Of a DNA stretch of 64,000 nucleotides, positions 1-64,000 are shown piece after piece. The translations under genes and the position numbers were made by a program. The DNA is from Aceticella autotrophica (lineage in GTDB: Bacteria; Bacillota; Thermoanaerobacteria; Thermoanaerobacterales; Thermoanaerobacteraceae), in assembly GCF_017357865.1 (NCBI RefSeq), contig NZ_CP060096.1, forward strand, positions 868,001 to 932,000, in the 5' to 3' direction. Each line of letters starts with the position of its first letter. Position 1 is the first letter of the stretch. The notes under the pieces are model-generated. The model did not search any database, was not told where the DNA came from, and was given only the letters and a program-made list of their open reading frames with translations.

Positions 1-59
1 AATATCAAAATCTAAGAATGATGAAAAATTAGTGCATTATAGGAAGGGGTTATTTGGAT

Positions 60-1247
60 ATGTCAGATTTAAAAGAGGATTTTCCTTACAAAGGCGAAAA
101 CTTAGTCGATGATTTATTAACACTTGCCGTAAGATGTAAGGCGTCGGATTTGCATATTACAGCGGGTACATATCCGGTACTGCGCTTGCATGGCAGATTG
201 CGAAAACTTGGTGATTTGCTTGACTCTGATTCGCCGGAGATTAAAAATGAAATTGAAGCCGTATTAACACAATGGCCTGAATTGCGAGACAAGGTTTCGC
301 CTGAGCTTGCAAATCGAATAGCTAATCTGACGTTAAGAAACGACAGATTTATCGATGATTTTAACAAGCGCTGGAATACAGACTTAGCCATATCGGTGCC
401 CGGGGTTTCACGTTTCAGGGTGAATGTTTTCAGACAGAGAGGAAACTGTGCCGTAGCCTTTCGTGTTCTTTCTAATAAGGCGCCTAATTTGGATGAATTA
501 TTTGCACATTCCCCGAAGACGGCTGAGGTGTTAAAAGGATTTGCGGAACTTCCAAGGGGGTTAATACTTGTAACGGGTCCGACCGGTTCGGGTAAGTCTA
601 CCACCTTAGCAGCAATGATAGACCATATAAGTAAAACCTCCGAACGTCATATAATTACGCTGGAGGACCCTATCGAATATTTGTATCAACATCAAAAAGG
701 AGTTGTTAATCAGCGTGAGGTAGGAGAGGATGTTTTATCTTTTGCCGAAGGTTTGCGCGCGGCATTGCGTGAAGACCCCGATGTTATACTTGTGGGAGAG
801 ATGAGGGACTTAGATACTATTTCTACTGCTATATCTGCGGCAGAAACAGGACATTTGGTGCTGTCGACACTTCATACAATTACCGCGGCAGAAACGGTTG
901 AAAGGATTATTGATACATTTCCACCATCTCAGCAACAACAGATTAGGGTACAACTATCGGGTGTATTAAGAGGAGTATCGTCACAGCAGCTTCTTCCGAG
1001 AAAGGACGGCAGCGGAAGGGTATGCGCCGCTGAAATATTAGTTGCCGTACATGCTGTACGCTCCCTTATAAGGGAAAGTAAAACACATCAAATACCTACA
1101 ACCATACAGACGGGTTCGGCTGATGGAATGGTATCAATGGATAAGGCTCTGGCGGATTTGGTATTATATGGTTTGGTTTCACGGGAAGAAGCAGAGGAGC
1201 GTGTAGTGGAATATAAGGTTTTTGAAAAATACCTCGGCATGATGTAG
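60..1247 (+). CDS. pilT: PilT-like secretion/twitching ATPase
   Basis: Hexameric ATPase of the PilT/VirB11 (GspE) superfamily, which normally drives retraction of type IV pili at the inner face of the membrane. Seen: Walker A GPTGSGKST near residue 173-181, an Asp box (HIITLEDPIEY), a Walker B-type segment (DPDVILVGEMRD) and a His box (TGHLVLSTLHT), in the order expected for PilT. About 395 residues, somewhat longer than the usual 350, because of an extra stretch before the P-loop. A TTG at 54 is in frame, but ATG 60 sits 10 bases after AGGAAGGGG and is the better start. No other pilus genes lie in the window, so the operon partners, if any, are upstream. Family certain; retraction role inferred. 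Confidence 0.9.
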   Translation: MSDLKEDFPYKGENLVDDLLTLAVRCKASDLHITAGTYPVLRLHGRLRKLGDLLDSDSPEIKNEIEAVLTQWPELRDKVSPELANRIANLTLRNDRFIDDFNKRWNTDLAISVPGVSRFRVNVFRQRGNCAVAFRVLSNKAPNLDELFAHSPKTAEVLKGFAELPRGLILVTGPTGSGKSTTLAAMIDHISKTSERHIITLEDPIEYLYQHQKGVVNQREVGEDVLSFAEGLRAALREDPDVILVGEMRDLDTISTAISAAETGHLVLSTLHTITAAETVERIIDTFPPSQQQQIRVQLSGVLRGVSSQQLLPRKDGSGRVCAAEILVAVHAVRSLIRESKTHQIPTTIQTGSADGMVSMDKALADLVLYGLVSREEAEERVVEYKVFEKYLGMM

Positions 1248-1336
1248 TTATTTTTTTTGAGCAATCCCTATAGTAGCCTGCCCTTAGTGTTGGGAAGTAG
1301 CAATTTTTATAAAACTTTCTTTTTAAATATTAAGGG

Positions 1337-1498
1337 TTGCTAACAAATTCATGCGTTCTCTGTAAAAACTGCGTAAAGACTTGTCCCATGAATTCAATTT
1401 TAGACGCAGGAACGTCTTATGAGATTGATTATAAGGAATGTATTACCTGCGGTGATTGTATTAATAGCTGCCCTGAAAACAGGAAAAAACTTCAATAA
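1337..1498 (+). pseudogene. fragment of a 2[4Fe-4S] ferredoxin-type domain
   Basis: A 53-codon frame without a convincing start or ribosome site. It encodes two cysteine clusters, CVLCKNCVKTCP and CITCGDCINSCP, the spacing of two [4Fe-4S] centres, and ends at TAA 1496-1498. The frame is closed by a stop at 1331. It looks like the C-terminal remnant of a larger iron-sulfur protein left beside the IS30 insertion. Parent protein not recognised. The rest of 1248-1600 shows no gene. Confidence 0.5.
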
Positions 1499-1602
1499 CA
1501 TTTACTGATGAAGAAAAAAAAGAAAAAAGAAATTAGTGGGAATTCTTTTAATAATATTTTTCATGAAAGGTAAGTTGTAAAATAAAGTGACGGAACAAGC
1601 AA

Positions 1603-2757
1603 AAATTGGACTCATGGTAAATCCGATGTATAATATTAAGTGAGAAAACAAAACAATACAAAGGAGATTATACCATGAGTCAATATGATAATATCATAGA
1701 ATTGAGAAAATATAAACACCTTACAGCAAAAGAAAGATACAAAATAGAGATATTGCTGAAGGAAGGACTAAAACCTTATGAAATTGCACAACGAATGGGA
1801 AGAGGGACCAGGACAATTGAAAGAGAAGTAAATAGAGGGAAGGTAAGACTTCTAAATTCTGATTTAACATATAGAGAAGAGTACTGTGCAGATGCAGGAC
1901 AGCGCATATATAATGAAAATGCAAAGAATAAAGGACCTGGTCTAAAGATAGGGAAAGACCATAAACTGGTTAAATATATAGAAAACAAGATAATCAAAGA
2001 AAATTACTCACCTGATGCAGTAATTGGAGAGATAAAAAAAAAGAAAATAAAATTTAAAGCCCAAATATGTACAAAGACATTATATAACTATATAGATCGG
2101 GGTGATGTATTTCTAAAACTTACAAATAAAGATCTTCCCGTAAAAAAAGAAGGAAAAAAGAGAGACTATAAGAAAATAAAAATACCACATAAAAATCTTA
2201 AAGGAACAAGCATTGAAGAAAGACAACCAGAGGTAGATAACAGAAAAGAATATGGGCACTGGGAAATGGATTGTGTTGTAGGAAAACGAGAAGGGAAAGG
2301 TGCGGTATTACTGGTATTAAGCGAAAGAAGCATACGAGAAGAAATCATTATTAAAATGCCGGCAAAGACGCAAGAATCAGTTATTGCATCACTTGACAGA
2401 TTAGAAAGAAAATATGGAAAAGCATTTAAAGAGAAATTCAAAACAATAACGGTTGATAATGGCAGTGAATTCTTGGATTATGAAGGAATAGAAAGGTCTA
2501 TAAAGTATAAAGAAGAGAAAAGAGTCAAATTGTATTATGCACATCCTTATAGCTCATGGGAGCGAGGGACAAACGAAAATATCAACAAACTAATAAGGCG
2601 GTTTATACCAAAAGGGATGGATATAAGCAAGATAAGCAATGCGAGGATAAAATACATAGAAAATTGGATAAACAGCTATCCAAGGAGGATATTTGGATAT
2701 AAATCAGCAAAAGATATGATGACTGCATAAAAGGCAAAAACTATTTTAAGAATCCAG
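1603..2757 (+). mobile_element. IS30-family insertion sequence (ends tentative)
   Basis: The transposase gene is bracketed by an imperfect inverted match: AATTGGACTCATGG near 1605-1618 and the complement of CTTAAGAATCCAGTT-like sequence near 2746-2759, sharing TGGA and TTC/CTC cores. Identity is only about 10 of 18 positions, so the boundaries are a guess, and I see no clear target duplication. Confidence 0.45.
1675..2730 (+). CDS. IS30-family transposase
   Basis: DDE transposase of 351 residues. Seen: an N-terminal helix-turn-helix of IS30 type (HLTAKERYKIEILLKEGL, then GRGTRTIEREVNRG), the integrase core starting at EYGHWEMDCVVGK (first Asp), ITVDNGSEF (second Asp), and YYAHPYSSWERGTNENIN (the SxERGxNEN signature with the catalytic Glu). 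Length fits the family. Start ATG 1675 follows AAGGAGATTATACC. It appears intact, so the element may still be active. Confidence 0.95.
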   Translation: MSQYDNIIELRKYKHLTAKERYKIEILLKEGLKPYEIAQRMGRGTRTIEREVNRGKVRLLNSDLTYREEYCADAGQRIYNENAKNKGPGLKIGKDHKLVKYIENKIIKENYSPDAVIGEIKKKKIKFKAQICTKTLYNYIDRGDVFLKLTNKDLPVKKEGKKRDYKKIKIPHKNLKGTSIEERQPEVDNRKEYGHWEMDCVVGKREGKGAVLLVLSERSIREEIIIKMPAKTQESVIASLDRLERKYGKAFKEKFKTITVDNGSEFLDYEGIERSIKYKEEKRVKLYYAHPYSSWERGTNENINKLIRRFIPKGMDISKISNARIKYIENWINSYPRRIFGYKSAKDMMTA

Positions 2758-2765
2758 TTGACAAC

Positions 2766-2891
2766 GAGCCTCTCCTATATGATGACCAGCCAGCGAGCCA
2801 TCCCTCCATGCCCCCGAAGCATGTACAAGGAGAAAGGCTATGGGGCATAAATGGCTGGCTATCCAGTAAGGCTATCATACAGGAACCTCTC
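2766..2891. ncRNA. long imperfect inverted repeat, possible structured RNA
   Basis: A visibly GC-richer 126-base block in an AT-rich gap. Its arms pair in steps: ATGCCCC 2808-2814 with GGGGCAT 2842-2848; AGCCAT with ATGGCT; AGCC with GGCT; and outermost ATGAT with ATCAT and CC/GG pairs near 2775 and 2882. The 27-base apical loop is AAGGAG-containing. It lies between the IS30 copy and the ferritin promoter. No Rfam family is recognised by eye; it could be a small RNA, a miniature element or a decayed terminator. Confidence 0.35.
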
Positions 2892-3044
2892 ATTATAAAC
2901 CGCACTTAAAAAACTTTTTGATTAGCTTTGCAATAAACCATATTGAAATGAAATAAGTAATCAATTAACATTATACATATTTACCAAATATTTCACGTCA
3001 CTTAAACTTGCAATTTTTATATTTTTCATGAAATAATATTTTTC

Positions 3045-3073
3045 TTGTTTTTATGCTTTAAAAGTTATATAAT
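3045..3073 (+). promoter_or_regulatory. sigma-A promoter of the ferritin gene
   Basis: TTGTTT at 3045-3050, a 17-base spacer, and a perfect TATAAT at 3068-3073, 44 bases before the ferritin ATG. No Fur or PerR palindrome is obvious around it. Confidence 0.7.
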
Positions 3074-3117
3074 AAAGATACAAGATTTACTAAAATTTCA
3101 TATAAGGGGTGTTATGT

Positions 3118-3642
3118 ATGTTAAGCAGTAAAATGTTGGATGCTTTAAACAAACAGATTAATTACGAGATTTTTTCCGCATATCTATATGTTTCTATGGA
3201 GAATTACTTTCAAGAGAAAAATTTAGAAGGCTTTGCTAATTTTTTTAAGGTTCAGATACAGGAAGAACTTGCACATGCTAGAATTTTTTATGAATACATA
3301 TACCGTATGGGAGGTCAAGTTGTTCTGTACCCGATAAATAAACCGGAGGTAAGCTTTGACAGCAGTTTAGACCTTTTTGAAAAGGCATTGAAGCATGAAA
3401 AAAGTGTAACTGAAAGGATTTATAAGCTTGTCGATATAGCTATTGATGATAAAGACCACGCTACAAATTCATTTCTACAATGGTTTGTTAACGAACAGGT
3501 GGAAGAAGAGGAAAACTTTAAGAGACTTGTTGACAAGTTAGGGTTTATAGGTGATAAGGTACAGCCAATGTTTATGCTTAATGCGGAATTAGCCCAAAGG
3601 GTATTTGTACTGCCATCACCCCTTGCTCAAGGACAGCAGTAA
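3118..3642 (+). CDS. ftnA: ferritin (bacterial, non-heme)
   Basis: Stores iron as a ferric mineral inside a 24-subunit shell; the ferroxidase centre oxidises Fe(II). Seen: a four-helix ferritin fold of about 174 residues with ferroxidase ligands in NYEIFSAYLY, IQEELAHARIFY (ExxH) and, in the C-terminal half, QWFVNEQVEEEENF. Length is normal for FtnA. A GTG at 3109 is in frame but overlaps the ribosome site; ATG 3118 lies 8 bases after AAGGGG and is preferred. Single-gene unit: its own promoter at 3045 and a strong terminator at 3665. The C-terminal tail (SPLAQGQQ) is unstructured. Confidence 0.93.
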   Translation: MLSSKMLDALNKQINYEIFSAYLYVSMENYFQEKNLEGFANFFKVQIQEELAHARIFYEYIYRMGGQVVLYPINKPEVSFDSSLDLFEKALKHEKSVTERIYKLVDIAIDDKDHATNSFLQWFVNEQVEEEENFKRLVDKLGFIGDKVQPMFMLNAELAQRVFVLPSPLAQGQQ

Positions 3643-3664
3643 AAAACAGAAAAAGTTTCTAAGC

Positions 3665-3707
3665 AAAGTCCTAAGTTTTTGTTTGTTTAATTAAAACTTA
3701 GGACTTT
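3665..3707 (+). terminator. rho-independent terminator after ferritin
   Basis: Perfect 15-base stem: AAAGTCCTAAGTTTT at 3665-3679 and its complement at 3693-3707 with a 13-base loop. A/T runs on both sides could let it work in both directions. Confidence 0.85.
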
Positions 3708-3766
3708 ATTTATGATGCATATTGGGATAAAATTAATTGTATATAAATATAATGGAGCTGATATGT

Positions 3767-4714
3767 TTGAATCTATGCAATGTTGAGCTTGAAAATAACG
3801 TGTTTCTGGCACCTATGGCAGGTGTTACGGACAAACCTTTTAGGCTTTTATGTAAGGAGATGGGCTGCGGATTTTCTTATACAGAGATGATAAGCGCCAA
3901 GGGCTTGTATTACGGCAGTAAAAACACAGAATTTTTAACAGATATTGACGAAAGTGAAAATACCGCTTTACAGATATTTGGTTCTGACCCCGAAATCATG
4001 GCTGAGGCTGCGAAAATATTAAATAATTCAAATGCCAAAGTGATTGATATAAATATGGGATGTCCGATACCAAAGATTACGAAAAATGGTGATGGCAGCG
4101 CATTAATGCTACGTCCTGATATAGCTGAAAAGGTTATAAAAGCAGTTGTTATTAATTCAAAAAAGCCTGTTACAATTAAAATCAGAAAGGGCTGGGATGA
4201 AAAGCATATAAACGCTGTTGAAATAGCACAATTAGCGGAGAATTGCGGGGCGAAAGCTGTTGCGGTCCATTGCAGAACAAGGGAACAGCTTTATTCCGGA
4301 GAAGCGGACTGGGGCATCATACGTAAAGTAAAAGAGAGTGTTAAGATACCTGTCATTGGTAATGGCGATGTTTTTTCACCCTGTGATGCAAAAAGAATGT
4401 TTGATGAAACCGGATGTGATGCTGTTTTAATAGGAAGAGGGGCACGAGGCAATCCTTGGATATTCAAAAGAACGGTACATTATTTAAATACAGGGGAGTT
4501 ATTAACGGAACCTTCAAAAGAAGAAAAAATAAGCATAATATTACGGCATCTTGATATGATGATAGGGTATAAGGGTGAGCATGTGGGCTTGCTTGAGATG
4601 AGAAAGCATATTGCGTGGTATCTCAAAGGATTTCACGGAGGAGCTAAAATAAGGGAAGCAATTTTTAGCATATCTGATTATGTAAAAATTAAAGAGTTAT
4701 TGCTAAGCCTCTGA
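3767..4714 (+). CDS. dusB: tRNA-dihydrouridine synthase
   Basis: FMN-dependent reduction of uridine to dihydrouridine in the tRNA D-loop. Seen: TIM-barrel start LAPMAGVTDKPFR, the substrate/Cys region INMGCPIPKITKNGDGSALM (catalytic Cys in MGCP), the FMN-binding HCRTREQLYSG, and phosphate-binding VIGNGDV and IGRGARGNPWIF. About 316 residues, as in DusB. Start: an in-frame TTG at 3737 and ATG at 3752 exist, but GGAG at 3754-3757 is 9 bases before TTG 3767, giving MNLCNVELENNVFLAP, which fits the family N-terminus. Monocistronic, after the ferritin terminator. Confidence 0.9.
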   Translation: MNLCNVELENNVFLAPMAGVTDKPFRLLCKEMGCGFSYTEMISAKGLYYGSKNTEFLTDIDESENTALQIFGSDPEIMAEAAKILNNSNAKVIDINMGCPIPKITKNGDGSALMLRPDIAEKVIKAVVINSKKPVTIKIRKGWDEKHINAVEIAQLAENCGAKAVAVHCRTREQLYSGEADWGIIRKVKESVKIPVIGNGDVFSPCDAKRMFDETGCDAVLIGRGARGNPWIFKRTVHYLNTGELLTEPSKEEKISIILRHLDMMIGYKGEHVGLLEMRKHIAWYLKGFHGGAKIREAIFSISDYVKIKELLLSL

Positions 4715-4817
4715 TATAGAACAGCAAGCTTATGTGAATTTCACTTAATGTCAATTTGTCATACAAGACATGCACAAAACAGGTATTAAAACCACATAAA
4801 TGTATCATAAGGAGTTG

Positions 4818-5609
4818 ATGCATATTATGGATGAAGATTTAGTACCTGAATTTTCCAAGAAAAGCAAGGATTTGAAAAACGAAAATAAAATAAATTATAA
4901 AGGGATAGATATAATTGAATTTTACAAAAAAGAAAAAATAAAAAAGAAAAGCAAATTTAATAAAGAAGATTTTTACAAAAGGTTCCTTATGCTAAATAAT
5001 TCAATAATAATATCAAGACCGTTTGATGCGGATTATAGTATAAAGCAGTATAAGGTAAGTTTATTCGATTTAAGCAAAAGTATGGACTTTGAAGAGGTTT
5101 TTGGGATAAATCTTGGGAAAAAAAGCAAAGATGTTTACCAAAACAATATTTCTTTCGATAAATTTACAATAGGGGATATAATACTTGCCACAAGTCCCGG
5201 ATTTCACATTCAGGGAGTTATAAGGCATGCCGCATTGTTTGACAGCAGAAGATATCACGGAAGTGTGGATGATAAGTGTCTTTTGACAGCAGAGCCCGAC
5301 CAAGGAGTTATTTATGAAACCATCAGATTTTATCAGGAGAATTTCAGTGAAGCTTGGGGCTTATATGTACCCAAAACCAGTTTAGAGGAAAGGATAAAAG
5401 CGGTGGACAGTGTGTCGCAATATCTTGGTAAGCCATATCTATGGTGTGCAAAAAAAAGGGTATTTGATAGTTGGTATTGTTCTATGGTTCCATGGGCGGC
5501 ATATTATATGTCTGCAGGGCTTGATTTGGATTATAATGGCGGCTACTGGGTTCTTCCTGTTGATATATTTATGTGTAAGGATACAGCGATATTTGAATAT
5601 TCAGGTTAA
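4818..5609 (+). CDS. permuted NlpC/P60 (YiiX-like) papain-fold protein
   Basis: About 263 residues. The first 110 are Lys-rich and unrecognised. From FTIGDIILATSP on it reads as a circularly permuted NlpC/P60 (DUF830/YiiX) domain: the catalytic His in IRHAALFD, the Cys in SWYCSMVPWAAYY, and a closing WVLPVDIF. Such proteins are thiol hydrolases acting on peptides or acyl groups; the substrate here is unknown. No signal peptide is seen, so it is probably cytosolic. Start is ATG 4818 or 4827, both just after AAGGAG at 4809-4814; ATG 4800 precedes that site. It ends convergently with the zinc permease gene. Confidence 0.65.
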   Translation: MHIMDEDLVPEFSKKSKDLKNENKINYKGIDIIEFYKKEKIKKKSKFNKEDFYKRFLMLNNSIIISRPFDADYSIKQYKVSLFDLSKSMDFEEVFGINLGKKSKDVYQNNISFDKFTIGDIILATSPGFHIQGVIRHAALFDSRRYHGSVDDKCLLTAEPDQGVIYETIRFYQENFSEAWGLYVPKTSLEERIKAVDSVSQYLGKPYLWCAKKRVFDSWYCSMVPWAAYYMSAGLDLDYNGGYWVLPVDIFMCKDTAIFEYSG

Positions 5610-5619
5610 TAAAAAATAT

Positions 5620-6420
5620 TTAAGTATATTTTTTTAAAATATTAGATATTACAAAGATAATTAGTGATACTATTACGATGCTTCCGCCGGGTGAAAGATT
5701 CAGGTAGAAAGAAGCAAAAATTCCAACAAAAACAGATATAAATGAGAATATAATAGAATAAGCTATGGTCTGTTTAAAACTTTTAGCGATTTTAAGGCTT
5801 GAAGCGGCAGGTATTACCATTAAAGCGGATACTAAAAGCGCTCCAATAATTCTTATTGATAAGGCAATTGTCAATGCTACAAGTATTGTGAAAAAAAGGT
5901 TTATTTGGTTAACCGGTATGCCTGATACCTTTGCAGCTTCTTCATCAAAGGATATAAACAATAGTTCTTTATAAAATGATACTATTACTAAAACAACCGC
6001 TATACCTAATATTACTATCAGGTAAATATCGGTGATGCTTACGGAGGAAATGCTTCCAAACAAATAATTCATTATGTTTGCAGAACTCCCGATTGATAGG
6101 CTTAAAAGGATTACTGCTACCGCCATGCCGGCAGACATCATTATAGCCAAAGATATTTCGGAATAGCGAAGGTATATTTTCCTTAATTTTTCAATTCCTA
6201 ATGAGGATAGTATCAGGATTATTATTGAACTTATCGTAGGGTTTAAGCCGAGCAATAACCCAGCTGCGACACCAGCCAATGCAATATGCGATAATGTGTC
6301 CCCTATTTGCGACAAACGCCTTAAAACAAGGAAAGTACCTGTGAGAGGTGCGATAACAGATATAATACTTCCTGCAATAAATGCCCTTATCATAAAACCG
6401 TACGAAAATATGTCAAGCAT
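5620..6420 (-). CDS. znuB: zinc/manganese ABC transporter permease
   Basis: Integral membrane subunit of a cluster-9 (ABC-3 family) metal importer. 266 residues with about eight hydrophobic helices. Family marks include the early PLTGTFLVLRRLSQIGDTLSHIALAGVAAG-type segment (residues about 25-54) and LRIIGALLVSALMVIPAA near residue 190. Last gene of the minus-strand zur-znuA-znuC-znuB operon; its ATG overlaps the end of the ATPase gene. Zinc is favoured over manganese because the operon starts with a Fur-family repressor and a separate mntR-mntH pair lies at 43.7 kb. Confidence 0.88.
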   Translation of the reverse strand: MLDIFSYGFMIRAFIAGSIISVIAPLTGTFLVLRRLSQIGDTLSHIALAGVAAGLLLGLNPTISSIIILILSSLGIEKLRKIYLRYSEISLAIMMSAGMAVAVILLSLSIGSSANIMNYLFGSISSVSITDIYLIVILGIAVVLVIVSFYKELLFISFDEEAAKVSGIPVNQINLFFTILVALTIALSIRIIGALLVSALMVIPAASSLKIAKSFKQTIAYSIIFSFISVFVGIFASFYLNLSPGGSIVIVSLIIFVISNILKKYT

Positions 6421-7184
6421 TATTCTTCACTCCAATTGTTATTGTGGTAGTGCTTAGTCATTTTGATAGGATATCCATATATCCCTGTGAGATTACTTTC
6501 TGTTAGATTAATTGCCTCACATCTCTCATTAACTTTTCCCTCCGACATACAAATAATCCTGCTAACCTTTTCGGTTATGGTCCATATGTTATGTGTTATC
6601 ATTATGATTGTTATTTTTTTCTGTTTATTTAATTTATCCAATAATTCATATAAGGTTTTTTCAGATTTTATGTCAATACCTGTTGTCGGTTCGTCTAAAA
6701 AAAGTATATCCGGCTTTGAAACAAGGGCTCGGGCTATAAATATTCTCTGTAGCTGTCCGCCGGAAAGCATGCCTATCAGTCTGTCTTTATATTCTGACAT
6801 ATCAACTATTTCCAAAGCTTCGATTACTTCATTCCAATGGTTCTTTGAGAGACGTTTAAACAATCCGATTTTTGAATATAGTCCCATTGATACAACTTCT
6901 TTAACACTTGCCGGAAAGGATGTATTGAAGGAATAAGACTTTTGAGGGACATATCCTATAAAAGATTTATCTTTTATTTCAAGTATCCCTCTGCCATCAT
7001 ACAATACTTCGCCATAAGAGGGTTTTAAATTTCCCACCATTATATTTACAAGGGTGCTTTTGCCTGAACCATTGGGACCTATTATTCCTATAAATTCACC
7101 TTTTTCTATGTTCAATGAAATATTATCAAGCACGTTTTTTTTTTCGTATGAAAAACTGACATTTTTAACTTCAATAAAACTCAT
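6420..7184 (-). CDS. znuC: zinc/manganese ABC transporter ATPase
   Basis: ATP-hydrolysing subunit of the metal importer. 254 residues. Walker A GPNGSGKST (residues about 36-44), Q-loop in VPQKSY, signature MLSGGQLQRIFIARAL, Walker B DILFLDEPTTGID and switch His in IIMITHN. Order and length are standard. The start ATG 7184 is six bases after the stop of the binding-protein gene, so the two are cotranscribed. Confidence 0.92.
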   Translation of the reverse strand: MSFIEVKNVSFSYEKKNVLDNISLNIEKGEFIGIIGPNGSGKSTLVNIMVGNLKPSYGEVLYDGRGILEIKDKSFIGYVPQKSYSFNTSFPASVKEVVSMGLYSKIGLFKRLSKNHWNEVIEALEIVDMSEYKDRLIGMLSGGQLQRIFIARALVSKPDILFLDEPTTGIDIKSEKTLYELLDKLNKQKKITIIMITHNIWTITEKVSRIICMSEGKVNERCEAINLTESNLTGIYGYPIKMTKHYHNNNWSEE

Positions 7185-7189
7185 TTTAT

Positions 7190-8068
7190 CTACTCCAATG
7201 CTTTTTTTAAATTATCCAGATTTTCCTTCATTAATGAGATAAAATCTGCTTTTTTTTGTATATCTTCATTAGTCAAGGCACCAATTGTATTAAGAGGCAG
7301 AATTTTTGCACCTGTTTCTTGGGAAATAACTTCTATTGGCTTCGTTGGACCCGGTTCTTCCCTGAAAATATATTTTATATTTTCCTTCTTTATAAGGTTG
7401 ACAACTTCTGACATCCTTGCAGGGCTTGGCTCAGCCTCATCGCTCATGCCTACTAATGAGATTTCATTTAATCCATAGTCCCTCGCTATATAATCAAAGG
7501 CACTGTGGAAAACAATAAATGTTTTTTGCTTGGTATTGCTTAATTCATTCTTGTATTCCTTATCCAGTTCGGCAAGCTTTCCATTCAATGCTTCATAATT
7601 TTTTTCATAATAGTCTTTATTTTTAGCATCTGTTTTTTGAAGGGCATCCTTTATGTTTTTTGCTATTATTTGAGCGCTTTTAGGAGAAAGCCATATATGT
7701 GGATTTACTACGTTTCCTGATTTAATAGGCTCTACTCCGTTTGAAACTTCAAAAAATGCCGCATTTGTTCCGGAATCTTTGATTTTACTAATCCAAGAAT
7801 CTAAACCCATTCCAAGATACAAAATTAAATTTGACTTTGAAATTTCAGCTATGTCTTTTGTGGTAGGTTCCCAGCCATGTGGTCCTACGTTTTGCGGTAT
7901 TATTGTTTTGACTTCGGCTTTATCACCGGCAATTTTTGCTGTAAGGTCATAAATAGGATAAAAGGATGCGTAAACTACAGGTTTTGAAGATTCATTTGTT
8001 GTCTTTGCACCACAGGCGGTTAAACCAAAAATTAATAATACAACAAGAAACAGCGAAAATTTTTTCAT
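7190..8068 (-). CDS. znuA: metal-binding lipoprotein of zinc/manganese ABC importer
   Basis: Cluster A-I solute-binding protein. 292 residues. Signal peptide with lipobox LTACG (Cys about residue 19), so it is anchored outside the membrane. Metal ligands are seen in GPHGWEPTTKD, NPHIWLSP and FIVFHSAFDYIARDYGL; an acidic residue follows near FREEPGPTKP. It lacks the long His-rich loop typical of many ZnuA proteins. Context (Fur-family gene 12 bases upstream, ATPase and permease behind) supports zinc uptake. Confidence 0.9.
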   Translation of the reverse strand: MKKFSLFLVVLLIFGLTACGAKTTNESSKPVVYASFYPIYDLTAKIAGDKAEVKTIIPQNVGPHGWEPTTKDIAEISKSNLILYLGMGLDSWISKIKDSGTNAAFFEVSNGVEPIKSGNVVNPHIWLSPKSAQIIAKNIKDALQKTDAKNKDYYEKNYEALNGKLAELDKEYKNELSNTKQKTFIVFHSAFDYIARDYGLNEISLVGMSDEAEPSPARMSEVVNLIKKENIKYIFREEPGPTKPIEVISQETGAKILPLNTIGALTNEDIQKKADFISLMKENLDNLKKALE

Positions 8069-8080
8069 TTATATCTCCTC

Positions 8081-8506
8081 CTATAAAATATTTTTATTGT
8101 GATTTATACATTCTTTGCAGTACCCTGTTATTTCGATTTTATGGTCTACTATGTGAAAATCCTTTATCTGATCTATGAATAAATCAAGGGGGCACATATT
8201 GAGTTCGTAAATTTTTCCGCATTGTAAGCATCTCATTACATGTCCATGTAAATCCTTTTGTACCTCATACATCACATTGCTGCAAATTTTAACTTCTACG
8301 ATGATATTTATTTTTTTCAAGAGGCTTAAATTTCTATATACGGTGTCGATGCTGACTTGAGGGAATATTTCTTTTACTTTCTCATAAATTTCTTTGACAG
8401 ACAGGTATCTTTGGGTATTTAACATTATATCAAGTATTAATTCCCTTTGCGGCGTGATCTTATAATTATTTTCTTTGATCTTTTGAATCGCTTCGCTTTT
8501 CATCAT
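8081..8506 (-). CDS. zur: Fur-family metalloregulator, probably Zur
   Basis: Winged-helix repressor, about 141 residues. Seen: DNA-binding half ITPQRELILDIML and VSIDTVYRNLSLL, hinge with HGHVMRCLQCGK, and a second Cys pair YCKECINH; the two CxxC pairs form the structural zinc site of Zur/PerR/Fur. First gene of the zinc uptake operon, so it most likely represses it when zinc is sufficient. A GTG at 8515 is in frame but is within two bases of the AAAGG site; ATG 8506 or 8503 is preferred. Zur rather than PerR is inferred from context. Confidence 0.85.
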   Translation of the reverse strand: MMKSEAIQKIKENNYKITPQRELILDIMLNTQRYLSVKEIYEKVKEIFPQVSIDTVYRNLSLLKKINIIVEVKICSNVMYEVQKDLHGHVMRCLQCGKIYELNMCPLDLFIDQIKDFHIVDHKIEITGYCKECINHNKNIL

Positions 8507-8551
8507 AATAAACACAACCTTTTATTAAATAAGAAGAAATTCCTATTTAGA

Positions 8552-8580
8552 ATAATATAATAAATAAACCAAAATGTCAA
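8552..8580 (-). promoter_or_regulatory. promoter of the zur-znu operon
   Basis: Reading the minus strand: TTGACA (8580-8575), a 17-base spacer, TATTAT (8557-8552), about 45 bases before the zur start. The -10 flank (ATTATTCTAAATAGG) is AT-rich, but I cannot define a clear Zur palindrome. Confidence 0.7.
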
Positions 8581-8640
8581 TATGGAATAATCTTATATTT
8601 TTCTAATCTGCAAGTCCGCCTCTATGAAAAGATATACTTA

Positions 8641-8835
8641 GATAAAAACAAATAAAAAATTTAAAAATTTTTAAAAATTTTTTATAAAAAAGAAGGATTT
8701 TTTTGTTTTTTGTAGAATAAATAAAAATAAAGCAAATAAAAGACTAATAAGGTCTTAAAAATATAACTTTAATAATCTTGTTGTCGAATTCTAATTGAAC
8801 TTTCGGAATACGAAAAAGATATTGAAGAAAATCAT
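8641..8835 (+). repeat. regulatory cassette, copy 1 (sigma-H-like promoter plus 0A box)
   Basis: About 195 bases closely matching 23109-23303. It carries GAAGGATTT (8692-8700), an 11-base spacer and GTAGAATAA (8712-8720), which fit the Bacillus sigma-H pattern RnAGGAwWW-N11-RnnGAATww exactly. TGTCGAA (8782-8788), an exact Spo0A box, follows about 65 bases downstream. It lies 125 bases before the TM2 gene and may drive it. The rest of the 8581-8959 gap has no gene. Confidence 0.7.
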
Positions 8836-8959
8836 TATTTTAGCCTACCTATGAGGGATTTAAACATATTCTTTATATTTGAAGAATATTGTTTAAATTA
8901 TTTCTATCTTTTTTCAAACAATTTAAATGCAGAAATAATTAAGAAGGAGGAATGGTAAA

Positions 8960-9376
8960 ATGAGTGAAGTATTATATGACAAGCAGAAATTAACAGAAAA
9001 ACAATTAAGTATTTTAAGCAGTGAGATGGAAAAATATAAAAAGAGCACGACAGTGGCATATTTACTCTGGTTATTCTTGGGGGGACTTGGCGCACACAAA
9101 TTTTATTTAGGGAAAATCGGAATGGGTTTTTTGTATTTAAGTATGTTTATTATTGGATGGTTAACAGTTGGAATATATATAGGCATTGTAATATTAATTA
9201 TTTTGGGTATTTTTCTTATTTATGATTTATTTACGATACCTTCGCAAATTAAAAGTATATATGAGTATGAAGAAAAAAGAACCATTGATCGGCTGCTGTC
9301 AATAAACAATTATTTATCTCAAGAAACGAAACAAGATCAGGAAGCAAAGCAAGATGAAGCAAAGCAAGATAGTTAA
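8960..9376 (+). CDS. TM2-domain membrane protein
   Basis: 138 residues. Residues about 30-90 form a TM2 domain: AYLLWLFLGGLGAHKFYLGK, then two long hydrophobic segments. The C-terminal 40 residues are charged and end in a short repeat (QEAKQDEAKQD) from repeated AAGCAAGAT. Start ATG 8960 follows AAGGAGGAATGGTAAA. Function of TM2 proteins is not settled. The sigma-H-like promoter upstream suggests control by the post-exponential or sporulation programme (inference). Confidence 0.85.
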   Translation: MSEVLYDKQKLTEKQLSILSSEMEKYKKSTTVAYLLWLFLGGLGAHKFYLGKIGMGFLYLSMFIIGWLTVGIYIGIVILIILGIFLIYDLFTIPSQIKSIYEYEEKRTIDRLLSINNYLSQETKQDQEAKQDEAKQDS

Positions 9377-9405
9377 TATTTTATTTGCATTATTTTTTTG
9401 CTTTC

Positions 9406-9428
9406 GTCCCCGTCACAAATGACGGGAC
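9406..9428 (+). terminator. stem-loop after the TM2 gene
   Basis: GTCCCCGTCA and TGACGGGAC form a 9-base-pair GC-rich hairpin with a short loop, followed by TTTCTG. Probable terminator with a weak T-tract. Confidence 0.55.
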
Positions 9429-9550
9429 TTTCTGTAAGTTTATGGTAACTTTCAGGGTTAATGAGTAAGTCTGAAAATATTTCAGCATAAAATCTAAAAT
9501 CGGAATTTGAATCTCATATATGTTGATTGAATATTCGAAGGAGGAGTAAA

Positions 9551-9595
9551 ATGTTGAAAAACAAAGCAGATGTAATGTTTGGACAATTAAGGTAG
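9551..9595 (+). other. 14-codon open frame with strong ribosome site
   Basis: ATG 9551 follows GAAGGAGGAGTAAA and encodes MLKNKADVMFGQLR, then TAG. It lies 56 bases before the CARF gene. It may be a leader peptide or the stump of a deleted CRISPR gene; there is no evidence to choose. Confidence 0.3.
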
Positions 9596-9651
9596 GTTTC
9601 ATTTTGTCAAAACTTAAAATAACCATTTTTAGTTTAGGAGGATTAAAAATT

Positions 9652-10981
9652 ATGGGAGATAAGGTTTTAGTGTTACTTATAGGCACAAACCCATTACCTA
9701 ATTATGTTGTGGGAAGTTATCTAAAAGAAAATTATAATAAATTTGTATTAATTTATTCTGAGGAAAATCAAGGAATTAACCAAAATGGTACGTGTGATTT
9801 TGCTAAAAAATTAAAAGAACATTTAAATTTAAATGATAAATATGTTTTTCTTCCTCTTTCCAATGTTTCGGACTCAAAACAAATAAGAAAAGATTTGAAT
9901 AATTTATTTCCAAATGATAATTTTGAAGAAATCCATTTAAATTATACTGTTATATGGCACAAAAACAATGGTAGTGCATATTTATAATTTTTTAAAAGAA
10001 AAGTTTAAAAACAAAAAAACCAAATTTGTGGGGTCTTATTTAGATGCAAGAGATTATAAACTTGTATATGATGATAGCGAAAACACTATAAATCTAAAAG
10101 ATACTATAAAAATAGATATAAATAGACTTTTGTCAATTCATTTATATGGAGATGTTAGCTTTGAAATTGATAAAGGATACAGTTATAAACAAAAATTTGC
10201 AGATAATTTTGATAATATATCACAAAAAATAGAAGAGGTTATAAAAGGTGGTAATGGTGAAGAATTTATAAAATGGCTGGAAGACCCTTTTAGAAAAATT
10301 TTTAAAGGACCTGATAAAATTTTAGAGAATAAAGGCAAATTTAAGCAACACATTGATAATCTTTCTAAAAAAAATGATTTATCACCTATAAACAAATTTA
10401 ATAATGATACTCCTGATTTTATTTGGGATATTTTAAATGCATTTCCTGAAGATAAAAAAATAAATGATGGGCAAAAATTATGGATACCGGATGACAGTAT
10501 AAGCAATAAGGCGTTTTCTGATCGTATAAAAGATACTGTAGAATTTTTAGATGGAAGATGGTTTGAATGGTATGTATATAGTCAAATAAAAAATAAATTA
10601 GAGGGAGAATTAAAAGAAGGAGAATTAAAAGAAGGAGAACATTTTGGTATATCATTAGAAGCACATAAGAAAAATTCACCCAATTTTGAATTAGATATTT
10701 ATATAGTCAATGGCTACCAATTAATAGGAATATCGCTAACAACTTCAAAAAGACAAGGAGAGTGCAAATTAAAAGGATTTGAAGTAATTCATAGGGTAAG
10801 ACAAATAGGTGGCGATGAAAGTAAAGCAATATTAATAACAGGTATGAATTCATCTAAAAAAAACGATTTGCAAAAAGACTTAGCTTATGTAACAGGAACA
10901 ACAGAAGATAAGATTGTTGTTTTCGGCGTAGATGATTGGACAAATATTGGAGATAAAATTTGTGAGGAGGTATTTAGATGA
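9652..10981 (+). pseudogene. Card1/Can2-like CARF nuclease, frameshifted
   Basis: Ancillary effector of type III CRISPR, normally switched on by cyclic oligoadenylate to cut RNA/DNA. First part (ATG 9652, after AGGAGG): CARF domain beginning VLVLLIGTNPLPNYVVGSYL. The frame reaches LNYT at 9946-9948 and then runs to a stop at 9985-9987. The protein resumes in the next frame at 9956 as GTKTMVVHIY and continues to 10981. Together they make the LNYTGGTK-M motif of DUF1887 proteins, with 7 bases where 3 are expected. The second part ends in a PD-(D/E)xK-like nuclease: GRWFEWYVY (Glu), FELDIYIVNG (Asp), GISLTTSK. ATG 9968 has no ribosome site, so the gene is probably inactive unless the reading is a sequence error. 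Confidence 0.75.
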
Positions 10982-12543
10982 CATTAAGTGCAGTTTTGAT
11001 TGATACAGTATCAATACAGGAATATATTTTCTCAAGTAATAAGCTAAAAGAAAATATTGGAGCATCTTACATAGTAGAAAAAATATATGAAGAAGTTTTA
11101 AAAGAAGCTTTAAATATGACGTTCAATAAAAAGATTAATATGAAAGAGTGGAAAAACAACCCAAATGTTACTAAAATAAATGAACCGAATGAAGAATTTG
11201 AAATTGGATATATAGGCGGAGGAAATGCTTTAGTTTTATTTAAAGATAAAAATAAAACTATAGAATTTATAAAAAATTATACGAAGCTTCTTTTAATTAA
11301 AGTGCCAGGTTTAAAAACAGCTTTTGGAATAATACACGATTTTGGTTTAGATAATTTTAAAAATTCGATGGGAAATTTACACGAGAATTTAAGAGAAAAT
11401 AAAAACAAATATTTTCTCAACGTTACATTACCTAAATATGGTTTTACACTTGATTGTCCAAGAACTAATGAAAGTGCAGAAAATTTTGAGGATCCAGATA
11501 GAGCTGAAAGTTTTAATGAACAAGATGCAAAAATAAAATACATTTCATCAGTAGCTTGGACCAAATTAAAATTTTCAGACAAAGCTAAAAATGAAATGAT
11601 ATGTAAAATAAATAAAACAAAAGATATACTCAATGATAAATATACTTTAACAAATGACATCGAAAAAATAGGTCAGCAAGAAAGCAAAGATTATATTGCT
11701 GTTGTGCATATTGATGGGAATAAAATGGGTGAGAGATTTTCAAAATGCGAAAGTCTTATAGAATATAGAAACTTGTCAATTGGCGTAAGAGATGTTACAG
11801 AAAATACATTTAAGAAAATGATTAAGGTTTTAATAGAAGAAATTGAGAAAAATAAGGCTTTTGATCTAAAAGATGGAGAATTTAAATTAAGTAAGGAAAA
11901 TGGAAAGACTATATTGCCAATAAGACCCATTGTCTTAGGCGGGGATGACATAACTTTTATTTCTGATGGTAGATTGGGTGTTTGGTTAGCTGAAACATTT
12001 ATTAAAGAGTTCACTAAGCAAAGTATAAACAATGAACATCTATCTGCATGCGGAGGAATAAGCATTGTAAAAACTAAATATCCTTTCTATAGAGCTTATA
12101 TGGTAGCAGAAGATTTAACTGACAGAGCTAAACAGATATCAAGAAAAGAAAATGGTTCATATATTGACTTTTTTATCTCCTCATCTGGTTGGAGTGGTAG
12201 CTTGGAAGATATTTTTAATAAACACCTATCTACTGTAAATGGCAAGCTTCATTTTGGACCTTATAGAGTAGATTCGACGAATGATGAAAAGGCAATAGAT
12301 AATTTGAAGAATATTATTAAAGAATTTAAAAATATTCCTAAAAATAAAGTGATGAAATTAAGAGAAATACTATTTGAAGATAAAGATAAGGCAAAAATTT
12401 TTGTGGACGAATTAAAAGTTAAAGGAATAATTCTACCACAAATAAATGGAATGCAGTATCATCACAATTTATGGCAAGATGAAGTAACACCATATTTTGA
12501 TGCTATTGAACTAAAAGATTTTTATCCGGAGGGATTATTATGA
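10978..12543 (+). CDS. cas10: Cas10, type III-D-like, lacking HD domain
   Basis: Large subunit of a type III effector; makes cyclic oligoadenylate from ATP upon target RNA binding. 521 residues, against 700-1000 for common Cas10. It starts directly with the first palm-like domain (SIQEYIFSSNKLKENIGAS, then YIGGGNALVLF) and has no N-terminal HD nuclease. The second palm carries VVHIDGNKMGERF and the cyclase motif LGGDDITF (residues about 319-326), intact. A zinc-binding Cys set is not evident. ATG 10978 overlaps the preceding stop (ATGA), and its own TGA overlaps the next ATG, so the operon is translationally coupled. Confidence 0.85.
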   Translation: MTLSAVLIDTVSIQEYIFSSNKLKENIGASYIVEKIYEEVLKEALNMTFNKKINMKEWKNNPNVTKINEPNEEFEIGYIGGGNALVLFKDKNKTIEFIKNYTKLLLIKVPGLKTAFGIIHDFGLDNFKNSMGNLHENLRENKNKYFLNVTLPKYGFTLDCPRTNESAENFEDPDRAESFNEQDAKIKYISSVAWTKLKFSDKAKNEMICKINKTKDILNDKYTLTNDIEKIGQQESKDYIAVVHIDGNKMGERFSKCESLIEYRNLSIGVRDVTENTFKKMIKVLIEEIEKNKAFDLKDGEFKLSKENGKTILPIRPIVLGGDDITFISDGRLGVWLAETFIKEFTKQSINNEHLSACGGISIVKTKYPFYRAYMVAEDLTDRAKQISRKENGSYIDFFISSSGWSGSLEDIFNKHLSTVNGKLHFGPYRVDSTNDEKAIDNLKNIIKEFKNIPKNKVMKLREILFEDKDKAKIFVDELKVKGIILPQINGMQYHHNLWQDEVTPYFDAIELKDFYPEGLL

Positions 12544-14750
12544 AGATAAAAATAGACTTATTATCATATACGCTAACAGGTTCTGGGGAAGGCGCAGGAA
12601 TAATTGATATCGATGTAGTATTAGATGATTTTGGATTTCCCTATATTCCTTCAAGACGCGTAAAAGGAGTATTAAAAGAAAGTGCTCAAGAAGTTTGTGA
12701 TATTTTAGGTATAAATGATTATAAAATTATTAACAGCATATTTGGGAAAGATGGTTTTACAGAAGGCAAGTTGCATATAGGTAATTTGTACATAAATGAT
12801 TATAAGGAGATAAAAGAAGAAATTGAAAACTTAAAAAATGACAATGACAGTCCATATAAAAATTTTGTTAATTCGTTAAAAATTACATCTTATTATACAA
12901 CTATAAGGCAGCAAACTTCTATAGAAGAAGACAATGGAATTGCAAAGGAAGGCTCACTTAGAACATTTAGAGTTTTAAAACCTGGTTTCAAATTCGAAGG
13001 TGAACTATATGAAATAAACCCTTTAACTAAAAAAGAAGAAGCTCTATTATATTTGGCTGTAATTAATTTAAAGAGAATTGGGACGTCAAGAAATCGTGGT
13101 TTTGGTGAAATAAAATGCGCTATTGAAGATATTACAATTAGCAGTATTGATAATGCTATTAAATATTTAAATGGTGATAGTGATAATGATGCCACAGAAG
13201 AGATTAAATCTTCTGATTCAGAAAAATTTAATGGGACTAATAAAGAAAATGTTAAAAAACTATCTTACAAGATAACTACATTATCTCCGATTGTATTAGC
13301 AAAAGAGATAGGAGAGCAAAACACAATTAATACAGAAAAAGATATACCATCCACAACAGTTAGAGGTTTGTTTGCGAATAAATTTATAAAGGAATTTAAT
13401 TTAAGTAATGCTGCCCATAAAGATGACAATTTTTATAATTTATTTTTAAAAAATGAGATTTTATTTACTTCTGCATATCCATTTAAAAAAGATAAAACTT
13501 ACTATCCGGCACTTTATTTACATAAAGAAAAAGGAGAAGATAACGGAAAAATATACAATATTTTAGAGAAAATTCCAGATAACAAAAAAACAAAATCATT
13601 GAAGAAAATGGTCAATTATACTAATGCTAAAGAAATATATACTTATAGTGTATCAACAACATTTTATTTTCACAATTCAAGAGACAGAGAAAAAGGACAT
13701 AGTATAGGAGAAGAAATCTTTTATTATGAGGCAATAAACGAAGGAGAAGAATTTAAAGGATTTATTATAGGTAACGAAGGCTATCTTGAAGAAATAAAAA
13801 GAATATTTGGCGATAAATTCAACTCTTTTATTGGCAGATCAAAAAGTGCACAATATGGTTTGGCAAATATAGAATTTGGCGATTTGGAAGATGTAGACAA
13901 GTTAGATGATGAAGATAAAGAATTTATTATAGTAGCAATTTCTCCTATTATTTTATATAACGAATGGGGTTTTTCTGACATATCTGTAAAAGCATTAGAA
14001 AATTATCTAAAAAAACATTTTGATTGTGATATTGCTGTAGAAAAAATTATTTCAAAAACAGAGTATGTTGAAAACTTTATTGGTGTTTGGAGAATGAAAA
14101 ATACGCGTGAATTAGCTTATTCACCAGGTTCTGCATTTAAAATAAAAATTAATGGATGTAATGATTTAAAAGAAAAATTGAATCATCTCTCAATATACGG
14201 ATTTGGTGAAAAAACAGAATTAGGATTTGGCAGGGTCAATGTATATTCTTATTTGGAAGAAAAGTATAAGGAAAAAGATGATAAAGAAGATTCAGATAAA
14301 GGCATAATCCTAAAGTATTCAAAGTCTATTTTGAAAAATATAGTAAAGCAAAAAGCAGAAGAAATTGTAAAATCTAAAGCTTTTGAAAAAGCAAAGGATT
14401 TTCATGAGAAACATAAAAACAAAAAAGAAACCATTTCTAACAATTTAATAGGACGGCTTGAAGGGATGCTGTTTGAAACTAAAAAATATGATGACTGGAA
14501 AACAAAAAAATTAAAAGAACTGGATAAAAAGCCTGCTGGTGAAACCTTAAAAAATTTAAATTTATGGGATTATTTATATAAATTAGATATTTCTGATAAA
14601 TATGAAAACATGTTTTATGACAAATTATCAAAAGCAATTCAAGAGCTAAATGTGCAGTTGGATAATTTTGAGTTATCAAAAACATACTGGATTAGCTTCT
14701 TTAGATATTTAAGATTATTTAAAAAGCAGGGGGGAGAAAAAGATGAATGA
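12540..14750 (+). CDS. csx10: Cas7-Cas5-Cas11 fusion (Csx10-like) of type III-Dv
   Basis: 736-residue backbone subunit. Residues 1-210 are a Csx10/Cas7-like RAMP: LTGSGEGAGIIDIDVV, YIPSRRVKGVLKESA, and a Gly-rich loop GTSRNRGFGEIK. After an acidic linker (about 215-240) a second RAMP, probably Cas5-like, runs to about 575 (LSPIVLAKEIGEQN, IPSTTVRGLFANKF, IGRSKSAQYGLANIEF, GFGEKTELGFGRVN). The last 150 residues are Lys-rich and helical, as expected for a fused Cas11. This domain order is that of the Cas7-Cas5-Cas11 protein of subtype III-Dv. Domain limits are estimated by eye. Confidence 0.78.
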   Translation: MKIKIDLLSYTLTGSGEGAGIIDIDVVLDDFGFPYIPSRRVKGVLKESAQEVCDILGINDYKIINSIFGKDGFTEGKLHIGNLYINDYKEIKEEIENLKNDNDSPYKNFVNSLKITSYYTTIRQQTSIEEDNGIAKEGSLRTFRVLKPGFKFEGELYEINPLTKKEEALLYLAVINLKRIGTSRNRGFGEIKCAIEDITISSIDNAIKYLNGDSDNDATEEIKSSDSEKFNGTNKENVKKLSYKITTLSPIVLAKEIGEQNTINTEKDIPSTTVRGLFANKFIKEFNLSNAAHKDDNFYNLFLKNEILFTSAYPFKKDKTYYPALYLHKEKGEDNGKIYNILEKIPDNKKTKSLKKMVNYTNAKEIYTYSVSTTFYFHNSRDREKGHSIGEEIFYYEAINEGEEFKGFIIGNEGYLEEIKRIFGDKFNSFIGRSKSAQYGLANIEFGDLEDVDKLDDEDKEFIIVAISPIILYNEWGFSDISVKALENYLKKHFDCDIAVEKIISKTEYVENFIGVWRMKNTRELAYSPGSAFKIKINGCNDLKEKLNHLSIYGFGEKTELGFGRVNVYSYLEEKYKEKDDKEDSDKGIILKYSKSILKNIVKQKAEEIVKSKAFEKAKDFHEKHKNKKETISNNLIGRLEGMLFETKKYDDWKTKKLKELDKKPAGETLKNLNLWDYLYKLDISDKYENMFYDKLSKAIQELNVQLDNFELSKTYWISFFRYLRLFKKQGGEKDE

Positions 14751-16173
14751 TAATTCTAAACTTGCAAGCATTATTGTTATAGAAGGTATTTTAGAAAACA
14801 CTTCACCCTTTGTAATTGGTACGGGTAAAGGTGATATTATTGATATAGAAATTATAAAAGATGAGAATGGCAATCCTTATATACCAGCAACTTCTTTTGT
14901 GGGGGCATTAAGGCATCACGTTTCAAAAAATTTTAAAGAAGAAGATGTATGGGATTACCTTTGGGGTTCTAAAAATCCAAATAATACTAAAGCTGTTCAA
15001 AGTCATTTTATAGTTAGTGATGCAAAGGTCAAAGACAATAAAGAGACAAAGAATGAAGACAATAAAAACGAAAGATTTATTGCTGTTAGAGATGGTGTAG
15101 CAATAGATGAAAAGACTGGAACTGCAAAAGAGAAAGCAAAATATGATTATGAAATAGTTAATAAAGACTTAGAATTTGAATTTAAAGCTGAAATTAAGAT
15201 AAGGAAAAGCTTTAAAAATAAGACAAATGATATTCTAAAAATATTAAAAACTATAATTACTGAGTTGGAGGCTGGTAATGTTCAGTTTGGTGCATTTACT
15301 ACTAAAGGATTTGGAAGGTTTAAGTTAAAAAATCTTCAGATATTAAAATTTGATTTTCCCAATGATGGGATAAATTATTTGAAATTCTTACAGAATGAGA
15401 ATATGGCAAAAGATAAACTTGATTTTAGCAAGATAGAACTTGATTTAAGCAAGATGGATATACTTTCTAAAAAAGATAATGCTGATTGTATTATAACTGC
15501 AGACTTTTCAATAAAGAGCTCACTTATTATAGGTTCGTATACAACAGATCCTAAAGATCCTGATAAAGTACACATAAAATATAATGACAAAAATGTTTTA
15601 ACTGGAACTTCACTAAAAGGTGCGATAAGGTCGAGAGCTTTTAAGATTGTAAACACATTATGTAAGAATAATCAAGAAGAAAACGATGATTTAAAAAAAT
15701 TATTTGGCTGGGCTGATACAGAAAACAAAGAAGAGACTAAATACAAAAGCAGAGTAATTATTGATGAGAGCATAGTTGATAATGTGATCGAAAAAGAACA
15801 GACGAGAATAAAAGTCGATAGGTTTACTGGTGGTACTATTAGTGGGGCTTTATTTCAATCAAAACCTCTTTGGCATAGTGATGAAAATGTACGATTAAAA
15901 TTTAAAATTAAAGACGCAAAAAACTGGGAAATTGGGCTTTTACTTTTGGTATTGAAAGACTTATGGAATGAAGATTTGCCTATTGGAGGAGAAAAAAATA
16001 TAGGAAAAGGAGTCTTAAAAGGCAAAAAAATAGAAATTGTGTATAAAGGACAAAAATATATTATTAAAAAGTTTTACAATGATGACGAGACAAATAAAAT
16101 AGTAGTTAATGATAAAGATAAACAGATATTAGAAGGTTTTCTTAAAGAACTATTGGGGAAAGTGAGGGGTTAA
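14743..16173 (+). CDS. Cas7-2x (two fused Csm3-like RAMP domains)
   Basis: 476 residues with two Cas7 copies in one chain. Domain 1 (about 1-215): SPFVIGTGKGDIIDIEI, YIPATSFVGALRHH, VQFGAFTTKGFGRFKL. Domain 2 (about 250-450): SLIIGSYTTDPKD, LTGTSLKGAIRSRA, the finger-type RIKVDRFTGGTISGALF, and the Gly-rich IGGEKNIGKGVL. Asp-rich loops after each first strand are candidates for target-RNA cleavage. Start ATG 14743 overlaps the previous gene by 8 bases and follows GGGGGGAG. In III-Dv complexes the Cas7-2x protein supplies two backbone positions. Confidence 0.8.
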   Translation: MNDNSKLASIIVIEGILENTSPFVIGTGKGDIIDIEIIKDENGNPYIPATSFVGALRHHVSKNFKEEDVWDYLWGSKNPNNTKAVQSHFIVSDAKVKDNKETKNEDNKNERFIAVRDGVAIDEKTGTAKEKAKYDYEIVNKDLEFEFKAEIKIRKSFKNKTNDILKILKTIITELEAGNVQFGAFTTKGFGRFKLKNLQILKFDFPNDGINYLKFLQNENMAKDKLDFSKIELDLSKMDILSKKDNADCIITADFSIKSSLIIGSYTTDPKDPDKVHIKYNDKNVLTGTSLKGAIRSRAFKIVNTLCKNNQEENDDLKKLFGWADTENKEETKYKSRVIIDESIVDNVIEKEQTRIKVDRFTGGTISGALFQSKPLWHSDENVRLKFKIKDAKNWEIGLLLLVLKDLWNEDLPIGGEKNIGKGVLKGKKIEIVYKGQKYIIKKFYNDDETNKIVVNDKDKQILEGFLKELLGKVRG

Positions 16174-16174
16174 G

Positions 16175-18771
<2,597 letters not shown>

Positions 18772-18796
18772 ATATATAATATGGGGGGCAAGAAAG

Positions 18797-19243
18797 ATGT
18801 GGTATTTTGCTTATGACTCTAATATGGATGAAGAAAGAATAAGAAAAAGAGGAGTAAATTTTAACGAAAGAATATATGGCTTTATAAAGGGATGGAGATT
18901 GGCTTTTAATAAAGTTGCCTCTGAAAATCCTAATGAGGGTTATGCAAATATTGAAAAAGATGATAATGGTATTGTGGAAGGTATTTTGTATCAAATTAAA
19001 GAGGATGGATTAAAAAATTTAGATAGATGTGAGGGAGTTCCTGACCATTATACAAGAGAAGAATTAGAGGTATTATTAGGAAATAAGGAAAAGGTTGCAG
19101 CCTATGTTTATATTGCAAATAAAGGTAAGGTCAATGATAAACTTAAGCCGTCAAAAGAATACCTTAGCCATCTTTTAAAAGGTTGTGATTTATTATCAGA
19201 AATATATTGCAATAAATTAAGAAATATTGAAACAATAAATTAA
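18797..19243 (+). CDS. gamma-glutamylcyclotransferase-like protein
   Basis: 148 residues of the GGCT/AIG2 fold. Seen: N-terminal FAYDSNMDEERI (family FAYGSNM, here Gly to Asp), VEGILYQIKEDGLKNLDRCEGVPDHYTR with the conserved Glu of the DxxEG motif, then VAAYVYIAN. Enzymes of this fold open or cyclise gamma-glutamyl amines. It is 25 bases after the last cas gene, in the same direction, and is probably cotranscribed. A role in CRISPR defence is not known to me. The changed substrate-loop residue may alter activity. Confidence 0.75.
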   Translation: MWYFAYDSNMDEERIRKRGVNFNERIYGFIKGWRLAFNKVASENPNEGYANIEKDDNGIVEGILYQIKEDGLKNLDRCEGVPDHYTREELEVLLGNKEKVAAYVYIANKGKVNDKLKPSKEYLSHLLKGCDLLSEIYCNKLRNIETIN

Positions 19244-19258
19244 AATAAAATTGGTTTA

Positions 19259-19313
19259 AGGACGGTTCTCTTTGTTTTTATTTTTAATTGCTCAAACAAT
19301 TAGAACTGTCACC
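19259..19313. repeat. GGACGGTTCT/AGAACTGTC palindromic repeat
   Basis: GGACGGTTCT near 19260 and AGAACTGTCACC near 19302 form an imperfect hairpin closing an AT-rich loop with CAATTGTTTG-like inner pairing. The same palindrome, better preserved, lies at 43126-43182. It follows the last gene of the CRISPR operon and may act as a terminator; it resembles REP-type repeats of clostridia (inference). Confidence 0.5.
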
Positions 19314-19424
19314 AATATTTCTCTATATTTCTATTAACAAAATATATAATTAAGATGCTATTAGTATAAAGTAAATAATATTTTAGAAGGAGGTGCGTAA
19401 CAGCTACCTTATTTCCGACAAATC

Positions 19425-19453
19425 TTGATAAAACATAATAAATATAATATAAT
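19425..19453 (+). promoter_or_regulatory. promoter of IS607 tnpA
   Basis: TTGATA at 19425-19430, 17-base spacer, perfect TATAAT at 19448-19453. It ends only six bases before the tnpA ATG, so a transcript from it would be leaderless or almost so. Confidence 0.65.
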
Positions 19454-19459
19454 GAATAT

Positions 19460-20110
19460 ATGGAATTATTAACTATAAGCAAAGCAGCAAAGAAAATAGG
19501 TGTCCATCCCAACAGCCTGCGTAACTGGGAGAAACAAGGTTTAATCAAGCCTGTCCGTTTGCCAAGTGGTCAGCGCCGATACTCCATAGACGAACTCAAC
19601 AAGCTATTGCAGTCCGGACAGATAAACACTGGGCAGGAAGACGTTGTTTTATATGCCCGGGTATCCACCAAAAAGCAGGCAGATGCCGGCAATTTATACA
19701 GACAACTGGAAAGACTGAGGCAATATGCTAATGAATCAAATTACCATGTTGTTGCCGAGTTCACCGACGCAGCCAGCGGCTTAAATCAGAAGCGCCGTGG
19801 ATTGACAAATGTATTCAAGCTGGCTGAACGTGGTGAATACAAGAAGCTTATCATCGAATATCCCGACCGACTGACACGATTTGGGTATTCATACATCGAA
19901 CGGCATTTGCATTATTGTGGTGTAGAGGTAATTGCCACATCTGAGAAAGAATTAGAAGACGCACAATCCGAGCTGGTCAGGGACTTATTGGCGATAATCA
20001 CTTCTTTTTCAGCTAAGCTGTATGGCACCAGAGGAGGTAAGAAGATAAGGCAGGGTTTCCGGGAACTGATAACGGAGGTGAAGTCAGATGAAGAAAAGGA
20101 AAAAGAATAA
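19460..20110 (+). CDS. tnpA: IS607-family serine recombinase TnpA
   Basis: 216 residues. Residues 1-50 are a MerR-like helix-turn-helix (LTISKAAKKIGVHPNSLRNWEKQG). The resolvase domain follows with the catalytic Ser in YARVSTKKQ (about residue 70) and the Arg-rich YPDRLTRFGYSYIERH. Length is that of IS607 TnpA. It needs no host sequence duplication and inserts via a circular intermediate in its family. The gene overlaps the start of the TnpB-related gene by 23 bases, normal for IS607. No ribosome site is seen before ATG 19460. Confidence 0.92.
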   Translation: MELLTISKAAKKIGVHPNSLRNWEKQGLIKPVRLPSGQRRYSIDELNKLLQSGQINTGQEDVVLYARVSTKKQADAGNLYRQLERLRQYANESNYHVVAEFTDAASGLNQKRRGLTNVFKLAERGEYKKLIIEYPDRLTRFGYSYIERHLHYCGVEVIATSEKELEDAQSELVRDLLAIITSFSAKLYGTRGGKKIRQGFRELITEVKSDEEKEKE

Positions 20111-21784
20111 TTCATACAGCCCTGACGGTGATAAAAACACCGTTTGCGGTGAATTTTTCCCGGAAACCTACCCTGCCTTACGTTCAAAAAAGTGGAGCCG
20201 TGGGATGGAGGACCCGCTAAATACCGAGATGAGATTGTTCTGCTCTTGTACTCGCTGGGCGTTCAACCGGCTGCAAGAAGATAAATCACGTGAAGAACTA
20301 AAAAAAGAAGGTCAGCAGGTATTTGGCTTAAACGTACGATACTGTGATGATGCCATACTGAAAGCCAAAGCCATAATCGAATCTCAAAAAGAGCTTTTAA
20401 AAATGGAAAAAGAAGAAACAAAAACAAAACTGACCCGTGCGAAGAAGAAACTCAGTTGGGCAGAAAAAACCTTAGATAAAGCTGTTGAAAAAAACGATTT
20501 GGAAAAAATCAAAAATCTTAAACGCACTGTACATGGTCGCAAAGCCAGAATGAAAAAACTATCTGACAAACTAAATGAGCTAAAGGTTCACGAAGACAAT
20601 GGCACCATACCTACAGTAGTCTTTGGTGGTCATTCTTTGTGGAAGAAAGTTTGCAAAGGCAGGATTCCGATAGAAGAATGGAAACAGGCGCGTCAAGACA
20701 GGTTATATTCCCGCGGAGACAAGACCAAAGGCGGCAACCCGAACATCAAGATAAGCGAATATGACGGAGAATTCTTTTTATCAGTAACCATTTCTCACCT
20801 GTCTGAGCAAAAGGATGTAGATATTAAAGGCAGACCCATAATGACAAGAGCGCCTCATGTAGAAGGAAAGCTGTGGCTGCCGGACAAATACCGTTCAAAG
20901 GTATATGAATTACTTTTGTCTGGTGCACCTTATACAGTAGAACTTATCAAAGGCAAGGATGACAGGTACAGGGGACATATCAGTTTCGACTTAACACCAC
21001 CTGATTTAATAACTAATCCCGACTATGGATATTTAGGTATGGATACCAACCCTGACGGAGTAGCGCTTGCAAATGTCAGTTATACCGGTCAGCCGGAACC
21101 ATGGGCAGAGAATTTTAACGTATCATACCCAAAAGCCCTGCACAAATTTGACGGTGAATTTCAAGTAAAGATACATCCGAATGGTTTTCTTTACATCAAG
21201 ATACCCGAACTATCTTACAGTTGTGGATATCGGCGTACTTACTTAATCGGAGTATTAGCCAAGATAGTGGTAGACATCGCTAAAACATTGGGTAAACCTA
21301 TAGCCTTAGAAAAACTGGAGTTTGGTAGACCTATGGATACCAAAAAAAATTCAACCGCATGGCAGCCAATTTCCCTTTCAAGAAGATGATTGAAGCCGTC
21401 ATACGCAGGGCTTTCAAGGAAGGCGTAGGCATAAAGCAAGTCTGGTCGGCACACACATCAACCATAGGTTACTGGAAGTACATGGAGAAATACGGCATAA
21501 CTATCCATCATGCCGCAGCGCTGGTAATAGCACGGCGTGCACTGAATTACAAAGAACATATAACAAAAGAATTAAAACAGAAAGTTCAAGTCTTTAAAGA
21601 GAAGCTGAATCAAAAGGCAAATTCCTTACCTGGGGAAGGAAGAGGGATGACCCGAAAGGTAAAGCAGCTCTTCAAGCGGTTAGATGGAAAAATTCTTAAT
21701 TTTAACGGTTTAACCCGTTTCAAACAGGAATCATTCTATTCCGTCTGGCATGACTTGAAGATTCTTGCTTTATCAAGTAGGTGA
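20088..21784 (+). pseudogene. tnpB: TnpB-related protein, split by a -1 frameshift at A8
   Basis: Programmable-nuclease relative of IS200/IS605/IS607 elements. Frame 1 (20088-21389) carries a coiled, Lys-rich insert (about residues 100-165), RuvC-I DYGYLGMDTNPDGVALA and RuvC-II PIALEKLEFG. At the run of eight A (21342-21349) the frame is lost; the -1 frame continues as KKFNRMAANFPFKK and runs to 21784 with RuvC-III-like GITIHHAAALVIARR, where a His stands near the usual Asp. Together about 565 residues. A_AAA_AAA is a slippery sequence, so -1 frameshifting could make the whole protein; a simple base gain is the alternative. The canonical C-terminal CxxC zinc ribbon is absent. Confidence 0.75.
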
Positions 21785-22040
21785 CCCCGTTTAGCCGGAG
21801 TACGGGAACAACCGGCAAGTCTAATCTAACAGATTGCGGGAGGCAGACTACAGTCTCGCTTAACGGTCAACGCAGGACGGAAACCTTTGTGGTTTTTCAT
21901 ATGTCCGTGTTTTGCGCCCGTAAAGCGCCGTTCTCCCGTCCGGGTGGGACTCCCGGGACTAAGGTCTCCCTGTCGCCCCAGAGAAAAAATTTTTCAAGGA
22001 GGTGTAAAACCTGGTCATGGGGAGGCCGGGTTTACAAAAG
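21785..22040 (+). ncRNA. candidate omega-RNA at the 3' end of the IS607 element
   Basis: GC-rich block right after the TnpB stop with many possible stems: CCCGT...ACGGG (21786-21806), GCCGG with CCGGC (pseudoknot-like), AATCT-AAC-AGATT inside GTCT...AGAC, GTCCGGG...CCCGGGAC near 21938-21960, and a terminal stem GTAAAACCTGG (22003-22013) with CCGGGTTTAC (22026-22035). TnpB nucleases use an RNA made from this part of the element. An 87-codon open frame across it (21781-22044) has no protein-like composition and is set aside. Function is inferred from position and structure. Confidence 0.5.
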
Positions 22041-22086
22041 TTAATTATTGTTATGTATTGTGAACTTTTTTGAACCAGGAAGTTGT

Positions 22087-23052
22087 ATGAATAGTGTATC
22101 GTCTCTATCTTCTATTGTAGGTACAGTTTTTACGATTATATTTTTTATTGAGGCTATTTGGTGGATAGTATGGATGGTCATATCAGCGACAAGAAAGATT
22201 TTTGCCAATTTTTATTTCATGCTTATATTATTTATTATATGGGGAATTATTGACATAATATTGTTAAGAAATCCATCAACAGCATTTTCTTTGTTATATA
22301 TCTTTTTAGCATGCATACCATTTATTATTCTTCCAGGGATGGTAAAGATTATTACAGAATATCAAAGGGGTGTGCTTTTCCGTTTTGGTAAGTTATCAGG
22401 TTTGTTAGGCTCCGGTTTTAATGTTATATTTCCATTTGGAATTGACAAAGTAATAAAAGTTGATTTAAGAACGTTTACAATTGATGTTGCCAAACAAGAA
22501 GTTATAACCAGAGATAATGTACCTGTTAATGTTGATGCTGTTGTATATTTTAACGTATTTGATCCTATACTTGCGATAACAAAAGTAGCAGATTATACAC
22601 ATAGTACAACACTGCTTGGACAGACGATATTGAGGTCAATACTTGGACAGCATGAACTTGATGATATGCTTTCAAAACGCGCTGAAATGAATGAAAAATT
22701 GAGAGAACTTTTAGACGAAGCAACAGATCCTTGGGGTATAAAAGTAACAATGGTAGAAATAAAAAGTGTTGAGCTTCCGGAAACCATGAAAAGGGCAATG
22801 GCAAAACAAGCTGAGGCAGAAAGAGAAAGACGTGCTAAGGTTATATCAGCTGACGGCGAATTTCAGGCATCACAGAAACTTATGGAAGCGGCGGCGGTTA
22901 TATCAAAAGAACCTGCAGCCTTGCAGCTGAGATACTTACAAACCTTGCCGGAAATTGCGGCTGAAAAGAATTCTACAATATTGTTCCCCTTTCCAATCGA
23001 ACTTTTTGATGTGTTTTTAAAGATGAGTAATCATGATAAAAAGGATGGATAA
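22087..23052 (+). CDS. slipin / SPFH (band 7) membrane protein
   Basis: About 321 residues. Three hydrophobic segments fill the first 95 residues. Then comes an SPFH/stomatin domain: EYQRGVLFRFGKLSG, GFNVIFPFGIDKVIKVDLRT, VITRDNVPVNVDAVVYF, TTLLGQTILRSILGQHELDDMLSKR, and a coiled Ala/Glu stretch (AKQAEAERERRAKVISADGE). Slipins organise lipid microdomains and often pair with a NfeD protease, which is absent here. Start: the frame is open from 22048, but ATG 22087 follows CAGGAAG and gives the natural N-terminus; 22048 lies against the IS607 tail. Confidence 0.9.
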   Translation: MNSVSSLSSIVGTVFTIIFFIEAIWWIVWMVISATRKIFANFYFMLILFIIWGIIDIILLRNPSTAFSLLYIFLACIPFIILPGMVKIITEYQRGVLFRFGKLSGLLGSGFNVIFPFGIDKVIKVDLRTFTIDVAKQEVITRDNVPVNVDAVVYFNVFDPILAITKVADYTHSTTLLGQTILRSILGQHELDDMLSKRAEMNEKLRELLDEATDPWGIKVTMVEIKSVELPETMKRAMAKQAEAERERRAKVISADGEFQASQKLMEAAAVISKEPAALQLRYLQTLPEIAAEKNSTILFPFPIELFDVFLKMSNHDKKDG

Positions 23053-23108
23053 ACAAACACTGTAACGTATGAGTTTGTGGAGGAAGTTGAACTTTTAAGA
23101 AATATATT

Positions 23109-23303
23109 AGGTAAAAACAAATAAAAAATTTAAATTTTTTAAAAAATCTTTCATAAAAAGAAGGATTTTTTTGTTTTTTGTAGAATAAATTAAAATAAAG
23201 CAAATAGAAGACTAATAAGGTCTCAAAAATATAACTTTAAGAATCTTGTTGTCGAATTTTAATTGAACTTTCGGAATATTAAAAAGATATTGGAAAAAAT
23301 CAT
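23109..23303 (+). repeat. regulatory cassette, copy 2 (sigma-H-like promoter plus 0A box)
   Basis: Second copy of the 8641-8835 block with scattered substitutions. The promoter is preserved: GAAGGATTT (23160-23168), 11-base spacer, GTAGAATAA (23180-23188); so is the Spo0A box TGTCGAA (23250-23256). Here only a 17-codon open frame (ATG 23303, MKLIGYIRLGYFQNQKE) follows, then decayed IS21 sequence, so its target gene seems lost. No other gene is seen in 23053-23545. Confidence 0.7.
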
Positions 23304-23545
23304 GAAATTGATAGGCTACATTAGATTGGGTTACTTCCAAAATCAGAAAGAATAAAATTATTAAGCATAAAAAATGCGGAAGGTTTTTAAATTTGACAAA
23401 TTGAAAGAGCAACGAGAATATTTAGAGGAGTAATAGAAAAATGTGAATTAGGGATATATTAAGAACAATATCAATACTATTTTTAGTTATTAGTGGAACA
23501 AAAGTTGACAATCAAGGTACGTCCCCTTTTGTCTTCCTGTCCAAA

Positions 23546-24427
23546 AAAATTATGCAGCCTTTGCAGCACACTATGGATTCTGGCCACAGCCATGCAGGGT
23601 TAGAATGCCAACAGATAAAGGCAAGGTAGAATCAAGTGTCGATTATGTAAAGGATAATTGCTTCAAAAGCAGAGACTTTGAAAATATCGATGAAGCTATT
23701 AATTTTTCAAGATTATGGCTTGATACCATTGCTAATGTAAGAATACATGGTACAACAAAAAAAGTTCCACTGGAAGTTTTCAAATCAATTGAAAAAGAAA
23801 AACTACTGCCCCTTCCAACAGAGGATTTTATTCTATCAAACTCTGTTAAATGTATAGTTAACACAAACTGCCACATATCCTATAATGGTAATTATTATTC
23901 AGTACCGTATGCTTACATAGGGCAAGAAGTTGATGCCATAATAGCAAATGGATTAATCAAGATATATTTTAAAGAAAAAGAAATAGCCCTTCATCCGTTA
24001 TGCACAGAGGATAAAGGGAGATATATAACAAATAATGAACATTATCCTTACAGTAAGAATATATCAAGCAAAGACATTTTGTCAAGGCAAAAAGAAGAAA
24101 TGAAAGAAATAGGCATACATGCCAATATGTTCTTTGAAAATTTTATACTTAAGGACAATCTCAAAAAAATATGACTACAGATCTATTTCAGGCATATTAT
24201 CATTAAGGAAACATTATAGTAACGAAGTAATAAGCAACGTATGTTTAAGAGCCATTTCATATAATGCATATAGCTATAAAATTGTAAAGAAGATATGCGA
24301 AAAAGGAATAATAGATCTTCCAATAGGCACAAATACGAGTTATATAAATCAAAACAAAACTTATGTTTCAAGGGATCTAAATGAATACAACAAACTCATA
24401 AATTTAGGAGAATTAAAAAATGAATGA
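23546..24427 (+). pseudogene. istA: IS21-family istA remnant, 5'-deleted and frameshifted
   Basis: C-terminal part of the IS21 transposase. Readable from about 23546 (NYAAFAAHYGFWPQPCRV), then TDKGKVESSVDYVKDN with the catalytic Glu. At an A7 run near 24163 the frame ends (24172-24174) and continues +1 as YDYRSISGILSLRKHYS to 24427. The N-terminal HTH and first catalytic Asp are missing. istB follows with an 8-base overlap. Confidence 0.85.
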
Positions 24428-24834
24428 TTTGTTAACTTACCAGTTAAAGGATTTAAAGCTATCAGGTATTATTAAAACACTCGAATCAAGAAATGAAGAA
24501 GCACTTAAAAACAGTTTATCATACATGGAATTCTTTGAGATGTTAATTAATGACGAAGTATTAAATAGACAGAATAACAACAATATCAAAAGAATTAACA
24601 AAGCAAGATTTCCACAGCATAAAACACTTGAAGAATATAATTTTAACTATCAGCCATCAATAAATAAAAGATTTATATATAACCTGGCAACCTGTGAATT
24701 TGTCCGCAAGAAAGAGAATGTGGTCTTTATAGGACCGCCAGGAACAGGCAAAAGTCATTTATCAATAGCACTTGGTTTAAAGGCAATATCACAAGGATAT
24801 AAAGTACTCTTTACCACAGTAAATGAAATGCTAG

Positions 24835-26742
24835 GAGTCCACTCGGAATCATCAATCATAAATTAACAAATATGTTATTGAAAGCCATATAATTTACAAA
24901 AAAATACTCCTAAACACACACGAAATAAGCACTTAAGAGGTATTTTTTATGGTATAATATAAATAATATAAAAAAAATGTGGTGATAAAAATGATAGGAA
25001 AAGCAGATAAACAAATGTCATTTTCAGATTATTGGTTACTTGGGAAAATTTCTGAAGTAAGTTATTATCATAGACTAAGAACATGGGTATTTAATAATCT
25101 TAATGAAGAAATGTTTCAGCCACTTTTCTCATACTATGGCAGAGAATCCATATCCCCAGTATATACATTTACAGCGATGCTGATACAATTTGAAAAAGGA
25201 TATTCTGATCGTGAAATGGAAGAAGAATCACGATTCGATGATAGAATTAAATATGCATTAACCGCACCACGGGATTTTGATGGAATAGATGCAGTAACAT
25301 TATGTGATCATAGAAAAAGACTGTTTAACAGTGAAATAGGAAAAGAAATATTTATTAAAACAATTAGTCAGGCAAAAGAAGTAGGACTGTTTAATAAAGA
25401 CAACTTACATATAATAGATTCATTCATGATTTGGGGCTCTTGTGCCAGACAAGATACTTACACTATGATATACCAAGGGATAAAGATGGTTCTCCGTTTC
25501 ATGAAGTTTTACGAAATGGAAGATGCATCAAAAAAAATACTGAAAAGAACAGATTATGAAGAAAATATCAAAAAACCCAAAATAGCATGGGAAAATGAAA
25601 AAGAAAAAGCAAAATTACTCGAAGAACTTGTTAAAGATGCACTATTACTTGTAGAAAATATAAAAACAAAAAAAGATATAAAAGATGATTTAAAAAAAGC
25701 AATTGAATTATTAGAAAGAATAGCATTACAAGATGTTGAAATAACAAACGATGGGCATGTAAAAATGATAAAAGGAACAGCGAAAGACAGAATAATATCA
25801 GTAGTAGATGACGAAATGCGCCATGGGAGAAAGACCTCATCGAAATTATCAGATGGATACAAAGCTGAAATTATAACAGGAGGAGAAAAAGGCTCAGTAG
25901 TAGTAGGAATAGAAGTCGATGGAGCAAATATAGCAGATGGTGAACATATGAGTGATCTTATAGAACAAAGCCGAAGAAACGGCGTTGATATAGATAAACT
26001 GTATGGAGATTGTGCATATAGTGACTTTGAAGAAATAGAAAAAAGGAAAGAAGAAGGAACAGATTTTTGCATTAGAGTACCGGAAGCAACAAATCCAAGT
26101 GGAGGATTTTCAAAAGAAGAATTCAAAATTGATTTAGAAAAAGGAACAGTAGAATGTCCCAACGGACACATAAAACAATTTGATACTGAAAAAACGCAAA
26201 AACATGAGCAAGTTACAGTAAAATTTAGAGCAGAAGAATGTAATGATTGTCCGCTAAAAGACCAATGTACAAAATCAAAAAAAGGGAGAACAATAAATAT
26301 ACATCCATATGAAAAAGAGATACAAGAACAAAGAGAATATCAAAAAACAGATGAATTTAAAGAAGACTATGCAAAAAGACCGAATGTAGAAAGAAACATA
26401 TCAGAACTTACCAGGCATGGCGGACGTAAAGGAAGGTATAGAGGGAAATTAAAAATAAGATGGCAAATGATAATGGTAGCAATAAACAATAATATCAAAG
26501 TAATAATGAAACATATTTCTAAAATTTGTAATAGACAAATTAAGAAGGGAGAAGTCTGCCCAAAAACGGCTTAAAGAATAGTTAATGAGATTAAAAATAG
26601 CAATAACAGATCAATAAAGCAGAACATACATATTAAAATCAATAACAAAGTCATATATATTTAGTTAAATAGAGATTATTCTGATAATTTTTGTGATGAT
26701 AAAAATTTTTAACCTGTAGATAAGCTCTTTCCGAGTGGACTC
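24835..26742 (+). mobile_element. IS1182-family insertion sequence with CTAG target duplication
   Basis: 1908 bases bounded by a perfect 14-base inverted repeat, GAGTCCACTCGGAA (24835-24848) and TTCCGAGTGGACTC (26729-26742). CTAG flanks it on both sides (24831-24834 and 26743-26746), a 4-base palindromic duplication. The insertion point restores istB exactly when removed. Confidence 0.92.
24991..26574 (+). CDS. IS1182-family transposase
   Basis: About 527 residues. N-terminal DUF772-type domain (YSDREMEEESRFDDRIKYAL), DDE core with DSFMIWGS (first Asp), LYGDCAYSDFEE (second Asp) and PNVERNISELTRHGGRKGRYRG (Glu), and the Cys cluster ECNDCPLKDQC before the last motif. GTG codons at 24979 and 24982 are in frame, but ATG 24991 follows GTGGTGATAAAA better. 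Apparently intact. Confidence 0.93.
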   Translation: MIGKADKQMSFSDYWLLGKISEVSYYHRLRTWVFNNLNEEMFQPLFSYYGRESISPVYTFTAMLIQFEKGYSDREMEEESRFDDRIKYALTAPRDFDGIDAVTLCDHRKRLFNSEIGKEIFIKTISQAKEVGLFNKDNLHIIDSFMIWGSCARQDTYTMIYQGIKMVLRFMKFYEMEDASKKILKRTDYEENIKKPKIAWENEKEKAKLLEELVKDALLLVENIKTKKDIKDDLKKAIELLERIALQDVEITNDGHVKMIKGTAKDRIISVVDDEMRHGRKTSSKLSDGYKAEIITGGEKGSVVVGIEVDGANIADGEHMSDLIEQSRRNGVDIDKLYGDCAYSDFEEIEKRKEEGTDFCIRVPEATNPSGGFSKEEFKIDLEKGTVECPNGHIKQFDTEKTQKHEQVTVKFRAEECNDCPLKDQCTKSKKGRTINIHPYEKEIQEQREYQKTDEFKEDYAKRPNVERNISELTRHGGRKGRYRGKLKIRWQMIMVAINNNIKVIMKHISKICNRQIKKGEVCPKTA

Positions 26743-27181
26743 CTAGAAGAATTATATATGTCAAGAGCAGATAACTCTTTTGGTCAGAAATTAAGATATT
26801 ATACAAGTCCAGACCTTCTCATATTAGACGAATTAGGACTTAAAAAACTTAATCAAAATAGTGTAGATGACTTTTATGAAATAATATCAAAAAGATATGA
26901 AAAAGGCTCTGTAATAATAACATCAAATAAAGTTTTCGAAGAATGGGCTAGAATCTTTTACGATCCAGTATTAGCAACTGCTATAATAGATAGATTTGTT
27001 CATCACTGTCACTTTGTTTTAATTAAAGGCGAAAGTTATAGAATGAAACAAAGGGAAGGGGTTATTAAATCTATGTCAGAAGAAAACTCTAAGAAAGAAT
27101 AAACATATGAATGAAAATGAAAGCTGATTAATTTTTTACCTTAGATTGGGAAAAATCTTTCCCATAAGTGGGGAATTTTTA

Positions 27182-27214
27182 TTGACAATAACAGATGAAA
27201 TGATACACTATAAT
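27182..27214 (+). promoter_or_regulatory. possible promoter of the phosphorothioation operon
   Basis: TTGACA (27182-27187) and TATAAT (27209-27214) are both perfect, but the spacer is 21 bases, longer than the usual 17. A short stem GGGAAA...TTTCCC (27148-27163) lies just upstream. Either a weak/regulated promoter or a chance pairing of boxes. Confidence 0.4.
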
Positions 27215-27233
27215 AGTGAGGGAGGTATTTCAT

Positions 27234-28949
27234 TTGTGGTGCAAAAATTGTAATAGAGAAACAGAGGATGAAAGGTGTGAGCTTTGTGGGAGTGTGACTG
27301 AACAGGACATACCCTATGAAGTTTTTTGGTGTGATGAATGTAAAGTGCCGATTATTAAAGCGGCTAACAGTATAGATAAAAATATTTGCACTCTTTGTAA
27401 TGGAAACACCACTTTTCTTTGTGCTGATTTGCGTCCAGTTTTTCCTGAAGAGAGACTTTTATTAGAAATTATCGGAGCAAAACCGTTTGCTTATCATGAC
27501 AAGGCTATCTGGGCTTCTAATAACCGTTATTACATCGATGGGAAAGTAAAGCTGATTACCACCAGTTTTTATAAAAAAAATTCGCCTAAGGTCATTAGGG
27601 AGTTGCTGGATCAGTATAGCGTTCAAAATGATTATTTATATTTTAATCAGTCTATTGAGAGGTTTATAAAAGCCAATCAGGACAGGCTTAATTACCTGAA
27701 AGATGAAGCATTCGCCTTTATTCAATCTACAGCCGAAAAATACCCTCATGAAAGCATTGTGCTTTCTTTCTCGGGAGGTAAGGATTCAACAGTTACAGCA
27801 GATTTGGCAGCGAGAGCATTGAGCGATCCGAGTCTTGTACATATTTTTGGGGATACAACTTTAGAATTCCCGCTTACAATGGAGTATGTACAACGATTCC
27901 GAAAGAACAATCCAAAAGCAATTTTTAAGGTAGCTAAAAACAAGGAACAGAATTTTTACAAAGTATGTGAGGATATTGGTCCTCCTGCTCGTATGCTCCG
28001 CTGGTGTTGTTCAATGTTCAAGACGGGTCCGATAACACGTGTTTTAAACAGTATGTATCGAGATAGAGATATTTTGACCTTTTACGGCATCCGCAAATGT
28101 GAATCCGTAAGTCGAAGTAAGTATAACCGAATTGAGGATAATGCGGAAGCTGTTAAAATACAAAAACAAAAGGTTGCTTCTCCGATTTTTTATTGGAAAG
28201 ACATTGATATATGGCTTTATATATTAGGAGAACAGATAGACTTTAACGATGCTTACAGGTTAGGCTATGACCGTGTGGGGTGCTGGTGTTGCCCCAATAA
28301 TAACGAAAGAGCGCAGTTTCTTTCGCAGATTTATATGCCGGAACAGGCAGAGAGATGGAGAAATTTTCTTGTGGACTTTGCAAAGAGAATTGGAAAGCCT
28401 GATGCGGAGGTTTATGTTGATACAGGTAAATGGAAAGCCCGACAAGGCGGAAATGGTGTTGTTGCGGCTGAGGACGTCAAGATAAAATTTACTAACTGTA
28501 CAGCAGAAGAAAACGCAAAGATTTACAAGCTAAACAAGCCAGTGGACGATAGCTTTATTCAACTTTTTAATCCTTTTGGCAGAATTGCGCCGGAATTAGG
28601 TAGAAAGCTTATCAATGAAACCATTGTGATAGATATAAAAACCAATGTGCCGATACTATCTATTCAGCCTTTTTCGCAGGATGGATACGATTTTGCGGTA
28701 AAAGTTAAGACATTGAATGTAGCCAAGCACGATGATTTACAGCGTATGGTTGGCTATCAGGTTAGGAAATTCAATGCCTGTAGAAAATGCTTAAAATGTG
28801 AATCTCTGTGCAAGTTTGGTGCTATCTCGGTCCATGGTGATACCTATCTTATCAATGAGCAGAAATGCAAGCGGTGTAAGATGTGTGTCACTGCTAAGTA
28901 TTTAGATGGCGGTTGCTTAATGTATAAATATTTGAAAACCAAAGACTAA
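27234..28949 (+). CDS. sspD: SspD-like PP-loop (PAPS reductase family) sulfur-transfer protein
   Basis: About 571 residues. N-terminus: zinc-ribbon-like pairs CKNC, CELC, CDEC, CTLC within the first 65 residues. Centre: PP-loop ATP pyrophosphatase LSFSGGKDSTV (about residue 180), DTTLEFPLTMEY, and Cys pairs RWCCSMFKTGP and GCWCCPNN, likely Fe-S ligands. C-terminus: two ferredoxin-like clusters CRKCLKCESLCKFG and CKRCKMC. In DndC/SspD proteins this fold activates DNA backbone phosphate for sulfur insertion. GTG 27216 overlaps the GGGAGG site; TTG 27234, 8 bases after it, is preferred. First gene of the modification operon. Confidence 0.8.
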   Translation: MWCKNCNRETEDERCELCGSVTEQDIPYEVFWCDECKVPIIKAANSIDKNICTLCNGNTTFLCADLRPVFPEERLLLEIIGAKPFAYHDKAIWASNNRYYIDGKVKLITTSFYKKNSPKVIRELLDQYSVQNDYLYFNQSIERFIKANQDRLNYLKDEAFAFIQSTAEKYPHESIVLSFSGGKDSTVTADLAARALSDPSLVHIFGDTTLEFPLTMEYVQRFRKNNPKAIFKVAKNKEQNFYKVCEDIGPPARMLRWCCSMFKTGPITRVLNSMYRDRDILTFYGIRKCESVSRSKYNRIEDNAEAVKIQKQKVASPIFYWKDIDIWLYILGEQIDFNDAYRLGYDRVGCWCCPNNNERAQFLSQIYMPEQAERWRNFLVDFAKRIGKPDAEVYVDTGKWKARQGGNGVVAAEDVKIKFTNCTAEENAKIYKLNKPVDDSFIQLFNPFGRIAPELGRKLINETIVIDIKTNVPILSIQPFSQDGYDFAVKVKTLNVAKHDDLQRMVGYQVRKFNACRKCLKCESLCKFGAISVHGDTYLINEQKCKRCKMCVTAKYLDGGCLMYKYLKTKD

Positions 28950-28966
28950 GGCTTAGGAGTGAAATA

Positions 28967-29851
28967 ATGAAGTTTAAATTTAGAGCACATGATACATTTT
29001 TTATCAGAAAAGGTTGGCTTAATAAAGGAATGAGAAATGTTCAAAATGACCCACAGGTTTTCATGGGTGTTAACGGAAACCCTATGGACATTTTAGGTAT
29101 TGGTGCAAATATGGTAAAGGCGTTGCGATATTGGCTTCAGGCAGTTGGACTTACTGAGGAACCACCTGCTGGAAGAAAGGTACAGAACTTTACCAATTTT
29201 GGTATAGTAGTTTATGAAAACGATCCTTATTTTGAGGAAATGGGTACGTTGTGGCTTCTTCACTATAAACTTGCCACTAACAAAACGGATGCCACTGCTT
29301 GGTACTATTTCTTTAACGAATTTAAACTGTCTGAGTTTACAAGAGATGACTTTGTGGTGCAATTAAACAACTATATTCGTATAAATGATGATGAGGTATC
29401 GGAGCATTCATTAGAGGGCGATTATAACTGTATCATTAACACCTATGTGCCACGCATTAAATCTAATCCTGAAAAGGTACAGCCGGAAAGTAATATCGAT
29501 TGTCCTTTAGGTGAGCTTGGACTTATTGACATTGCAAATAAAAAGGAAAAGATATACAAGAAAACCACCCCAAAGAAAGATACCTTGCATCCACTGATAT
29601 TACTTGCAGTGATTGTGGATCAGGCTGCGGGTCAGCGTGAAATCAAAATTTCGGCGATTCAAAACAATACTTGTAACGCCGGTAAGGTGTTTAACCTGGA
29701 TATAATCACACTAACCAATCTGCTTTATAAAATAGAACTTATGGGATATATCAAGGTAGTTCGCACCGCAGGACTTGACGTTGTTCGGATTGAAAGAGAA
29801 GTAGACTTTTTGGAGTGTGTAAGAGAATATTACCGAGCAATCAACAACTAA
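28967..29851 (+). CDS. sspB: SspB-like DUF4007 protein
   Basis: 294 residues, whole length a DUF4007 protein: FRAHDTFFIRKGWLNKGM at the start, DILGIGANMVKALRYWLQAVGL, and WLLHYKLATNKTDATAWYYFFNEF. SspB proteins nick DNA as part of single-strand phosphorothioation. It lies between the SspD-like and SspC-like genes, as expected for an ssp cassette, with GGAGTGAAATA before ATG. Catalytic residues not assigned here. Confidence 0.8.
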   Translation: MKFKFRAHDTFFIRKGWLNKGMRNVQNDPQVFMGVNGNPMDILGIGANMVKALRYWLQAVGLTEEPPAGRKVQNFTNFGIVVYENDPYFEEMGTLWLLHYKLATNKTDATAWYYFFNEFKLSEFTRDDFVVQLNNYIRINDDEVSEHSLEGDYNCIINTYVPRIKSNPEKVQPESNIDCPLGELGLIDIANKKEKIYKKTTPKKDTLHPLILLAVIVDQAAGQREIKISAIQNNTCNAGKVFNLDIITLTNLLYKIELMGYIKVVRTAGLDVVRIEREVDFLECVREYYRAINN

Positions 29852-29878
29852 AATAAGACACATGGGAGATACAAAATT

Positions 29879-32800
29879 ATGTTTAACGAAAAGATAAATG
29901 TTGCAAAAGGTTTTCAAACCTCAGTCAACATTGCCTATGATTTATACAATGATGAAAAAGTAAGAAACTTTATCCCAACCATGTCGTCCTTTGATGTTAT
30001 AGAAGATGTGCTCCTTAGCACGACCAAAAGCGCAACTCAAAGGGCAAGGATATTGATTGGAGCCTACGGTAGGGGTAAATCGCACATAATTCTTTTGCTG
30101 ATGTCACTTCTTTTCAAAAAAGATGTGACTTTATTTGATATGTTCTTAAAGAAAATGAAAATACACAACTCAATGCTTTATGAATTTGTGGTTGATTATA
30201 TAAAAAGTGATAAGAAACTGCTCCCTATTATTGTCAGCGGAAGCAGTGCAAGCCTTACTCAGTCTTTCCTCAATGCTTTGCAGCAGGCTTTAAGATCGGA
30301 AAACTTAGCTGATTTAATGCCTGAAACCAATTTTAAGGCTTCTATCAACACAATAGAGCTTTGGAAGCAAAGCTACCCGGATACCTACGAGAAATTTGCT
30401 CAGACCTTAAGTGAGCCAGTGGATAATTTTATCCTCGCATTGAAAGAATATGATGTTAATGCTTATGAACGTTTTGAGAAGTTATATCCTACCCTTACCT
30501 CTGGTAGCACCTTTAATCCCTTTCTCGGATTTGATGTTGTAGAACTTTATGAAAAAGTAGTAGATAAGCTTCAGACGAAAGGTTATGATGGTGTTTACAT
30601 TATATATGACGAGTTTAGTAAATACTTAGAGTCAAGCATCGCGAGTGCTACTATCAGTGACATTAAGCTGTTACAGGATTTTGCTGAGAAGTGTGACCGT
30701 AGTGGAAACAAACAAATTCATTTAATGCTTATTTGTCATAAGGATATTGCCAATTATATCGACAACAGCCTACCGAAAGAAAAAGTGGATGGATGGCGTG
30801 GTGTGTCTGGTAGATTTAAGCATATTAATCTACATAACAACTTTTCCCAGATGTATGAGATTATTTCTGCTGTTATTAAGAAAGACAAGGCGTTTTGGAA
30901 TAAGTTTTGCGAGGAAAATAAATACAGATTTGACGATTTGACTCAACGTTTTACTTTGAACGGAGTATTGGATGAAAAAGACGAAAATATGGTGCAGACA
31001 GCAATCAAAGGCTGCTATCCTCTGCATCCTATTTCAACGTTCATATTACCAAGATTATCGGAAAAAGTTGCTCAGAATGAGCGGACCTTGTTTACCTTTC
31101 TGTCATCGGATCAGAAGTACACCCTATCTGCGTTTCTGAAAACAGCAGAGGGTGATTTTCCTATGCTTACTCCTGATTACATTTATGACTATTTTGAGCC
31201 GCTACTTAGAAAAGAGCCTTATACGAGCGAAACGCATAAGCTGTATAAGCTCACTTCTAATGTACTTCGAAAGGTTGAACCGGACTCTCTTGGAGCAAAG
31301 ATCATTAAGACAATTTCGCTTATTTATATCATCGAGCAGTTTGAAAAACTGCCACCTATTTTTAATATTATCGCTGATACTTTCAAAGATAGTGTTGGAG
31401 ATACCAAAGAAATTAGTAAAGTATTGTCCGAACTGATTGATAAAGAATGTATCGTTTATCTAAAGCGTAGCAACAATTACTTAAAACTCAAAGAAAGTAG
31501 CGGTGTAGATATCCCTGGTGAGATAATAAAGACCATTGAGAAAAATAAAAGTACATTAAGCGTAAAGGAGATTTTGAATAAATCTACCTTTGACAGTTAT
31601 ATGTATCCGACTCGCTACAACGACGAAAATGAGATTACACGTTATTTTGACTTTATTTTTATCGACAGTAATGAATTTTGGGCTGTAGAGAATTGGGAAA
31701 GGAAAATCGAAGGAACAGATGCAGACGGAGTGGTTTACGCCATAATCCCTAATAGTCAAGAAGAAATAGACATTATTAAAAAAGCGTTATTAAGTGGCCA
31801 GCACAACCACAATAGAATTGTCTTTGTTGTCCCAAATATCTATACCGAAATTGAAAAGATTGCCTATGAGTATAGCGCAGTAAAGCAGCTTAAATCTCTT
31901 GTGGTAGATGATGACTTGCTTTCTGATGAATACGATATTTATATAGAGGATTTAGAGGAAGTTATAGGTAGTTTTATATTTTCTTACGTAAGACCTGAAA
32001 CAGGTGGTGCGGAATACTTTTATATGGGTGAAAAAAAGAATTTGTACCGTAAAGCACAGATTTCTGCACTTCTTTCAGATATTTGCGAAAGAATCTATCC
32101 TTATATGCCAATAATCAATAATGAGTCCATAAACAAAAACGTTTTGCCTACGGTTGCTATCAATAGCCGTACGAAGTTAATTTCAGGACTTTTAGAGAAC
32201 GAATTAGAGAAGAACTTAGGATTGACGGGGACAGGACAAGATGTATCTATTATGCGAAGTACATTAATTCAAACAGGAATTTTGCAGAATGCAGACAATG
32301 TACCTGTTATTAACTTAAATCCTGATGATGCAAATATGCGGAATATGCTGACTACTATACAGAACTTTTTTACAGGTGCTAATGTAGGTGGCGGTCAGAG
32401 TTTCCGCGTGCTTTATGATACATTAACTCTTCCACAAAATGGTATTGGATTGAAAAAGGGAGTTATCCCGATTTATATTGCTGTAGTGTTACATCATTGT
32501 AAAAAGAACTTGGTTATAAAAAATAAAGGCAACGAGGTAAGAATTACAGCTGATCTTTTAAACAGTATAAATGAAAATCCTGATGAATATTCGGTTTTCT
32601 TAGAAGACTGGAACGAGGAAAAAGCAAAGTACATGACGGAACTTGAAAGCATCTTTAGTGAATTTGTTATTGAGAAGGAAAAGGCCTATAACAGCTTTTC
32701 CTTTATTGTGTTTGCTATGAATCGTTGGTATATGTCGTTACCAAAGTACGTTAAAGAAATGAGTAAAATTTATTGTGGTATCAATAGCAAGGAGTCTAAT

Positions 32801-33511
32801 AAACCTGTTCCGAGAGAACAAAAAAAATTTATTAATAGCTTAAGACAGATTGATAACAATTCCAGAGAATATCTTTTTGAAAAGATATTTACTTTCTTTG
32901 GAATGAATGAGTTTAATCTCATGATTCTTGATCATATAAAAGCAACTAAACAAGCTTTTGATATGGCAAAGGGCAACCTTATCAATGTGCTAATTTCTGA
33001 TGTGAAAACTATATTTGGAGGACAGAACACGAAAAATGCAAGTCTTACATCTGTTATTAAGGATTGGTATGAATCTCTTGGCGAAAATACCATCAATTAT
33101 CTGTTTACTAATAACGAAAGCAAAATCCTTGAGCTGATGAAGTCAATTACCAATGATGAAGTAACGTTTATGGAACGCTTAGGCAAAGCTGTCACATCTT
33201 TGAGGATTGATGATTGGAATGCAAACACTATAGAAATGTTCTTAAAGGACTTAGCTGCCTTTAAGGAAACTGTAAAGGACTTTGATAAAAATTATGCGGA
33301 TAGTAACGAAAATGCTTCCGAAATGTACAGGATTGTTTTTGTAGACAAAGATGGTAGCGAGGTAGTTAAGACGTTCAGTAAGACAAAATATAGTGACAGA
33401 GCAAAATTGCTCTTTAACGAAATTACAACTTCGCTTGAAGAAATGGGGCAGGCTATTTCTGAACAGGAAAAGCGTCAGGTCCTCATGGAACTGCTTGAAA
33501 AGATGTGTTAG
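29879..33511 (+). CDS. sspC: SspC-like large P-loop ATPase
   Basis: 1210 residues. Walker A IGAYGRGKSH (about residues 61-70) and Walker B-like VYIIYDEFSKYLE (about 240-252), followed by sensor-like LMLICHKDI. The long remainder is mixed alpha/beta without a recognised domain. Its size and place after the DUF4007 gene fit SspC, the ATPase of the SspBCD phosphorothioation complex. TTATGT start with weak GGGAG upstream. Confidence 0.75.
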   Translation: MFNEKINVAKGFQTSVNIAYDLYNDEKVRNFIPTMSSFDVIEDVLLSTTKSATQRARILIGAYGRGKSHIILLLMSLLFKKDVTLFDMFLKKMKIHNSMLYEFVVDYIKSDKKLLPIIVSGSSASLTQSFLNALQQALRSENLADLMPETNFKASINTIELWKQSYPDTYEKFAQTLSEPVDNFILALKEYDVNAYERFEKLYPTLTSGSTFNPFLGFDVVELYEKVVDKLQTKGYDGVYIIYDEFSKYLESSIASATISDIKLLQDFAEKCDRSGNKQIHLMLICHKDIANYIDNSLPKEKVDGWRGVSGRFKHINLHNNFSQMYEIISAVIKKDKAFWNKFCEENKYRFDDLTQRFTLNGVLDEKDENMVQTAIKGCYPLHPISTFILPRLSEKVAQNERTLFTFLSSDQKYTLSAFLKTAEGDFPMLTPDYIYDYFEPLLRKEPYTSETHKLYKLTSNVLRKVEPDSLGAKIIKTISLIYIIEQFEKLPPIFNIIADTFKDSVGDTKEISKVLSELIDKECIVYLKRSNNYLKLKESSGVDIPGEIIKTIEKNKSTLSVKEILNKSTFDSYMYPTRYNDENEITRYFDFIFIDSNEFWAVENWERKIEGTDADGVVYAIIPNSQEEIDIIKKALLSGQHNHNRIVFVVPNIYTEIEKIAYEYSAVKQLKSLVVDDDLLSDEYDIYIEDLEEVIGSFIFSYVRPETGGAEYFYMGEKKNLYRKAQISALLSDICERIYPYMPIINNESINKNVLPTVAINSRTKLISGLLENELEKNLGLTGTGQDVSIMRSTLIQTGILQNADNVPVINLNPDDANMRNMLTTIQNFFTGANVGGGQSFRVLYDTLTLPQNGIGLKKGVIPIYIAVVLHHCKKNLVIKNKGNEVRITADLLNSINENPDEYSVFLEDWNEEKAKYMTELESIFSEFVIEKEKAYNSFSFIVFAMNRWYMSLPKYVKEMSKIYCGINSKESNKPVPREQKKFINSLRQIDNNSREYLFEKIFTFFGMNEFNLMILDHIKATKQAFDMAKGNLINVLISDVKTIFGGQNTKNASLTSVIKDWYESLGENTINYLFTNNESKILELMKSITNDEVTFMERLGKAVTSLRIDDWNANTIEMFLKDLAAFKETVKDFDKNYADSNENASEMYRIVFVDKDGSEVVKTFSKTKYSDRAKLLFNEITTSLEEMGQAISEQEKRQVLMELLEKMC

Positions 33512-33523
33512 GAGGTGTTGACA

Positions 33524-34681
33524 TTGAATAAAACCGTTTACTTTGATAATGCAGCCACAACATTTCCAAAGCCTGAAGAAGTGTACATATTCATGGATAA
33601 ATTTTACCGTGAGTATGGAGTTAATGTGGGTAGAGGTCAACACAAACTGGCTTTTACCGCAAGTAACCTGATAGCAGAGACAAGGATACTCTTGCAAGAT
33701 TTGTTTCATTGTCCCAACAAAAAGGTGGTCTTTACCCATACAGCGACAGAGGCTCTAAATATTATTTTACAGGGTTTACCTATTGGTGATAATTATAATA
33801 TTTATTTATCGCCTTTTGAACACAACGCCGTAACAAGGGTAATAAACTATTTGCAAAGCATTTATAAGCTAAATATCCATACGTTAATGGTGGATAAGAC
33901 AACTTTTACATATGATTTAGAGAAAATCAAGTACCAGTTTGCAGATAATAAGCCCAATATAGTTGTAGTAAGCCATGCAAGCAATGTGTGCGGTGTTGTG
34001 GCTCCTATTGATGATATTTGTGTTTTATCAAAGGCTTATGAGGCTATCAATATTATTGATATGTCTCAAACTGCCGGACTGATAGACACTGATTTAAGCA
34101 GTGATGCTTTTGACTTTGCCGTGTTTGCTGGTCATAAAACATTGTACGGTCCATTGGGCATAGCTGGCTTTACTTGCTCAGGTAAAGTGAAGCTAGCACC
34201 ATTACTTTATGGCGGGACAGGAGTAGATTCTGCAAATCAGAGCCTGCCTGAAACAATACCTGAAAGGTATGAGGTGGCAAGTCCAAACATCATGGCAATT
34301 TCAGGATTAAATGCAGCATTAAAATGGATTGATAAAGTTGGTATTAAATCCATTTTCGAAAAGGAAAAGAAAAATCATAAAAGGTTGTTAGAAGTATTAA
34401 GGAATTTCGACAATATTAGAATCGTCAGTCCAACTAATGAAGACACAACAATAGGTGTAGTATCCTGTGTATTTGACGGTTACAGTAGTGACAGTATCGG
34501 GCAAATTTTAACTGAGCACGATATTGCGGTTAGAACCGGACTACATTGCGCCCCATCTGCACATCAATTTTTAGGCACTTTCCCTTCTGGTACTGTACGG
34601 TTTAGTGTTAGCTATTTTAATGATGATAGCGACTTTGAAAAGATACAAGAAGTGTTAGAGTATATAGAGGATAATGCTTAG
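33524..34681 (+). CDS. sspA: cysteine desulfurase (SspA/DndA-like)
   Basis: PLP enzyme of the class V aminotransferase fold that takes sulfur from cysteine as a persulfide. About 385 residues. Seen: YFDNAATTFPKP, VFTHTATEALN, VSHASNVCGVVAPI, the PLP Lys in FAGHKTLYGPLG, and the active Cys in RTGLHCAPSAH. It resembles the SufS/CsdA subgroup. AGGAGG before TTG 33524 fixes the start; GTG 33515 is inside the ribosome site. As fourth gene of the operon it is the probable sulfur donor for the SspD-like protein. Confidence 0.85.
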   Translation: MNKTVYFDNAATTFPKPEEVYIFMDKFYREYGVNVGRGQHKLAFTASNLIAETRILLQDLFHCPNKKVVFTHTATEALNIILQGLPIGDNYNIYLSPFEHNAVTRVINYLQSIYKLNIHTLMVDKTTFTYDLEKIKYQFADNKPNIVVVSHASNVCGVVAPIDDICVLSKAYEAINIIDMSQTAGLIDTDLSSDAFDFAVFAGHKTLYGPLGIAGFTCSGKVKLAPLLYGGTGVDSANQSLPETIPERYEVASPNIMAISGLNAALKWIDKVGIKSIFEKEKKNHKRLLEVLRNFDNIRIVSPTNEDTTIGVVSCVFDGYSSDSIGQILTEHDIAVRTGLHCAPSAHQFLGTFPSGTVRFSVSYFNDDSDFEKIQEVLEYIEDNA

Positions 34682-34783
34682 AGGTGAGTATATGAGAGAA
34701 ACTGAATTCGAAAATTTTTTAAATGCCGATTCTAACATTGTCAGCAAAACAAAGGCAGTACGTTCACGGAAAGACAGGGTGCT

Positions 34784-35457
34784 AAAAATCACGGGTTTTT
34801 ATAAAAATTTTGTGGACATGTGTGTTTTTTAATTGACTTTTTTTAAAAACAAAATATAATAAAGATGTAAATATAAGGAGGAGATAATATGCTTAAAAAA
34901 ATATGTTTAATTTTAGTTTTAGTATTATGTTTGACAATTCCCGCGTCAGGTTTTGTAGGTTCATCTACCGTATCCAACAGCGTTTATGGAAAACCTGCCT
35001 TAACAGATATAAGCAATCATTGGGCAAATAAAGAAATATCCGACTGGGTATCAAAAGGGCTTGCGTACGGATATGACAACGGTACATTTAAGCCTAACAA
35101 TTCTATAACACGCGAAGAAGCAATGTCAATTGTTGTAAGGCTTAAAAAGCTTCCGACTGTTTCGACGTATTATTTGCCAAACTTTAATGACGAATACAGC
35201 GTTTCAAACTGGGCTAAGGATGCAGTAAACACTGCCGTAGCTTATGGTTTGATATCAGGTTATTCTGACAACACAGTAGGTCCGGTTGGCAAAATAACAA
35301 GGGCAGAAACGGTTGTATTATTAAACAGGGCATTAGGCGATCTTCAGATTAAACCTGCACCAAAACCAACATTAAAACCAATACCATGGCCGATACCGCA
35401 GACAGGAAAGCATGAAATAACAATAGAAGACAATAAAGAGGCTTATGCGATATATAA
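34784..35457 (+). other. inserted segment carrying part of an SLH gene
   Basis: About 674 bases present between the two halves of the split gene. No transposase, inverted repeat or target duplication is visible. It contains a promoter, ribosome site, signal peptide and SLH coding sequence; the SLH frame stops only by running into host sequence (AAT TAG at 35459-35464). Looks like a captured fragment rather than a classical IS. Confidence 0.6.
34833..34860 (+). promoter_or_regulatory. promoter inside the inserted segment
   Basis: TTGACT (34833-34838), 16-base spacer, perfect TATAAT (34855-34860), then AAGGAGGAGA before ATG 34889. Reads toward the SLH gene and, beyond it, the helicase and ATPase genes. 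Confidence 0.75.
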
Positions 35458-35464
35458 GAATTAG
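34889..35464 (+). CDS. short SLH-domain cell-surface protein
   Basis: 191 residues. Signal peptide (KKICLILVLVLCLTIPASG), then two SLH repeats: about 37-85 (DISNHWANKEISDWVSKGLA, TFKPNNSITREEAMSIVVRL) and about 97-148 (NWAKDAVNTAVAYGLISGYS, ITRAETVVLLNRAL). A Pro-rich tail follows. SLH repeats bind secondary wall polymer, so the product would sit at the cell surface. The C-terminus is created by the junction with the split operon gene, so the original protein was probably longer. Out of place in a defence operon. Confidence 0.8.
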   Translation: MLKKICLILVLVLCLTIPASGFVGSSTVSNSVYGKPALTDISNHWANKEISDWVSKGLAYGYDNGTFKPNNSITREEAMSIVVRLKKLPTVSTYYLPNFNDEYSVSNWAKDAVNTAVAYGLISGYSDNTVGPVGKITRAETVVLLNRALGDLQIKPAPKPTLKPIPWPIPQTGKHEITIEDNKEAYAIYKN

Positions 35465-35683
35465 CAAGGTTAGAATGGTAGAACGTCATTTTAATATCTC
35501 ACTTGATGCTAGCGTAAGCGATAACGATAAAATGTATAATATATTGGTGCGAATCAAGCAGGAGATGAAAGATACTAACGGAAACATCTCAAACGCTTTA
35601 AGAAAATATTATCAGTTTGTCAATGGGAGAGTTTTTCCAGCTCTTTCACAATATCAGAGGGATGTTGAAATAGAGGTGAAACA

Positions 35684-37879
35684 ATGAGCTTACAGGATAT
35701 AGAAATTAAAAGTGAATATCGCTCACTGCTTGATAATGTGGCTAAGGATTTTTATATTCCTTTGTTACAACAAGCCGTATCATATAAAAGAGCTGTTGGA
35801 TTTTTCTCGTCCTCAGCGCTTGTTGAAATATCTAAAGGCATATCAGCACTTGTGAAAAATGGCGGAAAAATCCTGTTAGTAGCTTCCCCATATTTATCAG
35901 CAGAAGATGTGGAAGCAATACGTAAAGGATATGAATTAAGAGATAACATAATCAAAAAAGCTTTAGTACGTGAACTGAAAGAAGCGAAAGATGTCTATGA
36001 GAAGGATAGGCTTAATCTTTTAGCAAATCTTATATCGGATGGGATATTAGACATCAAAATAGCCTTTATCGAAGATGAAAATAAAATGGGAATGTACCAT
36101 GAAAAGATGGGTATTATCAGTGACGATTTTGGTAACAAAGTTGCTTTTTCTGGTTCAATGAATGAGTCGGTAGAGGCTATGACATTAAATTATGAAACTA
36201 TAGATGTCTTTTGCTCATGGAAAGGTGAACAAGATCGAGTAGCCGCAAAGGAAAATGCGTTTGCTTCTATTTGGAATGACTGTGAACCTAGCATTCGGAT
36301 TATTGATTTTCCAAATCTAAAACAAGAAATTATTGATAGATATAAAAAAGCAACTCCTAATTATGATATAGATAAGCATGAGTTTGGAGAAAGAATATAT
36401 GTATTAGATGAAGCAACAAAATATCGTTTAGGACCTGATATTCCACGGAATGTCCAGTTACATGACTACCAAATTAAGGCTATTGATGAATGGGAAAAGC
36501 GTGATTATAGAGGCATCTTTGATATGGCTACTGGAACAGGTAAGACCTTTACTGGTCTTGGTGCGATAGCAAGATTATCTGAAAGGGTATCAGACAAACT
36601 TGCCGTGATTATCGTTTGTACATATCAGCATTTGGTTGAGCAATGGGTTGAAGATATTGTAAAATTTAACATGAACCCGATTATTGGTTATAGTTCGTCC
36701 TCACAAAAGGATTGGAAACGCCGATTGGAGGATGCTATAAGAGATCAAAAACTGAAGGTAAGAAACAAAGAATTTTTCTGCTTCATCTGTACAAATGCAA
36801 CATTTTCATCGGATTTTGTACAGACTCAAATTAATAAGATAAGAGGCAATGCTTTATTAGTGGTAGATGAGGCTCATAATTTTGGGGCAGAGTATTTAAG
36901 TAAGTTATTGAGCGAAAAGTTTACATATAGACTTGCATTATCTGCAACGCTTGAAAGACATAACGATGAAGAAGGAACTGCAAAATTATTTTCGTATTTC
37001 GGAGAAAAGTGCATCGAATACTCTCTGGATAGAGCAATAGAAGAAAAGAAACTAACCAGATATAAATATTATCCCATCATCGTTACTCTAAATGATGATG
37101 AACTTCGACGATATTCAGAGCTTACCTATGAGATAGGGAAATGCTTAATAAAAGGGAAAAATGGGAAAGTAAAGTTGAGCGAAAAGGGTAAAATTCTTGC
37201 GTTGGCAAGGGCAAGGTTAGTTGCTGGTGCTGAGGATAAAATTACAAAATTAGAGGAATATATTAGGCCATATCTTTATGACAGACATATTTTGGTTTAC
37301 TGTGGTGCAACAAAACTACTCCGTGAAAACCAAGACTTTACTACGGTAGATGATGAAGATTTAAGACAAATTGATGTAGTCACTGATTTGCTTGGAAATA
37401 AACTCAATATGAAAGTATCTCAGTTTACATCTAAAGAAGATGTTGAAGAGCGAGAGATATTAAAAAGAGAGTTTGCAGATGGTGATACTCTTCAAGCCTT
37501 AATTGCGATTAAATGTCTTGACGAGGGTGTAAATATTCCCAAAATAAAAGTCGCATTTATATTAGCAAGTACTACTAACCCAAAAGAATACATTCAAAGG
37601 CGAGGCCGTGTGCTGAGATTAGCTGAGGGTAAGGAATATGCGGAAATTTATGACTTTATCGCCCTTCCTCGTCCTCTTGATGATGTACCTTCACTCACAG
37701 TGGAGCAAATGAAAAAGGAATTGTCTTTAGTAAAGAACGAGTTGTGCAGAGCTAAGGAGTTTGCTCGAATTGCTATGAATATGGTTGAGGCTGAGTCAGT
37801 TTTAGATGAAATCAAAGAGGCTTACTCTATTAACGATAACCTGATTACTTTCGAGGAGGATTTTGATTATGGACAATAG
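35684..37879 (+). CDS. PLD-nuclease/superfamily 2 helicase fusion (SspF-like)
   Basis: 731 residues. Residues about 15-220: phospholipase D-type nuclease domain with YHEKMGIISDD (HxK) and SGSMNESVEAM. From about 270: helicase with Walker A MATGTGKTFTG, motif II LVVDEAHNF, motif III ALSATLERH, and motif VI QRRGRVLRLAEG. Such fusions occur in phosphorothioate-linked restriction (SspFGH) and other defence loci. ATGA overlap with the preceding small gene shows operon membership. Effector role inferred. Confidence 0.78.
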   Translation: MSLQDIEIKSEYRSLLDNVAKDFYIPLLQQAVSYKRAVGFFSSSALVEISKGISALVKNGGKILLVASPYLSAEDVEAIRKGYELRDNIIKKALVRELKEAKDVYEKDRLNLLANLISDGILDIKIAFIEDENKMGMYHEKMGIISDDFGNKVAFSGSMNESVEAMTLNYETIDVFCSWKGEQDRVAAKENAFASIWNDCEPSIRIIDFPNLKQEIIDRYKKATPNYDIDKHEFGERIYVLDEATKYRLGPDIPRNVQLHDYQIKAIDEWEKRDYRGIFDMATGTGKTFTGLGAIARLSERVSDKLAVIIVCTYQHLVEQWVEDIVKFNMNPIIGYSSSSQKDWKRRLEDAIRDQKLKVRNKEFFCFICTNATFSSDFVQTQINKIRGNALLVVDEAHNFGAEYLSKLLSEKFTYRLALSATLERHNDEEGTAKLFSYFGEKCIEYSLDRAIEEKKLTRYKYYPIIVTLNDDELRRYSELTYEIGKCLIKGKNGKVKLSEKGKILALARARLVAGAEDKITKLEEYIRPYLYDRHILVYCGATKLLRENQDFTTVDDEDLRQIDVVTDLLGNKLNMKVSQFTSKEDVEEREILKREFADGDTLQALIAIKCLDEGVNIPKIKVAFILASTTNPKEYIQRRGRVLRLAEGKEYAEIYDFIALPRPLDDVPSLTVEQMKKELSLVKNELCRAKEFARIAMNMVEAESVLDEIKEAYSINDNLITFEEDFDYGQ

Positions 37880-38048
37880 TAATCCAACAATTATCAATGG
37901 TATTGAAATTGATACCGAAAAGGCACAAAAAATGCTGATAAAATTGATTATGAGAGAAAAGAAGAACATCAAAACAAAGCAGTATAATGATGGCGAAATG
38001 GTAAAGATGATTAAGAAGATGATTGAGGAGGAAGTGCAATGCTGTTAA
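37869..38048 (+). CDS. 59-residue protein, unknown
   Basis: ATG 37869 follows GAGGAGGATTTTGATT. The gene overlaps the helicase end by 11 bases and the ATPase start by 10, so it is a genuine coupled operon gene. The product is acidic/lysine-rich and probably helical (KAQKMLIKLIMREKKNIKT). No family recognised; perhaps an adaptor between helicase and ATPase. Confidence 0.7.
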   Translation: MDNSNPTIINGIEIDTEKAQKMLIKLIMREKKNIKTKQYNDGEMVKMIKKMIEEEVQCC

Positions 38049-40033
38049 GAACATTAAAGCTGAAAGACTTCCGACAGTTTAAAGGCGAACAGACTATATC
38101 TTTTGCTACTGACCCTGAAAAAAACGTTACAGTGATTATGGGTGAAAATGGATCGGGTAAAACTACTCTTGCACAGGCTTTTACCTGGTGCTTATATGGT
38201 GATACTGATTTTGACGATAAATCGATGCTTTGTAAAGCTACTGCACAAGCAATGCTTCCGAATACAGAAGAAACCGTTAGAGTAGAATTGAGTTTAATGC
38301 ATAGTGGTATAGAATACACTCTTATTCGTGAACAACGTTATACAAAAGACGGAACCGGAAATTTAAAGCGACCTAATAATACTATATTTAAGATAGCCTA
38401 TAAAAATAGTGATGGTCAGCGTGAATTTGTAAGAGATTTAGAAACCGATATACGAATGAAAGAAATCTTGCCTAAAGAGCTTTCTAAATATTTCTTTTTC
38501 GATGGTGAACGTATCGGGAATATGAGTAAGGAAATTCGAAAAGGTAAGAGTCAAGAATTTGCCCAAGCAGTTAGGGGGTTATTAGGGCTAAGTGCGTTTA
38601 CTGCCGCGTTAGATCATTTGAAAGGGCGTGCTCCTAAAGTATCTGTTATTCGTAGTTATGATGAGAGCTATGACTCTAAAAGCGATAGTAAGATTGCCCA
38701 ATACACAAAAGAAATTGAAGAATGCGAAGAGAAAATTGCAGGTATTGAAAAACGGTTAGAAGAAATCGAAAATGAAGAAAGCATTGCCCAAGAGAAATGT
38801 AACGATTTGAGTGAAAAAATTAAGGCCAATGCAGATAGTGAGCGCTTAGCCAAAGAAAAAGAGTGCCTACGTCAAAAATTACAAGGGTTAGTGCAGTCTA
38901 AGGTCTCAAATACTGCTTCACTCCTAAAATCTTTTAATAAAGATGCGTCTGCTTATTTTGCTAAGAAGCTAATGAAAGATGCTCTGAAGCAGCTATCGGA
39001 AGCAGATAAATTGGACAAGGGTATCCCTGATATTAATGCAAGAACTATTGAATTTTTAATTAAACGTGGAATATGTCTTTGTGGAAGTAAAATTGAGGTG
39101 GGTAATGATGCCTATAAGGAATTAAACAAGGTGTTGGAGTTTATACCGCCACAATCAATTGGTGCTTTGATAGGTCAGTTTGTAAGAGAATGTGAGTTAA
39201 AATGCAAAAGTTCAGATAGTATGTTTGATGATGTTTCTGATAAATATTCTATGATCAGAGACTTTGAGAACACCTATGCAGAAGTTGAAAATGAAATCAA
39301 GCTCATTGAAGAGAAACTACAAGGAATGGAAAAAGTGGGAGAACTTCAAAAAGACTTAATAAAATATGAAAAAGCATTAAGGCAACTTAGTGAAGAAAGG
39401 GATAATTTAAATCGTCAAAAAGGCAGTTTCGAAACATTAAGAGATCGGCGCATTACAGAAAGAAATGAGTTGACTCTGAAAGATGAAAATAATAGAAAAA
39501 TAGAAGTTTACAAAGCTTACGCCCAATATATGTATGATGTATTAGACACGCTTTATAAGGAAAAAGAAGCTGAGACAAGAGCAGAGCTTGAGAAAACTGT
39601 AAATGAAATCTTTAGAAGCATTTATAACGGTGGATTTTCGCTTTCAATTGATGAAAAATACAATATTCAAATTGTTGTCAACGATTTTGAGGTTTTTAAT
39701 GAAGATGTTGAAACATCGACGGCACAAAGTATCTCAGTTATTTTTGCTTTCATTTCAGGAGTCATAAAAATGGCCCGTCAAAGCAGAAATTCCGAAAATG
39801 AGATGTTGGTTTCTGAACCGTACCCTCTGGTTATGGATGCCCCTTTGTCTGCATTTGATAAGACAAGGATCAAGACTGTTTGTGATGCACTACCCAAAGT
39901 CGCTGAACAGGTTATTATCTTTATTAAAGATACAGACGGTGAAATTGCTGAAACAAACATGGGTAAAAAAGTTGGTATGCGGTACTTATTTGACAAAAAG
40001 AATGAGTTTGAAACATATTTAGTGACGAGGTGA
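38039..40033 (+). CDS. DndD/SMC-like AAA ATPase
   Basis: 664 residues with RecN/SbcC/DndD layout. N-terminal KLKDFRQFKGEQTISF and Walker A MGENGSGKTTLAQAF (about 35-50); FFFDGERIGNM (about 155); a first coiled coil (about 215-290), a hinge with CLCGSKI, only one CxC, a second coiled coil (about 410-500); C-terminal signature AQSISVIFAFISG and Walker B PLVMDAPLSAFD. Resembles DndD more than SbcC in size. Probably the ATPase of the restriction/effector part of the island. Confidence 0.78.
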   Translation: MLLRTLKLKDFRQFKGEQTISFATDPEKNVTVIMGENGSGKTTLAQAFTWCLYGDTDFDDKSMLCKATAQAMLPNTEETVRVELSLMHSGIEYTLIREQRYTKDGTGNLKRPNNTIFKIAYKNSDGQREFVRDLETDIRMKEILPKELSKYFFFDGERIGNMSKEIRKGKSQEFAQAVRGLLGLSAFTAALDHLKGRAPKVSVIRSYDESYDSKSDSKIAQYTKEIEECEEKIAGIEKRLEEIENEESIAQEKCNDLSEKIKANADSERLAKEKECLRQKLQGLVQSKVSNTASLLKSFNKDASAYFAKKLMKDALKQLSEADKLDKGIPDINARTIEFLIKRGICLCGSKIEVGNDAYKELNKVLEFIPPQSIGALIGQFVRECELKCKSSDSMFDDVSDKYSMIRDFENTYAEVENEIKLIEEKLQGMEKVGELQKDLIKYEKALRQLSEERDNLNRQKGSFETLRDRRITERNELTLKDENNRKIEVYKAYAQYMYDVLDTLYKEKEAETRAELEKTVNEIFRSIYNGGFSLSIDEKYNIQIVVNDFEVFNEDVETSTAQSISVIFAFISGVIKMARQSRNSENEMLVSEPYPLVMDAPLSAFDKTRIKTVCDALPKVAEQVIIFIKDTDGEIAETNMGKKVGMRYLFDKKNEFETYLVTR

Positions 40034-40038
40034 TAGAA

Positions 40039-40560
40039 ATGTTTGATAAAGAATATTCTTTCAGAGGTATACACGCCGAAAGAGTAATTAAACTTACAGC
40101 TAAATTTGATAGAGATAATCAATTATTTGCAAGGAACCTTGATGTTTACATGGTTGCGCCCATTATAGGATTTTTATATGGTCGCAAAGCTGATTTAGAC
40201 AAAGGTACAGAAACCACCAAAATATTTCCGGATATTCTAATACGTGAACAGCCAAATCTCAAGTTTAATTATAGGCTGATAATGCTTTTAGATAAGGAAA
40301 ATGAGCCGAATTTTGACGAACGTATGAATAAGGCGTTTCGATATTATGGTAGTGAAAAGGCGCAGTGCGATGAGCAATTATATGAACAGTATGTACGTGG
40401 CGGTGTTGATGTATTATATGAAAAACTCATTGAAACTGCCAGTAACAGTGATGATTACCTAAAAAATCTTTATGATTTTTTGGAAGAATTTGATGAGCGT
40501 TATAACCAAGCTATTAGCACTGATAGTATCTTGGATTTATGCCGTTTAGCAAGAAGTTAA
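40039..40560 (+). CDS. unknown operon protein, about 173 residues
   Basis: Starts at ATG 40039, six bases after GAGGTGAT; GTG 40030 lies in that site. Readable landmarks: FRGIHAERVIKLTAKFD, LFARNLDVYMVAPIIGFLYGRKAD, then IFPDILIREQPNLKFNYRLIMLLDK. It lacks the motifs I would expect of DndE. Placement between the SMC-like ATPase and the sigma gene, with tight spacing, ties it to the effector module; it could be the SspG or SspH counterpart. Confidence 0.65.
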   Translation: MFDKEYSFRGIHAERVIKLTAKFDRDNQLFARNLDVYMVAPIIGFLYGRKADLDKGTETTKIFPDILIREQPNLKFNYRLIMLLDKENEPNFDERMNKAFRYYGSEKAQCDEQLYEQYVRGGVDVLYEKLIETASNSDDYLKNLYDFLEEFDERYNQAISTDSILDLCRLARS

Positions 40561-40564
40561 AGCT

Positions 40565-41665
40565 ATGGCAAGTATATCTGTGCATCAGGAGATAATTGAA
40601 AAACTACATAGAGCTTATAAAATCAAAGGATACGTTACTGAGGAAAGTGTTTTTGATGCAATTATAGAGCATGATTTACCTTTGGATGAAGTGGATTATG
40701 TATGTGATCATCTTCTTTCTATGGGTGTGATAATACGTGATGCTTCTATTGAAAATTCGGATGATGACGAAGATGATTATGATCGTAGCCAAACCGATTA
40801 CGATAAGCTATTTCAAGAGGTTGTGGAGATTGATAAGAGTTTAGCTCCTTTTATTGATGAGATACGTAAAATAAAACCTCCACAACATCGGGAATGGCAG
40901 AATTTGATGCTACAAGCTAAGAGTGATAATCTTTATGCAAAGCAGCGCATTATTGAAATGTATTTACGAACTGTTGTCAAAATCGCTTTGTGGCATCATC
41001 AAAAGTATAAAATCCCTTTGGCTGAGACAATACAAGATGGATGTGTAGGTTTAGTCATTGCTTTAGATAAGTATGAGGTTGGCAGGCAAGATAAATTTTC
41101 AACTTATGCTCCCTGGTGGATAAGGCAAAATATAATTCGAGCAGCTCCGGCATTAAATCCGCTGATGTACATACCTGTTCATGTAAAGGACAAATTGTTC
41201 AGTATATATGACATACTTGAACAGTGGTATCACTGCAATCAATGTGACTGTAATAAGATTTGTTCAGAGGTGTTAAAGGCAGTATCAGAAAAACTGGGTT
41301 GCAGTGAAGATGAAGCGGAAGAATATATTAATTATCTTAATACCTTTGAGAGTATTGAGGAACTGATAGAAAAAGATGAATCTTTTTTCTATGATGGTTG
41401 TGCTGCCGAGGAACAAATATTTATCAATTTAAATAAAAAAGAATTGAAAAGTACCGTTGCGAAAATATTGCAAACGTTAAAACCTCGTGAAAAAAAAGTT
41501 ATTTTACTGCGATTTGGATTTATTGATGGAAAAGAATGGACATTGGAGGAAGTCGGAAATGAGTTTGGAGTGACACGAGAGCGCATTAGACAAATTGAAA
41601 AAAAGGCTTTTGGGAAACTACGGCATGCAAGCAGAAGTAAAATACTAAAATGGTTTGTGGAATAG
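40565..41665 (+). CDS. sigma-70-type factor with regions 1.1, 2 and 4
   Basis: 366 residues. Residues about 1-60 resemble sigma region 1.1 (LHRAYKIKGYVTEESVFDAI, then YVCDHLLSMGVIIRD). An acidic linker follows. Region 2 runs from about 115 (AKQRIIEMYLRTVVKIALWH, AETIQDGCVGLVIALDKYE, FSTYAPWWIRQNIIRA). After a divergent, Cys-containing middle (HCNQCDCNKIC) comes region 4: LKPREKKVILLRFGF, WTLEEVGNEFGVTRERIRQIEKKAFGKLR-type segment. This is a primary-sigma layout, yet the gene begins four bases after the previous operon stop. Possibly an operon-specific transcription factor or an anti-phage component. Confidence 0.85.
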   Translation: MASISVHQEIIEKLHRAYKIKGYVTEESVFDAIIEHDLPLDEVDYVCDHLLSMGVIIRDASIENSDDDEDDYDRSQTDYDKLFQEVVEIDKSLAPFIDEIRKIKPPQHREWQNLMLQAKSDNLYAKQRIIEMYLRTVVKIALWHHQKYKIPLAETIQDGCVGLVIALDKYEVGRQDKFSTYAPWWIRQNIIRAAPALNPLMYIPVHVKDKLFSIYDILEQWYHCNQCDCNKICSEVLKAVSEKLGCSEDEAEEYINYLNTFESIEELIEKDESFFYDGCAAEEQIFINLNKKELKSTVAKILQTLKPREKKVILLRFGFIDGKEWTLEEVGNEFGVTRERIRQIEKKAFGKLRHASRSKILKWFVE

Positions 41666-41772
41666 ATCAGGGGTTGAAAACACAATCCGTTTTATTGGAC
41701 ACCTCTTGTGATATTATGGTATCATTAGAGGTGTAATTATTTGGAATAATGTTGTAATTATAGGGGGCAGCT

Positions 41773-41823
41773 ATGGCAAAAAGCTCTAACCAGAAGTTGA
41801 AAATAATCTACTTCTCAATATAG
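41773..41823 (+). pseudogene. 5' stump of a WYL-domain regulator
   Basis: ATAGGGGGCAGCT then ATG 41773 encodes MAKSSNQKLKIIYFSI and stops. MAKSSNQKLKLLYL-type starts are common to WYL-domain transcription factors near defence genes. The rest of 41666-42050 has no readable gene; only a CACCTCT...AGAGGTG palindrome (41699-41733) stands out. Confidence 0.45.
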
Positions 41824-42147
41824 CACTTTCATTGGTGTAAGTGGTTTATCTTGTAATGTAAGGAAAATGGGTCTGTGTGCAAAAAAGTGGAAAATTTGTA
41901 CGATTGGGATAAAATGCAGTTCTCCAGTTAAGGGCCTATCAACAACCACCAAGGATTTTGTGTTTTGAATTTTCTAAAGCAGAGGCATTAGGAACGTGAT
42001 TATTGCGGTTTGTTGCAAGCTGAATGAGCTTGCTGTATAGGGAGGCAAGGTAAATTAGGTAAGGAAAGTCTTGTTAAGAAGATTAAATCTGCAATTTCTA
42101 ATGAGAATATAGATGACCTTGAGAATTTATTTAGTCAAGTAAGCTCA

Positions 42148-42822
42148 ATGAAAGATGTTAAACTAATAAATTCAAATAAAATATTCATTAAAATTCTTCA
42201 AAATCAAAACCTTAGTTATTACTTTACAAGGTTTACAGGAACATATTTAATGGCTATAAATAAATTTTCTAAAAAAGATTCTGTTCACCAAATGATGTTT
42301 ATAGAATTTGTTATAAAAGTATTTGAAATTTCAAAAGCTATAAATAATATTTTTACGGATATAATGAGGTCTTCTTTTAATAGCTCTCTTAGTTGTTTTG
42401 TAGTATCGTTATCACTTTGGAGAGATAAGACTGAATCAAACTTTGCAGTTAATAATGAGAGTTTATCAAATTTTATGGAATCAAGAGGAAGGTTAATTGA
42501 TTTTGAATTTTTTATAGATTATATGTTTGAAATAGCATATATTCACCTTTGCAATGATTTATATGATGATCATATCAAGGAAAAAGCTATTTACTGGAAT
42601 GAAAAGAATTATGATGAAAGAACAATGAATAAACTATATAACTTTGCCGCGACATATCATTCTTTATATAATTTATTTGATAAGGTGTCTTTTGGAGAGT
42701 ATGAAATACAAAGTTTATCCTTTGACGAAGATAATGATTGTCTAAATATTAGATTGCAATATGCCGATAAGCAATTTCTGAAAGTAAAATACGCCGGATT
42801 AAGGCAAGGAGTAATTTCATAA
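42148..42822 (+). CDS. unknown protein, probably part of a degraded gene
   Basis: 224 residues, AT-rich, helical; no family recognised. The frame is open and protein-like upstream of ATG 42148 as far as about 42037 (KLGKESLVKKIKSAISN), without a start codon. Just after its stop a related-looking frame (SPIIEMIKDSVYPLGKERG, about 42835-42957) runs on. Both facts suggest a longer ancestral gene that has lost its start and end. Confidence 0.45.
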   Translation: MKDVKLINSNKIFIKILQNQNLSYYFTRFTGTYLMAINKFSKKDSVHQMMFIEFVIKVFEISKAINNIFTDIMRSSFNSSLSCFVVSLSLWRDKTESNFAVNNESLSNFMESRGRLIDFEFFIDYMFEIAYIHLCNDLYDDHIKEKAIYWNEKNYDERTMNKLYNFAATYHSLYNLFDKVSFGEYEIQSLSFDEDNDCLNIRLQYADKQFLKVKYAGLRQGVIS

Positions 42823-43125
42823 CCCCATATACCTTCTCTATTTAGTCCAATAATTGAGATGATAAAAGATTCTGTTTATCCATTAGGAAAAGAGAGAGGT
42901 TTAACAAAAAAACAAATAGATAACATAGTTGAATTGATATCTACAGTTATCATTTGATGTCGATGAATTACTATTAACAGCACAATCTGTAAGTTTTCAA
43001 AAATCTTTGTATGTTTTATCGTTAATAATGATGTTTTGTTTTATAGAAAGAGAAAGGGCAAAATTAAGTAATTGCATCTTTGATAAATACTATACTATTA
43101 TTGATTGTAACATAACAAGACATTT
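42823..43125 (+). other. decayed coding sequence
   Basis: Contains the 40-codon open stretch at about 42838-42957 and a 65-codon frame at 43007-43204 with no ribosome site. Both look like leftovers of the preceding gene. No complete gene is seen. Confidence 0.4.
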
Positions 43126-43182
43126 AGGGACGGTTCTAAATGTTTGCATTTCAAATTGTTCAAACATTAAGAACCGTCCCCT
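43126..43182. repeat. GGGACGGTTCT/AGAACCGTCCC palindromic repeat
   Basis: AGGGACGGTTCT (43126-43137) and AGAACCGTCCC (43170-43180) pair perfectly; inside them AATGTTTG (43139-43146) and CAAACATT (43161-43168) extend the stem to nearly 20 base pairs. Related to 19259-19313. It overlaps the end of the yqxD frame and supplies its last codons and stop. Confidence 0.7.
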
Positions 43183-43623
43183 TTGTTTGAGTTGGTATAA
43201 ATAATTCTTCTTAAAAGTGTTTCAAACTTTTTATCGTTATCTTTTATGCGTTTTTTAGGATTATTGGTTTTTCCACCCGAACGTCTTACTTTCTGCGCTA
43301 TATGCCTTTCAAAAAGCAGTCTGTCAATATTTTCATCTGAATATATAAGCCCGTTTTGATTAATAGCGAAAGCGCCTTTTGCAAGTGCCATTGTTGCGAC
43401 ACCAAAATCCTGTGTTACTACAATGTCATTTTTTTTTTGTCCTGTTTATTAATGCAATATCTGCGGAGTTAAAGCCTTTATCAACGGTTATTATTTCTGA
43501 GTAACCGTCATTAAGTATGTGGCTTGTGTCTATAAACATTAAAACAGGTATTTTAAATTCTTTTGCAATTTTAACTATAATATCTTTTACAGGACATGCA
43601 TCTGCATCTACAAGTATCTTCAT
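43167..43623 (-). pseudogene. yqxD: YaiI/YqxD family (UPF0178) gene with frameshift
   Basis: PIN-like fold protein of unknown role. First part from ATG 43623 (MKILVDADACPVKDIIVKIA, DTSHILNDGYSEIITVDKGFNSADIALINRTKKK) stops at a run of ten A on the coding strand (43429-43438). One A fewer would continue NDIVVTQDFGVATMALAKG, the conserved TQDFGVA motif, to RRSGGKTNNP. Either a sequence error, a real mutation, or slippage on the A-run. The final residues (NKGDGS) come from the palindromic repeat. Confidence 0.8.
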
Positions 43624-43753
43624 CGTCTTCTCCAATCATTCATTTTATAATATATATTCTACCATTCGGATAATGATTTATAAAGAGAGAAATTTAAAAT
43701 AAAATTTATCTTATATGAATATATTATTTCAAATGGTATAAGGTCGTGATTCT

Positions 43754-44254
43754 ATGGAGGAAACAGAAAAATTTTATACAGTAAGGGGTTATCAGCTGCT
43801 GGAACAGAATAAGAAGCTTTTAACTTCTGCAATGGAGGATTATCTTGAAATGATTTATAGAAAAAGCCTGAATGTAGGTTATATTCGCATAAATACGCTG
43901 TCCGAGTTATTGAATGTAAAAGCACCTTCAGCAACAAAGATGATTCAGAGATTGAGTAAACTGGGTCTTATAGAGTATCAAAAATATGGGACAATAAGGT
44001 TAACCGAAAATGGAAGCATTATAGGCAAGTTCTTATTGGAAAGGCATAACTCAATAGAAACATTTTTAAAAAATCTTGGTGTTGCAGATGATTTGTTGGT
44101 GGAAACAGAACTAATCGAGCATAATATTTCTGTGAATACATTGTACCGATTTAAATTGTTTAACAAATTTTTAAAAGATAATCCTGATATCAAGATGAAA
44201 TACGAACAATATGTTTCAATATATTTTAAAAAAGATAAATATGGTATAGATTAA
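43754..44254 (+). CDS. mntR: MntR-like DtxR-family manganese regulator
   Basis: 166 residues. Winged helix (MEDYLEMIYRKSL, RINTLSELLNVKAPSATKMIQRLSKLGL-type) followed by a dimerisation/metal domain (LLERHNSIETFL, ETELIEHNISVNTLYRF) with His/Glu metal ligands in the usual places. No SH3 domain, as in MntR. It precedes mntH by 96 bases in the same direction, so it most likely controls it in response to Mn(II). Confidence 0.85.
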   Translation: MEETEKFYTVRGYQLLEQNKKLLTSAMEDYLEMIYRKSLNVGYIRINTLSELLNVKAPSATKMIQRLSKLGLIEYQKYGTIRLTENGSIIGKFLLERHNSIETFLKNLGVADDLLVETELIEHNISVNTLYRFKLFNKFLKDNPDIKMKYEQYVSIYFKKDKYGID

Positions 44255-44350
44255 TTATGGTTTTATGTAACATATATTCTCACTTTATCATATCTTAAAC
44301 CATAGGAAAAAAATTTAGCCATGTCTAAGTTTCAACTAAGGGGTGAGGAT

Positions 44351-45616
44351 ATGAATGACCAGACAGCAAGCATAGAAACCAAGATAAGACATAAGGTTTT
44401 CAGTATAAACCAATTATTAAAATATTTAGGTCCTGCATTTGTTGTCAGTGTTGCATACGTAGATCCCGGAAATTTTGCCACAAATATAAGCGGCGGGTCT
44501 ATGTTTAACTACAGCCTTTTATGGGTTATTCTTTGGAGCAATATTATGGCGATATTTTTGCAGTCAATGTCGGCAAAGCTGGGCATTGCAACAGGAAGGA
44601 GTTTACCTAAAATTTGTTCATTGATTTTCCAAAGAAAAACAAACTGGTTTTTGTGGATAATAGCGGAATTAGCAGCAATGGCAACAGACCTTGCGGAGTT
44701 TCTTGGGGGAACCTTAGGTTTGTATCTTTTATTTAAGATTCCTATGGTATATGCCGGATTTCTGACGGGAATCATTACCTTTATGATTGTATATATGGAA
44801 AAATACGGGCAAAAAGTTGTTGAATTGATAATTTCCATACTTATTGCCATTATATGTATTGCATATGGTATGGAATTATTTTTAGCAAAGCCCGATTGGA
44901 CAAAAGTTGCGATATGTACCATAATTCCGTCATTATCAAATGGCGAGGCTGTTTTAATAGCTGTTGGAATGCTTGGAGCAACGGTAATGCCGCATGTTAT
45001 TTATTTGCATTCCCAGCTTGTACAATGCCGCAACAAAGGATTTGTTACAGATGAAGATAAGAGGAAGCATTTAAAAATGGAAAGGATTGATATTGCTATT
45101 GCAATGAATATAGCATTTATCGTAAATGCGGCGATGGTTATAGTATCTGCTGCGGTATTTTATAAAAATGGAATGGTAGTAAATACGATTGAGGAAGCAC
45201 ATATGTCATTAAAGCCTCTTCTTGGCACTATGTCAAGCGCCGCATTTGGAATCGCTCTTTTAGCATCAGGGCTTTCATCATCTGCTGTGGGTACTATGGC
45301 AGGTCAGACTATAATGTCAGGTTTTATCGGATTAAATATCCCAATTAATCTGAGAAGGTTAATTACCATGATACCTGCATTAGCTATAATTGAGATGGGT
45401 ATAAATCCTATGAAGGCTTTGGTAATCAGTCAAGTAATTTTAAGCTTTGCACTTCCTGCTGCAATAATACCTATGCTGCTGATAACAAGGCGTAAAGACA
45501 TAATGGGGAAATTAGTCAATAAACCTATTACAGATGTATTGGGATGGATAATCACAGGTATTATTATATTTTTAAATATTCTCCTGCTTTATTATACTTT
45601 TACCGCTGATATATAA
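44351..45616 (+). CDS. mntH: Nramp-family divalent metal transporter MntH
   Basis: Proton-coupled Mn(II)/Fe(II) importer in the membrane. About 421 residues and 11 hydrophobic helices. Motifs: TM1 AYVDPGNFATNISGG with the DPGN metal site, TM6 GMLGATVMPHVIYLHSQLVQ with the MPH motif. Start ATG 44351 follows GGGGTGAGGAT; the ORF from 44321 is longer only by chance. Pairs with the MntR-like gene upstream. Confidence 0.93.
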   Translation: MNDQTASIETKIRHKVFSINQLLKYLGPAFVVSVAYVDPGNFATNISGGSMFNYSLLWVILWSNIMAIFLQSMSAKLGIATGRSLPKICSLIFQRKTNWFLWIIAELAAMATDLAEFLGGTLGLYLLFKIPMVYAGFLTGIITFMIVYMEKYGQKVVELIISILIAIICIAYGMELFLAKPDWTKVAICTIIPSLSNGEAVLIAVGMLGATVMPHVIYLHSQLVQCRNKGFVTDEDKRKHLKMERIDIAIAMNIAFIVNAAMVIVSAAVFYKNGMVVNTIEEAHMSLKPLLGTMSSAAFGIALLASGLSSSAVGTMAGQTIMSGFIGLNIPINLRRLITMIPALAIIEMGINPMKALVISQVILSFALPAAIIPMLLITRRKDIMGKLVNKPITDVLGWIITGIIIFLNILLLYYTFTADI

Positions 45617-45623
45617 ATTAAAA

Positions 45624-45643
45624 AAGAGGTGAAATCACCTCTT
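45624..45643. terminator. bidirectional terminator between mntH and aminotransferase
   Basis: AAGAGGTGA-AA-TCACCTCTT, a perfect 9-base-pair stem with A and T-rich flanks, between two convergent genes; it touches the stop codon of the minus-strand gene. Confidence 0.8.
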
Positions 45644-46808
45644 ATATAAATTTTCGTGCAAAATGTTCAATTTTCTCCAGCGCTTTTATTATTCTGTCGA
45701 GTGAATATGCATATGATACCCTAATAAATCCGTTGCCGCTGGGACCGAAGGCATCACCCGGGACAACAGCGACTTTTTCTTCCTTTAACAGCCTTTCACA
45801 GAACTGCTGGGAATCCATTCCTGTTTTTTTGATAGATGGGAATATATAGAATGCTCCTTTTGGTTCAAAACATTCAAATCCTATTTCACGAAATCCCTTT
45901 ATTATAAATCTTCTTCTTTGGTCATATGTTTTCCTCATTTTTATTACATCTTCTTCGCAGTTATTTAAACCCTTTATAGCTGCAAGCTGAGACATTATGG
46001 GCGCACATATTGTTGTATATTGATGTATTTTATTCATGGCTTCAATAAATGCAGGGTTTGAAGCAATGTATCCAAGACGCCAGCCTGTCATAGCGAAGGC
46101 TTTTGAAAAACCATTTATCAATATTGTTCTTTCTTTCATTTCCGGCAGTGATGCAATACTTACATGTTTGCCCTCATATGTAAGTTCACTGTATATTTCA
46201 TCGGAAATGACTATCAGGTCATTTTCAATTATGATGTTTAGAATATCATAAAGGTCATTTTCAGTCATTATTGCACCGGTTGGATTATTTGGATATGAAA
46301 GTATTAATGCTTTTGTTTTTCTTGTAATTTTTGATTTCAAATCATCCGGAGTAAGCTTAAAATTATTACGGGCATCTGTCGGAACAAATACAGGTATTCC
46401 CCTTGTTAAAGCTACACATGGTGCATATGAAACATAGCTTGGCTCTGGAATCAGAACCTCATCATCATTATTTAAAAGACACCTTACAGCAAGGTCAATT
46501 GCTTCACTGGCACCTACGGTAACCATTATTTCTTTTTCAGGGTTATAATCCAAGTTATAATGGTTTTTAAGAAAAGTTGAAATAGCAATTCTCAATTCTG
46601 GCAAACCAAGGTTTGATGTATATGTGGTACTGCCTCTATCAAGTGCATCTATACCTTCTTTTCGTATCAGCCAGGGTGTTGTGAAATCAGGTTCGCCTAC
46701 ACCAAGCGATATGATATCCTTTGAATTTGTCACAAGGTCAAAGAACCTTCTTATTCCGGAAGATGGTATTTTTTTTATGATGTCAGAGATATATTTTTCT
46801 GAATTCAT
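45642..46808 (-). CDS. class I/II aminotransferase (AlaT-like)
   Basis: PLP enzyme, 388 residues, fold type I. Seen: LGVGEPDFTTPW, TVGASEAIDLAVRCLL, LSYPNNPTGAIM, ISDEIYSELTYEG, PLP Lys in NGFSKAFAMTGWRLGYIA and the C-terminal FIRVSYAYS. Its start overlaps the upstream Lrp-type gene by 4 bases. A coupled Lrp regulator and aminotransferase recalls AlaR-AlaT (YugG-YugH) of Bacillus, so alanine or aspartate transamination is likely. Confidence 0.88.
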   Translation of the reverse strand: MNSEKYISDIIKKIPSSGIRRFFDLVTNSKDIISLGVGEPDFTTPWLIRKEGIDALDRGSTTYTSNLGLPELRIAISTFLKNHYNLDYNPEKEIMVTVGASEAIDLAVRCLLNNDDEVLIPEPSYVSYAPCVALTRGIPVFVPTDARNNFKLTPDDLKSKITRKTKALILSYPNNPTGAIMTENDLYDILNIIIENDLIVISDEIYSELTYEGKHVSIASLPEMKERTILINGFSKAFAMTGWRLGYIASNPAFIEAMNKIHQYTTICAPIMSQLAAIKGLNNCEEDVIKMRKTYDQRRRFIIKGFREIGFECFEPKGAFYIFPSIKKTGMDSQQFCERLLKEEKVAVVPGDAFGPSGNGFIRVSYAYSLDRIIKALEKIEHFARKFI

Positions 46809-47293
46809 GGTGTTACCACCAATCTTTTGTCTTTAGGTCCATCTGTAAAAAATACGCCGTTTTGTTTATATCTTTTTAAGATGAAATGAGTTGTTGTGCT
46901 TAAGACGCCATCAATCGGCGCAAGCCTTTCTGCAACAAAAAGCGCAATCTCTTTCATTGTTTTTCCTTCCACTTCTACAGAAAGGTCATAACCTCCGGAT
47001 ATCAAGGAGACAGATTTGACTTCATCGTACTGACATATTCTTTCGGCTATTGCATTAAATCCATGCCCCTGCTGTGGAGTTATTCTGACATCGATCAAGG
47101 CATGGACAATTTCCTTATCTGTTTTTTCCCAATTGATTATAGCGGAATATTTTAAAATAATATTTTCTTCTTCTAAATTTTTTATTGTATTTTTTACAGT
47201 TTCTTCATCAAGACCTGTCATTGTAGCTATTTGCTCATCAGTCAACCTGCTGTTCTGGCATAGAAGTTCAAGAATATCCATTTCATTTGCCAA
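46805..47293 (-). CDS. Lrp/AsnC-family regulator
   Basis: 162 residues. HTH at the N-terminus (ILELLCQNSRLTDEQIATMTGLDEETV in two parts) and a RAM/AsnC effector domain (AIAERICQYDEVKSVSLISGGYDLSVEVEG). Start: on the minus strand AGGAGG (47307-47302) is 8 bases before TTG 47293; GTG 47302 lies inside it. Transcribed with the aminotransferase, divergently from the cobalamin operon. Probably senses an amino acid. Confidence 0.88.
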   Translation of the reverse strand: MANEMDILELLCQNSRLTDEQIATMTGLDEETVKNTIKNLEEENIILKYSAIINWEKTDKEIVHALIDVRITPQQGHGFNAIAERICQYDEVKSVSLISGGYDLSVEVEGKTMKEIALFVAERLAPIDGVLSTTTHFILKRYKQNGVFFTDGPKDKRLVVTP

Positions 47294-47442
47294 AAAAACC
47301 ACCTCCTAAACATATATATTATGCACATTATAATATAAACAACAATTTATTTCAATTAGTTAGAGTATATATTAAAATAATAATTTTTGAGGACAACTTA
47401 ATTCATGCTATTAATAAAAAATATATGTTAAATAATTAATTA

Positions 47443-47471
47443 TTGACTCATGTAGGAAATCGTTGTACAAT
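47443..47471 (+). promoter_or_regulatory. promoter of the cobalamin operon
   Basis: TTGACT (47443-47448), 17-base spacer, TACAAT (47466-47471), about 22 bases before the riboswitch. No other promoter is evident in the 20 kb that follows. Confidence 0.8.
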
Positions 47472-47493
47472 ATAAGTAATCTATTATAAGCAG

Positions 47494-47643
47494 CTTTTAA
47501 GGTCCGAAAGGGTAATAGGGAAGGCGGTGAAAGTCCGCCGCAGCCCCCGCTACTGTAAGCAATGATGACGCTCAAATAACCACTGGGAAACCGGGAAGGT
47601 AGAGCTTAAGATGATTTGCAAGCCAGGAGACCTGCCTTAAAGT
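47494..47643 (+). promoter_or_regulatory. cobalamin (adenosylcobalamin) riboswitch
   Basis: Outer stem TTTAAGG/CCTTAAA; GGGAANNCGGTGAAAGTCCG-type core at about 47519-47541; GCAGCCCCCGCTACTGTAA (47542-47560); AACCACTGGGAAACCGGGAAGG (about 47578-47600, in parts); and the B12 box AGCCAGGAGACCTGCC (47621-47636). A stem ACCTTCGG (47653-47660) with CCGAAGGT (47699-47706) before TTAATTTTT may be the switching terminator. B12 binding should shut off the downstream operon. Confidence 0.93.
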
Positions 47644-47770
47644 TTGTAGTTCACCTTCGGAGGGAAGGATTGATATGTGTTATATCTATTGGCTTACCCC
47701 GAAGGTAGGTCTTAATTTTTGCAAATTTAAAATGATAAAATTTTTTAACAGGGAAGGAGCAAGTAAGGGA

Positions 47771-49141
47771 TTGTTTAGAGCTTTTATGATTGCAGGTACA
47801 CATTCGGGAGCAGGTAAAACCACAATAAGCCTTGGGCTTATGGGATATCTTTCAAAAAAATACAAGGTAGCTCCTTTTAAGATAGGACCGGATTATATAG
47901 ACAGCACGTATCACAGATATGTTACTGGGAATTATTCCGGCAACCTTGATTTGTATATGCTCGGTGAAAAAAATTTAAAATCTCTTTTTGCTCATGATTC
48001 CAAGGAAGCAGATATTTCTATTATTGAGGGAGTAATGGGCTTGTATGATGGAATGGGTACAACATCGAAGGGAAGCAGTGCAGATGTTGCAAAAATCCTG
48101 AAAATACCGGTAATACTTGTAGTTGATGGTTCGTCTATAGCTGCAAGCATATCAGCAATAGTGCTTGGATATATGAAATATGATAGAGATGTAAATATCA
48201 TTGGGGTTATTTTAAATAAAATCAGGACACAAGGGCATTTTGAACTTTTAAGGGAATGTATTGAACGTGACCTTGGAATTAAAGTGTTTGGATATCTGCC
48301 AAGGGATATTGTACTTGATTTGCCTTCAAGACATCTTGGGCTTGTTCCTACATATGAGATGACAGGGCTCCAAGAGAAATTTGAAAGATTGTATCAATAT
48401 ATAGAGGAATATATTGATATTGATATGATACTTAAGGAGGTCGGACAGAGGGATATGGACTTGCCCGATAGGACAAGGTACCTGTCCCCCTGTCCGGCAA
48501 AAATTGCGTATGCATGTGATGAAGCATTCAATTTTTATTATATGGACGGGCTTAAGCTTTTTGAAGAATATGGTGCTGAGCTTATTCCATTTAGTCCGAT
48601 ACATGACAAAAATCTTCCGGAGGGGATTTCAGGTATATATATCGGCGGAGGATTTCCAGAAATGTTTGCAGAGGAGTTAAGCCAAAATATTGATATGATG
48701 GATTCGATTAAAAATGCCATTGATGATGGTATGCCGGTATATGCTGAATGCGGAGGCTTAATGTATCTTACAAATAGTATAAAAGACCTTGATGGTAATG
48801 TATTTCCAATGGTGGGAATATATGATGCAGATATAATGATGACAAAAGGACTTAAGCATTTTGGATATGTAGAAGCTGAGGTTATAATGGATAATGTATT
48901 GTTTAACAAAGGCAGTATTGTTAGAGGACATGAATTTCATCATTCGGAATTAAAAGGAAAATTGCGGAATGTTTCATATGTGGTTCATAAACCTGATAAA
49001 AATGACAAATGGAGTTGTGGATATGTTTATAAAAATTGTCTTGCGACATATGTCCATATAAATCTATATGCATATCCGGATGCGGTCAAAGGATTTGTTA
49101 ATAAATGCTTTGAGTTTGAAGCAAGGGGGAAGTTAAAATGA
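47771..49141 (+). CDS. cbiA: cobyrinate a,c-diamide synthase
   Basis: Amidates carboxylates a and c of cobyrinate using glutamine and ATP. About 457 residues. Dethiobiotin synthetase-like half with Walker [11 protein letters not shown] and [10 protein letters not shown], and glutamine amidotransferase half with AECGGLMYL (Cys) and GHEFHHSEL (His). The frame opens at ATG 47675, but that lies in the riboswitch expression platform; TTG 47771, after GGGAAGGAG, gives [16 protein letters not shown] 47786 is another option. First gene of the cobalamin operon. Confidence 0.92.
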
Positions 49142-50658
49142 CGCTAAAGATTATGGTACAGGGTACTGCATCATCTGTTGGGAAAAGTCTATTGGTTACA
49201 GCACTATGCCGCATATTTAAACAGGACGGATATTCAGTTGCACCATTTAAATCTCAAAATATGGCTTTAAATTCCTTTATTACAGAAGAAGGTTTAGAGA
49301 TGGGAAGAGCTCAGGTGGCACAGGCGGAGGCAGCAGGATTAAAACCGATGGTTCTTATGAACCCTGTATTACTCAAACCGAGTTCAGATAAAAATTGTCA
49401 GGTAATATTAAGAGGTAAGGTTCACAGTAATATGTCGGCACAGGAATATCAGAATTTCAAGCCGGAACTTCTTAATATGATAAAAGAGGATTTTAAAGAA
49501 CTGAGTAAGAACCATGATATTATTGTTATAGAAGGTGCAGGGAGTCCTGCGGAAATAAATCTGCGGGAAAGAGATGTTGTAAATATGGGGATGGCTGAGA
49601 TTGTCAATGCACCGGTTATTCTTGTAGGAGATATAGATAGAGGAGGGGTTTTTGCATCTATTGCAGGTACACTTCTTTTGTTAAAGGAAGATGAAAAAAA
49701 ACGTATTGAAGGGATAATAATCAATAAGTTCAGAGGAGATATTGAGATTTTAAAACCGGGTATTGTTATGCTTGAAGATATAATACACAAAAAGGTGCTG
49801 GGAGTTATTCCATATACTGATATAAGAATTGATGAAGAGGATGGAGCAACTGAAAGATTTTATAAAAATGCTAATAATGGTTCTATTGATATAGCGGTTG
49901 TAAATCTTCCACATATATCTAATTTTACTGATTTTGACCCGTTTGAAAGAATTCCTGATGTGAAATTAAGGTATATAAATAAAGGCGATAGTATAGGGGA
50001 ATGTGATGTCTTGATAATTCCGGGCACAAAAAATACCATTGGGGATTTAAAAGCTTTAAAGCAGTATGGGCTTTTTGATGAAATACAGGCATTAAGAAAG
50101 AAGGGCACATTTATTATAGGTATATGTGGCGGCTATCAGATGCTTGGCAAGACTATACTTGACCCATATATGATTGAGAGTTCTGTAAAAGAAACAGAAG
50201 GATTAGGATTACTTGACATTAAAACAGTTATAGAAAAAGAAAAAATGACGACACGCCTTAGAGCTAAAATAAAGGGTAATCTGCCGAAAATCATGAAACC
50301 TTTTGAAGGACTTGATATTAGCGGATATGAAATTCACATGGGGGAAACGTCTATTCTAAGTGATAAGCCTTTCTGTACAATATATGAGAGAAATGGTGTA
50401 AAACTGGAAATAGAAGATGGGTGTGAAAGTAATGACGGCAGGATATTTGGAACATATATTCATGGGATTTTTGAAAATAATAATTTTACTAAAGCATTTA
50501 TAAATATGGTCAGAAAAGAGAAAGGGCTTTCAGCAATAGATGAAATTTTGGATTACAAGGCATATAAGGAAAGAGAGTATGACGCTCTTGCTGATATAGT
50601 AAGGGAAAATACAGATATCAAAAAGATATATGAAATAATGAAAGGATATCAGGACTGA
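49138..50658 (+). CDS. cobQ: cobyric acid synthase
   Basis: Amidates carboxylates b, d, e and g of adenosylcobyrinate diamide. 506 residues: P-loop-like [38 protein letters not shown], then the amidotransferase domain with [10 protein letters not shown] (Cys) and YIHGIFEN (His). Also called CbiP. ATGA overlap with cbiA. Confidence 0.95.
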
Positions 50659-51617
50659 TGGAGGTAATAGCGGCATATATACTTGACGTATTAATTGGGG
50701 ATCCGCAGGGATATCCACATCCTGTAAGGATTATTGGTAAACTGATTACATTCCTTTATAACAGGTTGCAGAAATTTGCTGTTGATAGTAAAAAAGAGAA
50801 GATTGCAGGAATTTTTCTATGTGGATTTACCGTATGTATTTCATTTTTTACGGTTTTATTGGCTTTATATACGGCTGGATTAATAAATCCTATTTTGCGT
50901 ATAGTTTTAAGTATAATATTGATATATACATGTTTTGCAACAAAGGACCTTCAGAGGGCGGGACTTGAGGTTTATAAGGAGCTTAAAACCGGAAATCTCG
51001 ATAATGCAAGGAAAAAGCTTTCATTTATTGTAAGCCGTAATACAGAAAACCTCGATGTAGAAGGTGTTTCAAGAGGTGCTGTTGAAACTGTTGCTGAAAG
51101 TATTTCTGATGGAATAATTGCACCGATGTTTTATGCATTTATTGGCGGCGCACCTTTAGTTATAGCATATAAAGCAGCAAGTACCTTAGATTCAATGGTG
51201 GGATACAAAGAAGAAAAATATGCGAATATAGGATATGCATCAGCAAAACTTGATGATATACTAAATTTTATTCCTGCCAGAATAACAGGAATTTTGATTG
51301 TTATTGCTGCTTTTCTAACAGGATACGACTTTAAAGAAAGTTTCAGAATATTAATGAGAGACAGGCTAAAACATGAAAGCCCTAACAGTGCCCATGGAGA
51401 AGCGGCGGTAGCCGGAGCTTTGAACATCAAACTTGGAGGACTTAATTATTACTTTGGAAAACCTAAAATCAAACCGACAATAGGTGATGGCAAGTATAAG
51501 ATAACGCCGGAACATATCATGGGCAGCTTAAAGCTTATGTATGTATCATCAATTTTAGGACTTGTTGTATTTTTTATAGTTAAACAAATGATTTTTCGAG
51601 GAGGTATATTAAGATGA
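50658..51617 (+). CDS. cbiB: adenosylcobinamide-phosphate synthase
   Basis: Membrane protein that joins aminopropanol phosphate to adenosylcobyric acid. 319 residues with about five hydrophobic segments. Marks: LIGDPQGYPHPVRIIGK at the start, SRNTENLDVEGVSRGAVETVAESISDG-type segment, LDSMVGYKEEKY, and ESPNSAHGEAAVAGAL. Start overlaps the cobQ stop (TGATGG). Confidence 0.95.
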   Translation: MEVIAAYILDVLIGDPQGYPHPVRIIGKLITFLYNRLQKFAVDSKKEKIAGIFLCGFTVCISFFTVLLALYTAGLINPILRIVLSIILIYTCFATKDLQRAGLEVYKELKTGNLDNARKKLSFIVSRNTENLDVEGVSRGAVETVAESISDGIIAPMFYAFIGGAPLVIAYKAASTLDSMVGYKEEKYANIGYASAKLDDILNFIPARITGILIVIAAFLTGYDFKESFRILMRDRLKHESPNSAHGEAAVAGALNIKLGGLNYYFGKPKIKPTIGDGKYKITPEHIMGSLKLMYVSSILGLVVFFIVKQMIFRGGILR

Positions 51618-52108
51618 ATAGAGATAATAAGGTATCATTTAAAGATATAAAGACCTTAACACTTCTTGCGATGCTTATAGCATTAAGTGCTGTCGGAGCA
51701 CTTATTAAGATATATAATACCGTTGCCTTTGATTCACTGCCCGGATATTTTGCTGCATTATATCTTGGGGGATGGTATGGGGCATTGGTAATCTCCCTTG
51801 GACATATGCTTACAGCTGTAACATCCGGATTTCCTCTTGGATTGCCGATACATCTTTTGATTGCTGTAGAGATGGCGGTTTGTGCATGGCTGTTTAAATT
51901 TTTCTACAAAAAATTTAATAAATATATTGCGGTGCTTGTCGGAACAATTTTAAACGGACCTATTTCGATACTAACCATGGTTCCTATTTTTGGATGGGGA
52001 TTTTTTGCAGGATGGGTATTGCCTCTTACAATTGCTTCATTCGTAAATATATTTTTGGCAGCATTGCTTTATGAAGTAATTGGTTCAAGGTTCTATAAAT
52101 CGAGGTAA
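51614..52108 (+). CDS. cblT: alpha-ribazole ECF transporter S component
   Basis: 164 residues, five to six membrane helices. Reads as an ECF S-component (LTLLAMLIALSAVGALIKI, ALYLGGWYGALVISLGHMLTAVTSG, NGPISILTMVP). Next to the kinase gene cblS this is the pattern of CblT, which brings in alpha-ribazole. It would need the shared EcfAAT module encoded elsewhere. Overlaps the cbiB end by 4 bases, with GAGGAGG before ATG. Confidence 0.78.
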   Translation: MNRDNKVSFKDIKTLTLLAMLIALSAVGALIKIYNTVAFDSLPGYFAALYLGGWYGALVISLGHMLTAVTSGFPLGLPIHLLIAVEMAVCAWLFKFFYKKFNKYIAVLVGTILNGPISILTMVPIFGWGFFAGWVLPLTIASFVNIFLAALLYEVIGSRFYKSR

Positions 52109-52113
52109 TAAAG

Positions 52114-52848
52114 ATGATCGAAAGATATAGAGATGTCATTATAATATATGAAGATAAAAATGCCTATGTCGTATCCTGTGACAGTACCGGTTCAATCGGT
52201 AATAAACCTAATGATAGAATAAAGGTTGATGAAGAAATAGTCGGCAGGTCATCAGTAAGGGTTGCATTATCTGAAGCTCTTTCCGTTGGAGCGAAACCTG
52301 TAATTATTTCAGATACCCTTTCAAATGAAATGAGTCCTACAGGTGAAAAAATTATAAAGGGTATAAAGGATGAACTTGATGAAAATGGGTTTTTTAATGT
52401 TTTGCTTACCGGAAGCACAGAGGAAAATTTTGAAACATCAATGACGGCTGTTGGTATTACAGTAGTGGCAAAAGCGAAGAAGGAAGATTTGAAGATAAAA
52501 AAAGTCTTAAGTGGCATGGATATTGCTTTGATGGGCTATCCACATGTAGGTTTGGAGGTTCTTACATCAGATGATGTACTTACACTTAAAGATTATATGA
52601 GTATATGTGACTGCTGTGAGATTGTTGAAGCAGTACCTGTTGGTTCAAAAGGAATCAATTATGAATTAAAAGTTCTTGAAGAAATTACAGGGCTAAAAGT
52701 CAAAAATCAGTATCAAGAAAGCCTCGATGTATATAAATCAGGCGGGCCATCAACATGTTGTATTGTTGTATATAAAAAGATAAATACCCATGATATTGCA
52801 AATTTACTTTATAATAAGCCATTTACATATATTGGGTTTTTCGAGTAA
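52114..52848 (+). CDS. cblS: alpha-ribazole kinase
   Basis: Phosphorylates alpha-ribazole to alpha-ribazole phosphate, the CobS substrate after CobT in other bacteria. 244 residues of the PurM/ThiL (AIR synthase) superfamily: CDSTGSIGNKPNDRIKVDEEIVG in two parts, VGRSSVRVALSEALSVGAKP, LLTGSTEENFET, and GMDIALMGYPHVGLE. It follows the S-component gene by five bases. The assignment rests on fold and neighbour. Confidence 0.8.
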   Translation: MIERYRDVIIIYEDKNAYVVSCDSTGSIGNKPNDRIKVDEEIVGRSSVRVALSEALSVGAKPVIISDTLSNEMSPTGEKIIKGIKDELDENGFFNVLLTGSTEENFETSMTAVGITVVAKAKKEDLKIKKVLSGMDIALMGYPHVGLEVLTSDDVLTLKDYMSICDCCEIVEAVPVGSKGINYELKVLEEITGLKVKNQYQESLDVYKSGGPSTCCIVVYKKINTHDIANLLYNKPFTYIGFFE

Positions 52849-52892
52849 GGTTATTTTAAGGTAATTTTGTTTATCCCTTAGTAGCGGAAGGA

Positions 52893-53957
52893 ATGAAAAT
52901 TAAAATGAAGATGTATGAGCACGGCGGAAATGTTTATGACTATAATATTGAGATGATTGATTTCAGCTCAAATATAAATCCCCTTGGAGTACCACCATGT
53001 GTGAAAAAAGTAATAGAAGATGTGGTTTTGACAAAATATCCTGATATAAAATATAGGGAATTAAAAACATCTATATCAGAGTATATAGCTTATCCTCTCA
53101 AAAATATAATTGTCGGTAATGGTGCTGCCGAATTAATTCATCTTTTTGTACGTGCCAAACATATCAAAAAGCCTTTAATTCCATCCCCTGCTTTTGCAGA
53201 ATATGAAAGGGCGGTAAAGCTGGAAGGCGGTGCACCTATATATTACAGAATTAAAGAGGAAGAAGGTTTTAAATTAAATGTTTCAGAAATGGCAGAGATG
53301 ATTAATGAGGCAGATTCAGTAATTTTAGGGAATCCCAATAACCCAACTGGACAGCCCATAAATCATGAAGAAATACGGTATCTTCTAAATAAAGCCTTAG
53401 AATTAAATATACCTGTCATGGTTGATGAGGCATTTATTGAATTTATCTATGACTACGAAAAATATGAAGTAATATCCTATGTAAAAGAATTTGATAATTT
53501 ATTTGTTGTAAGGGCAGCTACAAAATTTTTTGGAATGCCGGGTTTAAGGCTTGGGTATGGAGTAGGTTCTTCTCGAATGATATTGAAAATGGAGGACTAT
53601 AAAGAACCATGGACAGTAAATGCATTTGCAGATATGATTGGAAGGGAAATATTTAAAGATAAGGAATATATTAATGAAACGAGAAGGTATATAAATAATG
53701 AGATAAATTTTATGTTGAATGAATTAAAGAAAATAGATTATTTAAAAGTTTACGAAACAAATGTTAACTTTATATTATTGAAGCTTAAAAAGGGTAATGT
53801 TGATGTTTTAAAAGAAAGACTTATAAAGGAAGGTATATTAATAAGGGATGCATCAAATTTTAAATATCTTGACAAAAGGTATTTCAGGGTTGCTGTTAAG
53901 AAACATGAGGAGAATATGAAGTTAATTACCGCATTGGAGGATATGAAATGGGACTAA
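52893..53957 (+). CDS. cobD: L-threonine-O-3-phosphate decarboxylase
   Basis: PLP enzyme making (R)-1-amino-2-propanol phosphate for the nucleotide loop. 354 residues of the histidinol-phosphate aminotransferase fold: EHGGNVYDYN, DFSSNINPLGVP, NGAAELIHLF, LGNPNNPTGQP, VDEAFIEFI, PLP Lys in RAATKFFGMPGLRLGYGVG. ATG 52893 is almost on the GGAAGG site; 52905 or 52911 may be the real start. A 45-base gap after cblS shows no terminator. Confidence 0.92.
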   Translation: MKIKMKMYEHGGNVYDYNIEMIDFSSNINPLGVPPCVKKVIEDVVLTKYPDIKYRELKTSISEYIAYPLKNIIVGNGAAELIHLFVRAKHIKKPLIPSPAFAEYERAVKLEGGAPIYYRIKEEEGFKLNVSEMAEMINEADSVILGNPNNPTGQPINHEEIRYLLNKALELNIPVMVDEAFIEFIYDYEKYEVISYVKEFDNLFVVRAATKFFGMPGLRLGYGVGSSRMILKMEDYKEPWTVNAFADMIGREIFKDKEYINETRRYINNEINFMLNELKKIDYLKVYETNVNFILLKLKKGNVDVLKERLIKEGILIRDASNFKYLDKRYFRVAVKKHEENMKLITALEDMKWD

Positions 53958-54505
53958 TAATGGTGACAGGTGGCGCAAGTTCAGGTAAAAGTGAATTTGC
54001 TGAGAAGATGGCATTAGAATATGGAGGAGGAAGTGTTCTTTATATTGCAACATCAATTCCGATTGATGATGAAATGAAGGAAAGGATAAGAAGGCATAGA
54101 GAAAGAAGATCCGAAAAATGGGGTATAATTGAGGCATTTAAGGGTCTTAAAAATATCATTATAAGCAGTGAGAAAAAAGTTATACTTCTTGATTGCCTAA
54201 CTGTTATGATTACGAATTTTATAATGGAAAAAGATTTGACAGGAGACAACTTACTTGTAGATGAAATTAATGATTTAGAAGGAAAAATATCAGATGAGGT
54301 GGATGGAATAATTGAAGGTGCATTGAAGCGTGTCGGAGATACTATAATTGTTACGAATGAAATAGGTATGGGGCTTGTTCCGGAATATAAACTTGGTAGA
54401 ATATTCAGGGATATTGCAGGTAGGATGAATATGAAAATAGCTGAAGCTGCTGAGGTCGTTTATTTAACTGTATCTGGAATACCTATAAAGATAAAAGGGT
54501 GTTAA
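53948..54505 (+). CDS. cobU: adenosylcobinamide kinase/guanylyltransferase
   Basis: 185 residues. P-loop VTGGASSGKSEFAEKMA, the active-site His region RIRRHRERRSEKW, LLDCLTVMITNFI, and VTNEIGMGLVPEYKLGR-type closing motif. Makes adenosylcobinamide-GDP. Overlaps cobD by 10 bases, with GGAGGATATGAA before ATG. Confidence 0.95.
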   Translation: MGLIMVTGGASSGKSEFAEKMALEYGGGSVLYIATSIPIDDEMKERIRRHRERRSEKWGIIEAFKGLKNIIISSEKKVILLDCLTVMITNFIMEKDLTGDNLLVDEINDLEGKISDEVDGIIEGALKRVGDTIIVTNEIGMGLVPEYKLGRIFRDIAGRMNMKIAEAAEVVYLTVSGIPIKIKGC

Positions 54506-54506
54506 T

Positions 54507-55259
54507 ATGAAAGAAATAAAAAGGTTGATAATAGCCCTTCAATTTATGACAAGGATTCCGATACCGATAAGAATTGATTTGAAAGATGATGATTTTCTGA
54601 AGAGTACGGCATATTTTCCAATAGTTGGATTTGTTGTAGGTATACTATCTTTATTAATTTATCTATTGCTTAAGAGTGTTTTTCCGCGGGAAATTGTTAT
54701 GACAGTCATTATTGCTTTTTCCTATGTTTTAATAGGAGCATTTCATATAGATGGTTTAGCAGATACATTTGACGGGCTTTTCAGCAACAAGAATAAAGAA
54801 GGAATGCTTGAGGTAATGCGGGATTCACGGCTTGGGACAAATGGAGTACTTGCGATATTATTTATGATAATTTTGAGGATATCGTTTTTAACCAACATAG
54901 ATGACAGTTATATTATGGCTGTGCTTATTATCACACCAATGATTGGCAGATTATCACAGGTTTTGGCAATTATGATAAGCAAATCCGCAAGAGAAGGTAA
55001 AGGGCTTGGAGGTCTTCTTATAGGCAAGATTGGATATAGGGAATTTATGATTTCTGCTGTTATTACTTTGATTATAGGTTATTTCATATTTCCTATACAA
55101 TGGTTGATTGCTATTACAGCAGTTGTACTTATAATGGCATATCTTGAAACATATTATATTTCTGCAAGGATAGGAGGAATGACAGGGGATACCCTTGGAG
55201 CTATAAATGAACTTGCAGAACTTACAACCTTAGCAATGGTTTATATTATCTTAAGGTGA
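54507..55259 (+). CDS. cobS: adenosylcobinamide-GDP ribazoletransferase
   Basis: Final joining of lower ligand nucleotide to AdoCbi-GDP, in the membrane. 250 residues, about six helices. Motifs: QFMTRIPIPIRID near the start, GAFHIDGLADTFDGLFS (Asp-rich metal site) and RDSRLGTNGVLAI. Starts one base after the cobU stop. Confidence 0.95.
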   Translation: MKEIKRLIIALQFMTRIPIPIRIDLKDDDFLKSTAYFPIVGFVVGILSLLIYLLLKSVFPREIVMTVIIAFSYVLIGAFHIDGLADTFDGLFSNKNKEGMLEVMRDSRLGTNGVLAILFMIILRISFLTNIDDSYIMAVLIITPMIGRLSQVLAIMISKSAREGKGLGGLLIGKIGYREFMISAVITLIIGYFIFPIQWLIAITAVVLIMAYLETYYISARIGGMTGDTLGAINELAELTTLAMVYIILR

Positions 55260-55278
55260 TTTAAAAAGGAGGTAAATT

Positions 55279-55896
55279 ATGTATATTAAAAACCCAAAAG
55301 AAATAGAAAAACGCAGTTTCGAAATAATAGGTGAAAATATTGATGAGAAAAGGTTTGATGAGAGGGAATTAAAGATTGTAAAAAGGGTAATACATACCAC
55401 AGCTGATTTTGAATTTGCTGACATATTAAAGATAAGCAAGGAGGCAATAGATACAGGAATAAAAGCCATTAAGGAAGGTTCAAATATCGTTACGGATACA
55501 AAAATGGCAATGGCAGGAATAAATAAAAAAACATTGAAAAGATTTGGCTGTGATATAAGCTGTTTTATAGATGCTCCTGAGGTATTATCCTTAGCAAAAG
55601 AAAAATCTATTACAAGGTCTATGGCGTCTATGATAATTGCTTCACAAGACAAAAAAAATAAGATATTTGTTATAGGAAATGCACCTACAGCCCTTTTTCA
55701 GCTGGCAGAACTTATAAAATCGGGCATTTTAAAACCTGACCTTATAATAGGTGTGCCGGTAGGGTTTGTTGGTGCGGCTGAATCCAAGGAGGAAGTAAAG
55801 GAACTGGGTATTCCATATATAATTACAGAGGGCAGGAAAGGTGGAAGCAACATAGCTGCTGCTATAATTAATGCACTTATGTATATGATAGAATGA
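55279..55896 (+). CDS. cbiC: cobalt-precorrin-8 methylmutase
   Basis: Moves the C-11 methyl group to C-12, giving cobyrinate. 205 residues: IEKRSFEIIGEN, catalytic His in VKRVIHTTADFEFAD, VTDTKMAMAGIN, GNAPTALFQL and GVPVGFVGAAESKE. AAGGAGG precedes ATG. Confidence 0.95.
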   Translation: MYIKNPKEIEKRSFEIIGENIDEKRFDERELKIVKRVIHTTADFEFADILKISKEAIDTGIKAIKEGSNIVTDTKMAMAGINKKTLKRFGCDISCFIDAPEVLSLAKEKSITRSMASMIIASQDKKNKIFVIGNAPTALFQLAELIKSGILKPDLIIGVPVGFVGAAESKEEVKELGIPYIITEGRKGGSNIAAAIINALMYMIE

Positions 55897-55940
55897 CTTT
55901 AGAAAGGAAATGAAAAATCTATATATAAGCTGGTGATGGT

Positions 55941-57041
55941 ATGAAAATCTATACAGTTAAAGAGGGGAAGAAACTAAGATTCGGTTATACAACAGGTTCA
56001 TGTGCTGCAGCTGCTTCAAAAGCGGCAACATACATGCTCTTTACAGGTGAAACAGTTGATAAAATTGAAATAGATACTCCTAAAGGCTGGCATCTTACAC
56101 TTGATATTTTGGATATAACCCGTTCTGATAATTGGGTGAAATGTGGTGTAAGAAAAGATGGAGGAGATGACCCTGATGTAACACATGGGCTTATTATTTA
56201 TTCTAAGGCTGAAATAAATGATGACGAAACCATAAAGATTTTTGCCGGTGAAGGTATAGGAACTGTTACAAAGCCGGGGCTTCTTGTAAAACCCGGAAAT
56301 CCTGCTATAAATCCTGTTCCAATGTCCATGATATTTAAAGAAGTAAGGGATGTACTTCCTGAAGGAAAAGGTGTTAATATAACCTTGAGTATACCTACTG
56401 GTGAGGAGGTTGCTAAAAAAACATTTAATCCGAGGCTCGGAATCATCGGAGGTCTTTCGATACTGGGCACATCAGGTATTGTTGAGCCTATGTCTGAAGA
56501 GGCATTGAAAACATCTCTTGAGATGGAGCTTTCCATACTTTCGGCTGAAGGGGAAAAAAAGGTTGTATTTGCTCCTGGAAATTATGGAAAAGATTACATG
56601 TTAAAACAAGCGATAGACCAGCACCTTGTTATATCTTACGGTAATTATCTTGGTTTCATGTTGGAAAAAGCGGTTCAGTATGAATTTAAAGATGTTGTTA
56701 TTGCAGGACACATTGGAAAGCTTATTAAAGTGGCAGCAGGTATCTTTAACACATACAGCCATTTAGCTGATGCAAGGGCAGAGATTATGGCAGCATATGC
56801 CGCACATTTTGGCGCAGGTAAACCTGTTGTTGATGAAATTTTAGATTCAAATACAACAGAAGAAGCACTTGACATTGTAGAAAAATCTGGAATTAATATG
56901 AAAGAATTTTGCAGTTTTATCGCTGATAAAGTCTATTTAAGATGTAAGCAGCATGTATATGATAAACTTAATATTGAGGTTCATCTTATTTCACTAAAGA
57001 GGGGACTTTTATCAAAGGTTGGTGATATAATAGAATGGTAA
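55941..57041 (+). CDS. cbiD: cobalt-precorrin-5B C1-methyltransferase
   Basis: 366 residues. LRFGYTTGSCAAAASKAA at the N-terminus, DGGDDPDVTHG, VTKPGLLVKPGNPAINPVP-type segment, GGLSILGTSGIVEPMSEEA, and FAPGNYGKDY. Marks the anaerobic (early cobalt insertion) pathway with cbiG. Confidence 0.95.
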   Translation: MKIYTVKEGKKLRFGYTTGSCAAAASKAATYMLFTGETVDKIEIDTPKGWHLTLDILDITRSDNWVKCGVRKDGGDDPDVTHGLIIYSKAEINDDETIKIFAGEGIGTVTKPGLLVKPGNPAINPVPMSMIFKEVRDVLPEGKGVNITLSIPTGEEVAKKTFNPRLGIIGGLSILGTSGIVEPMSEEALKTSLEMELSILSAEGEKKVVFAPGNYGKDYMLKQAIDQHLVISYGNYLGFMLEKAVQYEFKDVVIAGHIGKLIKVAAGIFNTYSHLADARAEIMAAYAAHFGAGKPVVDEILDSNTTEEALDIVEKSGINMKEFCSFIADKVYLRCKQHVYDKLNIEVHLISLKRGLLSKVGDIIEW

Positions 57042-57646
57042 CAGTTGTTGGAATAGGACCCGGCGATGAAAAATATATAACCCCGATTGCCTTAGAAAAA
57101 ATAAAATCTGCTGATGTGCTTGTAGGTGGAAACCGAAATCTTGAATTATTTAGTGATATGACGTGTGAAAAAATTATTATTAATGCAAATACAGATTATC
57201 AAGAGATATTTAAAAAGAAGGGGCATATTGTTTTTATTGCATCAGGGGACCCGTTATTATACGGAATAACAGATGTTATTTTAAGATATAAAGAAAAATC
57301 GGATATTGAAATTGTTCCCGGCATAAGCTCAATACAGTACATATTTTCAAAAATTAAAATTTCAATGAATGATATGGTAGTTGTAAGCTTACATGGAAGA
57401 GAGCAGGAGCTTATATCAAAGGTGAAAGAATATAAAAAAGTCGCAGTTTTAACCGATAAAAGGCATACGCCTCAGTATATTGCAAAATTGCTTATGGAGA
57501 ATGGGATTTATGGAAAAACAATATATATCGGTGAAAATCTTTCATATGAAAATGAAAAAATTAGCAAATACAAGGTTAGTGAACTATATAAATGTAAGGA
57601 TGAATTTGATATGAATGTTGTGGTGATAACATGTCAAGATGTATAA
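57035..57646 (+). CDS. cbiE: cobalt-precorrin-7 C5-methyltransferase
   Basis: 203 residues of the tetrapyrrole methylase family: VVGIGPGDEKYITPIALEKI, ASGDPLLYGI, VPGISSIQYIFSKI, VVSLHGREQ. Separate from CbiT, which it overlaps by 16 bases; in many species the two are fused as CobL. Confidence 0.92.
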   Translation: MVTVVGIGPGDEKYITPIALEKIKSADVLVGGNRNLELFSDMTCEKIIINANTDYQEIFKKKGHIVFIASGDPLLYGITDVILRYKEKSDIEIVPGISSIQYIFSKIKISMNDMVVVSLHGREQELISKVKEYKKVAVLTDKRHTPQYIAKLLMENGIYGKTIYIGENLSYENEKISKYKVSELYKCKDEFDMNVVVITCQDV

Positions 57647-58245
57647 TGCTTGGGATACCTGATGACGATTTCATAAGAGGAAATGTTCCAATGACAAAGG
57701 AGGAAATAAGGGTACTTTCCATTTCAAAATTAAGGCTTAATAAGGATAGTATTATATGGGACATAGGTGCAGGAACAGGTTCTGTTTCTGTAGAAGCATC
57801 ATTTGTTTCTACAGAGGGCAGTATTTATGCGGTTGAACAGAATCCGGAGGGTATAGAATTAATAAAAGCAAATATAGATAAATTTGGTTGTAAAAATATT
57901 AAAATAATTCATGGGAAAGCTCCTGTTATTCTCAAGGACCTTCCTGATCCTGATAGGATATTTGTTGGAGGTTCCGGTGATGCAACGGAGGAAATACTTG
58001 ATGTTTCTTTAAAAAGAATGAAAATGGGTGGGGTAATTGTTGTAAACAGTATCACACTTGATACAGCATATATATCGGAAAAGATATTGAAAGACAGGGG
58101 TTTGGATGTTGAATCCATATGTGTTAATATTTCAGTATCAAAGAATGCAGGCAACAAAACAATGATGATAGCAAGGAATCCTGTTTTTATTATAACGGGG
58201 AGAAATTCAAAAGTTGATAATAATTTTAATAAAGTGGGGGAATAA
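57631..58245 (+). CDS. cbiT: cobalt-precorrin-6B C15-methyltransferase (decarboxylating)
   Basis: 204 residues, Rossmann-fold SAM enzyme: GIPDDDFIRGNVPMTKEEIR, SAM loop IWDIGAGTGSVSVEAS, YAVEQNPEGIELIKAN, and DPDRIFVGGSGD. ATG 57631 overlaps cbiE. Methylates C-15 and removes the C-12 acetate carboxylate. Confidence 0.93.
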   Translation: MSRCIMLGIPDDDFIRGNVPMTKEEIRVLSISKLRLNKDSIIWDIGAGTGSVSVEASFVSTEGSIYAVEQNPEGIELIKANIDKFGCKNIKIIHGKAPVILKDLPDPDRIFVGGSGDATEEILDVSLKRMKMGGVIVVNSITLDTAYISEKILKDRGLDVESICVNISVSKNAGNKTMMIARNPVFIITGRNSKVDNNFNKVGE

Positions 58246-58248
58246 ATT

Positions 58249-58917
58249 ATGGCAAAATTATATGGCGTGGGTGTAGGTCCGGGAGACAGAGACCTTATTA
58301 CTTTAAAAGCAGTGAAAATACTTGAAAAGGCAGATATTGTAATTGCACCCGCAAGTACAGGCGATGACAGTATTGCATATGAAATAGCAGCACCTTACAT
58401 AATGGGAAAAGTTATGTTCATGGAATTTCCTATGATACATTCAAAAGAACAGCTTGAAATGAAATGGGATGAAAATGTTGATATTATAAAGGCATATATT
58501 AATAGCGGAAATAACGTAGCTTTTATAACAATCGGAGATCCCATGGTGTACAGTACATTTATTTATATTTTAAAGAGAATGGCAGGTTTTGAAGTTGAAA
58601 CAATACCAGGCATAACCTCATACAATGCTGCTGCAGCGAAAGTAAACATTCCTATTGCAGAAGGCAAACAACCATTTGTTGTAGTGCCGTCAGGAGATAT
58701 TCAGGAAATAGAGAAAGCCTTTTCATTGTATGACAATATTATATTGATGAAGGTATCGCAAAAGTATAGCGAAATTGTCAGAATTATCAAGGAAAACAAA
58801 TTTAAAGCGGTTCTTATCATAAGATGTGGTCATGATAAGGAAAAGATAGTCTATGACCTTGAAGGATATAAAGAGAAGATTGACTATTTATCAATAATAA
58901 TAGCAAAGAGGGTGTAA
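58249..58917 (+). CDS. cbiL: cobalt-precorrin-2 C20-methyltransferase
   Basis: 222 residues, tetrapyrrole methylase family. GVGVGPGDRDLITLKAVKI, EFPMIHSKEQLEMKWDENV, ITIGDPMVYSTF, IPGITSYNAAAAKVN, and PFVVVPSG. First methylation of the corrin pathway. Confidence 0.94.
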   Translation: MAKLYGVGVGPGDRDLITLKAVKILEKADIVIAPASTGDDSIAYEIAAPYIMGKVMFMEFPMIHSKEQLEMKWDENVDIIKAYINSGNNVAFITIGDPMVYSTFIYILKRMAGFEVETIPGITSYNAAAAKVNIPIAEGKQPFVVVPSGDIQEIEKAFSLYDNIILMKVSQKYSEIVRIIKENKFKAVLIIRCGHDKEKIVYDLEGYKEKIDYLSIIIAKRV

Positions 58918-58921
58918 AAAT

Positions 58922-59668
58922 ATGATATATTTTATTGGAGCAGGACCCGGTGATCCGGAGCTTATAACAGTAAAGGGCATGAAATTGATACAATCATGTG
59001 GGGTTGTGATATATGCCGGTTCACTTGTGAATAAAGAAATTTTGAAATATGCGAAGAAGGATGCTTCTATTTACAATAGTGCGTCAATGTCACTTGATGA
59101 GATTATAGATATTATGAAAGAGGCTCATAATAAAGGGATTGATGTTGCAAGGGTACATACAGGAGATCCTACTATTTATGGTGCTATAAGAGAACAGATG
59201 CAGGAGCTTGATGGTCTTGGAATTCCTTATGAAGTTATCCCCGGTGTAAGTTCATTTACTGCTGCGGCATCGGTACTTAAAAAAGAACTGACACTTCCTG
59301 AGGTATCTCAGACGATAATAATAACAAGAGCTGAGGGGAGAACCCCGGTGCCGCAAGAACAGACCTTGCGGTCACTTTCAAAACACAAGGCTACAATGGC
59401 AATTTTTCTAAGTGTACAAGATATAGATAAAGTAGTTGAGGATTTAAAAGAGGGATACAGTGAAGATACACCTGTCGCTGTTGTATATAAAGCAACGTGG
59501 GAGGATGAACTTATATTTGAGGGAACCCTTAAGAATATAGCAGAAAAGGTAAAAGAAAATGACATAAATAAAACAGCAATGATTTTGATAGGTGATTTTT
59601 TGGGTGATATAAAGGAATACTCAAAGCTTTATGATGCGGCATTCTCACACAATTACAGGAAAGCATAG
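58922..59668 (+). CDS. cbiF: cobalt-precorrin-4 C11-methyltransferase
   Basis: 248 residues. FIGAGPGDPELITVKGMKLI, VIYAGSLVNKEIL, VARVHTGDPTIYGAIREQM, IPGVSSFTAAASVLKKELTLPEVSQT-type region, and AVVYKATWEDE. Four bases after cbiL. Confidence 0.95.
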   Translation: MIYFIGAGPGDPELITVKGMKLIQSCGVVIYAGSLVNKEILKYAKKDASIYNSASMSLDEIIDIMKEAHNKGIDVARVHTGDPTIYGAIREQMQELDGLGIPYEVIPGVSSFTAAASVLKKELTLPEVSQTIIITRAEGRTPVPQEQTLRSLSKHKATMAIFLSVQDIDKVVEDLKEGYSEDTPVAVVYKATWEDELIFEGTLKNIAEKVKENDINKTAMILIGDFLGDIKEYSKLYDAAFSHNYRKA

Positions 59669-59713
59669 GTTTTTCTTTGTTTTTTATTTATAATTTAAAG
59701 GTTTGGTGGTTAT

Positions 59714-60733
59714 ATGAAAACTGCGGTAATTGCACTAACAAAAAACGGTACAAATCTTGCACGAAAACTTTCAGAAAAGCTTAATGCGGTTTTGTATGTA
59801 CCTGAAAAATTTGCAGTTGATGATGAAAACAAAATAGAAGGTAACCTATCCGATTTTGTAAAAAGCATATTTGGCAAATATGACGGATTTATATTTATTA
59901 TGGCGGCAGGAATTGTTGTGAGGGTTATTGCCCCTTTAATAAAAAGCAAAAAAACAGACCCTGCTGTTGTTGTTTTGGATGAAAGGGGTAAATTTGCAAT
60001 AAGCCTTCTTTCAGGTCATATAGGTGGCGCAAATGATTTATCAAGGGAGGTATCAAAAGCCATAGGTGCACAGCCGGTAATTACAACTGCAACAGATGTC
60101 AATGGTCTTATAGCAATTGATGTGATTGCAAAAGAAAAGGGATATTACATTGAAAATTTTGAGGCGGTTAAAAAAATTAACAGTGCGTTGGTTAATGGGG
60201 ATAAGGTTGTATTTATAATTGATAAAGAAGAAAAGAAATTTTTTAACGATATCCCTTGTATTGAATTATCTAATGATACAGGAAATGCATCTGCTTGTGT
60301 ATATGTAACAGCAAAGAATATTAAACCGGCAAAAATTCCTTTTGTTATATTAAGACCAAAAAACATAGTATTTGGGATAGGATGCAAAAGAAATACAGAA
60401 TTTGAGCATTTATTAAAGACAGTAAAAGAATCAATGGATATATTAAATTTAAGCTTGAATTCTGTAAAAAATATTTCAACAATGGATATAAAGAAAGACG
60501 AGGAATGCATAAATAAACTGGCGGAATATCTTCAAGTACCTGTTAAATATTATATAAGACAGGAGCTTGAAGAGGTAGAACATCTTTTTCCTGTTTCAGA
60601 ATTTGTAAAAAAAACAGTTGGAGCCGGAAGTGTGGCAAGACCCTCCGCATATTTATTATCAGAAAATGGACAGGAACTTTTATACACAAAAGGAAACGGT
60701 ATAACGTTGGCAATATACAAAATAAGCAGGTAA
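59714..60733 (+). CDS. cbiG: cobalt-precorrin-5A hydrolase
   Basis: Opens the delta-lactone and releases C-20 as acetaldehyde. 339 residues: AVIALTKNGTNLARKL, FIMAAGIVVRVIAPLIKSKKTDPAVVVLDERG (in parts), SLLSGHIGGANDLS, a variable middle, and the C-terminal VFGIGCKRNTEFEHLL and GAGSVARPSAYL. A 45-base AT-rich gap separates it from cbiF. Confidence 0.93.
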   Translation: MKTAVIALTKNGTNLARKLSEKLNAVLYVPEKFAVDDENKIEGNLSDFVKSIFGKYDGFIFIMAAGIVVRVIAPLIKSKKTDPAVVVLDERGKFAISLLSGHIGGANDLSREVSKAIGAQPVITTATDVNGLIAIDVIAKEKGYYIENFEAVKKINSALVNGDKVVFIIDKEEKKFFNDIPCIELSNDTGNASACVYVTAKNIKPAKIPFVILRPKNIVFGIGCKRNTEFEHLLKTVKESMDILNLSLNSVKNISTMDIKKDEECINKLAEYLQVPVKYYIRQELEEVEHLFPVSEFVKKTVGAGSVARPSAYLLSENGQELLYTKGNGITLAIYKISR

Positions 60734-60787
60734 TCGTTTTTAGGTTTTAACTTATTAAAATATATTTTAATTGAAAGAAGGTATAAA

Positions 60788-61519
60788 ATGGGATGGATTA
60801 AAGTTGTCGGAATTGGACCGGGTAATTTGAAAGACATGACGATACGGGCAAGGGAAGCCTTACAGGAATGTGATATTGTTATTGGATATATAACATATAT
60901 AAAACTTGTTAAACCTTTGATAGAAGGTAAGGAAATATTGTCATCAGGTATGAGAAAAGAAATTTTAAGATGTCAGGATGCCTTAAAACCGGCATTAGAG
61001 GGTAAAAAGGTATGTATTATATCCAGTGGAGATGCAGGGATTTACGGTATGGCTGGTCTTATGTATGAGGTTGCTGCAAAGGTAGGGGTTAATGTTGATA
61101 TAGAGGTAATACCCGGTGTAAGTGCTTTTAGCTCTGCGGCATCAATACTTGGAGCACCAATAATGCATGATTTTGCCGTGATAAGTTTATCTGATCACCT
61201 AACACCTCTTAATCTTATAGAAGAGAGAATAGAATATGCATCAAAAGGTGATTTTGTAATAGCTTTGTATAATCCTAAAAGCAAGGAAAGACCGGATAAT
61301 ATTATAAAGGCACAAAAAATTATGATAAAATATAAGAAGGGTGAAACGCCGGTTGGTATCGTTAAGGACGCATCACGAGAAAAGCAGTCTGTTGTAATAA
61401 CCACACTTAATGATATGCTTAATCATGATATTGATATGACTACAGTTATAATTATTGGCAATGAAAAGACATATGTAGAAAAAGATAGAATGATTACCCC
61501 AAGGGGATATATACTATGA
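60788..61519 (+). CDS. cbiH: cobalt-precorrin-3 C17-methyltransferase
   Basis: 243 residues. VVGIGPGNLKDMTIRAREAL, DIVIGYITYIKLV, ISSGDAGIYGMAGLMYEV, VIPGVSAFSSAASILGAPIMHDFAVISLSDHLTP (in parts) and FVIALYNPKSKERP. Ring contraction step. AAAGAAGG before ATG. Confidence 0.94.
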   Translation: MGWIKVVGIGPGNLKDMTIRAREALQECDIVIGYITYIKLVKPLIEGKEILSSGMRKEILRCQDALKPALEGKKVCIISSGDAGIYGMAGLMYEVAAKVGVNVDIEVIPGVSAFSSAASILGAPIMHDFAVISLSDHLTPLNLIEERIEYASKGDFVIALYNPKSKERPDNIIKAQKIMIKYKKGETPVGIVKDASREKQSVVITTLNDMLNHDIDMTTVIIIGNEKTYVEKDRMITPRGYIL

Positions 61520-62253
61520 TACTGTGCCTTACAGGGACAAAAGATGGCAGAGAAATAGCTAACCATTTAAGCAAATCAGGGCTTGATGTAATTGCAAGTA
61601 CCACAACAGAATATGGTGCAAGCCTTTACGATGAAAGGGTGAAGGTGCATATAGGAATCCTTGACGAAAAATCCCTAATGGATTTTGTCAAGTCAAATGG
61701 GATTGATACTGTAGTAGATGCAACACACCCCTTTGCAAAGGATATAAGCATAAATGCAATCAATGTATGTAAAAAACTTAATATAAAATATATAAGGTAT
61801 GAAAGAAAAACCATTTATTATGATAAATCTATTATTGTGAATGATTATAAGAAAGCATTGGAAAAGGCTTTTGAATTTGATAATATATTTTTGACGACAG
61901 GAAGCAAAAACCTTGAAATATTTATGCCCTTAGTCAAAGCAGGCAAAAGGATGATTGCAAGGGTTCTTCCGGTAAGCATTGTTATAAAAAAATGTGAGGA
62001 TTTAGGTCTTAAACCATCTGATATTATAGCGATGCAAGGTCCTTTTAGTGTTGATTTAAATTATCATATGTTTAAGCAGGCAGGGGCGGATGTCATCATT
62101 ACAAAGGAAAGCGGTATAACAGGCGGCGTTTTAGAAAAATTTAAAGCGGCAAGGATGCTTAATATTCCAGTTATTTTAATTAAAAGACCTGAAATTAATT
62201 ATCCGTTAAAAGTCTCGGATATGGAAGAACTAAAAAAAGAAATAGCATTTTAG
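61516..62253 (+). CDS. cbiJ: cobalt-precorrin-6A reductase
   Basis: 245 residues. LCLTGTKDGREIANHL, VVDATHPFAKDISINAI, FLTTGSKNLEIF, RVLPVSIVIKKCEDLGL, AMQGPFSVDLN and ITKESGITGG. Overlaps cbiH by 4 bases. A short hairpin (TACAAG...CTTGTA, 62261-62278) follows. Confidence 0.93.
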   Translation: MILCLTGTKDGREIANHLSKSGLDVIASTTTEYGASLYDERVKVHIGILDEKSLMDFVKSNGIDTVVDATHPFAKDISINAINVCKKLNIKYIRYERKTIYYDKSIIVNDYKKALEKAFEFDNIFLTTGSKNLEIFMPLVKAGKRMIARVLPVSIVIKKCEDLGLKPSDIIAMQGPFSVDLNYHMFKQAGADVIITKESGITGGVLEKFKAARMLNIPVILIKRPEINYPLKVSDMEELKKEIAF

Positions 62254-62303
62254 ATTTCATACAAGTTTTTGCTTGTAGGTAAGGTTAACATGGAGGAATT
62301 ACT

Positions 62304-63557
62304 GTGGATATAAATAATATTCAAATGATCGGAATAGAGAAGGATACACCGATTGAAATCAGAGAAAAAGTAACATTTGGAAATCATATAAGGGATGCCT
62401 TAAAAATATTTAAGGGAAAAGGCATAAATGAGGTTGTTATTCTTTCCACATGTCATAGAAGTGAGGTATACTTCTATTCAGGAGAGGTTGAAACACAAGA
62501 GGCAAAGGAATTTTTTAAAAAATATTTCAATATAGGGAAAATAGTTGATCCATACATTTATAGCATAAAAGGCAATGATGTAATCGAACATATTTTTAGG
62601 GTTGCTTGTGGGCTTGAATCAATGGTTGTTGGAGAAGACCAGATTTTAGTACAAGTGAAGGATGCAATTGAAATTGCACAGGATGAAAAAACCTCCGGAA
62701 AAATATTAAATAAACTTTTTAGAGATGCGGTAACACTTGCCAAGAAAGCAAGATCGGAAACAGGAATAAATGACCTCGCATTATCTATAAGTTATATAGC
62801 AGTTAAATTCATACAGGAAGTATTTGAGGACATAAAGGGGAAGGATGCCTTTGTAATAGGAACAGGTGAGATGGGACAGCTTGCAATAAAAAATCTCATT
62901 GCAAAGGATGTAAATGTGTATGTAACAAATAGGACACATTACAGAGCGGTAGATTTGAAAAATGAAATACCAGAAATAGAAGTTGTGCCATATGAGGAAA
63001 AATACAAAAGAATTGCAATAAGTGATATTGTCATAAGTGCAACAGATGCCCCACATTACACTATTGAGTATCATCGGTTTAAAGAGGTGTATTGTAATAA
63101 AAAGATTTGTATGGTTGATATTGCGCTTCCAAGGGATATTGACCCTGAGATAAGCAGTATCAAAGGGGTAAGCCTTTATACACTTGATGACCTAAAAAAA
63201 ACAGCTGAAATCAACAAAAATAAGCGTATCGGTTTAATATCGATTATTGAAAGAATGATTGACGATTCAATAAAGGAATTCAATGATTGGTTTAGAACTC
63301 TTTTAATTGAACCATATATTAAAGAAATAAATACTTTTGCCCAAAATGTTTGCAAAACAGAATTTGAAAGGGTTGCTAACAAATTAAAGAATGCTTCTGA
63401 AAATGATAGAAAAAACATTCAAATTTCCCTCAAAAGGGTTGCAGATAAGATGTGCAATGTAATGATAAGACATTTAAAAAGCGATGTTTTAAATGATTGC
63501 AATGGGGAAATTGTATTTGATATTATGAAGGAGGGCGACGGTCATAAAAAAGCTTAG
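62304..63557 (+). CDS. hemA: glutamyl-tRNA reductase
   Basis: NADPH-dependent reduction of glutamyl-tRNA(Glu) to glutamate semialdehyde, first step of tetrapyrrole synthesis. 417 residues. Catalytic Cys50 is in STCHRSEVY (usual STCNRxE, here His for Asn), then GLESMVVGEDQILVQVKDA, NADPH-binding VIGTGEMGQLAIKNL and MVDIALPRDIDPE. GTG start 62304 follows TGGAGGAATTACT. Its place behind cbiJ puts precursor supply under the B12 riboswitch. Confidence 0.95.
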   Translation: MDINNIQMIGIEKDTPIEIREKVTFGNHIRDALKIFKGKGINEVVILSTCHRSEVYFYSGEVETQEAKEFFKKYFNIGKIVDPYIYSIKGNDVIEHIFRVACGLESMVVGEDQILVQVKDAIEIAQDEKTSGKILNKLFRDAVTLAKKARSETGINDLALSISYIAVKFIQEVFEDIKGKDAFVIGTGEMGQLAIKNLIAKDVNVYVTNRTHYRAVDLKNEIPEIEVVPYEEKYKRIAISDIVISATDAPHYTIEYHRFKEVYCNKKICMVDIALPRDIDPEISSIKGVSLYTLDDLKKTAEINKNKRIGLISIIERMIDDSIKEFNDWFRTLLIEPYIKEINTFAQNVCKTEFERVANKLKNASENDRKNIQISLKRVADKMCNVMIRHLKSDVLNDCNGEIVFDIMKEGDGHKKA

Positions 63558-64000
63558 AGTAGGTACAAGAAGAAGCGAATTAGCGCTTACACAGACAGCA
63601 ATTGTAATAAATGAAATGAAAAAGTATAGACCTGATATGGAATTTGAAGTTAAAAAAATAACAACACAAGGAGACAAACTTCTACAAGAACCGTTAAGCC
63701 AAATTGGAGGCAAGGGACTTTTTGTCAAGGAATTGGAAGAAGCACTGCTTGAAGGCAGCATTGATATGGCTGTACATAGTATGAAGGATATGCCATATGA
63801 AATACCTGAAAAGCTCTGTGTAATGCCGGTGTTAAAAAGAGAAGAAGCAAGGGATGTTTTGATATCACGTGAAGGTAATAAATTTATGGACCTTAAAGCG
63901 GGAGCAAAAATTGGTACAAGCAGTTTAAGGCGTATCTCCCAATTAAAAGCTTTAAGACCGGACATTGAGATTGTTCAACTGCGAGGGAATATTCAGACAA
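63544..64000 (+). CDS. hemC: porphobilinogen deaminase, 3'-truncated by window
   Basis: Polymerises porphobilinogen to hydroxymethylbilane. 152 codons visible: KKLRVGTRRSELALTQT, EVKKITTQGDKLL, GGKGLFVKELEEALL, DMAVHSMKDMPYEIP, GTSSLRRISQLKALRPD and LRGNIQT. No ATG, GTG or TTG lies between the upstream in-frame stop and the conserved N-terminus; ATA 63544, 8 bases after GGAGGG, stands where Met is expected. The gene overlaps the hemA end. The dipyrromethane-binding Cys is beyond the window edge. Confidence 0.93.
   Translation, partial: MKKLRVGTRRSELALTQTAIVINEMKKYRPDMEFEVKKITTQGDKLLQEPLSQIGGKGLFVKELEEALLEGSIDMAVHSMKDMPYEIPEKLCVMPVLKREEARDVLISREGNKFMDLKAGAKIGTSSLRRISQLKALRPDIEIVQLRGNIQT

What the first reader, a model, noticed from the sequence alone, without database searches (positions are those of the whole stretch)
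21785..22040. GC-rich structured tail as candidate omega-RNA
Right after the TnpB stop lies a block with several stems and a terminal hairpin at the element end, in strong contrast to the AT-rich surroundings. In related systems such RNAs guide TnpB. The sequence just beyond about 22037 (TTAATTATTGTTATG) would be the guide.
Basis: inference. Interest (0 to 1): 0.6.

Follow-up and report, generated by a model that had tools for sequence, protein, structure and literature searches.

The report
TnpB guide RNA targeting Shine-Dalgarno sites
The GC-rich tail of this jumping gene is very probably the guide RNA of its TnpB partner, as suspected, but the element ends 42 bases further on than was thought, and the family almost always sits exactly in the ribosome-binding site of a host gene, so each guide would spell the first bases of that gene.

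Summary
Nine copies in the genome and two exact empty sites put the element at about 19394-22079, not ending at 22037. The proposed guide TTAATTATTGTTATG (22041-22055) is element-internal; a guide would start at about 22080 (AAGTTGTATGAATAG...). The tail is a conserved structured RNA, absent from Rfam, found 3' of TnpB in dozens of thermophilic Firmicutes. Two hairpins and a long helix show compensatory changes, and the last six element bases (ACCAGG) can close a 3'-terminal pseudoknot, as in characterised IS607 TnpB guide RNAs. It is very probably the TnpB omega-RNA/reRNA (no RNA data seen). Less usual: (1) the left flank is GGAGG in 53/57 sites, and 66/77 right flanks open a gene 5-13 nt on (26% for other GGAGG), so copies sit between Shine-Dalgarno and start codon, even of single-copy valS. 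This matches the published AGGAG TAM of RAGATH-18 IS607 TnpBs; Shine-Dalgarno targeting was not found in the papers searched. (2) TnpB lacks the zinc ribbon and has His instead of the third RuvC Asp. (3) The window copy's tnpB is frameshifted. New variant of a known kind.

The parts
19389..19393 (+). GGAGG: Shine-Dalgarno core of the interrupted gene = target site and presumed TAM, immediately left of the element
   Evidence: 53 of 57 family insertion sites; empty sites
19394..22079 (+). IS607-type element, including one copy of the shared GG (22078-22079)
   Evidence: alignment of nine genomic copies and empty sites in relatives
19460..20110 (+). tnpA, IS607 serine transposase
   Evidence: NCBIfam transpos_IS607, E 6e-56, above cut-off
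20088..21784 (+). tnpB, split by a frameshift near the A8 run 21342-21349 (ORFs 20088-21389 and 21359-21784); intact 565-aa homologue L002 = P0001
21785..22079 (+). omega-RNA/reRNA scaffold, 3' part (the 5' end is unknown and may lie inside tnpB)
   Evidence: conserved in 28 aligned tails; compensatory changes; covariance model of the last ~145 nt finds one RNA per element
21794..21816 (+). hairpin GCCGG...CCGGC
   Evidence: conserved, little variation
21823..21835 (+). hairpin AAUC-UAACA-GAUU
   Evidence: covaries: 3.54 of 4 pairs against 2.67 permuted
21940..21956 (+). hairpin CCGGG...CCCGG
   Evidence: invariant in A4, so untested by covariation
21963..22027 (+). helix GGUCUCCC (21963-21970) with GGGAGGCC (22020-22027)
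   Evidence: two pairs with changes on both sides, 96.5% of cells paired
22010..22079 (+). pairing CCUGGU (22010-22015) with the terminal ACCAGG (22074-22079); crosses the previous helix, i.e. a pseudoknot ending on the element boundary
   Evidence: 100% paired but virtually invariant
22030..22065 (+). hairpin GUUUACA (22030-22036) with UGUGAAC (22059-22065), followed by U6 (22066-22071)
   Evidence: 6.78 of 7 pairs against 5.69 permuted; five of seven pairs change on both sides
22080..22099 (+). inferred guide, AAGTTGTATGAATAGTGTAT, running into the Band_7 gene whose ATG is 22087-22089
   Evidence: first bases outside the element; length from IS607 TnpB literature (PMC11061315); not observed as RNA

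Best explanation
The tail is the omega-RNA (reRNA) scaffold of a divergent IS607-family TnpB system. Shown: an IS607 element with precise GG boundaries, a family-wide conserved structured RNA at its right end, and a target preference for GGAGG just in front of start codons. Inferred: a transcript through the tail continues past 22079, so that its 3' end carries a guide copied from the flank, here the first bases of the downstream gene. TnpB binds the scaffold and, at DNA with a GGAGG-type TAM followed by the guide sequence (the empty insertion site), cuts or at least binds. After TnpA excises the element, cutting the resealed site would bring a copy back by repair from a sister copy. The occupied site is spared because its right junction reads CCAGG instead of GGAGG. 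Because GGAGG is the Shine-Dalgarno core and insertion between it and the start codon leaves the coding sequence whole, surviving copies sit in translation-initiation regions. The window copy has a broken tnpB, but its RNA could be served by intact sister copies.
For: IS607 TnpA. TnpB/Cas12f relationship by profile, NCBIfam and predicted fold. Tail conserved at the same place in dozens of relatives, including the 36%-identical L132. Compensatory changes. One RNA per element, no orphan, in the own genome. Potential pseudoknot ending on the element boundary, as in ISXfa1 and ISFba1 reRNAs. GGAGG left flank in 53/57 sites equals measured IS607 TnpB TAMs AGGAG/GAGGG, whereas TnpA alone prefers only (G)GG. 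A TnpB-deleted 616-bp derivative keeps the RNA.
Against: No transcript data. The U6 tract after the last hairpin looks like a terminator and could end RNA before the guide. The third RuvC acidic residue is His and the zinc ribbon is missing, so cleavage is uncertain. The terminal pairing is invariant, hence not supported by covariation. Relatedness of sequences inflates the shuffle controls. The conserved right end also has to serve TnpA.
Confidence: 0.86

Rival explanations
1. The tail is only the right-end DNA site for TnpA plus a transcription terminator for tnpB, with no guide function.
For: The last hairpin is followed by U6 in nearly all members. Right ends of IS607 elements must bind TnpA. 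The conserved end is kept in a TnpB-deleted derivative.
Against: Compensatory changes extend about 250 nt upstream, far beyond a terminator. GGAGG preference exceeds the GG that TnpA needs. All characterised IS607 TnpBs read here use this region as guide RNA.
Confidence: 0.07
2. A TldR-like system: the same omega-RNA guides a cleavage-deficient TnpB that binds gene starts and represses or modulates host genes.
For: RuvC-III Asp replaced by His and zinc ribbon lost in the whole clade. Guides would begin at gene starts. TldRs are known TnpB-derived RNA-guided regulators (PMC13418256, found).
Against: D319, E408 and H474 are invariant, which argues for a kept active site; His is the third residue in active Thermus RuvC, although H143D is more active, and H983 takes this place in Cas9. 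Multi-copy mobile elements with tnpA rather than a domesticated gene. The window guide has no second exact target.
Confidence: 0.12
3. The element is an intron-like element (IStron): its RNA is removed from the host mRNA, which restores the Shine-Dalgarno sequence.
For: [quoted passage not shown] Insertion in front of single-copy valS is present in two genera, behind a T-box leader in L104.
Against: No group I intron or other Rfam ribozyme in the window element or in nine family loci. Fewer than 70 nt precede tnpA, whereas the IStrons described carry the intron core on the 5' side (own knowledge).
Confidence: 0.04

Closest known systems
IS607 TnpBs with RAGATH-18-derived reRNAs (ISFba1 TnpB; PMC11061315)
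   Same: IS607 element, TnpB gene followed by a conserved structured RNA at the right end, pseudoknots, TAM AGGAG in 18 of 22 strains, mostly Firmicutes.
   Different: Their RNA family is in Rfam and does not match here. Their TnpBs average 390 aa with D194/E290/D371; ours is about 565 aa with D/E/His and no zinc ribbon. Shine-Dalgarno is not mentioned there.
ISXfa1 TnpB (IS607, Xylella; PMC10711439)
   Same: reRNA of about 150 nt that extends past the transposon end; GG crossover; the right-flanking nucleotide belongs to the scaffold; 3'-terminal pseudoknot needed for activity; G-rich TAM (GGG).
   Different: Different RNA, shorter TAM, and no link to Shine-Dalgarno sites reported in the passages read.
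Group B IStrons (BcISt1 type; PMC4227781)
   Same: IS607-type TnpA, insertion after GG-ending sites including GAGG, 3' end in GG, no target duplication.
   Different: They carry a self-splicing group I intron; none is detectable here.
TnpB-related proteins of Thermus and Peptoclostridium ('IS200/IS605 family accessory protein TnpB-related protein')
   Same: Same protein superfamily, 27-30% identity in the top hits.
   Different: Distant; their RNAs and targets were not examined.

Membership tests
IS607-family transposon | serine-recombinase TnpA of the IS607 type | tested here: met
   NCBIfam transpos_IS607, 188.9 bits against cut-off 110
IS607-family transposon | insertion at GG, GG at both junctions, no target duplication | tested here: met
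   nine copies and two empty sites
TnpB RNA-guided nuclease | TnpB/Cas12-type fold and sequence relationship | tested here: met
   weak but consistent: NCBIfam guided_TnpB E 3e-12 below cut-off, profile match to Cas12f, Foldseek to Cas12f E 4e-7 with low global TM
TnpB RNA-guided nuclease | D-E-D RuvC triad | tested here: not met
   D319 and E408 invariant, third residue is His (H474) in the clade
TnpB RNA-guided nuclease | zinc ribbon (two CxxC) | tested here: not met
   no CxxC in 37 of the 38 relatives read in frame without problem and not as a pair in any
TnpB omega-RNA / reRNA | conserved structured RNA directly 3' of tnpB at the transposon right end | tested here: met
TnpB omega-RNA / reRNA | pseudoknot involving the 3' end of the scaffold | tested here: inconclusive
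   CCUGGU/ACCAGG complementary in all members but virtually invariant
TnpB omega-RNA / reRNA | transcript extending into the flank as guide, bound by TnpB | not testable with these tools
   no RNA data available
TnpB omega-RNA / reRNA | TAM next to the left end | tested here: met
   as a sequence pattern only: GGAGG in 53/57; function not tested
RAGATH-18-derived reRNA | match to the Rfam covariance model | tested here: not met
   no Rfam match in the element or in nine relatives
IStron | group I intron in the element | tested here: not met
   no Rfam match
TldR (nuclease-dead TnpB regulator) | inactivated RuvC and a guide matching a gene elsewhere | tested here: inconclusive
   third residue changed to His; the window guide matches exactly only its own flank; guides of other copies not searched

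The most novel reading that the evidence does not exclude
An RNA-guided transposon family that addresses translation-initiation regions: its TAM is the Shine-Dalgarno core, it settles between ribosome-binding site and start codon in one orientation, its RNAs carry the 5' ends of host genes as guides, and its TnpB works with a D-E-H site (or as a guided binder), while host genes, even single-copy valS, stay expressed through the element.
Probability: 0.3. Interest if true: 0.72.

Novelty: new variant of a known kind. Interest (0 to 1): 0.52.

Why it matters
It adds an undescribed guide-RNA scaffold and a zinc-ribbon-less, D-E-H TnpB from thermophiles to the IS607 systems. It also suggests a simple rule for where such transposons live: a Shine-Dalgarno-like TAM steers an RNA-guided element to translation starts, where insertion leaves the coding sequence whole. 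That can be tested in genomes and at the bench, and it poses a concrete question: how essential genes such as valS are expressed with a 2.2-kb element between leader and start codon.

Tried and rejected
Rfam for a known family or intron: none. RAGATH-18 in other genomes: two guessed accessions turned out to be other families (RAGATH-5; Twister-P5), so whether RAGATH-18 elements also sit in Shine-Dalgarno sites was not tested. Viral collections: one remote TnpB relative and five exact 16-mer hits, judged compatible with chance and not pursued. A second genomic target for the window guide: none exact. Orphan copies of the RNA in the own genome: none. Pfam: no TnpB family hit. RNAalifold's own pairing of GGGAG with the U-tract was rejected in favour of the covarying GGUCUCCC/GGGAGGCC helix. 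One search used a made-up comparison sequence and means nothing.

Full report
Observation. The block after tnpB is real. It is 53.9% GC in a window that averages 33.6% and starts right after the tnpB stop at 21784. Single-sequence folding at the given coordinates is only modestly unusual (z -1.81). With the boundary found here z is -2.58.

Element limits. The element occurs nine times in the 2.27-Mb genome. Aligned copies share sequence from just after ...GGAGG to ...TTTTTTGAACCAGG and diverge on both sides, which gives window 19394-22079. Two empty sites in relatives confirm the limits: the joined flanks of L041 align without a gap through ATTATTGGAGG|CCAGTACAATG with L148, and those of L074 align through the junction with L146. 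There is no target duplication. In L029 and L042 the joined flanks also read in one frame through a transposase-like gene (my reading). TnpA is an IS607 serine transposase.

TnpB. The window tnpB is split by a frameshift near an A8 run; six of the nine copies are intact, and L004 and L008 each carry one in-frame stop. The protein is divergent: no Pfam TnpB hit, weak NCBIfam guided_TnpB hits, a profile match to Cas12f, and an AlphaFold model of the 75%-identical relative L067 that Foldseek matches to Cas12f with E 4e-7, though with low global TM-scores. RuvC-I D319 and RuvC-II E408 are invariant. The third acidic residue is replaced by an invariant His (H474, motif HxAAA where TnpB has DxNAA) and the zinc ribbon is missing, also in relatives of 31-38% identity. 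The matching of HxAAA to DxNAA is mine, from motif order, and was not tested on coordinates. The change need not mean inactivity: Thermus RuvC has His as its third residue (and is more active as H143D), and H983 takes this place in the Cas9 RuvC site (PMC3834835, PMC8112549).

RNA. Homologous tails follow TnpBs of 58-77% identity in many Firmicutes genomes; named hosts include Carboxydocella, Desulfofundulus, Fervidicola, Thermovorax, Desulfovirgula, Hydrogenibacillus and Symbiobacterium. Even the 36%-identical L132 has the CCGGGTGGGACTCCCGGG motif and the GAACCAGG end. Compensatory change: the hairpin before the U-tract pairs 6.78 of 7 positions in 74 distinct tails against 5.69 after permutation (maximum 5.96), and the UAACA hairpin 3.54 of 4 against 2.67. 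In A4 the four-helix structure pairs 94.6% of cells against 89.3% shuffled; seven pairs have changes on both sides against 4.5 expected. These controls do not remove relatedness. The helix GGUCUCCC/GGGAGGCC and the pairing CCUGGU/ACCAGG cross, so the last six bases of the element would close a pseudoknot next to the guide, as in ISXfa1 and ISFba1. That last pairing is virtually invariant, hence untested by covariation. A covariance model finds nine RNAs in the genome, one per element, and up to 19 per relative. No Rfam family matches the element or its relatives' tails. L177 is a 616-bp derivative that lost most of tnpB but kept this RNA.

Targets. 53 of 57 left flanks end in GGAGG. 66 of 77 right flanks have a start codon 5-13 nt after the boundary opening at least 50 codons (ATG in 48); for other GGAGG in the same loci it is 188 of 711 (ATG 80), for GG 6473 of 36268. 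So copies sit between Shine-Dalgarno and start codon, in one orientation. Loss of insertions inside genes by selection may account for part of this. [quoted passage not shown] The GGAGG preference is therefore best read as the TnpB TAM. A striking case is L104 (Fervidicola) and L105 (Thermovorax): the element lies just before valS, behind a T-box leader in L104, and valS is single-copy in both assemblies. How valS is expressed there is unknown.

Mechanism, shown and inferred. Shown: boundaries, conserved RNA structure, target preference, fold family. Inferred: transcription past 22079, a guide of about 20 nt from 22080 (give or take one base, because in ISXfa1 the flanking nucleotide is scaffold), TnpB binding, and cutting or binding of empty sites with retention of the element. 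The occupied site would not be a target because its right junction reads CCAGG. Open problem: the U6 tract after the last hairpin resembles a terminator; if it terminates fully, no guide would be made.

Comparison and novelty. The system works like, and most likely is, an IS607 TnpB/reRNA system, but the RNA scaffold is not in Rfam and the TnpB fails the D-E-D and zinc-ribbon criteria, so it is a variant. Shine-Dalgarno targeting by TnpB or IS607 elements was not found in the searchable papers; most subscription papers are missing from that library.

Noticed in passing
window 21342-21349: A8 run at the tnpB frameshift of this copy; six sister copies are intact, so either a real mutation or a homopolymer sequencing error.
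   Followed up: partly
window 19425-19460: Near-consensus promoter (TTGATA-17-TATAAT) ends 7 nt before the tnpA ATG, so tnpA may be read from a leaderless mRNA.
   Followed up: no
L104:2529-5015, L105: T-box leader (L104), then the 2.2-kb element, then single-copy valS: an IS-type insertion directly in front of an essential gene, shared by two genera.
   Followed up: partly
L008 and L009 (own genome): Two copies lack tnpA and carry only tnpB plus the RNA tail.
   Followed up: partly
L177: 616-bp derivative in Carboxydocella with only the left end, the last ~108 codons of tnpB and the RNA tail.
   Followed up: partly
L029 and L042 flanks: Two insertions at the same AAGGAGG motif (Lys-Glu-Ala) inside transposase-like genes of different genomes.
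   Followed up: no
window 16759-18771: TIGR03986-family type III CRISPR-associated RAMP protein a short way upstream of the element.
   Followed up: no
window 23605-26574: Remnants of an IS21-type element (Mu-transposase C-terminal domain, IstB) followed by a DDE transposase.
   Followed up: no
window 47483-47653: Cobalamin riboswitch.
   Followed up: no
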